Below, piece by piece: positions 1 to 48,249 of a DNA stretch of 48,249 nucleotides (position 1 is its first letter; each line of letters begins with the position of its first letter). The notes under the pieces are model-generated. The model ran no database searches. It was not told the DNA's origin and saw only the letters and a program-made list of their open reading frames with translations. This DNA is from an uncultured Pirellulaceae bacterium (lineage in GTDB: Bacteria; Planctomycetota; Planctomycetia; Pirellulales; Pirellulaceae): contig CAKZVF010000152.1 of the NCBI GenBank assembly GCA_937921995.1, positions 1 through 48,249 of the forward strand, in the 5' to 3' direction. The position numbers and the translations under genes are program-made.

Positions 1-780
1 TTTACGAAATTTTCGAAACTCTGTCGTGCACCACTGACGGTGTTTTCGCAAAAGAACTGTCGCCAAATAAAAGATGCCTCGCAATGTGCCGCCTTGACGG
101 AAGCTGCACATGTTCAACTGCCCGTCGCAGGGGTCCGCTTCCGGGACGATCGGCAAATTCATGGCGTATCGTGAGACATTGAACAAAAACAACCAACTGC
201 CCGAGATCGTTTCCTGCCCGTCTTCGATTGTGATCGTGAGTTTCGGATACCGATACCGCCGGATGGTGCTCAAGATTGGCCGGAGGTAAGAAAGGTGGCT
301 GATGTGGCCTTTGCGTTCACTATGAAGTTTCTCCACCACGCAGGCGTCAAAACCGCAGCTGGCCATGACCAAAAATAGCTTCCCATTGGCACGTCCGGCG
401 TCCAACTTCTTCTCACGGCCGTGTGTCAGCAATCGCGCTAGGCCTTCGGGATCGGCGGTCAGTCCTAGATACTTGGCCAGCAGATTCTCGGTGCCCAGAG
501 GAAAGATCGCCAACGGGATTCCCTGATCCAGCACATTGGCCAGCAACGAAACGGTCCCATCCCCCCCAGCAGCCACGACGGCCCTAAGTTCCCCTGCTTC
601 GTTCAGCCGTTTGGACTGCGCGTAAACTTCGTTGATGTCGGAAAGAACCAGCGGCTGAAAGCCGGCTTCCGTCAGTTTTTGCTCCACGTCGTTGATCAGA
701 TCCGCGCGAGAGGTAGCGCCCGATTTCGGGTTAACCGAAACGATGACTGCCGGCTTTGAGGGACGGTTGTCCAAACTCAT
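1..780 (-). CDS. Diacylglycerol kinase / YegS-type lipid kinase (3' end outside window)
   Basis: The frame opens with ATG at 780 (MSLDNRPSKPAVIVSVNPKS) and stays open for 260 codons to the window edge, so the C-terminus is missing. Family: ATP-dependent lipid or sphingosine kinases of the DAGK catalytic domain. The N-terminal strand VIVSVNPKSG, the nucleotide loop AAGGDGTVSLLANVL near residue 75, the FPLGTENLLAKYLG segment and the later PEADPCDGQLNM segment are all in the family order. The second motif usually reads GT-x-ND; here it is GTEN. The likely role is phosphorylation of a membrane lipid at the cytoplasmic face. The substrate cannot be told from the sequence. The next gene on the same strand, the kinase at 1592-3169, is 811 bp upstream, so this gene is probably transcribed alone. 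Confidence 0.85.
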   Translation of the reverse strand, partial: MSLDNRPSKPAVIVSVNPKSGATSRADLINDVEQKLTEAGFQPLVLSDINEVYAQSKRLNEAGELRAVVAAGGDGTVSLLANVLDQGIPLAIFPLGTENLLAKYLGLTADPEGLARLLTHGREKKLDAGRANGKLFLVMASCGFDACVVEKLHSERKGHISHLSYLRPILSTIRRYRYPKLTITIEDGQETISGSWLFLFNVSRYAMNLPIVPEADPCDGQLNMCSFRQGGTLRGIFYLATVLLRKHRQWCTTEFRKFRK

Positions 781-1591
781 AGGAAAGCTGGAAAAGGTTT
801 GGGGATTTTTTTGAGTCGGGGAAAGAAGATTCGAACCTTCCGTTTGGTTCCATCATACCATTTTAAGTGGGTTTTCAGGTAGCGGGGCGTTCTTCGATGC
901 AAAACAAAGGTTGCAGTTTTAGCGGTGGCTGAAAAGTTGTTGGGATTGTTCATTTCTGCCGCACTGCCACTGTTCCAAATGTAGCTCAATGCAACAGTCA
1001 AAGATTCCCCCTTTGGATTGCACGTTGTTTGGGCCGTCGCGCTGACACCGGTAAAACGTGGGCGGACTAAGCGCCCGCCCTGTTGCCGGTCTTCCCCTCC
1101 CACCCTCTGGCACGCCGCGTGCGATACATCGTTTGCCCGTCGGCATGATGATCTTACCCGCGCTGATCGCCTTGCCCCTGACCATTGCGGCCAGCCAAAT
1201 GTTTGGCTGCATTGTGCTGGCGGGACTTATTTTGAATTTCGCAAAGAAGGTTGGGCTCTCAGCTTTTTAATACCTCACATGTTTTTTGAAACCTGGATTT
1301 CCGTCGGGCTTGTCCCGGTCGGAATCACAACTGAAAAGCTACCACCAAAGTTCTACTGGTTAGAAGCTCTCCTTCGGGCTTGTCCCGGCGGAAGCAACGA
1401 TCATTCGCTGGGAAAATCATGGCTTCCGTCCGGGACGAGCCCGACGGGGTGCAAAAGGGGGCTTGTCGTGTGTTCTTGTAGCTTGTCAGTTGCTCGCTCC
1501 GACCCGGGGAAAGCCCGGCGGAAGCGTACCTATTAAGATTTTTGGGGTATGAAAAAGCTCTCAGCCGGACCACAGACGCTACAAAAATGAC
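781..1591. other. Long intergenic region with REP-like repeats
   Basis: This 811-bp stretch lies between the lipid kinase and the Ser/Thr kinase. I see no convincing protein gene. A 41-codon hydrophobic frame starts at ATG 1145 (MMILPALIALPLTIAASQ) but has no ribosome binding site and no recognisable family. The right half holds a family of short GC-rich repeats, annotated separately. Confidence 0.5.
1298..1525. repeat. REP-like repeat cluster, four degenerate copies
   Basis: Four short copies of a core close to CGGGCTTGTCCCGGCGGAAG lie at about 1298-1324, 1367-1395, 1422-1448 (inverted) and 1499-1525. Copies two and three face each other across about 26 nt and could fold into a long hairpin. 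The fourth copy is the most diverged (CGGGGAAAGCCCGGCGGAAG). The inverted arrangement and intergenic position resemble bacterial REP/BIME elements. No transposase is nearby. Confidence 0.6.
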
Positions 1592-3169
1592 TTACGTATC
1601 CAAGACCACGTCAGTTTTATAAACCATGTCCTGAATCGTCCGGTTGGCGCGGTTGAACATCAAAATCGTCACCTGCAGAATCAAGAACACGATCGCAGCG
1701 CCGGCAAAAAATGTCCGCATGGTTTCCGCCCACCCAAGCCCCTGCGCGTCAAACACCATGCTGGCGATCAACAGCCAGACCACGCCCATGCGCACGAAGC
1801 TGCGGGTCAGCATGACGCGGCCGGGGGGGCGCATGCCGTAACGATTGACAACGCGCAGGTATAACAGATTTCTCCCAACCGATTGCCGAAAGAAAAACAC
1901 CGTCGCCGAATAGAGAAGAATCGGCAGCAAGTTGACCAGCGACACAAAAAACACAATGGCCAGATTCTCTGTGTAGTCACGCAGACGCAGCACGCTGAAC
2001 ACTAAATACTGGATCGCCGCGGCAACCAACAACACCGACAAACAATCAAACAATCCTGCCAGCAATCGCGGCACGCGTTTGGCTTGGATGGTCGACAGCG
2101 CCTCGACAGATTTAAAATCCGCGATTAGTTCGTTGTAGGACTGATAGCGCTGAGTCGGATCTTTGTGCAGCATCCGGGCCAACATGCTTTTCCAATTTTC
2201 CGGCAAATGCTCCGGCCACGGCGTGGGATACGCGACCACGTTTTCATAGTGGTCCTTGGTCCAGTCTTTGGGTTTGCGTCCGGTAAGCTTGATCGGTAAC
2301 ACCCCGAACGTCATCTCGTAAAGTGTCACCCCCAGCGCGTAGATGTCGGACTGGATTGATGTTTCGCCGCCGCTGATTAATTCCGGAGCCAGATAATTCG
2401 GCGTTCCCCCGTGAATCGAATCGGTCACCTTCGACTCGCGCCGCGCCATTCCGAAATCAGATAACTTCACCGTATCATCGTCTTGCACCAACAGGTTCGA
2501 GGGCTTGATGTCCCCGTGAATGATGTCCAGTTTCTGGGCAAACTGCAGCGCGTTGGCGATCTGGAGACCGCATCTCACAATTTTGGGGAAGGGAATCGGT
2601 TCCTCAGATTTGATGCGTTCACTCAACGGCTGCCCCCGCACCAGCTCCATCGCTAAAAAGGGTTCGTTCTCCTGTTTGCCCACGTAAAAGATCGTCACCA
2701 CGTTGGGGTGATTGACTCGCGCCTGCGCAACAGCCTCTTGCAGCAAAAGTTCAACTTCGTGATCAGCGCTGGATTGATTGCTCCAATCGGAACCGCTCTT
2801 AAGCACCTTCACCGCCACAAAACGCCGAAGCGATATGTCGACCGCGCGATAGACGTGCCCCATGCCGCCGCGGCCAATACGATTGATGATTTTGAAGTGA
2901 CCAAAATATTGGCCGATCAGAGGATCCACGCCTACCAATTCAAAGGAATCGTCTCCGGCGAATGCTTCGGATCGGTTTGAGTCGGCGGTGAATTCTTTGA
3001 GCGAAACGGTCGCCGAACTGTCGAAGGTCTGCGCGTCGGCGGCGATCGTTTTGTTGCAGACGTCGCAAAAACCACCCACCCTTTGGTGCATTAAGACGTC
3101 ATTGCCGCAGCTACAACGAAGCGTTGTCTGCGTCAGATCAAAATCCGGATTGGATTGATCAAGACTCAT
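1592..3169 (-). CDS. Membrane Ser/Thr protein kinase with zinc ribbon and RDD domain
   Basis: A 525-residue Hanks-type kinase. A short zinc-ribbon-like segment lies at residues 19-38 (CSC then CDVC). The kinase domain spans about 90-360: glycine loop GRGGMGHVY at 99-107, ATP lysine in VAVKVLK near 121, catalytic loop HGDIKPSNLL near 220, DFG and APE. The catalytic loop reads HGD where most kinases have HRD, so this is a non-RD kinase, which by family knowledge often need no activation-loop phosphorylation. The C-terminal 150 residues hold about four membrane helices of the RDD family (LLAGLFDCLSVLLVAAA onward, VGRNLLYLRVV). The kinase is therefore anchored in the membrane with a cytosolic catalytic part. 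Substrates are unknown. Confidence 0.93.
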   Translation of the reverse strand: MSLDQSNPDFDLTQTTLRCSCGNDVLMHQRVGGFCDVCNKTIAADAQTFDSSATVSLKEFTADSNRSEAFAGDDSFELVGVDPLIGQYFGHFKIINRIGRGGMGHVYRAVDISLRRFVAVKVLKSGSDWSNQSSADHEVELLLQEAVAQARVNHPNVVTIFYVGKQENEPFLAMELVRGQPLSERIKSEEPIPFPKIVRCGLQIANALQFAQKLDIIHGDIKPSNLLVQDDDTVKLSDFGMARRESKVTDSIHGGTPNYLAPELISGGETSIQSDIYALGVTLYEMTFGVLPIKLTGRKPKDWTKDHYENVVAYPTPWPEHLPENWKSMLARMLHKDPTQRYQSYNELIADFKSVEALSTIQAKRVPRLLAGLFDCLSVLLVAAAIQYLVFSVLRLRDYTENLAIVFFVSLVNLLPILLYSATVFFFRQSVGRNLLYLRVVNRYGMRPPGRVMLTRSFVRMGVVWLLIASMVFDAQGLGWAETMRTFFAGAAIVFLILQVTILMFNRANRTIQDMVYKTDVVLDT

Positions 3170-3495
3170 GGGGTGACTTGTGTGTGAATCATATTGGGAA
3201 AAAAAAGTTCATTACCACAAAACCAGTTTAGCTGCCGTGAGGCCCAAAGAGACACTGTTTTTATGTCGGATGAGTATTTCCGACAATTCCAGTTCGATTA
3301 ATTCCAGCGGATATTGTTACCAATTTTTCCTGCCAGAGATTCAAAGCGAATTAATTGCTCCCTTCGCAAACGGTAAAAGAGCGACCTGAAGACACATGCC
3401 GTGCGTCAGTGCGTCGGATATATTGGTCGATTGATCCACAGGTAGTTCTCTATTCCACAGACACTTCTTTCATCCGTTTCAAAAATAGTATCGCC
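3170..3495. other. Divergent intergenic region
   Basis: The leader region between the minus-strand kinase and the plus-strand helicase. It must hold both promoters, but no clear -35/-10 pair stands out. A TTG-started extension of the helicase frame from 3355 is open here, but it does not look like protein conserved in that family. Confidence 0.4.
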
Positions 3496-6150
3496 TTGAA
3501 CAGTAAAACAAAACGTGCGCTGACGGCGGTTGCACGGTGGATGAAACTTACGGGCCGCAGCCCCTTCAAATTTCAACGCGAAACATGGAAGGCTTACCTT
3601 CAAGGTAAACATGGCTTGGTGCACGCGCCTACGGGAACAGGGAAAACCCTTTCGGTGTTTCTCGGTCCCGTGATCGAAGCGATCGCTGCTGACGCCGATC
3701 TTCTGCGTGCGGTCGACGGCTTGACCGCAAGTGACTTTGAATCAAATCCGAACGACGTAGGTGACTCGCCAAAGCCCACCGATCAACCTGCTCCGGACGT
3801 TGCCAACGCCAATTCGACGATGGAGAAATCACTTCGGCGGCTCAATCGTGCCAAACGAAAATCTGCCCCACGCATTAAACGTCCCAAGGGCAGCCAATTG
3901 CGAGTCCTTTGGATCACACCGCTGAGAGCTCTGGCAACGGATACCGAAAGCAGCCTTAAGGCCGCAGCGGAAAGCATCGGATTGCCGTGGTTGATTGAGA
4001 AACGTACCGGCGATACTTCGGCTGCGATTCGTAATCAACAACGCAAAACGTTGCCAGATGTTTTGATCACGACGCCAGAAAGTTTTTCACTGTTACTTTC
4101 GCGCGACGATACGTTGCAGCGTTTTTCGGAACTTCAGTGCATTATCGTTGATGAGTGGCATGAACTGCTGGGATCCAAACGCGGCGTGCAGACCGAACTG
4201 GCCCTCGCGCGAGTGCGGAATCTTAAACCCAGTGTCAAACTGTGGGGACTATCGGCGACGATTGGGAATCTGGACCAAGCACTCGAAACACTCGTCGGCA
4301 GTGATCATCTCGATCGCAGCGTCATGGTCCGCAGCAACGCAAAGAAACAGATCCAGATCAAATCGTTGCTTCCCGAACGCATCGAGCGATTCCCGTGGTC
4401 GGGGCATATTGGAACGCGATTGGGCAAACAGGTCGCCGAAGTCATTGATCGCCATCGGAGTACTTTGGTCTTCACCAACACGCGGTCGCAAACCGAAATT
4501 TGGTATCACACGCTGCTATACATGATGCCGGATCTCGCGGGTCAGATCGCGGTGCACCACGGGTCGGTGGATCGTCAAGTCAGGCATTGGATCGAGGATC
4601 AATTGCGCGGTGGGAATTTGAAGTGCTGTGTCTGCACGTCAAGTCTCGATCTGGGCGTCGATTTTTCGGTCGTGGACCACGTTATCCAAATCGGCAGTCC
4701 CAAAGGGAACGCGCGATTGGTTCAACGCGCCGGCCGATCAGGCCATCAACCCAATAAGCCCAGCAAAGTTACTTTCGTTCCAACCCACGCGCTGGAGTTG
4801 GCGGAACTGGCGGCCCTGCGAGATTCGATTGCCGCGAATCAAATTGAAAGCCGCGTGCCGCTGAAGATTTCGCTGGACGTGTTGGCCCAGCACGTCGTTA
4901 CCGTGGCGATGGGAGGCGGTTTCAAACCGGAAGAACTTTTCGAAGAAGTCCGGACGACCATGGCCTATCGGGAACTGACGCAAACGCAGTGGCAGTGGGT
5001 GCTGGATTTCGCTGTTCGTGGCGGCGAGACACTTCGCGCTTATCCGGACTTTCGACGGATCGAGTTGGTCGGCGATCGTTTTGTGGTCACCGACAAAAAG
5101 GTCATTCGTGAACACCGAATGTCGATGGGAACGATCGTCAGCGATGCGTCGGTGAAAGTGAAGTATCAAAACGGCGGATCTCTTGGAAGTGTCGAGGAGT
5201 CCTTCATCTCGCGTGTTTCGCCCGGCGACAAATTTCGGTTGGGCGGCAAACTATTGGAACTGATCAAAATCCAAGACAACGCGGCTTGGGTCAAAAAAGC
5301 CAAAGGCAAATCAACGACGGTGCCGCGTTGGATGGGAGGACGCATGCCGCTGTCGAACGAATTGGCCGAAGCGTTCCGCTTGAAGCTGCAACAGGCGCGT
5401 GAAGGAAAATTTATATCTCCGGAGATGAAGGCCATCCGTCCGATTCTCGAACTCCAGATGAACTGGTCGGTGTTGCCGAACATGAACGAGTTTTTGGTCG
5501 AATCGTTGAAGGACCGCGACGGGTACCATTTATTTCTTTATCCCTTTGCAGGCCGATTGGTGCATGAGGGCTTGGCGGCGCTGATCGCCTACCGCATGTC
5601 GCAGATGCAGCCCATCTCGTTCACGATGGCCATGAACGATTATGGGATCGCGCTGGGTTCTCCGACAGAGGCCCCGTTTGAGGCGGCCATTGATCGCGGA
5701 TTGCTCCGCACTGATGATATTGCAGATGATATCGGTGCCAGCCTCAACGCGTCGGAGATGACAAAACGCCAGTTTCGAGAAATCGCTAGAGTGGCCGGTC
5801 TGATCAAACAGGGCTATCCGGGCCAGCGACAGCGCAGTGCCCGGCACACGCAGGCGTCAAGCAACATGTTTTTCGATGTGTTCCAAGAATATGATCCAGA
5901 CAATCTGCTGTTGAAGCAGGCTCAGAGGGAAGTGCTTGAGCAAAAACTCGAACAAGTGCGTTTGACGCAAACGCTGGCAAGGCTAAATCAATCGGAATTG
6001 ATCTTTCGTAAGCTGTTGCGGCCCACGCCTTTAGCCTTCCCTTTGATCGTTGATCAGCTACGAGACCGTTTGACGAGCGAAAAGTTGTCTGACAGAATCA
6101 AACGTATGCAAGAAACTCTGGAAGCCGCCGCTGACAGAGAGCAGGACTAA
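3496..6150 (+). CDS. Lhr-like DEXH helicase, ligase-associated DNA-damage type
   Basis: An ATP-dependent superfamily 2 helicase. Motifs in order: Q-motif-like PFKFQRETW, Walker A APTGTGKT, TPLRALATD, DEWH in IVDEWHELLGSK, LSATIGN, TLVFTNTRSQTE and QRAGRSGH. The long C-terminal part is Lhr-type. An acidic, lysine-rich insert separates Walker A from the next motif. Family members usually sit with a metallophosphoesterase (PdeM), an exonuclease and an ATP-dependent DNA ligase and are thought to act in DNA repair. Here only the phosphoesterase follows, 68 bp downstream. The start is uncertain. The frame is open from a TTG at 3355, but homology should begin shortly before RWMKLTGRSPFKFQ, so I chose TTG 3496; ATG 3541 is possible. 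Confidence 0.9.
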   Translation: MNSKTKRALTAVARWMKLTGRSPFKFQRETWKAYLQGKHGLVHAPTGTGKTLSVFLGPVIEAIAADADLLRAVDGLTASDFESNPNDVGDSPKPTDQPAPDVANANSTMEKSLRRLNRAKRKSAPRIKRPKGSQLRVLWITPLRALATDTESSLKAAAESIGLPWLIEKRTGDTSAAIRNQQRKTLPDVLITTPESFSLLLSRDDTLQRFSELQCIIVDEWHELLGSKRGVQTELALARVRNLKPSVKLWGLSATIGNLDQALETLVGSDHLDRSVMVRSNAKKQIQIKSLLPERIERFPWSGHIGTRLGKQVAEVIDRHRSTLVFTNTRSQTEIWYHTLLYMMPDLAGQIAVHHGSVDRQVRHWIEDQLRGGNLKCCVCTSSLDLGVDFSVVDHVIQIGSPKGNARLVQRAGRSGHQPNKPSKVTFVPTHALELAELAALRDSIAANQIESRVPLKISLDVLAQHVVTVAMGGGFKPEELFEEVRTTMAYRELTQTQWQWVLDFAVRGGETLRAYPDFRRIELVGDRFVVTDKKVIREHRMSMGTIVSDASVKVKYQNGGSLGSVEESFISRVSPGDKFRLGGKLLELIKIQDNAAWVKKAKGKSTTVPRWMGGRMPLSNELAEAFRLKLQQAREGKFISPEMKAIRPILELQMNWSVLPNMNEFLVESLKDRDGYHLFLYPFAGRLVHEGLAALIAYRMSQMQPISFTMAMNDYGIALGSPTEAPFEAAIDRGLLRTDDIADDIGASLNASEMTKRQFREIARVAGLIKQGYPGQRQRSARHTQASSNMFFDVFQEYDPDNLLLKQAQREVLEQKLEQVRLTQTLARLNQSELIFRKLLRPTPLAFPLIVDQLRDRLTSEKLSDRIKRMQETLEAAADREQD

Positions 6151-6205
6151 TTTCTTGTAAGCGTTTCACACTTCCAAGCGTCTAAGTTTTGTTAGTGTTT
6201 CATTG

Positions 6206-6211
6206 AAGGAG
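6206..6211 (+). promoter_or_regulatory. Shine-Dalgarno AAGGAG before a putative ATC start of pdeM
   Basis: AAGGAG is followed by a 7-nt spacer and then ATC at 6219, in frame with pdeM. No ATG, GTG or TTG lies in this frame between the upstream in-frame stop (TGA at 6204-6206) and TTG 6264. The site therefore argues for initiation at AUC. Confidence 0.5.
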
Positions 6212-6218
6212 CGGAACC

Positions 6219-6908
6219 ATCTCTCATCTACCTTTTCAAATTGCTGACCAGTCGTTTGTCTTATTGCCCAATAAGATGATGTTCTGGCCGTCGCAACAAG
6301 CCATCTTGTTGGCCGATACCCATTTTGGCAAAGCCGCTACATTTCGAAATGGGGGCATTCCTGTCCCTACTGGCACCACCGATGTGATGCTGAAGAAGAT
6401 CAGCGATGCCATTGAACAAATGCAAGCGCAGTCGATCTACTTCTTGGGCGACTTTTGCCATTCCTCTTCGCGCTACCAAGAGGACTTTGTGTCCGAGCTG
6501 ACCAGCTGGCGAAAAAAGTATCAGCACATTGAAATGACATTGATCCTAGGCAATCACGACCTGGGGCAACGGACGCTTTTCCATCAACTGAATTTGACGG
6601 TCGTTGAAGAACCATTGATGGTGGATGGATTGGCGTTGTGTCATTACCCAGAAACGGTCGTGCCCGAGGGGATTTATAAACTTGCCGGGCACATCCACCC
6701 CTCGGTCAGCCTTGCCGCCGGAGGAGATTCGGTGGCGAAGATTCCATGCTTTCATTTTAGTGAAACGGTGGGAGTGCTGCCTGCGTTCGGCGAATTCACG
6801 GGCACGCATCGGATTAAACCTCAGCCATCGGATCGCGTGTTTGCGGTCGCGGACGGTCAAGTGTTTTCGTTGGTCGGTGCATCAAGGACGCAGACGGCGG
6901 CGAACTGA
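6219..6908 (+). CDS. pdeM: PdeM-type metallophosphoesterase (ligase-associated endonuclease)
   Basis: A calcineurin-like binuclear metal phosphoesterase of about 229 residues. Metal-binding motifs are ADTHFGK, FLGDFCH, LGNHD and AGHIHP. In the family this protein is encoded beside the ligase-associated DEXH helicase, as here, and is taken to be a DNA phosphodiesterase. The pair is probably one operon (68 bp gap). The start needs care. The first conventional codon is TTG 6264, but the upstream in-frame residues FQIADQSFVLLPNK match the expected first strand of PdeM, and the frame has no ATG, GTG or TTG before TTG 6264. An AAGGAG at 6206 points to ATC 6219 as the start. The end is a plain TGA. 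Confidence 0.85.
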   Translation: MSHLPFQIADQSFVLLPNKMMFWPSQQAILLADTHFGKAATFRNGGIPVPTGTTDVMLKKISDAIEQMQAQSIYFLGDFCHSSSRYQEDFVSELTSWRKKYQHIEMTLILGNHDLGQRTLFHQLNLTVVEEPLMVDGLALCHYPETVVPEGIYKLAGHIHPSVSLAAGGDSVAKIPCFHFSETVGVLPAFGEFTGTHRIKPQPSDRVFAVADGQVFSLVGASRTQTAAN

Positions 6909-7209
6909 TTTTCGGAGGCCGGTTTTGTCTGGATTCTGCGGCACAACGCTGCTGGTTTTGGGCGGAGTTTAGTGGCAGGGTGTCGAGGCTGTTTGAACTC
7001 GGTCATTCGGACAGTTCGGCAAATCTCACCAAGCTTGCACTACGAAACATCAAATCCGGCCAAAGCTATGGCAGAAAACACCAATCCGTTAGATTGAAAG
7101 TAGAAGCCAGTTTTGTCGCGGCGATAGGAAAGCCCGCTGAGTGGGCTCCTGCTGAGGTCCTGAGTTACTCTCCGTTGATCGCAGAAAGCACCAAATTCTT
7201 TCATCATTT
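6909..7209. other. Convergent intergenic region after pdeM and dsbD
   Basis: About 300 bp between the 3' ends of pdeM and the extended DsbD gene. There is a small stem AGCCC/GGGCT at 7131-7147 without a following T-tract. I see no gene or clear terminator. Confidence 0.4.
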
Positions 7210-9156
7210 TTACTTAGGCGTAAATCGTTCCAAGACTTTCAGGACCAACGTCGGCGATAGCACCTCTGGCAACATAATGGCTGGACTGTTGGGATAGTCG
7301 GCCGGGTAAATCAAATTCACGGGAATGTTTTTTGAGTCCGTTCGATTGAGTTCGGCAAGGTAAACCTGATTCTCTTTGGTCATGTCAAGCCGGACCAGTT
7401 CAATTCCCAGCTCTTCGATTTTGTCCAGTACGTCTTGTGATGAGAAGACACGCTTCTCGTTTAATTTACACGTAAGTCACCAGTCTGCGGTGTAATCTAC
7501 CCAGATCAATTTTCTGTTTTCAGCCAGCGAATGTTCGATGCGCCCAGGAGCCCAGTCGGTCCAACCGTCCTTAGAAATCAATTGCGGAGCATCGTACTTG
7601 GCAGCGGAGAAACACATCCAAATCCCTGCGCTGGCGATCAGCAGCGGAGTCGCCCACCCCCAAAGGTAACGCTTGCCTCCCTTTACATAGGCTGGGCTGT
7701 ATTTCCCATAAAAGAATGCAGCCAAACCGATCACGCACATCGCCATCAGCAACAGCCCGATGCCGTCGATTCCCGTGATCGCTCCAAACGTTTTTGCAAA
7801 AAATGCCGCTGCGGCGAACAACGTAAATGCCATCAGTTTCTTAAATGTTTCCATCCACGCCCCTGGCTTGGGCAGCATTTTGATCAGCGCCGGAAAGAAC
7901 GACAACACCAAGTAAGGCATCGCAATCCCCAGCCCGAAGATCGTAAATAGAAACAATGCGACAATGGAATCCTGAGCCAGTGTGTACCCCATCGCGGCTC
8001 CGAGAAACGGGCCCGAACAAGGTGTTGCCACCAGAGTCGTAATGATTCCGCTAACGAAGGATCCAGAGTAACCGTGTTTTTGTTCTCCACCACCCACACG
8101 GGTCATAAACAACCCCATTTCAAACACGCCTGCCAGATTCAACCCCATCACAAACAACATGATCACAATCCCGCCAACGAAATAGGCATTGCCCATTTGC
8201 TGGCCCCAGCTGACGTTGTTGCCGAACGCCTTGATGGTCAGGATCGCACCGGCCAACACCCACATGGAAAAGATTAAACCCAGTGCGAATGCGATTCCAT
8301 GAATTCTGATCTTCTTAGGATCGCTGCCGGCCTGTACTGCGAATCCCATTACTTTAAGCCCCAGAACTGGGAAAACGCATGGCATCAAATTCAAAAGCAT
8401 GCCACCGACGAACGCGCCAAACAAGGCCGTCCAGAACGTGCCCGTACCCGTCGAACCATCCAGCCGTTCATATTTGATTTTTGAATTGACATCGTAAAGA
8501 GCTGCCAGATCGGCAAGTTCTTCTGGCGTTTCGGCCGTTCGAATTGCCAGTTTTTCCTCTTCAACAATCGAAAGCACCGATGGGTCAAATCTCTCTTCTG
8601 GTGCTTCGACCATCAGTCCGGCTTCGTAGCCTCCAAACGCGGCCGTCAGTTTAATGGTCTTCGGAGGCCGGCAGCCATCTGCGTTGCAAACCATCCCTTT
8701 GAACGATGCCAGAATTTCAAGATTCGCTGGCTCAACCCCATCGGCCAACACGATCGGCGCCGACCAAGTAACTTGTTCTTCGAATTCTTCCCGTTGCTCA
8801 CCGTTCAGTTCATAGGCATGGGGTTCAACGTCAGGAACAAACGGCCCGACTACTTGGAATTGATCCGAGGCGGGTACTTTGAAACTAGATGGAACTTCGA
8901 CACCGCCATGATTCTGCGAATAGCAGTGATAACCATTGCCCATTACGGCCTGGACATACAGGTTGCCGATGCGAGTCCCTTCCTTGATTTTGAACCGGCT
9001 GGTTACCGTCAAAGGTTTGCCCACCTCTTCCGTCTTACCGAAGACATTCCGCAAGTTGGGAGGCTGAGCGTCAGCGGTAGACGTTCCGAACACGCCAGCG
9101 AGGACAACGACCAGCAAAACGGCCGATCCCGTGACAGTCAGTGGTAATGTTTTCAT
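7210..9156 (-). CDS. dsbD: DsbD-like thiol:disulfide interchange protein, probable selenoprotein (UxxC)
   Basis: Read through an internal TGA at 7479-7477, this is 648 residues with the full DsbD plan. There is a signal peptide (to about residue 30), then an N-terminal DsbD-alpha-like domain with the pair C-NADGC near 180. The membrane domain has the two conserved segments NLMPCVFPVLGLK and ATPCSGPFLGAAMG, which carry its redox cysteines. The C-terminal thioredoxin domain follows. In the family the last domain reads DFTADWCLTCK; here it reads DYTADW-TGA-LTCKLNEK. The 88 codons after TGA carry normal family features (LVRLDMT, cis-proline IPVNLIYP, LPEVLSP) and end at TAA. The family passes electrons from cytosolic thioredoxin to periplasmic partners. 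I infer selenocysteine at the nucleophile position. The alternative is a recent nonsense mutation. Confidence 0.85.
7442..7458 (-). promoter_or_regulatory. Candidate bacterial SECIS hairpin
   Basis: On the transcript, GAGAAG-CGUGU-CUUCUC forms a perfect 6-bp stem with a 5-nt loop. The stem starts 18 nt after the UGA and the loop starts 24 nt after it. The second loop base is G. This fits the published general bacterial SECIS rule as I remember it: loop 16-37 nt after UGA, loop of 3-14 nt, G in the first two loop bases. Coding constraint could also produce a chance hairpin. Confidence 0.6.
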
Positions 9157-9337
9157 ATCAGTCTTTGAACTACTAGCAACGTCAAGTCATTGTTGTTTCT
9201 GAAGAGTTCGCCGTTTGGGCGGGGTAAAACAGTGGGTTTTCATTTGGCGTAGTCGCCGGGGTGACTCACTCGCTGGCGCGTTTGTTTTGTAATTGCAATT
9301 GAAAATAAGGGAAGTCTTGGCCTAGCAAAATAGCGGC
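9157..9337. other. Short spacer upstream of the DsbD gene
   Basis: Probably contains the DsbD promoter. No clear sigma-70 elements and no good Shine-Dalgarno precede the ATG at 9156. Confidence 0.3.
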
Positions 9338-9802
9338 TTAGGAATTTGGAGCCTTGACGATCTTTTCCTGATAGACGTCTCTCCACTGTAGACACTCGGG
9401 ATTGCCGGTTTCGAAATCGCGGCAAACGTTCGGGCGGTATAAATGGTTTTTACACAGGCGCGTCTCCAAATCCAGCCAGGTGCAGGGGCCGTCGAAGGTG
9501 TCCAACGTGTCTCCGTAATCGGGACGTTGGTACTGAGCGACGTGAGCCAGCCATTGTTGTTTTAGATCCTCGGGCAACTGATGCCAGTGCGATTCGCCAG
9601 GGTGACCAGCCAACAATTCAGCGCGTCGACGCGCCGTAAACGATTTCCCAGATTCAACTTCCAGTTGATCCACTTCGGCAGCGGACAGGGGATCTTTGGG
9701 AGTAATGAAAGCAGGGTATCCCATGTGGAAACAACACACGCCACAGCCCGAACATTCAACAACCGGCAGCGCCGAATTCGATTTTTCTTTTTCTTTTTTC
9801 AT
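9338..9802 (-). CDS. YkgJ-family cysteine-cluster protein
   Basis: A 154-residue cytosolic protein. The N-terminal signature CSGCGVCC (residues 19-26) and later single cysteines in GPCTWLD, RLCKNH and NVCRDFE match the YkgJ family. That family binds zinc or an iron-sulphur cluster and has no firmly established reaction. The start is ATG 9802, and a lysine- and glutamate-rich stretch follows it. It lies on the same strand as the DsbD gene, 181 bp upstream of it. Both are redox or metal proteins, but I cannot show a functional link. Confidence 0.85.
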   Translation of the reverse strand: MKKEKEKSNSALPVVECSGCGVCCFHMGYPAFITPKDPLSAAEVDQLEVESGKSFTARRRAELLAGHPGESHWHQLPEDLKQQWLAHVAQYQRPDYGDTLDTFDGPCTWLDLETRLCKNHLYRPNVCRDFETGNPECLQWRDVYQEKIVKAPNS

Positions 9803-10015
9803 CGCAGCAATAGTATACTCGGTCGAAGAAGAATTTTGGGGCGCGGAAAATATGGGGTAGTGGACGAGGCCACGAGTCCAGCCCCTCCATTTAAACTTTA
9901 TTAATGAAAAACGTTTCTGGTCTCAGTCTTTATTTTTCGCCACACCAAAAAAACAACGGTCAATCGAAGCGCCGGACTCCTAACGTCGTCCACTACGAAC
10001 AATGGTTTTAAAACT

Positions 10016-11365
10016 ATGCTGAAAATTTTCAAGCTGCTGGTGATCGTTTGTTTTGGGCAGGTCTTTGTGCAATCTTCCGAAGCGCAAATCTTTAATCGCC
10101 CCATTCCCGCAGTCCCGGCCAGCCAACTCCCACGCTCGTACACGCAGCGCGTTCAAACGTCGCCGGTCGAAGCCGCGATGCTACGCAATCGCCCGTCCAA
10201 AAAGTACTATCTCGATACGGATGATGTGCTGGGGATTTTTATTGAAGGCATCCTGGGGAAGATGGACGAAATGCCGCCCGTCCAGTTGCCTGACCCTGAT
10301 AGTGATCTCCCGCCGAGCATCGGGTATCCGGTGCCGGTTCGTGATGATGGGACGATTTCTTTGCCGTTGGTAGAACCGATTGCCGTCCGCGGACTGACGA
10401 TCACTCAGGCCGAAGCACTGATCAAGTCGAAGTATCTGGATCCCGACCAACCGATCCTCAAACGCGAAAATCGAATCATGGTTTCGTTAATGAGAAAGCG
10501 GACGATCAGCGTTTATGTCTTGCGTGGAGACGAATCTCAATCGGCAACCTTAAACCGACAACGAAGCGGCATCGTCAATCAAAGGTCCGACCAAAGCCGA
10601 CGATCGACTCGATTGCGGCTGCCGGAAGGTGACAACGATCTGTTGAACGCGCTTTCACGAACCGGAGGTCTGCCGGGCGTCAACGCGCGTTCGGATGTGA
10701 GGATTTATCGCTCAGGCGGAACGCAAGCGGGATCCGTTGGCCGTTACCAATCTGGCGGAAAATACAATCGGGGATTTTCCGAATTCCCACGCACGGCAAT
10801 GGGCGGTTCTTCCTACGCTAGAACTCCTGCCTCAAGCCAAAGCACTTCCAATCGTTACGCGCAGCCAACGGCTTATTCTCCCAATGGCACAAGAGTCACC
10901 ACCGTGCCTACGCGACAACGCGCCGGAGAAAACATCATAATTGGCCCAACCGATGCTCGGCTTAACGATGGAGATGTCGTCGTGATCGAGCCGCGTGATA
11001 CCGAGGTTTACTACACAGGCGGATTGCTGGGCGGTGGCGAATTTCCGCTTCCGCGCGATCGCGGAATTGATGTGCTGGAGGCGATCGCTACGGCCGGTCA
11101 ATCTGTGGGTGCCGCAGGGCAAAACGGATTTGCGGTGATACCCCAGCGCACGCCAACCGAAGTCTTGATTCTCAGGCCGCGTCCGGGCCAAAGTCAATTA
11201 GCAATTCGCGTCGACGTCAATCGTGCTCTGGCCGATCCGACGCAGCGTGTTCAAATCCGCGCAGGTGATCTTTTGATTCTCAGGCACTCGCGCAGAGAGC
11301 AAATTCAAAACGCGGGGATCGGGGTGTTAAACGCGTACGGAGTGAGACAGATCTTCGGCAATTGA
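10016..11365 (+). CDS. Wza-like polysaccharide export protein with SLBB domain
   Basis: A 449-residue secreted protein. A signal peptide occupies about residues 1-24 (hydrophobic LLVIVCFGQVFV, ending SSEAQ). The Poly_export domain follows: KYYLDTDDVLGIFIEG, VRDDGTISLPLVEPIAVRGLTITQAEALI. The C-terminal part (GDVVVIEP, YYTGGLLGGGEFPLP, DVLEAIATAGQ, RAGDLLIL) looks like an SLBB region. A serine-, arginine- and tyrosine-rich low-complexity stretch at about 175-300 lies between them. Related proteins form the periplasmic and outer-membrane channel for capsule or exopolysaccharide. No tyrosine kinase or polymerase gene adjoins, so the partner genes must be elsewhere, perhaps including the glycan genes 22-36 kb away in this window. 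Confidence 0.88.
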   Translation: MLKIFKLLVIVCFGQVFVQSSEAQIFNRPIPAVPASQLPRSYTQRVQTSPVEAAMLRNRPSKKYYLDTDDVLGIFIEGILGKMDEMPPVQLPDPDSDLPPSIGYPVPVRDDGTISLPLVEPIAVRGLTITQAEALIKSKYLDPDQPILKRENRIMVSLMRKRTISVYVLRGDESQSATLNRQRSGIVNQRSDQSRRSTRLRLPEGDNDLLNALSRTGGLPGVNARSDVRIYRSGGTQAGSVGRYQSGGKYNRGFSEFPRTAMGGSSYARTPASSQSTSNRYAQPTAYSPNGTRVTTVPTRQRAGENIIIGPTDARLNDGDVVVIEPRDTEVYYTGGLLGGGEFPLPRDRGIDVLEAIATAGQSVGAAGQNGFAVIPQRTPTEVLILRPRPGQSQLAIRVDVNRALADPTQRVQIRAGDLLILRHSRREQIQNAGIGVLNAYGVRQIFGN

Positions 11366-11386
11366 ATTCGATTCAGCGCTGTTACG

Positions 11387-13189
11387 CTATCTCAGCACGC
11401 CTAAGTAAAAACTGAAGACTCTTTCTTCGTCGAACTCCGATGATGAAACGGGGAACGCGAAGTCAAACGCCAGCGGAGCACCGATTCCAGCGGCGGGCAT
11501 GTGAACGCGAAATCCGAAACCGGGGGCGACGCGAAAGTTTTCCGAATTGATCTCAACGTCTTGTTCGACCGTTCCAAAGTCACAAAACAAAACGCCTTTG
11601 ACCATGTCGTCGGCGGTAACGGGAAACATGTACTCCAGCGTGTTCAGCCATTGGAACCGTCCACCGACGCGGATGCGTTCCGTTCCACCTTCACTGGGGG
11701 ATGCACCGCGGAAATCGAAACCACGGATGGTTGAAAAACCTCCTGCAAAATAGTTTTCGTATAGCGGCGTGTCGCTGCCGGAAACGCCCAACTTACTACC
11801 GAAGCTGATCGTGTGCCGTCCGGATCGGTCAGGACGTTGATACATCAAGCGATAACGGCGATATTCAAGATCGCCGCGCGAGTAATCAAAATCACCAAAC
11901 GCTTGACTGTATGTGGCCGATAGATAACTACCCTCGGTAGGCAAGAAAGGATGGTCGCGTGTGTCTCGAATTAATCCTACGTTGGCGACGTTGAGATTGC
12001 TTTTACCGATGTTGTCACTAAGTGTGGGAGAAAGAGCGATGTCAGACGCTTCGGCATCAACTTCCACACGTTCAGTTCTCACACCGGCGCTGATCGACAG
12101 GTCCGGTGAGAGTCTGCGTCCGAAGTTAAACCTGCCACCGAAACGGTTTTCATCATAGTCCAAATAGCGCCGGTCGAAGTAATAACCGCTTGCGCTAAAG
12201 GAGAAGTCTGTGTTAAGGAAATAGGGTTCGGTGAAGCTGACCAGATAACGTTGGATGTCCTGACCCGGCACTAATTCCAATCGAAACTGCTGCCCTGCTC
12301 CGCGAAACGCGGTGCCGTCAAGAATGTCGCCGAAACTGCGCGGCACTCGGGTGATGTCAAAGTCTTTCTCATCGATTGTGAATTGGCCAACGATACCGTT
12401 GTCCGAGTTATAGGCTCCACCGATATTGATACGCCCGGTATTCGTTTGCGAAATCGTGACATCCAGATCAGCAAAATCGGCGGCCGGATAGTAAGGAATC
12501 GACGCGTTACCGCCGCGTTCAAAAGGTTGAACCAATGAATTCAGCGTGTTGGGAGAACCGATATCGGGTGACGGTAGGCCGTTGCCGGGAATAAATTGTC
12601 GACCCGGCGTGTTCAGTTCAGGATACTGGTACGCGGTTTGTTGAACGTTATTGCCACCGGTATTGGCTGCGGCTGGTATCTGAGCGGCGGTGTTGTTGCT
12701 GGGAACGGCAGGTTGGTTGAAAACCGCGTTGCCAACTTGGCCCGGTTGAGTGTTGCTTTGGACTGGTTGAGCGTTCTGCGGGGCACCGTTTGGGCGGTTG
12801 CCGTACCAAAATGCATTGTCGGGGCTTTGTCCGCGGTAGATGTTTTGTTGAGATACGTTTTGGGGATCGGGCCGATAGGCAACCGTTGTGATTTCCTTCT
12901 CACGACCGACGTTTGACAGGGTTTGAGATTCTTTATCGGTTTGAACTGATTGCTGGGACTGATACTTAAGTTGCATCGGAGTCGGGATATCGCCTGCCTT
13001 GGGCGGGGCCACGATAGGACGTGACGAATACATCGAACCCAATCTGCCATTTGCGCATCCGGTTGATCCGACCAACAACACCATCAGTGCTGCGAAACCA
13101 ATCCATTTTCTCAGTTCGGAAAATGAATTGCCGATCTTGAGGTTGTGAGTGTTGAGTTGCATAGTTCGATGTGGGGGAAGTTTCGTCAA
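11387..13189 (-). CDS. Omp85/BamA-type outer-membrane beta-barrel protein without POTRA domains
   Basis: A 600-residue protein. A hydrophobic N-terminus ends in LVGSTGC, a possible lipoprotein signal. A Q-, N- and P-rich linker runs from about residue 40 to 220. The C-terminal 370 residues are a D15/Omp85 surface-antigen barrel: TEPYFLNTDFSFSASGYYFD, RDTRDHPFLPTEGSYLSA, and the signature TIRGFDFRG typical of the loop 6 VRGF motif. POTRA domains are absent; they are encoded by the next gene upstream (13275-14960). Together they probably make the outer-membrane protein insertion machine. The last residue is Arg rather than the common terminal aromatic. The gene starts 85 bp after the POTRA gene ends, so co-transcription is likely. 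Confidence 0.88.
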   Translation of the reverse strand: MTKLPPHRTMQLNTHNLKIGNSFSELRKWIGFAALMVLLVGSTGCANGRLGSMYSSRPIVAPPKAGDIPTPMQLKYQSQQSVQTDKESQTLSNVGREKEITTVAYRPDPQNVSQQNIYRGQSPDNAFWYGNRPNGAPQNAQPVQSNTQPGQVGNAVFNQPAVPSNNTAAQIPAAANTGGNNVQQTAYQYPELNTPGRQFIPGNGLPSPDIGSPNTLNSLVQPFERGGNASIPYYPAADFADLDVTISQTNTGRINIGGAYNSDNGIVGQFTIDEKDFDITRVPRSFGDILDGTAFRGAGQQFRLELVPGQDIQRYLVSFTEPYFLNTDFSFSASGYYFDRRYLDYDENRFGGRFNFGRRLSPDLSISAGVRTERVEVDAEASDIALSPTLSDNIGKSNLNVANVGLIRDTRDHPFLPTEGSYLSATYSQAFGDFDYSRGDLEYRRYRLMYQRPDRSGRHTISFGSKLGVSGSDTPLYENYFAGGFSTIRGFDFRGASPSEGGTERIRVGGRFQWLNTLEYMFPVTADDMVKGVLFCDFGTVEQDVEINSENFRVAPGFGFRVHMPAAGIGAPLAFDFAFPVSSSEFDEERVFSFYLGVLR

Positions 13190-13274
13190 TATTCAGTTCG
13201 ATTTCAAAACAGTTCGATCTTCTGGTCGGTGCGTGATGTGCTGGTGCTTCAGCCACAGTCACGTTGATGTTGAG

Positions 13275-14960
13275 TTACCGGAATCCACTTCCGCCTGACC
13301 GTGTTCCGCTTCCACCTGAACCTCGGTTAGCACTACGCCTTGGTGGACCACCGATCCCATCAGCCCCGTCACCGCCGGCCATCTGTTCCAGTTTTTTAAG
13401 TTCCGGTGGTTTGACGACAATCGTTGGCCCCGATGCGGCCCCTGGTTGACCCGAAGCAAAAATCTGAGATCCCGACAGCTTGGTTTTGCTTTTTTCAATC
13501 TGGCGGACGTCAATCAAATCACCCGGCTTCAGCGTCATCCGGTTGAGCACGACTTGGCGTTTGGTGACAGAGTTGCCGCCTTCGTAATGAACGTTAATCT
13601 GTCCAACACGATACTGTTTTCCTTCTTTGATTTTGTAGACCAGGTCCAACATGCCGGGTTCTTCCAGAAAACGAGTCTCGACCGCAACGTTGGAGAAGAC
13701 GTAGCCTTGGCTGCCGTACAGATCACGCACCTCGGTCAAATCCTCGTTCAGCTGCGTCGCATCGAAGACTGGCATTTCTCCGCTGGGGTTTAGCTGCAGC
13801 AATTTTTTCAGTTCAGTTTCGTCGTAAGACTTATTGCCCATGAATTTGACGTCGCGCACTTTATATCGCGGTCCTTCGTTGACAATGAATCGAACATTCA
13901 ACCAACGACCGTCATTGCTTTCGCTGATTTCGCGTCCAACCTGAGCGTTAAAATAGCCCAACGATCGGTAGTACTCGGTGACGCGATCAACGTCTTGATC
14001 GATCAGAGTACGCTGAGCCAACCCTCCGAAGACCTTGAAGTAGCCGGGTTTCGATTTTACGATGTGGCGTAGACGGGCTTCGGTTGCAATCGTGTTTCCC
14101 TCGAAGTTGACTTTCCAGATCCGCTGTTGCTGATCTTCGTGGATCAGAAACGTAACCTTGGAATCATCGTTATCGTTGCCGTCAAGAACTTCGACCTGCG
14201 TGCGCGGGTAACCCTTTTCGCGATAGAATTCTTCGATCTTAGTCTTCGCGGTGCGAATTTGGTGAACGTCCAGAGGGCTTCCGTTCTCCAGTCCCGTTTG
14301 TTTTGATAGCGTCCGGTCCGAGATTCCTCGATTGCCAATGTATTCCACTTTGGTCAGTCGATTGCGTTCGATGACTTCGATTCGAATGACGACGCCATCG
14401 GGTTGACGGTCCACATAAGGGCCTTTGACCCGCGCGATTTCCGGCATCCTCCAGAGCGCGTTGACGTCTTGTTGAAGTTTGTCGGGATCAAAGTATCGAC
14501 CCGGACGCGTGCGAATGTTGCGCGTTAGATGATGGGTGGGTAGCGTTTGGTTACCGGTGATCTGTACGTCTTTGATGATGTCCGGCCGCGCTTCGGGGTT
14601 ACTATCTGCGATTTGTTGAAAGTCAGGCAAGATATCCGATTCTTCGCGCTGGACTCGGCCGCCGGCGGGTTCGGGGCCTGTGCTGCCGGGCAGACCACCG
14701 GTGAGCGCGGGGTTCTGAAACCGTACATTCTGAAGCATTTCTTCGTCCAGCACTTGCGGTGGAATCGGCAACGCGGAATCCTGCCACGATTGTCCCATCT
14801 GACAGCCGGTCAGCAGCGTCAGCGTGAACAGGGTTAAAATTGCGAAGCGATTCGGAGCGGTTCCGAACGTACGACGGCAAGGGACGCGCGGTCCGCAAGT
14901 GTGATGTGCGAGTCGGTCAGCGCATGAGTTATTTGGCGATTTTTGCAACTTTTGGTCCAT
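13275..14960 (-). CDS. POTRA-repeat lipoprotein (BamA N-terminal half)
   Basis: A 561-residue protein. A long charged N-terminus leads into a hydrophobic stretch and a good lipobox, TLLTGC, near residue 52. Successive POTRA repeats begin at about DVQITGNQTL, KVEYIGNRGI, KVNFEGNTIA and VRDVKFMGNKSY. A fifth, possibly incomplete, begins at INVHYEGGNS. The protein then ends in a proline-, glycine- and arginine-rich tail instead of a barrel. The barrel is the product of the next gene (11387-13189). By family knowledge POTRA domains receive unfolded outer-membrane proteins in the periplasm. Since both halves have their own signal peptide, this is a true split and not a frameshift. Confidence 0.88.
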   Translation of the reverse strand: MDQKLQKSPNNSCADRLAHHTCGPRVPCRRTFGTAPNRFAILTLFTLTLLTGCQMGQSWQDSALPIPPQVLDEEMLQNVRFQNPALTGGLPGSTGPEPAGGRVQREESDILPDFQQIADSNPEARPDIIKDVQITGNQTLPTHHLTRNIRTRPGRYFDPDKLQQDVNALWRMPEIARVKGPYVDRQPDGVVIRIEVIERNRLTKVEYIGNRGISDRTLSKQTGLENGSPLDVHQIRTAKTKIEEFYREKGYPRTQVEVLDGNDNDDSKVTFLIHEDQQQRIWKVNFEGNTIATEARLRHIVKSKPGYFKVFGGLAQRTLIDQDVDRVTEYYRSLGYFNAQVGREISESNDGRWLNVRFIVNEGPRYKVRDVKFMGNKSYDETELKKLLQLNPSGEMPVFDATQLNEDLTEVRDLYGSQGYVFSNVAVETRFLEEPGMLDLVYKIKEGKQYRVGQINVHYEGGNSVTKRQVVLNRMTLKPGDLIDVRQIEKSKTKLSGSQIFASGQPGAASGPTIVVKPPELKKLEQMAGGDGADGIGGPPRRSANRGSGGSGTRSGGSGFR

Positions 14961-15132
14961 CCTTGGCCCCGATTGTTGGGTTTTCTAAGCCGTAAGTACA
15001 GAAACTCTCTGCCAAGGGCAAGCCAAGAATGGAACATGGAGGCCTGCTAGCAAGTTTTCGCGGGGCACATCGCGCAAAGATCAAAGCGTTCGCCAACAAA
15101 AGATTCTAGAAGCAGGCTGAAATTCGACCGCC

Positions 15133-18100
15133 CTACCCTGTCAGAGAATCATCGCCCAACAAACGAAGATTGGGTTGGGAGTCATCGACGTCTTCGACTG
15201 ATTCGGCGTCATCGTCGGAATCCGGAGGCGGAATCTTGCTGAAGTACTTGCCCAGTGGACTGGCCAGTACCGCCGGAAGAATGATCAGGTCGCCGACCAG
15301 TGCAGCCGCCAGCAGGAATAGCATCAGCGTACCGAAACGTTGCGTCGGCGTGAATGTGCTAAAGGCAAATGCGGACAAACCAAATCCGGCAATCAAGGTC
15401 GTTTGTGTCATCGCGGTTGCGACTTTGGCATAAGCGACTTTGATTGCCTCCAATCGCTCCAAGCCTTTCTTAAGCGCCTGGCGGTACCACGTCAAAAAGT
15501 GAATCGTGTCGTCCACCGCGACACCCATCGCAACACTGGCGGTCATCATCGAACCGATGTCGACCTTGATTCCTTTGTAAGCCATGAATCCGAAAACGAC
15601 CACAACGGGGAATACATTGGGAATCATCGCCAACAGCCCGCCACGGATGTTCAAATAGTTGCCGCGTTCAAACGGGCGGTCCCAATCCCTCAGCAGCAGC
15701 ATCATCACAAAGGTGATCATGAAAAACGCAAGCAGAATACTTTCGATCAGACTCCACAGCAGGGCGCGCTGAGCCTTATAAACGATGGGGATGATGCCGG
15801 TGTAGATCGTTGTGATTTCGACATCTTCGCCGGCCATTTTGCGCTCGGTTGCCGTTTTCATGCCAGCGATTGGATCTTTGGTTATCGGGTCGATCAAGAA
15901 TTTATGTTCGCGACAGTCAATCAAATGAGTCGCGTTCTGCTTGATCAAATCCACATCAAATAGCTCGTTATCCTCGATCAAAACGACACAATCGCTCTTG
16001 CGGATACGCTCTCGCCACTTCTTGATTTCAAAGAAGCTGGTCAGCTGATCTTTTTCTTTGGGCGTCAGATCAGGGTTTTTAAGACTGTACTTTTCTGGAT
16101 CCACCCAAACTAACTTCGGGCTCTTGGTGATGCCACGGTCGGCCAACAGGCTCTTCAGCGTCGTCGCGAAGATGTTCGTTTGGTTGATCAATTCGTCGCG
16201 CGGAACTCCGGCTTCGAACTGTGCTTTAATGTCAAGATCTTCTTGCGACAGTTCGGGTTTGCCACCCAACACCAACACCGTCGCGTCTTGTGCGCGACCA
16301 TCTTCTTGCGTTTCTTGTAATGTCTTCAAAATCTGACGACGATAGCGGTAAGCGCTGTTGATCGGTTCAATGACCGATTTCATATCGTTAATGAATCGTC
16401 CGTAGTCGACATCACTGAGCGCGGCCAAACGGATGCTGATCCGCCAAAGTTCGCGGCCCTGTAGCTGCTCCAAGGGCCGTGACTGGCCTTCGTCGGCGAC
16501 GGCTAAGTATTCCTGTTCCAGCATTTCGCCGCGCCGTTTGTATAACTGAGCACTGGATAGTTTGCGCGTCAGGGGATCGGTCGATGAAAACTCATTCAAC
16601 GGCACAAAGACATCGGTCGACAGTCCCGATCCCACAATTCCCAATCCGTCAGGCCCAAAATAGCGCTCCAACTGTGTCCGAACGCGATCCGAAAGTTGCA
16701 CGCGTTCCAACATCGACAAACGCCGTGAATATTCTTTCTGTTGGGCAGGATCGAATTCAAACGGCGGCGCGTCCTCTTCAGCCACGTCAACGTCGGCGAC
16801 GCTACCGAATTTTTCGATCTGGCGTTGCGTTTCCCGTTTGGCGAAAGCCTCGCGTTTTTTCTTTTCCTGGTCCTCAATCGTCTCTTTGTAGACTTCCTGC
16901 TGAGCCGATGGTTCGACGCTGACGACGATTTCGGCGGGAACCAGCTCGCCCAAGTTTCCTTCCAGCCAACGATAATCTTGGAGGATTTTCGCGCCCGGAT
17001 CAAACATCTTCAACAGGTGGACTTGCGTTTCGATTTTGTTCCAAATGCCGTAAGCACCCACCGCAATCGCCAACACACCAATGATGCTGAAGGCGGTGTA
17101 GTTCCGCATTACGAAGACGCCAACGCGCTGCCAAAAATTGGTGACGGCTGCGGAGATGCCACTGTTGGTTTGTGCGTGACCGCCTTTTCGACCGTTCTTT
17201 CGGTTCAGTTTTCGATAGCCCGGTTTAAAGACCGTCAACGCGGCGGGTAAAAATGTGAAGAGGATAACCAGCGTCGCGACCGTTGCGATCGCGGAGAAAA
17301 GCCCAAACTTTGAGATCGGTGCCAAATTACTGATGTACAGCGAACCAAGCCCCAACGCCGTCGTGAAGGCGGCCAGTGTACACGGGAACCAGCTGTGCGC
17401 GATCGCTGCTTCGGCGGCAGCTTTGTGGCCGTGTTCGTGGCAGGCGTCACGATAATAGTTCACGATGTGGACGGCTCCGGAGAGCCCCAGGACATAGATC
17501 AGCGACGGCATCGACATCAAAATCGCGTCCATCTTTTCGCCGCCGAACCAGACGTAAGCAAGACTGGCCATCGCGCCGACGCCGCCGGTGATGAACAGCA
17601 TCATCGTGATCCGCACGTTGCGGAAACTGAAGTAGGCTAACGTGATGCCAATCATGGCGGACAAACCGACCAAGTTGACCAACGTGATTGTACCTTCTTC
17701 GTCGATCGCAACGTTGTCCACAGGCGGGCCGCCCAAGACAACATGTTGCGGGCTGATGCCGCAGCTGCCGGTGGCCAGTTCCAACAACCGCCCGCGCGGC
17801 TTGCCCAGAAGCGGTCGGCCGACGGCGCGAGCCAATTCTTCCATCACTGGTTCGTTGAGCGTGATGACCAAGCAGGTTTGGCGCGGCGGCGCTTCCAGCT
17901 CCAGTTGAAACCAAAGTTGATACCACAGCTCCAGACGCTTGTCGGCAGCGGCATGCAGCAATTTATCCAAGCTACCGTCGAAATCTTCGGCGATCTTGGC
18001 TTTGAGAAACTCATCAAATCGACTTTGATACGCGGGTTCGGACCTCAACGTCTTTTTTAGATCGTCGTCGACCTGCTGAAGCAGCGATTGAAACGTCCAA

Positions 18101-18933
18101 ACAAAACTCGTGTGCGGCGTCGGCCCGAACATAGCGCCGGTCAGCCGGTTGTGGGCTTCCATCTTTGCTTGGAAAGTTGAACGGTCCGATTCGCCCATTT
18201 TCAGAACACGCAACGAACCGTCAGGGCCGGCCAACTGATCAAAGACTTCTGGGCCAGAGGTGACGGATTTAAACGGACGACAGCAAAGCTTCAGCGGGTC
18301 TTCGTAGAACTTGTTTTTGATGCCCAAACGATCATCGGGCTCTAACCCAAACGTATCGATGTACGTGCCGATCGCCTTATTTTTTCCGTTGCGTGTTCGT
18401 TCAAACCAACGGCTGATACCTTCGGCAATGTTCGATTTCCCATCCCAGCGAAAAAGTTCGCCCCGCCGGTTGATGAAGTACCATTGCTTATCGCGGCCCT
18501 GCAGCCACTTTTCGTTCTGTTCGCCCCAATCTTGATGATATTTATCGGCAAACAGCAGCCCCAGTTCGTCGCCTTTGCGGTGAGCCCGCAGCTCTTCGGT
18601 GCGGCCTTGCTGGATCAGTTCCTTCTCATAGGCCAACGACTCTTCGTAGATCTTGCGTTTGAGATTGACGTAGGTCGGATCACCATCGCGACACCACGGT
18701 CCGCTGATAACGACGAACTGCCCGCCGCCAAAGAAGTACTTTTTAAACTCGTTAAGTTCTTTGGTTTCTTGATAGTCGTCAGGCAACCAATCGGCAACAT
18801 TGTTGACCATCTCGTCCAACGCCAACCGCGCACCACGTCCGGCGAAGGGCACCAAAAATGCAAAGCAGCACAGAATTAAAAGCGCAACGCTTCCAAAGAA
18901 GGGGACCGGTAGTGAGTAGACACGTTTGCTCAT
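15133..18933 (-). CDS. Large RND/MMPL-family exporter
   Basis: A 1266-residue membrane protein with the internal repeat of RND transporters. One helix is near residues 8-30, followed by a periplasmic domain of about 380 residues. A first helix block lies at about 415-570 (sterol-sensing-like, with MPSLIYVLGLSGAVHIVNYYRD). A second single helix is near 615, followed by a periplasmic domain of about 420 residues with a charged, coiled-coil-like part. A second helix block follows (GVAVDDTIHFLTWYRQAL and after). The DD pair in the last motif is typical of the proton-relay region. Relatives export lipids, hopanoids or other hydrophobic compounds; the substrate here is unknown. The C-terminus is acidic and cytosolic. 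Confidence 0.88.
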   Translation of the reverse strand: MSKRVYSLPVPFFGSVALLILCCFAFLVPFAGRGARLALDEMVNNVADWLPDDYQETKELNEFKKYFFGGGQFVVISGPWCRDGDPTYVNLKRKIYEESLAYEKELIQQGRTEELRAHRKGDELGLLFADKYHQDWGEQNEKWLQGRDKQWYFINRRGELFRWDGKSNIAEGISRWFERTRNGKNKAIGTYIDTFGLEPDDRLGIKNKFYEDPLKLCCRPFKSVTSGPEVFDQLAGPDGSLRVLKMGESDRSTFQAKMEAHNRLTGAMFGPTPHTSFVWTFQSLLQQVDDDLKKTLRSEPAYQSRFDEFLKAKIAEDFDGSLDKLLHAAADKRLELWYQLWFQLELEAPPRQTCLVITLNEPVMEELARAVGRPLLGKPRGRLLELATGSCGISPQHVVLGGPPVDNVAIDEEGTITLVNLVGLSAMIGITLAYFSFRNVRITMMLFITGGVGAMASLAYVWFGGEKMDAILMSMPSLIYVLGLSGAVHIVNYYRDACHEHGHKAAAEAAIAHSWFPCTLAAFTTALGLGSLYISNLAPISKFGLFSAIATVATLVILFTFLPAALTVFKPGYRKLNRKNGRKGGHAQTNSGISAAVTNFWQRVGVFVMRNYTAFSIIGVLAIAVGAYGIWNKIETQVHLLKMFDPGAKILQDYRWLEGNLGELVPAEIVVSVEPSAQQEVYKETIEDQEKKKREAFAKRETQRQIEKFGSVADVDVAEEDAPPFEFDPAQQKEYSRRLSMLERVQLSDRVRTQLERYFGPDGLGIVGSGLSTDVFVPLNEFSSTDPLTRKLSSAQLYKRRGEMLEQEYLAVADEGQSRPLEQLQGRELWRISIRLAALSDVDYGRFINDMKSVIEPINSAYRYRRQILKTLQETQEDGRAQDATVLVLGGKPELSQEDLDIKAQFEAGVPRDELINQTNIFATTLKSLLADRGITKSPKLVWVDPEKYSLKNPDLTPKEKDQLTSFFEIKKWRERIRKSDCVVLIEDNELFDVDLIKQNATHLIDCREHKFLIDPITKDPIAGMKTATERKMAGEDVEITTIYTGIIPIVYKAQRALLWSLIESILLAFFMITFVMMLLLRDWDRPFERGNYLNIRGGLLAMIPNVFPVVVVFGFMAYKGIKVDIGSMMTASVAMGVAVDDTIHFLTWYRQALKKGLERLEAIKVAYAKVATAMTQTTLIAGFGLSAFAFSTFTPTQRFGTLMLFLLAAALVGDLIILPAVLASPLGKYFSKIPPPDSDDDAESVEDVDDSQPNLRLLGDDSLTG

Positions 18934-19156
18934 GCGTAAAGAGTGGTCGCTTTTTGGACAGATGCGCGGTGCGGACGGACTGAATCATTAAGATTAGTGG
19001 TTGGAAAACCTCTCGTCCACGGCAAAAGAGATAGTGCGGGACACTGAGGTAAACTTGTTTGGGCGAAACTGGTAATTTGTGGCAATGGGGAGGTCTTGCC
19101 GGAAGGAATGCTTGCGCTGATTGAATCGTGAACGCGGCAAATAGTCCTGCCGCCTG

Positions 19157-20146
19157 TTATGCACCGATGCCTAAGATTTGAATGAAAGGTGCGATATCCA
19201 GGAAGTTAACTTGCCCATCAAGATTGAAATCCGCTTCCCCTCGATACTCTTCAGTGGCCAAGAGGTCTATAAATGGGCCGATGTCTAAAAAGTTTATGGC
19301 GCCGTCTAAGTTGATATCCCCATAAAAATAATCAACAACTCCAAAAGCAATCTCCAACTGACTGAATGTAGTCGAGCTTCCGCCGCCACTGCTTTGGTGT
19401 GAAAAATAAACGAATGAATCCCCGACCAGCGTCGGGAAATTGGCGACGTAATCATCCAGAACGCTCGCCAAAGACGGGTCGGCTTCGACTGCATCGCTCA
19501 GCGAAAATGCAAACTGGGTAGCACCAACTGGTTCTGTGCCTACTTCGTTTTCGGTGACGATATCATAAACCGTAAAGTAGATATCGGTCGCACTGTAATC
19601 TGCAACAAAACTGTAGCCGTCGTTCAAACTTGCTTCGACAATTCCCGGAGTCTGAGCGCGATCAATGTCGGCGTTGGGGTTAGGCGTGCCAAAAAAAGGT
19701 GCCAGTCCGCCACGTGCACCATCGGCGTCTATTTGAAACAACAAGTTGGGCCCTGCGCGAAATCCAGCGGCGCTTACCAATCCAAATTCAACGCCGTTGG
19801 AATTGTAGTCAATGTCGGCCGAAGTAACGGTTCCAAAAACTGTGATGAAAACGTCTCGAGTCAGTGGGCCTCCCCAGAGAGAGCCGATTGATCCCGCGTC
19901 GGAACTGTCAATGAATACTGCGTTACCAATTCCACTGTCGGCACCGTTGGCAAGTGTGAAAGTTCCGTCCATGTTGTCCGTGAGGGTCGGCTCTGCGGTA
20001 CCCGCATTCACACCGTTGGTACCAAAACTGGTACCTGCATTGATCGAGTAAAATTGAGCCTGACCGGAATTGGCAACCAGTACCCCGAAACCAAAAGCAA
20101 CTACGGTGAAGAAGCAATACTTCCAGCTCTTGGATTGCGCTATCAT
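19157..20146 (-). CDS. Secreted protein with C-terminal dockerin-like pair
   Basis: A 329-residue exported protein. The signal peptide has the hydrophobic run YCFFTVVAFGFGVLVA and ends near GQAQ. The central part, about 30-270, has no family I recognise; it is rich in Asp, Gly and Ala and looks like a beta-rich extracellular domain. The C-terminal 55 residues hold two EF-hand-like repeats, GDINLDGAINFLDIGPFI and ADFNLDGQVNFLDIAPFI, the form of planctomycete dockerin type I modules. These bind calcium and probably serve attachment or sorting. The same C-terminal module recurs in the unrelated protein at 21499-23487. Confidence 0.85.
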   Translation of the reverse strand: MIAQSKSWKYCFFTVVAFGFGVLVANSGQAQFYSINAGTSFGTNGVNAGTAEPTLTDNMDGTFTLANGADSGIGNAVFIDSSDAGSIGSLWGGPLTRDVFITVFGTVTSADIDYNSNGVEFGLVSAAGFRAGPNLLFQIDADGARGGLAPFFGTPNPNADIDRAQTPGIVEASLNDGYSFVADYSATDIYFTVYDIVTENEVGTEPVGATQFAFSLSDAVEADPSLASVLDDYVANFPTLVGDSFVYFSHQSSGGGSSTTFSQLEIAFGVVDYFYGDINLDGAINFLDIGPFIDLLATEEYRGEADFNLDGQVNFLDIAPFIQILGIGA

Positions 20147-20273
20147 CTGACGGTTCCTTAAAAGAAGTGAGTTTGCCTATGAAATGCACTTTCGCCACAA
20201 GACTGGTGCGGTGTAGGCATCTATCACTCATTGTAAGGAGCGATCCTTTGGCATTCCAGTATTTGAGAAGAGA

Positions 20274-21407
20274 TTGTTTCGTCCTCTTGGTTCCCTCCGG
20301 TATACTTCGTACTTGCTCGTCCATCCAATACAACACCAATTCCCCTTTCTCAAATTGCAAACCGGTATCCCATCTGAAACGCTTCCCAAGCGGCATGGAG
20401 GCTCACTTGGCTCTGCTGTTTTCCGAGCTTTCCCCGAAGACTTTCAGGTCGAGGAACTGCTTGGCTTCACGCCATCGGGAGAGGGTGAGCATTGCTTGCT
20501 GTGGGTTGAGAAACGTCAACTATCCAGCAATGAAGCCGCGGGTTTGATCGCTGAACAATTGGGGATTCGCAAGCGTTTGGTAAGTCACTGTGGTCTTAAG
20601 GATCGCAACGCCATCACGCGTCAATGGTTCAGCGTCCACTTGCCCGGACAAGAATCTCCACCAGCCCAACAGTGTAACACCGAAGGGCTGCGCGTCCTCA
20701 AAATCACTCGCAACGGTCGCAAGCTGCGGCGCGGTGTGCATGAGGGAAACCGCTTCAAAATCCGGCTGCGGCAATGTAGTTTCAGCGCGGCGGACATGAA
20801 CCAGCGCTGGCGGACGATTTGCGAACATGGCGTTCCCAACTACTTTGGGCAGCAGCGATTCGGCCGTGACGGTAATAACGTGGACAAAGCCCGGGCTTTG
20901 ATGCGTGGAGAATTAGAGGTGCACGACCGCTTGTTGCGCGGATTGTTCTTGTCCGCGGCGCGAAGTGAAATCTTCAACGCTGTGGTTGCGGCGCGCGTTG
21001 CCAACGGGACTTGGGGCACGCCTTTGGTCGGAGAAGTCTACGGCTTCGCGGACAATCGCAGCATCATCCTACCGAGCAAGCAACGCGGCGACGAAATCGA
21101 ACGTTTTCAGACGCATCAGCTCGAGATAACGGCTCCGTTATGGGGCGCCGGCGAGCAGCTGAGCGCGACCGCCGTTTTGAAATTAGAAAGCGAAATCGTC
21201 GCTCAGCACGCCGATCTTTGCGAGGGACTCAAAGAATTCGGTCTACGTCAGCAGCGGCGGGTAATGCGGCTGCGCCCAAGCGCAACTAGCACCCAGTGGC
21301 GGGGAAAGGATCTTATTCTCGCCTTCGACCTACCCAAAGGAACCTACGCGACGACCGTGCTCAGCGAACTGTGCTCCCTTGTCGCGCCAAAAGAGTTGGA
21401 TCCATAA
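20274..21407 (+). CDS. truD: tRNA pseudouridine(13) synthase TruD
   Basis: A TruD-family pseudouridine synthase that modifies U13 of some tRNAs. Visible motifs: PEDFQVEELLGFTPSGEGEH near the start of the conserved region; HCGLKDRNAITRQW, which holds the catalytic aspartate; NYFGQQRFGRDGNN; and the C-terminal DLPKGTYATTVLSEL. The start is uncertain. No ATG precedes the conserved part. TTG 20274 has a purine-rich GAGAAGAGA just before it, and later in-frame TTG codons are possible; the first 40 residues look poorly conserved. A decayed copy of the last 170 bp of this gene lies at 25354-25517. Confidence 0.92.
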   Translation: MFRPLGSLRYTSYLLVHPIQHQFPFLKLQTGIPSETLPKRHGGSLGSAVFRAFPEDFQVEELLGFTPSGEGEHCLLWVEKRQLSSNEAAGLIAEQLGIRKRLVSHCGLKDRNAITRQWFSVHLPGQESPPAQQCNTEGLRVLKITRNGRKLRRGVHEGNRFKIRLRQCSFSAADMNQRWRTICEHGVPNYFGQQRFGRDGNNVDKARALMRGELEVHDRLLRGLFLSAARSEIFNAVVAARVANGTWGTPLVGEVYGFADNRSIILPSKQRGDEIERFQTHQLEITAPLWGAGEQLSATAVLKLESEIVAQHADLCEGLKEFGLRQQRRVMRLRPSATSTQWRGKDLILAFDLPKGTYATTVLSELCSLVAPKELDP

Positions 21408-21498
21408 GAGCGTTTTAGATACCGCTCAGTCGACAAAGGAAACCTTGCTGGAAAATAGGCCTCCGCAACAAGTATCGGTAACGCCTTGCTGCCGGAAG

Positions 21499-23487
21499 TC
21501 ACTGCGAACGGAGCCCAATAATAAGACTATTGATGTCCAGTAAGTTCACTACACCATCTTGATTCATGTCTGCTTCGTCTTGAAATCCGGACGATGTCAG
21601 AACTGAGATGAAAGGGGCAATATCTAAAAAGTTGATTTCGCCGTCTTGGTTGATATCCCCTAGAAAAGTGACACGATCCCAGTTGCCCGGCGGAAGCCTG
21701 AAGCTGACGTTGGATGTACTCGCAATGGTTGCCGTGTTCGGACCACCACTGGAACCACCGGATGTGAAGTTTGGAGCGTCGAAGATTTCAATATGACTAC
21801 TTCCACTATCAATTTCAATAACATTCCCGAACGCATTCACATGATCAAATCCCGGCGAGTCTACATAACTGGCGGATCCGCCATCGGTGTCGATCCTCAT
21901 GCTGGCAAAACCCGTCGCGCTATGACGAGCCAATGCGGGAAAGGTCGCGTTTGGTTGAACAAAGTCGACCGAAAGGTGGCTCACTACTATGTTACTTCCT
22001 CTGCTGTGGCAAACAAATTGGTCGTCACCGCCGTTTTCTGATTGAGCCTCTATCACCAGTTCTCCGGTAGCCACGATGGTTCGGTTTGGGTACTGCAGCT
22101 CCATTCTCTGAGTATCCGCATCGAAAACAAAAACGTCATTACCACGAGAGTCCAGACATTTTAAGTTACACTCTGTATCCGCATGGAAATTCATTTGCTC
22201 GGCATCACGCGCGATGAGACATTTTTTAGCGAAGTAAACGTCCGCATCCCTCGGCTGCAAACGAAGTCTTTCGGGGCCAAAAGATGAAATTGAATTCTGG
22301 TCGATCTCTGCCGAGGGAAAAGCGTCCCCAATTGCCGACGCGACATTGAAACCGTCAACGGTATCAAACCCGCCACGATTGGCGATGTATATAGTCGTGT
22401 TCGCAATGCCCCGTCGGTTAAGATAGTTAAAAATGGCGATGCCTCTTCGTTCCAGAGTCGTTTCTCTGCTGTGATCTTCTCTTGGGTCGGCGATATAATC
22501 ATCTCCAACGCTGTCGATAATTCGCATTCGCGAGTCAACATAGTTGGGGAAGTAGTCTGTGAATTCAAAATTCCTTGCGATGTTGGAGTAGTTTGATCCA
22601 TCAAAGTGCGAGAGTGTTTCCGCTGAAATAAACCAGGAAGGGTCAGCATCAGTTGTGGCTCCAGAAAATTCGTCGAACTCTGAAGGTATGTCATGAAACT
22701 CAACCATGTCCATCCCGCCGTTGCGCGAGTTGGCATCAACCTCTTCAAAGTGCATGAGGTCAATTTCAGTGCTTGGGGTAATGAAGATCGTATCCGGGCC
22801 CTCCATTGCCAGCATGTCGGTGGCGGGTGAATCTTCAATCGTTGCTGAATCAAAGCCGCCTTGGTCTGCGTTGATTTGAACTCTTGGAAAACCCAAAATG
22901 CTGATTGTTGCATCAGGGCGTTCCACGAAGGCTTGTTCTCCAATCGAAATGATGTCGACAACATCATCCAAAGCAGAGCCGTGTACTAGAGCAAAGTCGT
23001 TACCTCCTCCTCCCCGGGTTAAGACATCAATCTCTCCAGAGACTTCGAAGGTTGACGTGCCCGATGTCATTCGCGCCGAACCGACGCTGGAAACAAATTC
23101 ATCATCTGAGGTTGTTCCGTAGAATTCGGCCGTGTCATCACCGCTTGCGCCATTAAAACGAACGGACTCAACGCCAGTGATAACAATTCTCGTTCCACTT
23201 GGTGTGTCAAAGATAACGTGGTTTGGAATGAAAATTCCTTTAGCGGGCCCTGGTCCGGACAAGTATGTGAGTACATCGTCACCGCCGGTGTCGGCAATCC
23301 GAACGAGGGGCGTGTTTGAGTCGTAACTGGTCGTTACCCCATTGATTCTGATCGTTTGCAAGGCATCGTTGATAGCAATAACGTCCCTTGATGTTGTTAG
23401 TAGTTGCCCGAACACGCACTGGGCTTGTACAGCGAGTGTCAGAATTGCCAACGCGAGTGTGACGTTTTTCTTCAAAGGCGAAGCCAT
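21499..23487 (-). CDS. Large secreted protein with C-terminal dockerin-like pair (copy A)
   Basis: A 662-residue exported protein. The signal peptide (LALAILTLAVQAQCVFG) is followed by a long domain of unknown function, rich in Asp and with recurring short phrases such as GGDDVLTYL, GASGDDTAEF and GGGGNDFALV, probably beta-solenoid-like. The C-terminus has GDINQDGEINFLDIAPFI and ADMNQDGVVNLLDINSLI, a dockerin-like calcium-binding pair. A close paralogue lies on the same strand at 28205-30040, with long identical stretches and the same signal peptide region, but without the dockerin. The two genes also share upstream sequence (23636-23703 and 30179-30246). Function is not known; an extracellular or surface role is inferred from the signals. 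Confidence 0.85.
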   Translation of the reverse strand: MASPLKKNVTLALAILTLAVQAQCVFGQLLTTSRDVIAINDALQTIRINGVTTSYDSNTPLVRIADTGGDDVLTYLSGPGPAKGIFIPNHVIFDTPSGTRIVITGVESVRFNGASGDDTAEFYGTTSDDEFVSSVGSARMTSGTSTFEVSGEIDVLTRGGGGNDFALVHGSALDDVVDIISIGEQAFVERPDATISILGFPRVQINADQGGFDSATIEDSPATDMLAMEGPDTIFITPSTEIDLMHFEEVDANSRNGGMDMVEFHDIPSEFDEFSGATTDADPSWFISAETLSHFDGSNYSNIARNFEFTDYFPNYVDSRMRIIDSVGDDYIADPREDHSRETTLERRGIAIFNYLNRRGIANTTIYIANRGGFDTVDGFNVASAIGDAFPSAEIDQNSISSFGPERLRLQPRDADVYFAKKCLIARDAEQMNFHADTECNLKCLDSRGNDVFVFDADTQRMELQYPNRTIVATGELVIEAQSENGGDDQFVCHSRGSNIVVSHLSVDFVQPNATFPALARHSATGFASMRIDTDGGSASYVDSPGFDHVNAFGNVIEIDSGSSHIEIFDAPNFTSGGSSGGPNTATIASTSNVSFRLPPGNWDRVTFLGDINQDGEINFLDIAPFISVLTSSGFQDEADMNQDGVVNLLDINSLIIGLRSQ

Positions 23488-23781
23488 ATAGTCAGCTATC
23501 AGATAATCCGGGGGTGGGGTTGGGGAGGGCGAATTAGCGCGAACTAATAACTTGACGAGCTTTCCGTTGCACGCTCAAAAAACGAAACAGGCCAACATTT
23601 ATTGTAGCAAGGTTTTGACCATTTCGGTTCAACAGCTGCCCCTGATTTCAGCTTCATTTAATGCATTTTCTTGGAGAAATTTCTAAACAGCTCCAGAAAT
23701 TGGCCAAACCCCTTCTGTCCGCTGGTTCTTTTCCTACCTGAAATTAACAAACATGCGCAGTTGCAAAAAGGCAAATGAGTT
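23488..23781. other. Upstream region of copy A
   Basis: The 5' region of the copy A gene and 3' region of the RTX gene. Part of it (23636-23703) is duplicated upstream of copy B. No gene is seen. Confidence 0.5.
23636..23703. repeat. Duplicated upstream block, copy A
   Basis: 68 bp that align without gaps and with roughly four fifths identity to 30179-30246. Each block lies about 140-150 bp upstream of its paralogous secreted-protein gene. This shows that the duplication included flanking non-coding DNA. Confidence 0.7.
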
Positions 23782-25158
23782 CTACTCAGTATTGAAATGC
23801 AATGACCAGCTGTTAAGCGTGCCGATATCACTATTATTCCACACATCAATGATTTGTAGTTGCCATGTTCCGGCAGACGTCTCACCATCAAAGCTAGACA
23901 AAAAGCCTCGTGGTTGGAAAGTGCCACCAAATGGGTTAAGGGCGAATGTGATCCTACGACCATTATCATCATCAAAGATCGTGTCTGCGAAGTGGATTCC
24001 GTTTCTAGTACCTTCACGATCGAACAGAGTTACCGATGTTCCAGCAGGTGACGTTAGAATCGCTCTGAGATCCTCTGAATTCGCATGAGTAATACTCAGA
24101 TGCACATTGATGTCCGTAATTGTAAGAGGCTCATAAACGTCAAGAAACGACGTGAGTTCAGGGCGATGGCGATTAAAGGCTAAATTAATTGGAGTGTCGG
24201 TCGAGCTGACAATCAGGCTGTTCGTGATTGCATCATCGGCTTGAAGATCAATGAAATCTATGTTGTCCGAAAAATATGTATCCGATGCTGTACCACCGAT
24301 GAGTCTGTCGAATCCGGTTCCACCATTTAGTCGGTCCTGTTGAGAGCCGCCATACAGCCAATCGTTTCCACCGTCGCCAACCAAATTGTCGCCACCAGCG
24401 CCGCCGTAAAGGTAGTCATTTCCGAGTCCACCTAGGATTAGATCGCCTTCATTCCCACCTGAAAGAAAATCGTCGCCCCCGCCACCAAAGAGTTCATCAG
24501 CCCCTGCAAACCCAAGTATTGTGTCGTTGCCCGTTCCACCAAAGAGCATGTCGGCGCCAGCTCCGCCAGAGATGTAGTCGTCTCCGCCGTCGCCATTGAT
24601 CTCATCGGCCCCAATACCACCAGAAAGAGTATCGGCTCCTTGGCCTCCGCTGATCTGGTCCAAGCCACCGCCGCCAAATATTTCATCGGAACCGCCACCA
24701 CCAGTTAGCCGGTCATTACCAAAGCTTCCGAAAAGTTGGTCGTTCCCCAAGCCACCGAAAAGGATATCGTTTCCGGCCAGACCTCGTAGGGTGTCGTCCC
24801 CGTCTTCTCCCTGGAGAAAGTCAAGGTTTGTTCCACCGGTTAAGGAGTCATTGCCAAGTCCACCGAAAGCACTGGATACTAAATTCGTTTGATTCACAAA
24901 ACGATCGTCGCCATTCCAACCTCGAAAGCGAATTGTAGAGACAAGGCTTTCATTGAAACTAGTTTCATTACCATCCAGGCTTACGACATACTCCGATGCA
25001 TCGTCAGACAGTGAGACGATGGCGACATTATCGGTCGCGTCACCTGCGATTTGAATCTGACTCCCATTTAGGACGACGGAGGTGAGAACTTTTCGAGCTT
25101 CAAGCTTGCCGTAGGAAACTTTGGATGGCTTGCGTCTTGTTTTCGGATTGCTTTTCAT
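23782..25158 (-). CDS. RTX-repeat protein with C-terminal P-domain and LEPR-XLL-type signal
   Basis: A 458-residue exported protein. The N-terminus KLEARKVLTS (residues 18-27) matches the LEPR-XLL type signal typical of planctomycete extracellular proteins. Residues of about 95-315 are a run of RTX nonapeptides (GGLGNDQLFG, GGTGNDTILG and similar), which bind calcium in a parallel beta-roll. The C-terminal 140 residues (LTSFLDVYEPLTITDINVHL, SPAGTSVTLFDREG, SAGTWQLQIIDVWNNSDIGTL) match the proprotein convertase P-domain, a jelly roll otherwise found after subtilisin-like proteases. No protease domain is present, so this P-domain stands alone behind RTX repeats. AGGA lies just upstream of the ATG. 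Confidence 0.88.
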   Translation of the reverse strand: MKSNPKTRRKPSKVSYGKLEARKVLTSVVLNGSQIQIAGDATDNVAIVSLSDDASEYVVSLDGNETSFNESLVSTIRFRGWNGDDRFVNQTNLVSSAFGGLGNDSLTGGTNLDFLQGEDGDDTLRGLAGNDILFGGLGNDQLFGSFGNDRLTGGGGSDEIFGGGGLDQISGGQGADTLSGGIGADEINGDGGDDYISGGAGADMLFGGTGNDTILGFAGADELFGGGGDDFLSGGNEGDLILGGLGNDYLYGGAGGDNLVGDGGNDWLYGGSQQDRLNGGTGFDRLIGGTASDTYFSDNIDFIDLQADDAITNSLIVSSTDTPINLAFNRHRPELTSFLDVYEPLTITDINVHLSITHANSEDLRAILTSPAGTSVTLFDREGTRNGIHFADTIFDDDNGRRITFALNPFGGTFQPRGFLSSFDGETSAGTWQLQIIDVWNNSDIGTLNSWSLHFNTE

Positions 25159-25353
25159 TGGAATTGGTTCCTGCAGATCCCTGTTGGCTAGGGGGGAAAC
25201 GTTTAGCTGGTGGAAAGAACTGTAACGGGATATGCAATAGTATAAATAAGTTTCGAATCAGACGGGCATCATACATGAATATACCCTGCAAAATCTGCCT
25301 GTTCGGGCTGCGTAAAAGCTTCCGTTGACAGGCTGATACTCACCGGGAACGAG

Positions 25354-25517
25354 GATCTTTGCGAAGGACTCAAAGAATTCGGGCTTCGTCAACAGCGGCG
25401 GGTAATGCGGCTGCGGCCAAGCCCAACGAGTGGCAGAGACAGGGGCTTATCCTTACTTTTGGCCTACCCAAAGGAACTTGCGCGACGAACGTGCTCAGCG
25501 GACAGTGCTCCCTTGTA
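25354..25517 (+). pseudogene. Decayed duplicate of the truD 3' end
   Basis: 164 bp align to 21213-21382, the last part of truD, at high identity: shared runs include GGACTCAAAGAATTC and CAGCGGCGGGTAATGCGGCT. A 6-bp gap and several frame-changing differences are present. The fragment starts inside the gene and stops short of the original stop codon. It has the same orientation as truD. It marks an old duplication that also produced the paralogous genes at 21499 and 28205. Confidence 0.85.
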
Positions 25518-25638
25518 GCATCATCGAACGGCTAATCGGAACAAGAGACTGTCCGATTTCATGCATTAAAGTGGGGCAACTGGAAGACCGGCATTCGGTT
25601 TGGTCTCTTTACTTCAATGGATCTCGTTTTCGCAGTGA

Positions 25639-25644
25639 TATAAT
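25639..25644 (+). promoter_or_regulatory. Possible -10 element
   Basis: TATAAT lies 46 bp before the ATG at 25691. No good -35 is found at normal spacing, so the call is weak. Confidence 0.25.
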
Positions 25645-25690
25645 ATGAGGTACGATATAGGTTCGTCCCCAACACTTGCTGGAAACATCA

Positions 25691-27922
25691 ATGAAATATG
25701 CCTTGCTGATCGCGCTTTTGTTTTTCTCTCCCACGTTGTGCCAGGCGCAGCAGGACACAACAGCGCTCGACTTGGCCTCACCGATTTCCGACCACATGGT
25801 TTTGCAGCATGGGAAACCAACTTCGATTTGGGGTGCCGCCAAAGCTGGCTCGACCGTGACAGTCAATTTTGGGGATCAAGATCTTCAAACGACCACTAAC
25901 GAAGACGGGCATTGGAAACTAACACTTGCCCCGGTTGCCATTTCCGCTGAACCCGCCAGCATGAAGGTCGAATGTTCCGATGGAAGCGCGATTGAGATCA
26001 ACGACATTCTGGTGGGTGAGGTCTGGATGTGCTCCGGACAATCGAACATGGAATGGACGATGAAGAAAGTCAAAGATCCAGCAATCGAAAATGCGGACTT
26101 GCCGATGATCCGATTGTTCAAGACCAAGAGTGCAACCGCTGAGAGTGTTCAGTCGGACTGCGAAGGTACTTGGCAGGTTTCAACTCCTGAAACGGTCGCT
26201 GATTTTTCTGCTGTCGGATTTCACTTTGGCAAACAACTTTACCAAGAACTGAAAGTCCCGATTGGATTGGTGGATACATCATGGGGAGGGAAACGGGTGG
26301 AAGCTTTCACCAGTCGCGAAAAACTTTTGACCGTCGACGCCGCCGGCCCATTGCTCAAGGAGTGGGACAAGATCGACGCGCGCTACGATCCACAGACGGC
26401 GCAGCAAAAGTACACTGCTGCCATGGAGAAATGGGAGAAGAAATGTGAGCAACTTCGCGCCGAAGGAGAGCCGGGGAAGAAGCCCAAACTTCCTCGCCGT
26501 CCGACGCTCAAAGTGCGACCGAAACTAAACCCCGGTTTTCCTGCTGCGATTTACAATCAAAAAGTTGCGCCGTGGACTCATTATGCAATCGCTGGGGCGA
26601 TCTGGTACCAAGGCGAATCCAATACAGGCCGTGCGATGCAGTACGAGAGTCTGTTAACGGCGCTGATTCAAGACTGGCGAGAAAAATGGGCGGACGATCT
26701 TCCGTTTTACATCGTCCAACTGGCAAACTTCAGAAAAGTCAGCACCGAAGCGGGCGTGCCCGACGATTGGGCGGAGCTGCAGAACGTTCAATCGCAAGTG
26801 GCCAAAACGGTCCCGGGCTGTGGCATCGCGGTAATCAACGACATTGGTTTGGAGAAGAACATTCATCCATCCAATAAACGGGATGTTGGGCACCGCCTGT
26901 CGTTGTTGGCGCTTAAGAAACACTATGGAAAAGACTTGGAAGTTTTCTCGTCGCCACTTTACAAGTCTCACCAGGTTGCCGGCGACCACGTTATGGTGAC
27001 CTTTGACCACGTGGGCACGGGACTGAAATCGCGCGACGGAGGTGAACTAAAACGATTTGAAGTTGCCGGAGAGGATCACCAATGGCACTGGGCGAAGGCC
27101 GAAATTGTTTCCGCTGACACCGTTAAGATCAGCAGCAGCGAAGTACCACAGCCTGTTGCGGTGCGTTACGCGTGGGCTTCGAATCCCGAAGGCGCCAATT
27201 TGGTGAACTCGGGCGGACTGCCGGCATCCATTTTTCGCACCGACGATTGGCCGCTTTCAACGGAAGGGATTATGACGCAGGCAAACGATCTCAAGGAGCT
27301 GAACAAACAGATAAAGGGCCTCGGATTTACCGCGCTGTTTAATGGCAAGAATCTGGACGGCTGGCGAAACCCTTATGACTACGGCGAAGCCAAAGTCATG
27401 GATAACGAGATCCATTTGACGGCTGATAAGAAGTTCTTCCTGGTGAGCGAGCAAGAGTACTCTGACTTCGTCCTCTACGCGGAAATTAATCTGCCGGCGG
27501 GAGAAGCGAACTCGGGGATCATGTTCCGCTGCCATGTCGAGCCTAACAAAGTCTACGGTTATCAGGCGGAATGTGATGGTTCGGACCGTTGTTGGTCGGC
27601 CGGACTTTACGACGAATCGCGGCGAGGCTGGGTTTGGCCCAGTAAAAAAGGGCGCACCAAGGTCGAGGAGTTTTTAAAGTACGAGGAAGAGTCACAGGCC
27701 TTCTTTACTCAGCCCGAGATTCGCAATGCGCTTCATCGCACAGGTTGGAATCGCTACAAAATCACTTGCCGCAGCAACAAGATCATGATCGAGCTCAACG
27801 GGATCAAAGTCACCGACCTCAAAGACGACACCGACGCCAAAGGTTTCATCGGCATCCAGCATCACGGTGAGAAAGGCCAGACCTATCGTTTTCGAAACAT
27901 CTACCTTAAGAAATTACACTAA
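25691..27922 (+). CDS. Sialate O-acetylesterase fused to DUF1080 (3-keto-disaccharide hydrolase-like) domain
   Basis: A 743-residue secreted enzyme. The signal peptide is MKYALLIALLFFSPTLCQA. The SASA/SGNH esterase part (about 25-520) shows MCSGQSNMEW with the nucleophile serine, then GAIWYQGESNTGRA and later NDIGLEKNIHPSNKRDVGHRL, where the catalytic histidine would lie. The C-terminal 210 residues are a DUF1080 domain (FTALFNGKNLDGWRN, SGIMFRCH, GFIGIQHHGEKGQTYRFRNIYLKKL), a lectin-like fold that binds or degrades carbohydrates. The product probably removes acetyl groups from acylated sugars and helps degrade polysaccharide. Translation begins at ATG 25691, since the upstream TTG at 25676 adds nothing conserved. 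Confidence 0.9.
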   Translation: MKYALLIALLFFSPTLCQAQQDTTALDLASPISDHMVLQHGKPTSIWGAAKAGSTVTVNFGDQDLQTTTNEDGHWKLTLAPVAISAEPASMKVECSDGSAIEINDILVGEVWMCSGQSNMEWTMKKVKDPAIENADLPMIRLFKTKSATAESVQSDCEGTWQVSTPETVADFSAVGFHFGKQLYQELKVPIGLVDTSWGGKRVEAFTSREKLLTVDAAGPLLKEWDKIDARYDPQTAQQKYTAAMEKWEKKCEQLRAEGEPGKKPKLPRRPTLKVRPKLNPGFPAAIYNQKVAPWTHYAIAGAIWYQGESNTGRAMQYESLLTALIQDWREKWADDLPFYIVQLANFRKVSTEAGVPDDWAELQNVQSQVAKTVPGCGIAVINDIGLEKNIHPSNKRDVGHRLSLLALKKHYGKDLEVFSSPLYKSHQVAGDHVMVTFDHVGTGLKSRDGGELKRFEVAGEDHQWHWAKAEIVSADTVKISSSEVPQPVAVRYAWASNPEGANLVNSGGLPASIFRTDDWPLSTEGIMTQANDLKELNKQIKGLGFTALFNGKNLDGWRNPYDYGEAKVMDNEIHLTADKKFFLVSEQEYSDFVLYAEINLPAGEANSGIMFRCHVEPNKVYGYQAECDGSDRCWSAGLYDESRRGWVWPSKKGRTKVEEFLKYEEESQAFFTQPEIRNALHRTGWNRYKITCRSNKIMIELNGIKVTDLKDDTDAKGFIGIQHHGEKGQTYRFRNIYLKKLH

Positions 27923-28204
27923 CGGTAGCCGTAAGCTTCTCCACCGTGTTGGACTGGAAAACCAACAACACGAAGCAAATCTCGATGTTGGAGTTTTAGA
28001 GTCCGCTCGTTCGCTCCATCGTGGCCACCTTTTCCTACACGGCAGGAGAACTGCAAAGTTCATTTCAATGTTAGCGTCACCGCGCAAGCCGTACGGTTTT
28101 TCGCGGGCCGGGAAACTGGTGCCTCACTAAAATATGAATCTGCAGTCTTCCTGTCTCACACGGGAGAAAAGATGACTTTAGAATCATTGCAAAAAAATGT
28201 TGGC
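27923..28204. other. Convergent spacer
   Basis: 282 bp between the 3' ends of the esterase gene and copy B. It holds no visible gene and no recognisable remnant of the dockerin lost from copy B. Confidence 0.4.
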
Positions 28205-30040
28205 TTAGTCGATATCCCAGTTACCTGGCGGAAGCGTGAAATTGACGGTGGACGTACTCGAAATGGTTGCCGTGTTGGGCCCACCATTGGAACCAGCGGA
28301 TATGAAGTTTGTAGCGTGGAAGATTTCAGTAGAACTACTTCCATTATCAATCTCAATAAAACCCCCAAACGCATTCAGATGATCAAAGGCTGACGAGTCG
28401 TTATAGAAGACAGATCCGCCACCGGTGTTGATCCGGTTTCTGGCAAACCCCGTCGCAACATGATTGAACGGGACTTGTTGAAGAAAGCGGACCGCAAGGG
28501 GAGTGACTCTCACGTCAGTTCCTCTGCTGTAGCAAATAAATTGGTCGTCACCGCCGTTTTCTGATCGAGCCTCCACCACTATTCTCCCGGTAGCCACGAT
28601 GGTTCGGTTTGGGTACCGAAGCGTCATGCGCCCAAGATGCGGTGCAAATACAAAAACGTCATTTCCAGGAGAGTCCAGGAATTTAACATCACAATTTCCT
28701 GCTGCATGAAAATTCATTTTCTCAGCATCACGCGTGATGAAACAGACTTTAGGACTATAATAGTCCGGTTCTTTAGGAAATCCAAAACTTCCTTCGCTTC
28801 CAAAAGATGAAATTGAACCTTGGTCGATCTCTGCCGATTGTAAATTAAAAGGCGAGGTTCCCGAGCCAATAGTGAAACCGTCAACGGTATCGAATCCGCC
28901 ACGATTGGCTACGTATATTGTCGTATTCGCAATGGCCCGTCGTGGGTTATTGGGAGTAAACTCGTCACTTAAAATGGCGATGCCTCTTCGTTCCAAAGTG
29001 GTTTCTCTGCTGTGATCTACTCTTGGATCGGCAATATAATCATCTCCAACGCTGTCGATAATTCGCATTCGCGAGTCAACATAGTTGGGGAAGTAGTCTG
29101 TGAATTCAAAATTCCTTGCGATGTTGCAGTAATTCGATCCATCAAACCGCGAGAGTGTTTCCGCTGAAATAAACCACGAGGGGTCAGCGTCGGTTGTGTA
29201 TCTAGTAGAACCGTCGAATTCTGATGGTATGTCATGAAACTCAACCATGTCCATCCCGCCGTTGCGTGAGTTGGCATCAACTTCTTCAAAGTGCACTAGG
29301 TCAATTTCAGTGCTCGGGGTGATGAAAAACGTATCCAAGCCTTCCATTGACAGCATGTCGCTGGCGGGTGAATCTACAATCGTTGCGGAATCAAAACCGC
29401 CTTGGTCTGCGATGACTTGAACTCTTGGAAAACCCAAAACACTGACTGTCGCACTAGGACGCTCCACGAAGGCTTGTTTTCCAACTGAGATGACACTGAC
29501 AAAATCATCGTCAACAGAGCCGCTTACGATTGCAAGGTCGTTACCTCCTCTTCCACGCGTCAAGACATCAATCTCTCCAAAGACTTCGAAGGTTGACGAG
29601 CCCGACTTCATCCGCGAGTAACCGACGCGCGAAACAAATCCATCATTTAAAGTTGTTCCGTTGAATTCGGCGGTGTCATTGCCGCTTGCGTTATTAAAAC
29701 GAACGGATTCAACTCCCGTGACGATAATTTTTGTTCCACTTGGTGTGTCAAAGACGACTTGATCGCGGTTGAAAATTCCTTTTGCGGTTCCAGATCCCGA
29801 CAGGTATGTCAGGACATCGTTACCGCCGGTGTCGTCAAGCCGAACGACCGGTGTGTTTGAGTTGTAACTGGTCGTTACACCATTGATTCTGATCGTTTGC
29901 AACGCATCGTTGATAGCAACAACGTCCTTTGAGGTTGTTAGTTGCCCGAACGCGCACTGGGCATGTATAGCGAGGGTCAAAATTGCAAACGTGAGAGTGA
30001 CATCCTTCTTAAAGGAAGAAGCCGTATAATTAATCATCAA
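28205..30040 (-). CDS. Large secreted protein, paralogue copy B, dockerin lost
   Basis: A 611-residue exported protein, paralogous to the 21499-23487 product through its full length except the C-terminus. It has the same kind of signal peptide (LTFAILTLAIHAQCAFG) and the same order of phrases (LQTIRINGVTTSY, VLTYLSG, FTDYFPNYVDSRMRI). Copy A continues from PPGNWD into its dockerin. Copy B reads PPGNWDID and stops. Comparing bases, 21 bp are missing between two GGGAT repeats, and the following CAA codon has become TAA. The product should therefore be secreted but lack the presumed anchor. It may still be a functional soluble form or may be decaying; the rest of the frame is intact. Confidence 0.85.
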   Translation of the reverse strand: MMINYTASSFKKDVTLTFAILTLAIHAQCAFGQLTTSKDVVAINDALQTIRINGVTTSYNSNTPVVRLDDTGGNDVLTYLSGSGTAKGIFNRDQVVFDTPSGTKIIVTGVESVRFNNASGNDTAEFNGTTLNDGFVSRVGYSRMKSGSSTFEVFGEIDVLTRGRGGNDLAIVSGSVDDDFVSVISVGKQAFVERPSATVSVLGFPRVQVIADQGGFDSATIVDSPASDMLSMEGLDTFFITPSTEIDLVHFEEVDANSRNGGMDMVEFHDIPSEFDGSTRYTTDADPSWFISAETLSRFDGSNYCNIARNFEFTDYFPNYVDSRMRIIDSVGDDYIADPRVDHSRETTLERRGIAILSDEFTPNNPRRAIANTTIYVANRGGFDTVDGFTIGSGTSPFNLQSAEIDQGSISSFGSEGSFGFPKEPDYYSPKVCFITRDAEKMNFHAAGNCDVKFLDSPGNDVFVFAPHLGRMTLRYPNRTIVATGRIVVEARSENGGDDQFICYSRGTDVRVTPLAVRFLQQVPFNHVATGFARNRINTGGGSVFYNDSSAFDHLNAFGGFIEIDNGSSSTEIFHATNFISAGSNGGPNTATISSTSTVNFTLPPGNWDID

Positions 30041-30329
30041 ATCATCCGGGGTGTGTGGGGTGGGTGGGATTTTAGTGCGAATTGAGATCAGAACGAGTTT
30101 TTCTTTCGTTGCACTTTCTTAAAATCTAAATAGATGCTCGCTAATTATAGCTTAGTTATAACAAACTCGCTGAAACCGCTGCCTGTGATTTCAGTTGCAT
30201 TTGACACATTTCCTTGGGGATTTCTCTAAACCGCTCCAGAATTTGGCATAGTTTGGTTTTCCTCCCTTTCACAGCGCAACACCATCTATGGTCATGGTTT
30301 TAGCAGTCGGCTTGTGAAATAATCTGGCG
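30041..30329. other. Divergent region between copy B and rlmKL
   Basis: Holds the duplicated 68-bp block and the promoters of both genes. No gene is seen. Confidence 0.4.
30179..30246. repeat. Duplicated upstream block, copy B
   Basis: Partner of the block at 23636-23703; same length and same relation to the downstream paralogous gene. Confidence 0.7.
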
Positions 30330-32549
30330 ATGGACAATGAAAAATTGAGATTGATTGCCGCCTGTGCTTTCGGGTTGGAAGCACTGGTGAAGCGCGAACT
30401 GATTGCGTTAGGTTATCAACCTCACGTTGTCCAACCGGGGCGTGTGGCGTTTGAAGGCGATTGGAAAGACGTTTGCCGCGCCAATATTCATTTGCGGGTT
30501 GCAGATCGTGTCTTGATCGAGGTCCAGGCATTTGATGCACCCGATTTCGAAGCGCTGTTTGAAACGATCAAGGCTCACGATTACGCGCGCTTCATTCCGG
30601 TAGATGCAAAGTTCCCCGTCACGGGAAAGACGCGGCTGTCGCAGTTGACCAGCCTCCCCGCGGTGCAGCGATCGACAAAACGCGCGGTCGTGGAGAGCAT
30701 GAAGCATTTTCACGGTGTCGAAGAACTTCCTGAGACGGGTGAGCTGTACAAAATTGAAGTGGCGTTGCTCAAGGATGTCGCCACGATCACGATCGACACC
30801 ACCGGCAGCAGTCTGCATAAACGCGGTTACCGCACGTTGGTGGGACCCGCTCCGATTAAGGAAACGCTGGCCGCGGCGATGGTCGACCTGACCGTGTGGA
30901 GGCCAGACCGTCCGTTGTTGGATCCTTTTTGTGGAACAGGAACGATTCCAATCGAAGCGGCGCTGGCAGGATTGAAAATAGCGCCGGGCATCAACCGAGA
31001 TTTTGCCTCAACGCGCTGGGCGCAGATTGATCGGAAGTATTGGAACGACGCGGTGACCGAAGCGCTCGATCTGCAAGACAACGATACACAGTTAGAAATT
31101 GAAGGCTTCGATGTCGATGCCGAATCGTTGGACATGGCGCGGTATCACGCAAAACTCGCCGGCGTCGAAAATCAAATCGTCTTTGGTCAACGCGCGTTCG
31201 AAGATACCGTCACCGACCGAGAGTATGGTTGCTTGATCACCAATCCTCCTTACGGCGAACGACTTCAACAGGAACAGCAGGATCAATTGCGGTCGTTGTA
31301 TCAGCAATTTCCCGCCGTCTTGCAGCAACTACCGACTTGGTCGTTGTTTGTGATCACCAGCATGCTGGATTTTGAAAAGATCGTTCAAAAGAAAGCCACA
31401 CGCCGGCGGAAGCTGTTCAATGGGCGGCTGGAATGTACGTACTTTCAGTATCTTGGTCCGCGCCCGCCGCGTCTTGGGGATGCTCAAATCAGCGACCTGC
31501 AAAATGAATCTGATGTTGATCAAGCGGAAGTCGAAACGCCAACCAAGCCGGCGGTCGCGATCGCGGCGCCTGTGTTCGCGGGGCTGCAAGCAAAAGACCA
31601 TGAGCAGGCTCTGATCTTCTCGCAGCGGTTGACCAAACGAGCGCGTCATCTCAGGCGGTGGCCAACGCGTCGCGGAATTACTTGCTTTCGAATTTATGAA
31701 CGCGATGTGCCAGAAATACCCTTGGTGGTAGACCGCTACGATGATGCGCTGCATATCACCGAATACGAAAGGCCGCATGATCGTGATTTGGCGCGGCACA
31801 GCGCTTGGTTAGAACTGATGAAGGAGACCGCCGCAGAAACGTTAGATGTTCCAATCGAAAAAGTGCATTTAAAATCGCGACACAAACGCTCTAAAGGCGA
31901 CCAATATGAAAAAGTCGCCGACGCTCAGCTAACGCAGCAGGTCACCGAAAACGGTCTGAAGTTTTGGATCAACCTGTCGGACTACGTGGATACCGGACTG
32001 TTTTTGGACCACCGTGTTACTCGGCAAATGGTACGTGAACAATCCGAAGGTAAATCCGTACTGAACCTGTTCGCCTATACGGGGTCGTTCACTGTTTACG
32101 CTGCCGCCGGTGGAGCCGTTTCCACGACGACGGTTGATCTCTCCAAAAACTACCTTCAGTGGGCTCAGCGGAATCTCGAACTAAACAGTCTTTATAGCCC
32201 CAAGCATGAATACATTGCGCGGGACTGCGTTGAATTCGTCAATGAAGCGGTCGAAAGTGGACAGCGGAAATACGACATCGTCATCATTGACCCGCCCACC
32301 TACTCCAACAGCAAACGGCTCGACGATGACTGGAATGTCCAAACCGGCCATGCTGATCTGCTCAACGCCACGCGGAAACTGTTGAACGCGGATGGAGTGA
32401 TCTACTTTTCGACAAATTTTCGCAAGTTCAAACTGTACGAGGACCAATTGTCCGAATTTTCGATTCAGGAAATCAGTAAACGAACCGTGCCCGAGGACTT
32501 TCGTAATCGAAGGATTCACCGTTGCTGGAAATTGACTTCGGGGAACTGA
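30330..32549 (+). CDS. rlmL: Bifunctional 23S rRNA methyltransferase RlmKL
   Basis: A 739-residue fusion of two SAM-dependent methyltransferases, the usual RlmKL layout. A THUMP RNA-binding region covers about residues 45-155. The first catalytic domain (m2G2445) has DPFCGTGTIPIEAAL and the NPPYGERL motif. The second (m7G2069) has LNLFAYTGSFTVYAAAGGA and DPPTYSNSKR. The length agrees with the family (about 700). The start ATG 30330 gives MDNEKLRLIAACAFGLEALV, which aligns well with the family N-terminus. It acts on the large-subunit rRNA during ribosome assembly. The gene seems to be alone in its transcription unit. Confidence 0.93.
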   Translation: MDNEKLRLIAACAFGLEALVKRELIALGYQPHVVQPGRVAFEGDWKDVCRANIHLRVADRVLIEVQAFDAPDFEALFETIKAHDYARFIPVDAKFPVTGKTRLSQLTSLPAVQRSTKRAVVESMKHFHGVEELPETGELYKIEVALLKDVATITIDTTGSSLHKRGYRTLVGPAPIKETLAAAMVDLTVWRPDRPLLDPFCGTGTIPIEAALAGLKIAPGINRDFASTRWAQIDRKYWNDAVTEALDLQDNDTQLEIEGFDVDAESLDMARYHAKLAGVENQIVFGQRAFEDTVTDREYGCLITNPPYGERLQQEQQDQLRSLYQQFPAVLQQLPTWSLFVITSMLDFEKIVQKKATRRRKLFNGRLECTYFQYLGPRPPRLGDAQISDLQNESDVDQAEVETPTKPAVAIAAPVFAGLQAKDHEQALIFSQRLTKRARHLRRWPTRRGITCFRIYERDVPEIPLVVDRYDDALHITEYERPHDRDLARHSAWLELMKETAAETLDVPIEKVHLKSRHKRSKGDQYEKVADAQLTQQVTENGLKFWINLSDYVDTGLFLDHRVTRQMVREQSEGKSVLNLFAYTGSFTVYAAAGGAVSTTTVDLSKNYLQWAQRNLELNSLYSPKHEYIARDCVEFVNEAVESGQRKYDIVIIDPPTYSNSKRLDDDWNVQTGHADLLNATRKLLNADGVIYFSTNFRKFKLYEDQLSEFSIQEISKRTVPEDFRNRRIHRCWKLTSGN

Positions 32550-32748
32550 TGGCCTGATGGCGATCAGTGTAAAAGCGTTAGGATTGTAACGATTTAAACG
32601 GTTTTTTCGAATTGCCGATCCCGATTGTTAATAGGTCAATGGCGATAGATACTGGGAAATTTCGCCCCTTCAATTATCATGTTAACTTGGCGTTTCATGG
32701 GACAGAAAGCGTCGATTTGCAGGACCAGACGAGCAACCGGAAAACCAC

Positions 32749-33630
32749 ATGACCAGCATTTCACAATCGAAACTTCAGGATTCAACAAACGATGCGCAGC
32801 ATTCTGCCGGCCTGATTGAACAGGAATTCGTCGGCGTAAAAACGTTGGTCAAGCAAGGCGAGACGGCCGTGCAATCGGAGTCTGACGCGTACACGACGTT
32901 TGTGATGCTGCCTGCTTATAACGAAGCCGAAGGGCTTCCGTCGTTGTTGGAAAAAATTAGGCAAGTGTTTGCAACCAACGGCCAACCCTACCATGTCATC
33001 GTCGTGGACGATGCGAGTACTGACGATACTTCTGAGATCGCAATTACGGCTGCCCAAGACATGCCGCTGACGCTCGTTCGTCATCAAACCAATCAAAATT
33101 TGCCCGGAGCCCTGCGTTCGGGAATGATGAAGGCGATCGAAATGGGAACACCGGGCGACGTGATCGTGACCATGGATGGCGATGATACGCACCCGCCGGG
33201 TTCGATCAATTGCCTATTACAAAAGATCAGTGAAGGCTACGACGTCGTAACGGCGTCCCGTTATCAAATTGGTTCACGTGTGATGGGAGTCCCTTTCAAT
33301 CGCGTTCTGATGACATGGGGAGCGCGAATGCTGTTCCGTGTGGTGATGCCGATCCCCGGCGTGCGGGATTACACCTGCGGCTACCGAGCTTATCGCTTCG
33401 ACGTGTTGCGAGACACAATGGAATACTACGGCGACCAATTCGTATCGGAGAAAGGTTTCTCTTGTATGGCGGATGTGTTGTTGAAGATGCGTCGCTTCAA
33501 GTACGTCTTTGGTGAAGTTCCTCTACTGCTGCGTTACGACCAAAAACAGGGCGTCAGCAAAATGGCCGTTGGCCGAACGGTTTCGCTGACGCTGAAATTG
33601 TTGTTCAAACGCAGGTTAAGCGGCTACTAA
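32749..33630 (+). CDS. Family 2 glycosyltransferase, polyprenyl-phosphate sugar transferase type
   Basis: A 293-residue GT-A enzyme. After about 50 poorly conserved residues come FVMLPAYNEAEGLP, VVDDASTDDTS and VTMDGDDTHPPGSI, the nucleotide-sugar and metal-binding motifs of GT2. The later YTCGYRAYRFD and SEKGFSCMADVLLKM resemble dolichyl-phosphate mannosyl or glucosyl transferases. There is no C-terminal membrane segment. It likely charges a polyprenyl phosphate at the inner face of the membrane. The next gene (33741) is 110 bp downstream on the same strand and probably in the same unit. Confidence 0.88.
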   Translation: MTSISQSKLQDSTNDAQHSAGLIEQEFVGVKTLVKQGETAVQSESDAYTTFVMLPAYNEAEGLPSLLEKIRQVFATNGQPYHVIVVDDASTDDTSEIAITAAQDMPLTLVRHQTNQNLPGALRSGMMKAIEMGTPGDVIVTMDGDDTHPPGSINCLLQKISEGYDVVTASRYQIGSRVMGVPFNRVLMTWGARMLFRVVMPIPGVRDYTCGYRAYRFDVLRDTMEYYGDQFVSEKGFSCMADVLLKMRRFKYVFGEVPLLLRYDQKQGVSKMAVGRTVSLTLKLLFKRRLSGY

Positions 33631-33740
33631 ATCCCGCTGCCAATTAGCCTGTAACACCCCTGCATAAACCGGCGTGACATTGTTCATGCTTGCTGCTGAT
33701 TCCCACCTTTTTCCTCCCTGTTTAACTTCCGACCAAAACG

Positions 33741-35129
33741 ATGACTTTAGAAAATAACACGATTGACACCAAGGATATGACGTCCTCAAAAGAGCAGAGC
33801 GCTCCTTTGAAGTGGGCGATCGCTGGAGGAGGCATGCTAGGTTTAACCTTGGCGCTGCGGATGGCGAAACAAGGCCATGATGTCACGCTGGTTGAAGCGG
33901 GCCCAACGTTGGGTGGTTTGGCTTCGATCTGGAAACTGGGCGATGTGATGTGGGATCGCCATTATCATGTCACGCTGATGTCCGACTCTCGACTATTGAA
34001 CCTAATCGAAGAGATTGGATTGTCGGATGATTTGAAATGGGTCGAAACGAAAACCGGATTCTATACCGGTGGCAAACTCTACTCGATGTCCGATACGGCC
34101 GAGTTTTTGAAGTTCCCGCCTTTGAATTTAATTGAAAAGCTTCGTTTGGGCGGCACGATCTTCTATGCGTCAAAGATTCGCAACTGGAAACGGCTTGAGA
34201 AAATCAAAGTCGCGGATTGGCTGGCACGGTGGTCGGGCAAAGGCACTTTTGAAAAGATCTGGGAACCGCTGCTGAAGGCGAAACTGGGAGAGAGCTACAA
34301 ACGGACGGCCGCATCTTTCATCTGGGCTCACATCAGCCGCATGTATAAGGCTCGGCGGACGGGACTAAAAAAAGAAATGTTCGGCTACGTCACTGGTGGC
34401 TATCGCAGCATCATTCAACGTCTGGGCGACCTGTTGGAAGAAATGAACGTCGACATCAAAGTCGACCATCCGATCTCGAACATTCAAAAACAAGCCGATG
34501 GATCGTTTTCGATTGACTTTCAAAATCAACCTTCCCAATCTTTTGATCGCGTCATCATGACGACGCCGAATTCGATTATGAGTCGCGTTTGTGCTGACAT
34601 CAGCCAAGACGAGAAGGATCGTTTTGATAAGGTTGAGTATCTTGGGATCGTTTGTGCGTCGCTGTTGTTGAAGAAGCCAATTTCAAAGTTCTACGTTACC
34701 AACATCACTGACACTTGGGTGCCAATGACGGCGGTCATTGAGATGACGACGATCGTGGACACCGATGAGTTCGGCGGAAAATCTTTGGTTTATTTGCCCA
34801 AGTACGTGCCGGCGGATCACGAGCTGTTTGATAAATCGGATCAAGAGATCGAAGAATCGTTTGTTGCGGCACTTGAGAAAATGTATCCCGACTTCAGTCG
34901 CGACGACGTCGAGGCCTTTAAGATTTCACGTGTCCGCAGCGTGATGGCGATTCCGACGCTCAGATACAGCGAACTGCTACCTCCGATGAAGTCTTCGGTC
35001 GATGGATTGTATTTCGTTAATTCGTCGTACATCCTACGAGGCAATCTGAACGTCAACGAGACCATCACTATCGCGGAAGAAGCGATGGAAACGGTGTTGA
35101 AGGCCGAATTAGAAAAGGTCGCTGGCTAA
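33741..35129 (+). CDS. FAD-dependent amine oxidase / protoporphyrinogen oxidase-like oxidoreductase
   Basis: A 462-residue flavoprotein. The dinucleotide fold is IAGGGMLGLTLALRMAKQGH, followed by the acidic end of the second strand and TLGGLASIW. The C-terminus GLYFVNSSYILRGNLNVNETITIAEEAME contacts FAD in the family. Homologues are often found beside polyprenyl-linked glycosyltransferases in surface-glycan loci, as here (32749-33630). Whether it oxidises a sugar nucleotide or something else is not known. A terminator hairpin follows 13 bp after the stop codon. Confidence 0.85.
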   Translation: MTLENNTIDTKDMTSSKEQSAPLKWAIAGGGMLGLTLALRMAKQGHDVTLVEAGPTLGGLASIWKLGDVMWDRHYHVTLMSDSRLLNLIEEIGLSDDLKWVETKTGFYTGGKLYSMSDTAEFLKFPPLNLIEKLRLGGTIFYASKIRNWKRLEKIKVADWLARWSGKGTFEKIWEPLLKAKLGESYKRTAASFIWAHISRMYKARRTGLKKEMFGYVTGGYRSIIQRLGDLLEEMNVDIKVDHPISNIQKQADGSFSIDFQNQPSQSFDRVIMTTPNSIMSRVCADISQDEKDRFDKVEYLGIVCASLLLKKPISKFYVTNITDTWVPMTAVIEMTTIVDTDEFGGKSLVYLPKYVPADHELFDKSDQEIEESFVAALEKMYPDFSRDDVEAFKISRVRSVMAIPTLRYSELLPPMKSSVDGLYFVNSSYILRGNLNVNETITIAEEAMETVLKAELEKVAG

Positions 35130-35141
35130 AAAACTTGTAGC

Positions 35142-35164
35142 GCCGGTTCCTACCGGCCGTTTTT
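35142..35164. terminator. Bidirectional intrinsic terminator
   Basis: GCCGGT-TCCT-ACCGGC forms a perfect 6-bp GC-rich stem, followed by CGTTTTT on the plus strand. On the minus strand an A-rich stretch (CTAAAAAACTTG) supplies a T-tract after a short gap. It sits between two converging genes and would serve both. Confidence 0.7.
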
Positions 35165-35176
35165 GACTCTTCCCGG

Positions 35177-35971
35177 TTAGTCCAAGTTGTTTCTCTCATG
35201 CTCCAAAGCCAACGCCCGCGCTAAAACCGTTTCCCAAGGCTGCGTGTAAACAATCGGATCGGGACGACCGAACTGATGAAATGCAAGGATGCGTTCGACA
35301 TCCGACCCCGTCTCTCCATGCGATCGACCGTCGGCGTCAGGAGCGTAGCTGGTACATGTGTTGCTAAAGATCGTGTCAAAGTCCAGCCCCAGTTTGTTGA
35401 TAGCTTTGTCGGCGTCCTTGAGGATGGTCAGCTTATCACCGTGAAGGTAAGGCAGATTGAGGCTGACCTTTTCGCTGTCCCAGTTGCCGATTTCAAACGC
35501 TTTCACGATAGCCTGGTAGAACTCGGGTCGACAGTCGGGATAGATCGCGTGATCGCCGCTGTGAACGCCCAAGCAAAAATCGACATTTGAATTGTCGCGC
35601 GTCGCCACCGACAAAGCATAACCGTATGCAATGGACGCAAAGATGGCGTTGCGATTGGGCACGACCGTTTGCTTCATATTGTCTTGTTCGTAGTGCCCGT
35701 GGGGAACGTCCCAGCCATCGTTGGTCAGCGCTGAATGGTAAAGCGTGCCCAGTTGCGACAGGTCTAGGGTCGTCCAAGCGACGTCATGTCCGGATTCTTT
35801 TAAATAGGCGATGTTCGCCGCCAACCGCTGGAGTTCGATCTTGTGCTTTTGTCCGTAGTCAAAGGACAGCGCGAAAACCTCGTGGCCTTCTGAGAGCAAA
35901 CGTAGCAGCAGCGCTGTAGAATCCATGCCTCCGCTGAGACAAACGACAGATTGTGGTTTCGAATTAGAAAT
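35177..35971 (-). CDS. queC: 7-cyano-7-deazaguanine synthase QueC, variant zinc site
   Basis: An ExsB/QueC PP-loop ATPase that makes preQ0 for queuosine. The PP-loop is VVCLSGGMDSTALL, followed by ALSFDYGQKHKIEL. The first ATG (35926) lies inside this motif, so it cannot be the start. The frame is open upstream to a TGA with no ATG, GTG or TTG. ATT at 35971 gives (M)SNSKPQSVVCLSGG, a normal N-terminus, with AAGAAG 7 nt before it. The C-terminal zinc region is odd: the family has one cysteine followed by CGxCxxC, but here TCTSYAPDADGRSHGETGSD keeps only the first cysteine. The frame is otherwise intact. It may be a clade-specific variant or a related enzyme with another product. Confidence 0.85.
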   Translation of the reverse strand: MSNSKPQSVVCLSGGMDSTALLLRLLSEGHEVFALSFDYGQKHKIELQRLAANIAYLKESGHDVAWTTLDLSQLGTLYHSALTNDGWDVPHGHYEQDNMKQTVVPNRNAIFASIAYGYALSVATRDNSNVDFCLGVHSGDHAIYPDCRPEFYQAIVKAFEIGNWDSEKVSLNLPYLHGDKLTILKDADKAINKLGLDFDTIFSNTCTSYAPDADGRSHGETGSDVERILAFHQFGRPDPIVYTQPWETVLARALALEHERNNLD

Positions 35972-35978
35972 TGGAGGA

Positions 35979-35985
35979 CTTCTTC
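35979..35985 (-). promoter_or_regulatory. Shine-Dalgarno-like GAAGAAG before a putative ATT start of queC
   Basis: The transcript reads GAAGAAG, then seven bases, then AUU UCU AAU in the queC frame. Spacing equals that before the ATC start proposed for pdeM. The match to the anti-Shine-Dalgarno is partial. Confidence 0.4.
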
Positions 35986-36077
35986 AAAAGAGATCGTAAA
36001 GCGCGTTAGAAAATTTACAAGCACCGCCAACGCAAGCAGGTACTGTCATTCGGTAAAACGTACCCCATGGTTGCGGT

Positions 36078-36116
36078 CGAAGGAGAAGTTGAAATAATCT
36101 CAACTCAACTCCTTCG
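36078..36116. promoter_or_regulatory. Imperfect inverted repeat upstream of the WYL regulator
   Basis: CGAAGGAG-A-AGTTGA pairs with TCAACT-CAA-CTCCTTCG across a 7-nt loop. It lies 28 bp before the WYL start, between that gene and the divergent queC. It could be an operator or a leader hairpin. It is not followed by a T-tract, so it is not a typical terminator. Confidence 0.5.
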
Positions 36117-36143
36117 GTTCCTTAGATTCTACGCGGTTGCACG

Positions 36144-37163
36144 ATGGCACGAAACGAACAACTAATCCGTCAACACAAAATTCTCCAGATTCTTGAACGC
36201 GTGCGGTACGGTCGGACGCTTCAGGAGATACAAGAAGATTTGGTTGAGGAACTTGGACTTTCGTCGCTGCATCAACGTACCGTGCGGCGTGACCTCGAGG
36301 CACTTCAGGCGGCCGGAATTGACATCGACGTGCATGATGAACAGCGCGGGAAAGTTTGGAAGCTCGGTCCGCGCGCCAAACAGGCGACCAAGGTCACTTG
36401 TTCGGCGACCGAGTTGATCGCGCTATCATTGGGGCGGCAATTGATGCACCCTTTGGAGGGGACACCTTTTTGGATGGGCATTGAGACGTTTTGGAACAAG
36501 ATTCAGGAGGAGCTGCCTGAACCGGTGCTGGCCCACTATGAAAAGTATCGAAAGATCTTGCGAGTCCAAGGACTCAAGCAAAAGAACTACGATAAGAAAT
36601 TGGGCATCATCAAAACGATCAACCGCAGCATTTTAGAGCATCGCACTTTAGAGATCGTCTATCAGAGCATGGGCAAGGAAACGAAGACCCGTATGATCGA
36701 ACCCTATGAAATGTGTTTGCACAAATCGAGTCTCTATGTGATCGCCGCCGCCAGTGAAGTGGAGGACCCTGCAACCCGAGTGCGTGTGTGGAAGCTGGAT
36801 CGTTTTGAGAAAGCGAAACTGTTGGAGGTTTGGTTCAAGGAACCGGAGGACCTGGACCTTGAGAATTTCTTTGGTAACACGCTGTCGATCTTTCGCGGCA
36901 CCGACCAGCCACGGGATTTTGTGATCAAGATTGCGTCCCGGCATGCTGCGACACTCTCGGAAGAACCTTGGCATCCGAATCAAAAGATTGATCGCATCGA
37001 CGATGACTTTGTGCGACTGACGGTTCCCAGCGTTTCGCACGAGATGGAGATCATGCCCAATGTGATGGCGTTGGGACAGGAGGCCGAAGTGCTTGAACCT
37101 GCCGACGTTCGCGCGTCGATGCTGGAGGTGGCCAGTTCGATGGTGAAACTTTATCAGTCCTGA
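36144..37163 (+). CDS. WYL-domain transcriptional regulator
   Basis: A 339-residue regulator. An HTH region covers about residues 1-75 (RQHKILQILERVRYGRTLQEIQ, then RTVRRDLEALQAAGI with the recognition helix). A linker follows, then a WYL domain at about 165-245 (LEIVYQSMGKETKTRMIEPYEMCLHKSSLYVIAAAS), which binds nucleic acid or nucleotide-like ligands in the family, and the C-terminal WCX part. The ligand and targets are unknown. A strong inverted repeat just upstream suggests self-regulation. The stop codon overlaps the 3' end of the opposing glycosyltransferase by 10 bp. Confidence 0.9.
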   Translation: MARNEQLIRQHKILQILERVRYGRTLQEIQEDLVEELGLSSLHQRTVRRDLEALQAAGIDIDVHDEQRGKVWKLGPRAKQATKVTCSATELIALSLGRQLMHPLEGTPFWMGIETFWNKIQEELPEPVLAHYEKYRKILRVQGLKQKNYDKKLGIIKTINRSILEHRTLEIVYQSMGKETKTRMIEPYEMCLHKSSLYVIAAASEVEDPATRVRVWKLDRFEKAKLLEVWFKEPEDLDLENFFGNTLSIFRGTDQPRDFVIKIASRHAATLSEEPWHPNQKIDRIDDDFVRLTVPSVSHEMEIMPNVMALGQEAEVLEPADVRASMLEVASSMVKLYQS

Positions 37164-37897
37164 TAGTAGCGTTTGTAAAGTGATTCGGGGGAAGCGCCGC
37201 ATCGAAACGCGATCGCCGTTTTCCAGTTTTTGATCGTCTGTCGTAAGACGCCTGCTTTTTTCCAACCGCGCGGATCGACGTGCAGCGGACCGGGAAGAAT
37301 GACAGGTTGGTGTGTTCCCCGAAACAGTTTTTGGGATAGGACGAAATCTTCCATCAAAGGGATCTCTGGAAATCCACCCAGCGTTTCAAAAACGGCGCGT
37401 CGCGTGAATAAGCCTTGGTCGCCGTAAACCAGTCGCTGGTGTTTGGCGCGGAAGTGGTTGCCAAGTTCCACGAAGCGAAATGCCAGCGCCGCGCTGTCAA
37501 TTCGTTGCTTGAATCCTCCTCCCAAGCAATCGGTGTCGCGCATTGCCTGACGGATCTGTTCGGCTGCACCGGGTGACAACCAATTGTCGGCATGCAAAAA
37601 CAATAAAATCTCCCCCGACGCCTGAGCTGCGCCGGCGTTGAGCTGTTGTCCGCGCCCCGGATTGGTTCTGACAAGCTTGCAATTGCTTTTTTGAGCGACC
37701 GCGACGGTTTGATCGGCGCTTCCTCCATCGCTGACGATCACTTCGTCAGCGCCGGTTTGCCACGCTTTCGCAATGGCGTCTGCGATGAGGCCGGCTTCGT
37801 TGAGCACCGGAATGATGATTGAAATGCGGATACTTTGCGTCAATTCGATTTTGGAATCAGGAGCAACGGCGGGAAATGGTGTTTGTTCGCAGTTCAC
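37154..37897 (-). CDS. Family 2 glycosyltransferase, rSAM/selenodomain-associated transferase 2 type
   Basis: A 247-residue GT2 enzyme with SIIIPVLNEAGLIADAI, VIVSDGGSADQT, NPGRGQQLNAGAAQASGEILLFLHADN, YGDQGLFTRR and PLMEDFVLSQKL. This pattern matches the family named rSAM/selenodomain-associated transferase 2 (TIGR04283). The name comes from co-occurrence with a radical SAM protein bearing a domain that can hold selenocysteine. That partner is not in this window. The start is GTG 37897, as there is no ATG before the first strand. The sugar acceptor is unknown. Confidence 0.85.
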   Translation of the reverse strand: MNCEQTPFPAVAPDSKIELTQSIRISIIIPVLNEAGLIADAIAKAWQTGADEVIVSDGGSADQTVAVAQKSNCKLVRTNPGRGQQLNAGAAQASGEILLFLHADNWLSPGAAEQIRQAMRDTDCLGGGFKQRIDSAALAFRFVELGNHFRAKHQRLVYGDQGLFTRRAVFETLGGFPEIPLMEDFVLSQKLFRGTHQPVILPGPLHVDPRGWKKAGVLRQTIKNWKTAIAFRCGASPESLYKRYYQD

Positions 37898-38140
37898 GGC
37901 AGCTGAGTGAAATCGTCAAGACGTTGAGGTACGAAGCTCCGGATTATAATCGCCCGTCGCAGGGCGTATTGTGCAATTCAGCACCAAGGGCACAAATTGC
38001 CGTCGAGAAAAAGCCCTTTTGTGAAAGATCAAAGGGTTAAAAGAAAATGGCGTAGTTTGAACTACGCCACTGCACTGCTTGGATCAAAGTTGCGTTGTCG
38101 AGTTGGAAGAGGACTTTGGTCGAGCCAAGCGAGCGACTAT

Positions 38141-38608
38141 TTACTTACCGATCACCTCGAACCCTGCGTCGGCGGTGCGGTAATTGGAGGCTTGTGCGAC
38201 GAAAGCTTCGACCGTCGCCACGGATTGAATGCCTTTCAAATAGCGGCGTACCCACTGGCCGTCTTGTTTCTCAAACATAATGAATTGAGGTAACCCTCGA
38301 TTGCCGATCAGTTGCCGCGCGAGATCTTCTTGCTGGTCGAGATCAACGGTGGCGTAATGGAATTCTTTAAACGTGTCTTTTTGAATTAGTTCGGGAATCG
38401 TCGTTTGCTTCATGACTTGGCAAGGAGGACACCAAGTTGCCGAAACCAACACCAAAAGCGGTTTGTCACCAGCTTGGGCATCACGATATGCTTCGGCGTA
38501 AGTTTTTGACTGGCCTTTGGCGGCATCGGTCGATTCCTGTGCCCAGGCGTGACCGCATAGAAAAAAGACCAACGCGGTGGTCAAGACAACTGTTTTCGAT
38601 AGACTCAT
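38141..38608 (-). CDS. Secreted thioredoxin-fold protein (WCPPC)
   Basis: A 155-residue exported thioredoxin-like protein. The signal peptide is TVVLTTALVFFLCGHAWAQ. The active site is VSATWCPPCQVMKQ, followed by a family cis-proline in GNRGLPQFIMFE. The start ATG 38608 is supported by a strong GAGGAAG just upstream; longer frames reaching 38800 are open but lack such support. It should act in the periplasm. It is an ordinary CxxC protein, in contrast to the TGA-containing motif of the DsbD-like gene, and could be one of that protein's reduction partners (inference only). Confidence 0.88.
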   Translation of the reverse strand: MSLSKTVVLTTALVFFLCGHAWAQESTDAAKGQSKTYAEAYRDAQAGDKPLLVLVSATWCPPCQVMKQTTIPELIQKDTFKEFHYATVDLDQQEDLARQLIGNRGLPQFIMFEKQDGQWVRRYLKGIQSVATVEAFVAQASNYRTADAGFEVIGK

Positions 38609-39185
38609 ATTCTTCCTCTTCCCTGATCCGACGGCCGCCACAGCAAGAGTCGTGAAAGCCAAATTCCATTTTGTGCGAACGTTGCGAACGTCCTCAAGAG
38701 GACGGTTGTGCAGGTTGTGCCCAAGACGACGCAGCTTGGGGAGAGTGGACTGCCGCAACGAAATAGTTATCGTCTCGACTGACAGCATAGCTGCTGACAA
38801 AGCAAATGGTTCGTCTACAAAATCATCCGCGTGGGTGTGAAATCGTTAAAGCCTGTTGGATGTTCCGAACACTCCACAGGAAATTGTTAGATGAGTCACT
38901 CCGCGTTTAAGAGGGGACCGACATTTCTTAGCTGCGACTTGGCTGCAGAAGCTCACCGACGCTTTCAAATCCGTTAAAATATAGTGATTGGTGCGTATGA
39001 TTCTGTGGTTTGGATATATTCGTTAGTTTGGATATGATTTATTACATCAGTTGCGCCGCTGATGCGATTTCGTTGTTGATTTCGTCCGTGAAGTCAATAA
39101 AAATCAAAAGTCGCTGTCGGCGATATCGCGATATAGATCTTGTCCGATTCAATTCCCCCTCAAAATCTCAAACACCTTTCAGCCT
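38609..39185. other. Long divergent intergenic region
   Basis: 577 bp, partly AT-rich. It holds two direct copies of GTTTGGATAT at 39008-39017 and 39026-39035 (18 bp apart, start to start) and a perfect 12-bp palindrome, ATATCGCGATAT, at 39123-39134, 51 bp before the ATG of the Gfo/Idh/MocA gene. These look like regulatory sites. No gene is seen. Confidence 0.5.
39123..39134. promoter_or_regulatory. Perfect 12-bp palindrome, possible operator
   Basis: ATATCGCGATAT lies between the probable promoter and the start codon of the gene at 39186. A palindrome of this length suits a dimeric repressor, but only one copy is seen. Confidence 0.35.
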
Positions 39186-40232
39186 ATGAAACTGCGCGTT
39201 GGACTAGTCGGGCTGGGAGACCAATGGGAACTGCGACATGCGCCTGCGCTGCGTGCGTTATCGGACCGCTTTGAAATTAATGCCGTATGCAGCGAAGTCG
39301 CCGACAAATCCCATCGGGTCGCCAAGGAGTTCGGCGCGGTGGCTTCCGATGGGTTCCGGGCGCTGTTGCAACGCGATGACGTTGACGCGCTGTTGCTATT
39401 AAGCCCCGAATGGTACGGGCCGCTTCCGATTCAAGTGGCATGCGATGCGGGCAAAGCCATCTACAGCACTGCTTCGTTCGATTTAACGCCCGAACAGGCG
39501 GTGGAAGTTCGTTGTGATATTCGCCAGTCGAAAGTCCCCTTCATGGCGGAACTGCCGTTGCGATACGCGCCGGCGACGGTGCGGTTGAAGGAACTCATTG
39601 CGACGCGCTTGGGAAAGCCACGCCTTCTGTTTTGTCATCGGCGGTTGCCGCTGGAAAGTCAATCTGACCGTTTGAGACGCGGTAAGCATTGTCCTTTGGT
39701 TTGGCGGAACATGATGGAATTAGTGGATTGGTGTCGCTATATCGTAGGAGCCGACCCGGCGTCGATCGTCAGCGCGGCTCACGGCGACCAAAAAGGCGCG
39801 GTGGAAACGTACTATCAAATGGCCAGTCTGGATTTTCGTCCCGTGCAGCCTTCGGCCGATGCCCCCAAGCAATCGCCGATCCGACCGTTGGCTCAATTGA
39901 GTGTCGGACACTACATTCCCCAGCAATGGTCCGACGCGCTTTCCTTCGGTCGACCGGCATCGCTGCAGGTGTGTTGTGAAAAGGGGATGGCCTTTATTGA
40001 CCTTCCCTCGAATTTGGTCTGGTTCAACGAAGCTGGTCAGCACACCGAATCTCTGGATTCAGAACGCGCCATCGGCGAAATTATGTTGGACCGATTTCAC
40101 CGCTTGGTGGACAATAAATTGGCCAATTCCACCGACGCCCATGATGCCGATTGCGCAATGAAGATCGTGCTGGGGGCAAACGAGAGCATTGAAACCGGCG
40201 ACCGAATTCACTTGGACTTCGACGATAATTAG
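39186..40232 (+). CDS. Gfo/Idh/MocA-family oxidoreductase
   Basis: A 348-residue NAD(P)-dependent sugar or cyclitol dehydrogenase. The N-terminal Rossmann fold begins RVGLVGLGDQWELRHAPALRAL, then FEINAVCSEVADKSHRVAKEF. The DALLLLSPEWYG segment and the KAIYSTASFDLTPEQA segment follow. In the usual family motif a glutamate-lysine-proline occurs near residue 95 (EKP); here the matching place reads YSTASFD, so the catalytic lysine may be missing or moved. The role may be altered. It lies next to the WecG-like and epimerase genes but on the other strand. Confidence 0.8.
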   Translation: MKLRVGLVGLGDQWELRHAPALRALSDRFEINAVCSEVADKSHRVAKEFGAVASDGFRALLQRDDVDALLLLSPEWYGPLPIQVACDAGKAIYSTASFDLTPEQAVEVRCDIRQSKVPFMAELPLRYAPATVRLKELIATRLGKPRLLFCHRRLPLESQSDRLRRGKHCPLVWRNMMELVDWCRYIVGADPASIVSAAHGDQKGAVETYYQMASLDFRPVQPSADAPKQSPIRPLAQLSVGHYIPQQWSDALSFGRPASLQVCCEKGMAFIDLPSNLVWFNEAGQHTESLDSERAIGEIMLDRFHRLVDNKLANSTDAHDADCAMKIVLGANESIETGDRIHLDFDDN

Positions 40233-40245
40233 GATTCGAAATCCC

Positions 40246-41052
40246 CTACCCGTACAGAATTTCTTCCGAGGGCGATTCGGTCGAATTAGGGTCGAACTTC
40301 TTCACACCCAACAGTTGTAAACCCACCAGCGAAACATAGTATGGGTTTAGATAAAGGTAACGTCGCCAAAGTCGTTTGGGTTCGCGAATCAGTCGATACA
40401 GCCATTCGAATCCCCAACGCTGGAGGATCGGTGGCGCTTGGGCAAGTTCGCCGGCGTGAAAGTTAAACGCTGCACCAACGGCCAGTACCGGCATGCGAAT
40501 CTCATCCTTAAACTCATACGCCCAGACTTCTTGGCGCGGACAGCCCAGTCCTACCATCGTGATGCTCGCGCCGCTGCGATTGATTACGTCCACGATCTCT
40601 TGTTTTTCAGTTTGTGAAACCGTACGAAACTTTGAAGCAAGCTTGCCGGCGATTTTGAGATTTGGAAACCTCTTCATCAATTGGGTTTCGAGCGTATCCA
40701 ACAGTGCTTGCTTGCCACCAAAGAGAAAGATCGAAAGCCCCTGCTCTGCAGCAGCCCGGCACGTTTCCAGCATCAGGTTGGGGCCATAGACACGATCCTT
40801 CAACTTGCACCCGTGAAGCAGATTCAAGGCCCAACGGACTGGTTGGCCATCAGGAACAATCAATTCCAGTTGATTCAAGCGATGCCGATGATTGTTGTCC
40901 ATTACACCCGTCATGACGCCGTGTACCGCCAGCGCTGACACGCCAAAGGGACGGCGGTTTTTAGCCGCGTCCATAATTTTGGCAACAGCCGCTTCGTAAT
41001 CGACGGCGGTGATGTTCACACCGACAATGTTCTTTTTGCCCTGGTCAATCAT
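40246..41052 (-). CDS. WecG/TagA/CpsF-family glycosyltransferase
   Basis: A 268-residue GT26 enzyme. Motifs: VNITAVDYEAAVAKI, LIVPDGQPVRWALNLLHG, DRVYGPNLM and LGCPRQEVWAYE. The family adds N-acetylmannosaminuronate or a related sugar to a lipid-linked precursor, at the cytoplasmic face. It follows the epimerase gene (41131-42207), 78 bp downstream on the same strand, so the two probably form an operon for a surface glycan. Confidence 0.9.
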   Translation of the reverse strand: MIDQGKKNIVGVNITAVDYEAAVAKIMDAAKNRRPFGVSALAVHGVMTGVMDNNHRHRLNQLELIVPDGQPVRWALNLLHGCKLKDRVYGPNLMLETCRAAAEQGLSIFLFGGKQALLDTLETQLMKRFPNLKIAGKLASKFRTVSQTEKQEIVDVINRSGASITMVGLGCPRQEVWAYEFKDEIRMPVLAVGAAFNFHAGELAQAPPILQRWGFEWLYRLIREPKRLWRRYLYLNPYYVSLVGLQLLGVKKFDPNSTESPSEEILYG

Positions 41053-41130
41053 TTAATTTTCGTGGCGGCAGACGGAAGGTCATGGTTCTCAAAACTGAAA
41101 TCTAAAAACGGAAACGGGTTTTTCAATCAC

Positions 41131-42207
41131 TTATGTGACAGGTTCTTCCCAACGTTCTGTGTTGTGTTCGTAAATTTCGGTCAGGATTGTTTTCACGTCT
41201 TTTGTCAGTTTCCAGTCCGGGTAGTGTGATTGGAATTTGCTCACGTCGCTGACGTACCAAATGTGATCGCCCATGCGATTGTCTTCTTTGTAACTGTGCT
41301 CAAGTTTGCGACCGGAGATCTCTTCGCACATTTGGATCGCTTCCATCATCGAGCAATGGCTGAAGCGACTTCCACCGATGTTGTAGACTTCGCCCGAGCG
41401 CGGAGCACGATAGAAACTGTCGAAGGCCTGAATCAAGTCATAGCTGTGAATGTTGTCCCGGACCTGTTTTCCGTTATATCCAAAAACCGTGTAAGGATTG
41501 CCGGTCATCGTGCACTTCATTAGGTACGCGAGGAAACCATGTAGTTGGGTGCCGCTGTGATTGGGGCCGGTGAGACAACCGCCTCGGAAGGCCGCCGTGT
41601 TCATGTCGAAATATTTGCCGTATTCCTGAACCAAGATGTCGGCGGCGACTTTCGATGCTCCGAACAAACTGTGCATGCAGCTGTCGATGGACATCTCTTC
41701 AGGGATGCCATTGTTGTATTGATGCGACGGGTCGATCTCCCAACGAAGTTCCTGCTCGATCAGTGGCAACCGATTGGGCGTGTCGCCGTAGACTTTATTG
41801 GTAGACGTGAAAATAAACGTTGCATCTTTGGCGAACTGGCGACTGTTCTCCAGTAGGTTCAACGTGCCGTTAGCATTGACGGTGAAATCCTTTTTAGGAT
41901 CGCGTGCGGCCCAGTCATGAGAAGGCTGCGCGGCGGTGTGGACGATCAGTTTGATGTCCGAGCTGTATTTTTTGTATAGATTTTCGACCATCTCATCGTC
42001 ACGAATGTCGCCGCTGACGTGGATGTATTTGTCGCCAAGTTCTTTTTCCAATTGGCTTTGCTGCCATTTGGTGGAGGCTTCCTTGCCAAAGAATTCGGCC
42101 CGCATGTCGTTGTCAATGCCGACGACCGTAAGGCCCGATTTTGCAAAGTGGCGGCTCGCTTCAGAACCGATCAGTCCCGCGGAACCGGTGACAATCGCAA
42201 TACTCAT
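41131..42207 (-). CDS. NAD-dependent sugar epimerase, CDP-paratose/tyvelose 2-epimerase-like
   Basis: A 358-residue extended SDR. The NAD loop is [10 protein letters not shown], the acidic end [13 protein letters not shown], and [13 protein letters not shown] and [10 protein letters not shown] match CDP-tyvelose epimerase relatives. The usual YxxxK is FGASK here: the tyrosine is Phe and the lysine is kept. I recall the same Phe in close relatives, so it may be normal for the subgroup. It probably supplies an epimerised nucleotide sugar for the adjoining WecG-like transferase. Confidence 0.85.
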
Positions 42208-42819
42208 AGTTTTTAACTCGGCGTAATAATTGAAGGTGGTGTTAGGTGAGGGCGGCGAAAAAAAAGAGCTGTATGATCGCGTGGACGTTAGTGGAGATCA
42301 AGCGATTGATCAGACTGAGGTAGCCGTTGATTCGGTTCCGCTGGTGCCCTGACGCAGCAAATTTTCGTCTCGGGTCATTCTAATTGGCGTATCACCTTGG
42401 TCAACGATTACAAATTCTTGAAATCGCAGCTTCCATAAATGGCTTCGGTAAAGCTGACCCCTCGATCGCGATTGACGCTGAGCCATTGCGGCGCGGTTTC
42501 CGGCGATTTCTGAGCCATTAGTGCGAAAAATTGTTGCCTTGGATTACCTTTTCGTTCGCATACCGAATGTTGGATTCGATTTGCTTACGGATGACCCGCA
42601 CAACCGTTACAGTTTCGTTCAACCTTGCGGGCCAGAGAATTTTTCAAGGACGTACGGCTTGAATCACCTGTGCGTGATGATCTTCAGGTTACAGTTTCGC
42701 GCGTCGATAGGATGGATTGTATGATGCGCGAGTTAGGGCGTATGCAGCTTGTGAGGTATCTAAGGTTAAACCGGCGACAGTAAGTCGTTGGGCACCAGTC
42801 GACACGGGATGGATCAGGG
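42208..42819. other. Long divergent intergenic region
   Basis: 612 bp between the epimerase and the barrel gene, which point away from each other. Small frames here look like chance. No RNA gene or clear promoter is seen; a long leader for the barrel gene is possible. Confidence 0.4.
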
Positions 42820-44067
42820 ATGAAGAAAGAGTTTATAGCAGCGGTAACCGTGTTCGCGCTGGTCGTCGCCGGCCCGGGGGTCTCCGGTTCACGCGCTCAA
42901 GAGTTCGCTGAAGGTCCGATTGGCGAAATTAGTTCAATCACCGCAGGCGGCGCTTTTACGGGCGCAGAACCAGCGGGATCAGCATTGGGCAGCACGCCCA
43001 ACGTGGCTTACACGCCTTCGGGGGAAGCGATTGAAATTTTCGATCCCAACGTTGCCACGATAAGTCCGGGAATTGCTCCCAGCAGTCCCTCGGGCCGCCA
43101 ATGGATCACTCCCGATGGGCGAATGAATCTTGATGGAGGGAATCTACAGTCGCCCGAAGCTGCGTTGTGGGCGCCGGAAACGGCTGGGGAAGGCGGGTGG
43201 ACCGATGGCCCCATGGGTGTGCAGTTGGGTGTCGATTGGCTGTTGTTTTCCAGAGCCATCAGCAGCGGTGCGCCCTTTGCAACCAATAATGCGGGCGAAA
43301 CCTTCAGTAATGCTGATATCGATGTCGACCCTGAAAGTACTCCAAGGTTTCGCATAGGGATAGGCTCTGAGTACGGGACGGGGTATGAGTTTGTGATGTA
43401 TGACTTCGACGAATTTTCGGGGAGCCTGGCGCTAACCGGAGAGGGGATTACGCCAATTTTCTTTGGCGGCATGCCGACAGAGCCAGCTGGTTCTTACGCG
43501 ACGACCTACCAGTCCCGCATCAAGAGTTTTGAGTTAAATGTTTGGGCGCGTCGGTCAGAGAATTTGCGTGTTGGTTACGGTCTGAGGCATCTGTCAGTGG
43601 AAGAGAAATATGACATTACCGTAGGCGCTGATTCAACGACGACCGATCCTACCGGTGGTGGAGGCGGAGGGTTTTCTGGGTTCTTCAGTAAGACCGACAA
43701 TAATTTGTTTGGTGGTCAGATCATGCTGGAGTTGTACCGAAGAATCGCTCCGGGAATGTACCTCGAAGGCGGAGCCAAAGGGATGCTGCTCAACAATCGG
43801 TCTGACATCGACGTCGACACAGCGAACATAGATACCAGCGGAGAAGATTCCTTTTTCACCGGTGGTGTAAATTTCAATGGCGGCGTCAGCTATCGCGTGT
43901 TTCGCGGTTTCAGTTTGCGAGCAGGATACGAAGGCTTATTCGTCGGCAGCGTGGCAGCGGCCACCTCCCAAAGTGAGAACAATAGCGTGTTCGCAGAATC
44001 CATTAGCCCCTTCGGCGAAAGCCTCTACTTTGGTGGTGGATATTTCGGATGCACGTTAACGTTCTAA
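42820..44067 (+). CDS. Outer-membrane beta-barrel protein, unknown family
   Basis: A 415-residue exported protein. The signal peptide is MKKEFIAAVTVFALVVAGPG and ends around SGSRAQ. After an unstructured stretch, alternating hydrophobic strands run from GVQLGVDWLLFSRA (about 130) to the end: FRIGIGSEYGTGYEFVMYDFDE, LRVGYGLRHLSVEEKYD, FSLRAGYEGLFVGS. It ends SLYFGGGYFGCTLTF with terminal Phe, the usual outer-membrane insertion signal. Planctomycete porin families look similar; I cannot name one. It could be a client of the split Bam system at 11-15 kb. Confidence 0.8.
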   Translation: MKKEFIAAVTVFALVVAGPGVSGSRAQEFAEGPIGEISSITAGGAFTGAEPAGSALGSTPNVAYTPSGEAIEIFDPNVATISPGIAPSSPSGRQWITPDGRMNLDGGNLQSPEAALWAPETAGEGGWTDGPMGVQLGVDWLLFSRAISSGAPFATNNAGETFSNADIDVDPESTPRFRIGIGSEYGTGYEFVMYDFDEFSGSLALTGEGITPIFFGGMPTEPAGSYATTYQSRIKSFELNVWARRSENLRVGYGLRHLSVEEKYDITVGADSTTTDPTGGGGGGFSGFFSKTDNNLFGGQIMLELYRRIAPGMYLEGGAKGMLLNNRSDIDVDTANIDTSGEDSFFTGGVNFNGGVSYRVFRGFSLRAGYEGLFVGSVAAATSQSENNSVFAESISPFGESLYFGGGYFGCTLTF

Positions 44068-44159
44068 GGCTCCTAAAAAGATTCGGTCTCCAAATCTAAA
44101 TGGCTCCACTGATAGCTGTTGATTTGGGTATTTCTGGTCCCCCAATGGTCTATTGAAAA

Positions 44160-46736
44160 ATGATCGCTGATTGCGGCGAGTCCTATCTCCGTCGCAATCT
44201 CATTCACGTTGACCCAAGCCCAAAAAATGGCTACTGTCCGCCCGTGTTTCCCCGTTTCGATCGAGATGATTTTATGCAGTCGGCAAACCCAATTTCTGTC
44301 CTTATTACCGGATCGTTAGAAGCCAATTCCCATCGTATTCAAAAGATCGCACAAGATCTGGCGTCCTCAAGCTGGCAGGTGGACATCATTTGTGTGGACG
44401 TTCATTGTGGCGAAGCGACCGATAACCAACGGTCGATACTCTGCGGTAACGTCTATGTAAGAGTCGCCGCCACCATGGGCGCGGCCGTTGGCATGGCGTA
44501 TTTTGAAACGGTTGCCATTCTTCAGGGCAACGCATCGGTGGAACCCGCGCGTTTGAACGAACTGATCGGAAGACTTAACGCGGACACGTTTATTTGTAAC
44601 TACCGGCAGGTAAAACCGTCCAAGGGCTACAAACGTGTGGCGATGTTGGGCCACCGAGTGATGAACGATGTGTTGCTTAAGTCCAAGGTCAGCCAATTCG
44701 ACAATGCGTTTTTACTTTTTAAACGCACGCACAAAACGATCGAAGCCTTCGAAACAGCAGATCGACAAGTCATCTCACGGAACCTGCCAGCAGCAACTCA
44801 GGCATCTCCGTCGGTAACGCAGGTGATTTCCAATCTAAAAATGGCCGGTAAGTTCAACGTCATCTCTGTTGAGGACGTGTTTACCGTAAGCGACGCGCCC
44901 GCTCAGCGGCTTTCTTCGAAATGCATTCGACGCGGTACGCGCGATACGTTTCGAACGTGGTGGAACACGATTATGTTCCCGCAAGCAACACCGATGGCGA
45001 CCAAACGTTCCAGTCCACTCAATCGCCGGTTAAAGATCGGTGCTTGGGCGCTGTTGTGTTTGATCACTGCTTTGATGTTGAACCATAATTTGAAGTTCCC
45101 TTTTTTCGAACCCGATGAAGCACGCAACGCGCAGATAGCGTTGAACATCCTTGACACAGGAAACTGGATGTCGCTGGAGCTAAAGAAGGAACACTATTGG
45201 GACAAACCGCCTTTGGTGGCTTGGATGACGGCGATCAGTTTTAAAACATTTGGCGTCACTGAAAACGCGGCAAGATTTCCAGGGGTTGTTGTTTCCTTCC
45301 TGACGGTGATTCTCACCTGTGCCATTGGTCAGCGGTTGATCGGATTCCGAGCGGCGTGGATCGCGGCTTTGCTGACTTTGTTTAGTCTTGGGGTTCCATT
45401 TTCGGGACGATACCTGACGATGGATTCGACATTAACGATGTTGGCCACGGTTACCTGTCTGGCGTTCTATCGAGGCAGTTTCGGCCGTCGGTTCCGGCAG
45501 TCGTGGTGGGTGCTGGCCGGTGTTTGTACCGGACTGGGATTGATGACCAAGGGCCCCGTCATCTTGGCGATCTGCGTTCCACCCGTTTTAGTGTTCTCTT
45601 GGTTGACGGGACGGAGAATCTTCCAGAAGTCAAAACATGTTTTGTTCTTCGTCGTTCCAGCGGTCGCAATCGGTCTTCCTTGGTTTCTGGTCACGGCGAT
45701 CGGCACGCCCGAATTTTTAAGTCACTTCCTCTGGCAGCATCATGTTGTCAGGTTTACCGAAGGTATCTCGCATCAACAGCCGTTTTGGTATTACTTACCT
45801 GTGATTCTTTTGCTGATGTTTCCCGCGTCACAGTTGTTTTTACCACTGGTCAAGTTCATCGCAACCCGCAAACCCGCGGTTCGGGCTCGGCGGACAGAGG
45901 CTCATGGATATCTCTTGCTTTTCGCGCTGTGGATTTTTGTCTTCTTCACGTGCTCGTCAGCCAAGTTACCGACGTACATTCTCCCGGCAGTGCCGATGCT
46001 CTGTTTGCTGATGGCGTCGGTGATCGACATCAACGTTTTCGAACGGCTTGGAAGCAACGAAACCGCAATCGCACCGGAGGCCACCGAGGTTGTTGGCGAT
46101 GTCGCCGCGATTGACGGTTTCTACTGCCGGCTGCCTAAATGGTTGGCCTTGAACATGACGGCGTGGGTCGTGGTTGTAAGTCTCGCAATACTGTGGTTCC
46201 TACCCGAACACGCGGCGTCGATGTTGGTGATGGCGGGGTCTCTGGTTTTGGTGATTGGCGCTGCCGCTGTTGCCTCAGGTAAACGATCACATCCTTACAC
46301 GGCGTGGGGCGCGGTTGGTGTATTGGCATTGTTCATGTCTGCCATGTTGGTGAATCACTTGATCCCTGCGATCTCGGCATCACGAAATATCCAGTCGGCC
46401 GTCGCGCGGATTCAATCCGAAGGCGGTTGCGCTGATTCGCCGGTTGTGTACTACGCGCGCGACAGCTTTGCCACGTCGATGGGATTGAAGGAGGCGAAAG
46501 TGGTGTACTTCTCCAAAGAAGAGCCCGCAGCGGCGGCTAATTTCTTAATGAAACACCCAACGGCGATCCTCGTCACGGCTCCGGAGTTCATTGACGATTT
46601 GGAGAAAGCGGTCAGCGATTCGGTCGCGCTGACCAAACAACAGTCGGCCCGCCACGTTTATTTGGCCGCGCCCCTGTTCTCGGGCGCAACATCTGCCCGC
46701 GTGGCCGAAGACGGCGAAGAATTGAAAACGCGCTGA
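44160..46736 (+). CDS. ArnT/PMT-like glycosyltransferase with extra N-terminal domain
   Basis: An 858-residue protein in two parts. Residues of about 40-280 are soluble; SVLITGSLEANSHRIQKIAQDL and SWQVDIICVDV look like the start of a Rossmann-like GT-B domain, but no known catalytic motif is seen. From about 293 a GT-C membrane enzyme of the ArnT family begins: FPFFEPDEARNAQIA, with the lumenal DE of the catalytic loop, HYWDKPPLVAWM, LGLMTKGPVI and further helices. ArnT relatives move a sugar from undecaprenyl phosphate to an outer target. The soluble part may be a fused remnant or a regulator. Either ATG 44160 or ATG 44274 could be the start; 44274 is closer to the conserved part. Confidence 0.87.
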   Translation: MIADCGESYLRRNLIHVDPSPKNGYCPPVFPRFDRDDFMQSANPISVLITGSLEANSHRIQKIAQDLASSSWQVDIICVDVHCGEATDNQRSILCGNVYVRVAATMGAAVGMAYFETVAILQGNASVEPARLNELIGRLNADTFICNYRQVKPSKGYKRVAMLGHRVMNDVLLKSKVSQFDNAFLLFKRTHKTIEAFETADRQVISRNLPAATQASPSVTQVISNLKMAGKFNVISVEDVFTVSDAPAQRLSSKCIRRGTRDTFRTWWNTIMFPQATPMATKRSSPLNRRLKIGAWALLCLITALMLNHNLKFPFFEPDEARNAQIALNILDTGNWMSLELKKEHYWDKPPLVAWMTAISFKTFGVTENAARFPGVVVSFLTVILTCAIGQRLIGFRAAWIAALLTLFSLGVPFSGRYLTMDSTLTMLATVTCLAFYRGSFGRRFRQSWWVLAGVCTGLGLMTKGPVILAICVPPVLVFSWLTGRRIFQKSKHVLFFVVPAVAIGLPWFLVTAIGTPEFLSHFLWQHHVVRFTEGISHQQPFWYYLPVILLLMFPASQLFLPLVKFIATRKPAVRARRTEAHGYLLLFALWIFVFFTCSSAKLPTYILPAVPMLCLLMASVIDINVFERLGSNETAIAPEATEVVGDVAAIDGFYCRLPKWLALNMTAWVVVVSLAILWFLPEHAASMLVMAGSLVLVIGAAAVASGKRSHPYTAWGAVGVLALFMSAMLVNHLIPAISASRNIQSAVARIQSEGGCADSPVVYYARDSFATSMGLKEAKVVYFSKEEPAAAANFLMKHPTAILVTAPEFIDDLEKAVSDSVALTKQQSARHVYLAAPLFSGATSARVAEDGEELKTR

Positions 46737-46743
46737 TGACTCT

Positions 46744-46947
46744 TTGATCAATCGCAGAAGATCAGCCCCGGCCCATCAAAGAAACTCGAACGCTCGTAGT
46801 GCCGGTGGTTTGGGCAGCGACGCCTTCTATAGCGGTGATGGAGATGATGAATTGCTCGGTGGTGGTGGCGGCAACGATTTTCTGTTCGCTCAGGCAGGTG
46901 ATGATGTGCTCATCGGTGGTGCGGGCTTTGCCCCGCTAGATCAATGA
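46744..46947 (+). pseudogene. Remnant of an RTX-repeat gene
   Basis: A 67-codon frame from TTG with calcium-binding nonapeptide repeats: GGLGSDAFYSGDGDDELLG, then GGGGNDFLFAQAGDDVLIGG. There is no signal peptide, ATG or ribosome binding site. It starts 7 bp after the ArnT-like stop. It is probably the end of a former RTX gene and recalls the repeats in the 23782-25158 gene. Confidence 0.6.
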
Positions 46948-47064
46948 AGTTTCTTAGGGGCTTCCCATGGTATTTTGTTGCATTGCCAGGTGGCACGCCT
47001 ACACTGTTAGTAGGAAGATTTGCCGGCGGAGTACTTTGGTCTCTAGTGAAAACGGATGGACGTC

Positions 47065-47703
47065 ATGATTAAGAATTTTTTGATCGCTGCTGCGTTATTG
47101 ATCGCGAGTCCCAGTTTGACCCTTTCGCAGGATTTTTTTTGGTCATTTGATTCGACTTCTTTATCCACCAGTGCCACCGCAACCGTGGGTGATACAGGTA
47201 CGGCCTACCTTTTTTCAGATGGCTTGTTTGGCTTCGAGGGCACTACTCTAGATTTCACCAGCAGTAGTTCAAGCGTGCTTCTGTTTACCGGTGGAGTTGC
47301 AACCAACCCTACGTTTAACTCTGTAGGTGGAACTCGGTTTGATGCGTCAAACCTTACGTTTGATTCAGATCTTGACTCGGGTAATCTTTTTGCCGTGAAG
47401 ATTTCACAAAACGGTGTGAACCCTGCGGTAAGTCCATTATACGATCCGGACTTCGCCGCTAACGTCGGCCCCAATGGTGCAGTTTTGCTGGCTTCGGTGG
47501 ATTACGACATCGTCGGAGCAGGCACGATGGAATTAGAATTATCTTATGGGGCTGGTGATACACTGCCAGGTCAGGTCTTTATTCCTCCTACCACTGGATC
47601 TGCAACGCTGACCGCTGTGAATGTTCCTGAACCATCTTCGGCCGTTCTGTTGGCACTGGGGGCCGCTGGTATGGTTGCTCGCCGCAGAAGATTCTCTGCT
47701 TAA
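47065..47703 (+). CDS. PEP-CTERM sorting-signal protein
   Basis: A small exported protein of 212 residues. The signal peptide is IKNFLIAAALLIASPSLTLSQ, the middle is Ser-, Thr- and Gly-rich and beta-like, and the C-terminus is VPEPSSAVLLALGAAGMVARRRR: the VPEP motif, a membrane helix and an arginine-rich end, the PEP-CTERM signal. By family knowledge exosortase cleaves it and the protein goes to the surface or matrix. I chose ATG 47065 because a GGATGGA lies before it; ATG 47056 is also possible. An intrinsic terminator follows. Confidence 0.88.
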   Translation: MIKNFLIAAALLIASPSLTLSQDFFWSFDSTSLSTSATATVGDTGTAYLFSDGLFGFEGTTLDFTSSSSSVLLFTGGVATNPTFNSVGGTRFDASNLTFDSDLDSGNLFAVKISQNGVNPAVSPLYDPDFAANVGPNGAVLLASVDYDIVGAGTMELELSYGAGDTLPGQVFIPPTTGSATLTAVNVPEPSSAVLLALGAAGMVARRRRFSA

Positions 47704-47744
47704 CGCGTCGACTCCAAAGTCTAGACGTTTTGAATGATATGAAG

Positions 47745-47767
47745 AGCGACCTTGTGTCGCTTTTTTT
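47745..47767 (+). terminator. Intrinsic terminator of the PEP-CTERM gene
   Basis: AGCGAC-CTTGT-GTCGCT makes a perfect 6-bp stem with a 5-nt loop, running straight into seven T. It lies 42 bp after the stop codon. Confidence 0.85.
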
Positions 47768-47847
47768 GTTGGGGTGCTGCGGTTGTCTGATTCGCTTGGC
47801 GGTATATGTCCAATGGTCCTTTACCTCGGGACCGGAGGACTCGCACT

Positions 47848-47945
47848 GTGAGCGGCGAGGCGCTAGCCGCTGGTTCGTTGGGTCGCGCTTCCCCGATGTT
47901 TCTTGTCTTCGCTCGGCTACCCGCGGCTAGCGCCTTGCGGCTCAC
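47848..47945. repeat. Imperfect inverted repeat with TAGCG core
   Basis: 27-nt arms at 47848-47874 and 47919-47945 match at 24 of 27 positions in inverted orientation, around a 44-nt loop. The core GGCGCTAGCCGC resembles a dispersed repeat I recall from Rhodopirellula genomes. It could fold as a long hairpin in RNA or be a palindromic mobile element. Confidence 0.7.
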
Positions 47946-48249
47946 GTAAGAACAAAGGTTCAATAGATGTCAGTCCGCCTTATCACGCTGCCCAAAAACG
48001 GATGGTTTACCTCAGATTATTCCTTTTCCATGTCGATAGCGCGGCGGAAACCGTCAAATCTCCTTACAACCCTCACCACCGGCCCTTTTATCTAACCGGA
48101 GGCCATTAACTGACCGGTTCTTTCCATTTTGTCACGACATCTTCTCCAGGCGCTGTATTTTTTCAACGTTAGCGACCAAGCGTTGACTTTACACATCACA
48201 GAGAACGGTTTCCCCTGACCTCAGCAAAGCGAAAGTTCCCCATGGCCAA
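47946..48249. other. Window end without recognised gene
   Basis: 304 bp downstream of the inverted repeat. I see no coding frame with support and no RNA gene. Confidence 0.4.

Follow-up and report, generated by a model that had tools for sequence, protein, structure and literature searches.

The locus considered here raises the question of whether a TGA codon lying in frame within a DsbD-type thiol:disulfide reductase gene terminates the protein, marks a decaying gene, or is read as selenocysteine (Sec). The gene lies in a stretch of 48,249 nucleotides (hereinafter the window) from a contig of an uncultured Pirellulaceae bacterium. An earlier sequence-only reading had proposed that it encodes a probable selenoprotein, with the TGA falling exactly on the first residue of a thioredoxin CxxC motif, and had suggested searching the genome for the sel genes and aligning DsbD homologues at this residue. 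Both checks were run and are described below.

The reading frame and its domains

Translation of 9156-7210 on the minus strand confirms that the frame continues through the TGA at 7479-7477 into 88 further codons before a TAA (Table 1). The TGA, at residue 560 in the context DYTADW-TGA-LTCKLNEKRVFS, is the only one in this frame, and the list of open reading frames (ORFs) of the window accordingly gives the gene as a 559-residue ORF cut at that codon. Across the six frames of the window, there are six TGAs preceded by at least 100 and followed by at least 60 open codons; the one at residue 560 has by far the longest preceding frame of these (569 codons vs. 100 to 233 for the others), which argues that it is more than a chance occurrence. 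TGA is otherwise an ordinary stop in the window, as the sequence-only reading had stated: it ends seven of the 25 long ORFs checked, one of the seven being the present gene cut at its TGA, and hence six of the 24 others.

Table 1. Features of the DsbD-type gene and its proposed selenocysteine codon, in positions of the window.
Feature	Position	Strand	Remarks
DsbD-type reductase gene	7210..9156	minus	648 residues if TGA is Sec; stop TAA at 7212-7210
N-terminal alpha-type domain, residues 60-168	8653..8979	minus	DsbD_N match below gathering score
C157, N-terminal domain Cys pair	8688-8686	minus	at least 90% conserved in alignment A1
C162, N-terminal domain Cys pair	8673-8671	minus	at least 90% conserved in alignment A1
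Membrane domain DsbD_TM, residues 242-454	7795..8433	minus	profile match
C260, membrane domain	8379-8377	minus	invariant in 26 sequences (A1)
C380, membrane domain	8019-8017	minus	invariant in 26 sequences (A1)
Gamma domain, thioredoxin fold	7303..7563	minus	Thioredoxin_7 match, residues 532-618
In-frame TGA, residue 560, proposed selenocysteine	7477..7479	minus	first Cys of gamma CxxC in PDB matches
C563, second residue of UxxC pair	7468..7470	minus	invariant in A1, by construction
Proposed bacterial SECIS hairpin, GAGAAG-CGUGU-CUUCUC	7442..7458	minus	starts 18 nt after UGA; family support
P612, invariant proline of gamma domain	7323-7321	minus	cis-proline position (role inferred)

The read-through protein matches the Thioredoxin_7 profile with 36.1 bits (gathering score 27), while the frame cut at the TGA shows no match to it up to E 1; hence, a stop after DYTADW costs the protein its catalytic domain. 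The 88-codon tail on its own reaches 15.1 bits, which is sub-threshold. In the part downstream of the TGA, the sequence-only reading had recognized family features (a cis-proline in IPVNLIYP, and LPEVLSP); this part contributes to the Thioredoxin_7 match on read-through and includes the invariant P612. Upstream, the membrane domain is recovered by DsbD_TM (52.8 bits vs. 27.1), and the N-terminal domain gives a DsbD_N score of 20.9 bits, under the gathering score of 25. The redox positions of the DsbD relay are all present, as the pairs C157/C162 and C260/C380 and as residue 560 with C563. The placement in the DsbD superfamily thus follows from a DsbD_TM domain with two cysteines, an N-terminal domain with a cysteine pair and a C-terminal thioredoxin-fold domain with U560-C563.

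In an alignment of 26 homologues (A1), 25 rows were found by a pattern demanding residues 560 and 563, so that residues 556-560 and 563 are invariant in it by construction. Residue 560 aligns with the first cysteine of the active-site pair in the solved DsbD gamma domains of the PDB (C461 in E. coli DsbD), and the claim that the TGA occupies the first position of the CxxC thus stands. A structure model built from A1 (mean pLDDT 79.5, pTM 0.64) has a C-terminal thioredoxin fold with residue 560 directly ahead of the helix 561-570. When this model was searched with Foldseek, it matched gamma domains of DsbD, N-terminal domains of both ScsB and DsbD, and CcdA; one of these matches reached E <=0.001.

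The genes adjoining the reductase offered no functional link. Directly upstream on the same strand is an ORF with a CxxCxxCC domain (window 9338-9802, minus), and the opposite flank of the reductase holds an Lhr-type helicase and an ORF that matches a phosphoesterase weakly. Separately, an outer-membrane assembly protein appears to be split into two adjacent genes at 11387-14960 on the minus strand: one ORF (13275-14960) has POTRA domains only, and the other (11387-13189) has the Omp85 barrel. The two differ in frame, and each has a lipobox-like N-terminus by reading.

Residue 560 among homologues

Searches of 197 genomes of relatives, including the window's own, found a match to the window protein in 190. 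Among the matches listed, there is either no internal stop or exactly one TGA, and never a TAA or TAG. A TGA lies inside 37 of these listed matches, from 36 genomes, and in all 37 it is at residue 560. The remaining 15 of the 52 loci have a cysteine there in 14 cases, the exception being L032 (genome G021), which blastp leaves unaligned at that residue and which has a TGA at the corresponding site in another frame. This gene thus seems to have a frame break in between. When the site was tested in 189 loci, it was TGA in 119, Cys in 54 and not readable in 16. These counts reflect how the loci were chosen: 81 of the 119 TGA loci were selected by a TGA-bearing pattern, and position played no part in the choice of the remaining 38; further, 22 loci (L045-L066) were taken because a TGA was listed and 40 (L167-L206) because no stop was listed, so that for these two sets only the position of the TGA was open beforehand. 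The proposed alignment of DsbD homologues, thus, returns TGA or Cys at residue 560.

The pattern used for the wider search, [F/Y]TADW-TGA-xxC[K/Q], was scanned over genomes of 84,980 species and yielded 97 stretches, of which 81 scored as DsbD-like with the TGA at the residue-560 site. These belong to Planctomycetota (46), Verrucomicrobiota (31) and Abditibacteriota (1), with three unassigned. One further stretch with ambiguous bases (L162) proved DsbD-like on recheck, making 82 of 97 the better count; the DsbD counts given here leave out all 16 stretches first scored as non-DsbD-like, L162 among them. The other 15 were rejected as DsbD and include short thioredoxin-like frames from Bacillota and Planctomycetota as well as apparent chance hits. 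As a control, the motif was searched for in a sample of 294 genomes of the phylum, where it occurs with TGA at 11 places in nine genomes and with TAA or TAG at none. DsbD genes account for four of the 11 places, and two of these four belong to the genome of the window; the remaining seven are other frames, most of which resemble the thioredoxin domain weakly. On these counts, TGA has a special standing at this motif, for the most part in proteins other than DsbD; with only four of the 11 places in DsbD genes, it is a weaker control that concerns the motif more than DsbD.

Several of the frames outside DsbD are candidates in their own right. Five from Bacillota (L077, L098, L118, L136 and L141; Fictibacillus, Alteribacillus, Salinibacillus and one bin) have FTADW-TGA-PxC[K/Q] in a short thioredoxin-like frame that stays open for 72-73 codons after the TGA, and might be small Sec thioredoxins. 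Four from planctomycetes (L210, L212, L099 and L156) have VHFTADW or LHFTADW-TGA-GACK with about 260 codons open beyond the TGA, resemble the thioredoxin domain of DsbD weakly, and may represent another thioredoxin-fold selenoprotein. Six more, mostly from planctomycetes (L207, L214, L215, L081, L103 and L126), have FTADW-TGA-xAC[K/Q] followed by about 67 codons and are again possible small Sec thioredoxins. In the latter two sets, some members may be one genome represented in two collections.

A quick midpoint-rooted tree was computed for 134 of 138 proteins (80 Sec and 54 Cys forms, a ratio that is not a frequency, as the sequences were selected by TGA and by Cys); some of its branches are very long. 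The window gene falls in a clade of 44 members, 41 with Sec and three with Cys, that is common to Planctomycetota and Verrucomicrobiota. The tree requires at least five changes between Sec and Cys, at least three of which are dictated by well-supported branches. The nearest neighbor of the window gene is a Cys form (L016, genome G074) whose genome still has selA. Together with L017 and L021, it is nested in the Sec clade, and all three genomes retain selA. We suggest that these are natural Sec-to-Cys replacements; their presence indicates that Sec is not indispensable. The simplest reading of this midpoint-rooted quick tree would be that the clade was ancestrally Sec-containing and that Cys was regained at least twice. 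The genome of the window encodes a second, divergent DsbD-type gene (L045; G000:C85:12475-14022, minus), whose thioredoxin CxxC likewise begins with a TGA and which belongs to the other large group of the tree. This second gene, the recurrence in two phyla and the SECIS-type hairpin described below extend beyond what had been noted from the window.

The codons beyond the TGA speak to its fate. In 13 close pairs of homologues that share no member, some of them phylogenetically dependent, synonymous and nonsynonymous differences number 304:93 over at most 80 codons following the TGA and 350:127 in the 80 codons before it. The window gene is in none of these pairs, being without a close relative in the set. 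By these counts, purifying selection in the family is as strong after the TGA as before it.

These observations bear on the alternative that survives best, namely that termination at the UGA is the main outcome and yields a protein that has the alpha and membrane domains but lacks gamma, Sec read-through furnishing a selenium-dependent minority product. The decoding of Sec competes with termination, and both the alpha-type and membrane domains lie wholly within the frame before the UGA. Against this, the equal selection after the UGA and the 14 aligned Cys homologues that have their gamma domain in one frame lead us to consider it improbable, though still deserving of more weight than the remaining alternatives. 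One of these is a recent nonsense mutation, with the TGA as damage and the tail as a dying remnant. In its favor are the unbroken frame of the first 559 codons and the frequent occurrence of Cys homologues, but the TGA sits at residue 560 in all 37 of the listed TGA matches, none of which has an internal TAA or TAG; the tail evolves under the selection just described, as judged from pairs that do not include the window gene; and the hairpin is selected in TGA genes only. We, therefore, reject a pseudogene as very unlikely, in agreement with the sequence-only reading, which had seen no further damage.

Selenocysteine machinery and a SECIS-type hairpin

The host genome, a draft of 329 contigs and 4.82 Mb with a completeness of 77% and a contamination of 5.35%, encodes the machinery for making selenoproteins. 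Profile searches recover selA (585 bits, cut-off 268), selB (361 bits, cut-off 242) and selD (273 bits, cut-off 125), all over curated cut-offs, and a tRNA-Sec (selC) scoring 63 against a gathering score of 47, which ARAGORN calls as SeC with the anticodon tca. In this fragmented draft, the sel genes are on contigs other than that of the window. As a check on contamination of these contigs, selA was counted in the genus, where it is over the cut-off in 22 of 28 genomes. Among the relatives, it is so in 31 of the 36 genomes with a TGA homologue among the matches listed, as compared to 82 of the 161 others (Fisher p 6e-5, kinship ignored). Of the five TGA genomes without selA over the cut-off, G003, G018 and G092 have selB and tRNA-Sec, G002 has a tRNA-Sec, and G023, which is 71% complete, has only a selA fragment. 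Conversely, 82 of the 113 genomes with selA have no TGA homologue among the matches listed.

Bacterial SECIS elements are hairpins positioned shortly after the UGA with G/U in the apical loop. Taken alone, the hairpin of the window gene is not significant, with 12% of synonymous shuffles being as stable; the 63-nt fold from its TGA shows no unusual stability (z +0.82), and Rfam at gathering thresholds gives no match anywhere in the window. The case was, therefore, rebuilt from the family. From the 119 TGA-bearing (hereinafter Sec) genes, 84 were kept after dropping rows with identical first 60 nt, less than 60 nt or N (26 from relatives and 58 from the pattern scan), while all 54 Cys genes were kept. 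The loop of the best hairpin falls at nt 22-26 after the UGA in 81 of the 84 distinct Sec genes; a well-placed hairpin is missing in the other three. Among these 81 hairpins, the first paired base is mostly 17 or 18 nt after the UGA (68), the stems span 4-9 bp, with 6 or 7 in 70, and the loops 3-6 nt. A GU is found in the loop of every one of the 81, while a loop in this position occurs in six of the 54 Cys genes, in each case lacking GU. A GGUC loop is common, occurring in 17 of the 84 Sec genes, and is also that of the E. coli formate dehydrogenase SECIS.

Against synonymous shuffles, the region from +12 to +42 has a mean z of -2.15 in the 84 Sec genes vs. -0.01 in the 54 Cys genes (Mann-Whitney p 5e-18, kinship ignored), and the 30 nt that follow are no more stable than expected in either (+0.36 and -0.21, respectively). 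In L016, L017 and L021, the Cys forms from within the Sec clade, the hairpin is weaker or misplaced. Compensatory changes point in the same direction: the largest register class (36 genes) has 23 cells in which both partners of a pair have changed, as compared to at most seven in slid controls, and two smaller classes have two (slid at most two) and four (slid at most two). As the register was chosen per sequence in this covariation analysis, the share of paired cells is inflated, and the synonymous-shuffle test is the fair one. A hairpin with the placement and loop expected of a bacterial SECIS is thus present at the level of the family, with the window copy by itself remaining short of significance.

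The presence of selA, selB, selC and selD, along with a SECIS-type hairpin, also disfavors the reading of the UGA as a standard amino acid, be it Trp or another near-cognate, or a lineage-specific code in which UGA is sense. Homologues have Cys or UGA at the site, and UGA closes six of the 24 other long ORFs checked in the window; we, therefore, give this possibility hardly more credence than none and reject an alternative code. An error of sequencing or assembly, by which TGC or TGT became TGA, is the least probable explanation of all and is likewise rejected, for although the window comes from a fragmented draft, the same TGA recurs in many other assemblies, among them that of the named strain Persicirhabdus sediminis KCTC 22039 and a 7.9 Mb chromosome (CP036526.1) whose title calls it complete. 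The sel genes, the homologues with TGA or Cys and the hairpin selected only in TGA forms instead support the original proposal of a selenoprotein.

Known relatives, proposed function and meaning

The closest known architecture is that of E. coli-type DsbD (NF001419; PDB 1uc7, 2fwf, 1vrs, 6dps), with an identical order of alpha-type, membrane and gamma domains, a redox pair in each, and a thioredoxin fold whose active-site residue lies ahead of a helix, as in the window protein. They differ in that the window protein has Sec for the first Cys of the CxxC and a diverged N-terminal domain; its NF001419 score of 116.8 bits does not reach the cut-off of 330. The best Foldseek match is the N-terminal periplasmic domain of ScsB (PDB 6c29; E 2.3e-4), a comparison that covers this domain. 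TsoB, a rhodanese/DsbD fusion-like selenoprotein (NF045694), shares the DsbD-like part: its profile matches residues 233-613 with 139.1 bits, short of a cut-off of 805 that none of the eight other homologues scored reaches either. The window protein has no Pfam match to a rhodanese-like domain at E 0.001, and where TsoB has two Sec residues in UxxxxU, according to the accessible text of a 2026 review of prokaryotic selenoproteins (PMC13188914), it has a single UxxC.

A Sec-containing "thiol:disulfide interchange protein" with UxxC, filed under PF13098 (Thioredoxin_2), figures in the accessible text of PMC13188914 and PMC9312934 and is listed by name for Geobacter and Syntrophus in that of PMC1794560. 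It resembles the window protein in having UxxC in a thioredoxin-like domain and in its name, the comparison being by description only. The window gamma domain matches Thioredoxin_7 instead, with Thioredoxin_2 matching three relatives only below the gathering score; the two are possibly the same family. In its accessible text, the review names DsbD once, for TsoB, and has neither PF02683 nor PF13899, and that of the Sargasso Sea selenoproteome paper (PMC1088965) lacks the term DsbD. Selenoproteins as such are already known in planctomycetes (PMC4807772), and the supplementary tables of that paper give candidates from two of them. No DsbD with a UxxC thioredoxin domain was found in the open-licence literature searched, as represented for PMC4807772 by the text outside its candidate tables. 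The family is, apparently, an undescribed and widespread Sec form of a known enzyme class, the DsbD superfamily.

On the computed evidence (the read-through homology, the Cys/TGA positions, the Sec machinery, and the family-level selection on the hairpin and on the codons after the UGA), we hold it to be very probable that the gene encodes a full-length DsbD-superfamily reductase with Sec in the UxxC of its gamma domain, the UGA being decoded by SelB and tRNA-Sec with the assistance of the hairpin. Sec insertion, membrane topology, the direction of electron flow and the clients are what we infer. In the DsbD relay, the membrane Cys pair receives electrons from cytoplasmic thioredoxin and hands them on via gamma and alpha to periplasmic clients. 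Sec is more acidic than Cys and is both a better nucleophile and a better leaving group. By analogy with E. coli DsbD, we posit that SelB and tRNA-Sec would decode the UGA as Sec, aided by the hairpin 18 nt downstream; that electrons from cytoplasmic thioredoxin would reduce C260/C380; that this pair would in turn reduce a Sec560-Cys563 selenenylsulfide; that Sec560, as the attacking nucleophile, would reduce C157-C162 of the alpha domain; and that the latter would reduce periplasmic client proteins. The accessible text of PMC4307334 covers the role of DsbC and DsbD. Given its acidity and its nucleophile and leaving-group properties, Sec could speed up the steps at the gamma domain or confer resistance to irreversible oxidation; our search of the open-licence literature for the pKa of the gamma-domain Cys found no paper.

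A more speculative extension, which we rate as rather unlikely, is that many Planctomycetota and Verrucomicrobiota route periplasmic reducing power through a selenium-dependent membrane hub, represented here by two divergent paralogues. As the membrane and alpha domains precede the UGA, the selenium supply would then set the amount of complete reductase and thereby tune periplasmic thiol reduction.

If the Sec reading is true, the bacterial selenoproteome gains a widespread Sec-containing family, and selenium sits in a transmembrane electron conduit in which one catalytic domain may serve many periplasmic proteins. As the standard reading stops at UGA, the lineages concerned would be annotated with a DsbD minus its thioredoxin domain. 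The Sec/Cys pairs among relatives, such as L015 beside L016, or L017 and L021 in the Sec clade, make the retention of Sec testable within one enzyme, and such forms address the old question of why bacteria keep Sec.
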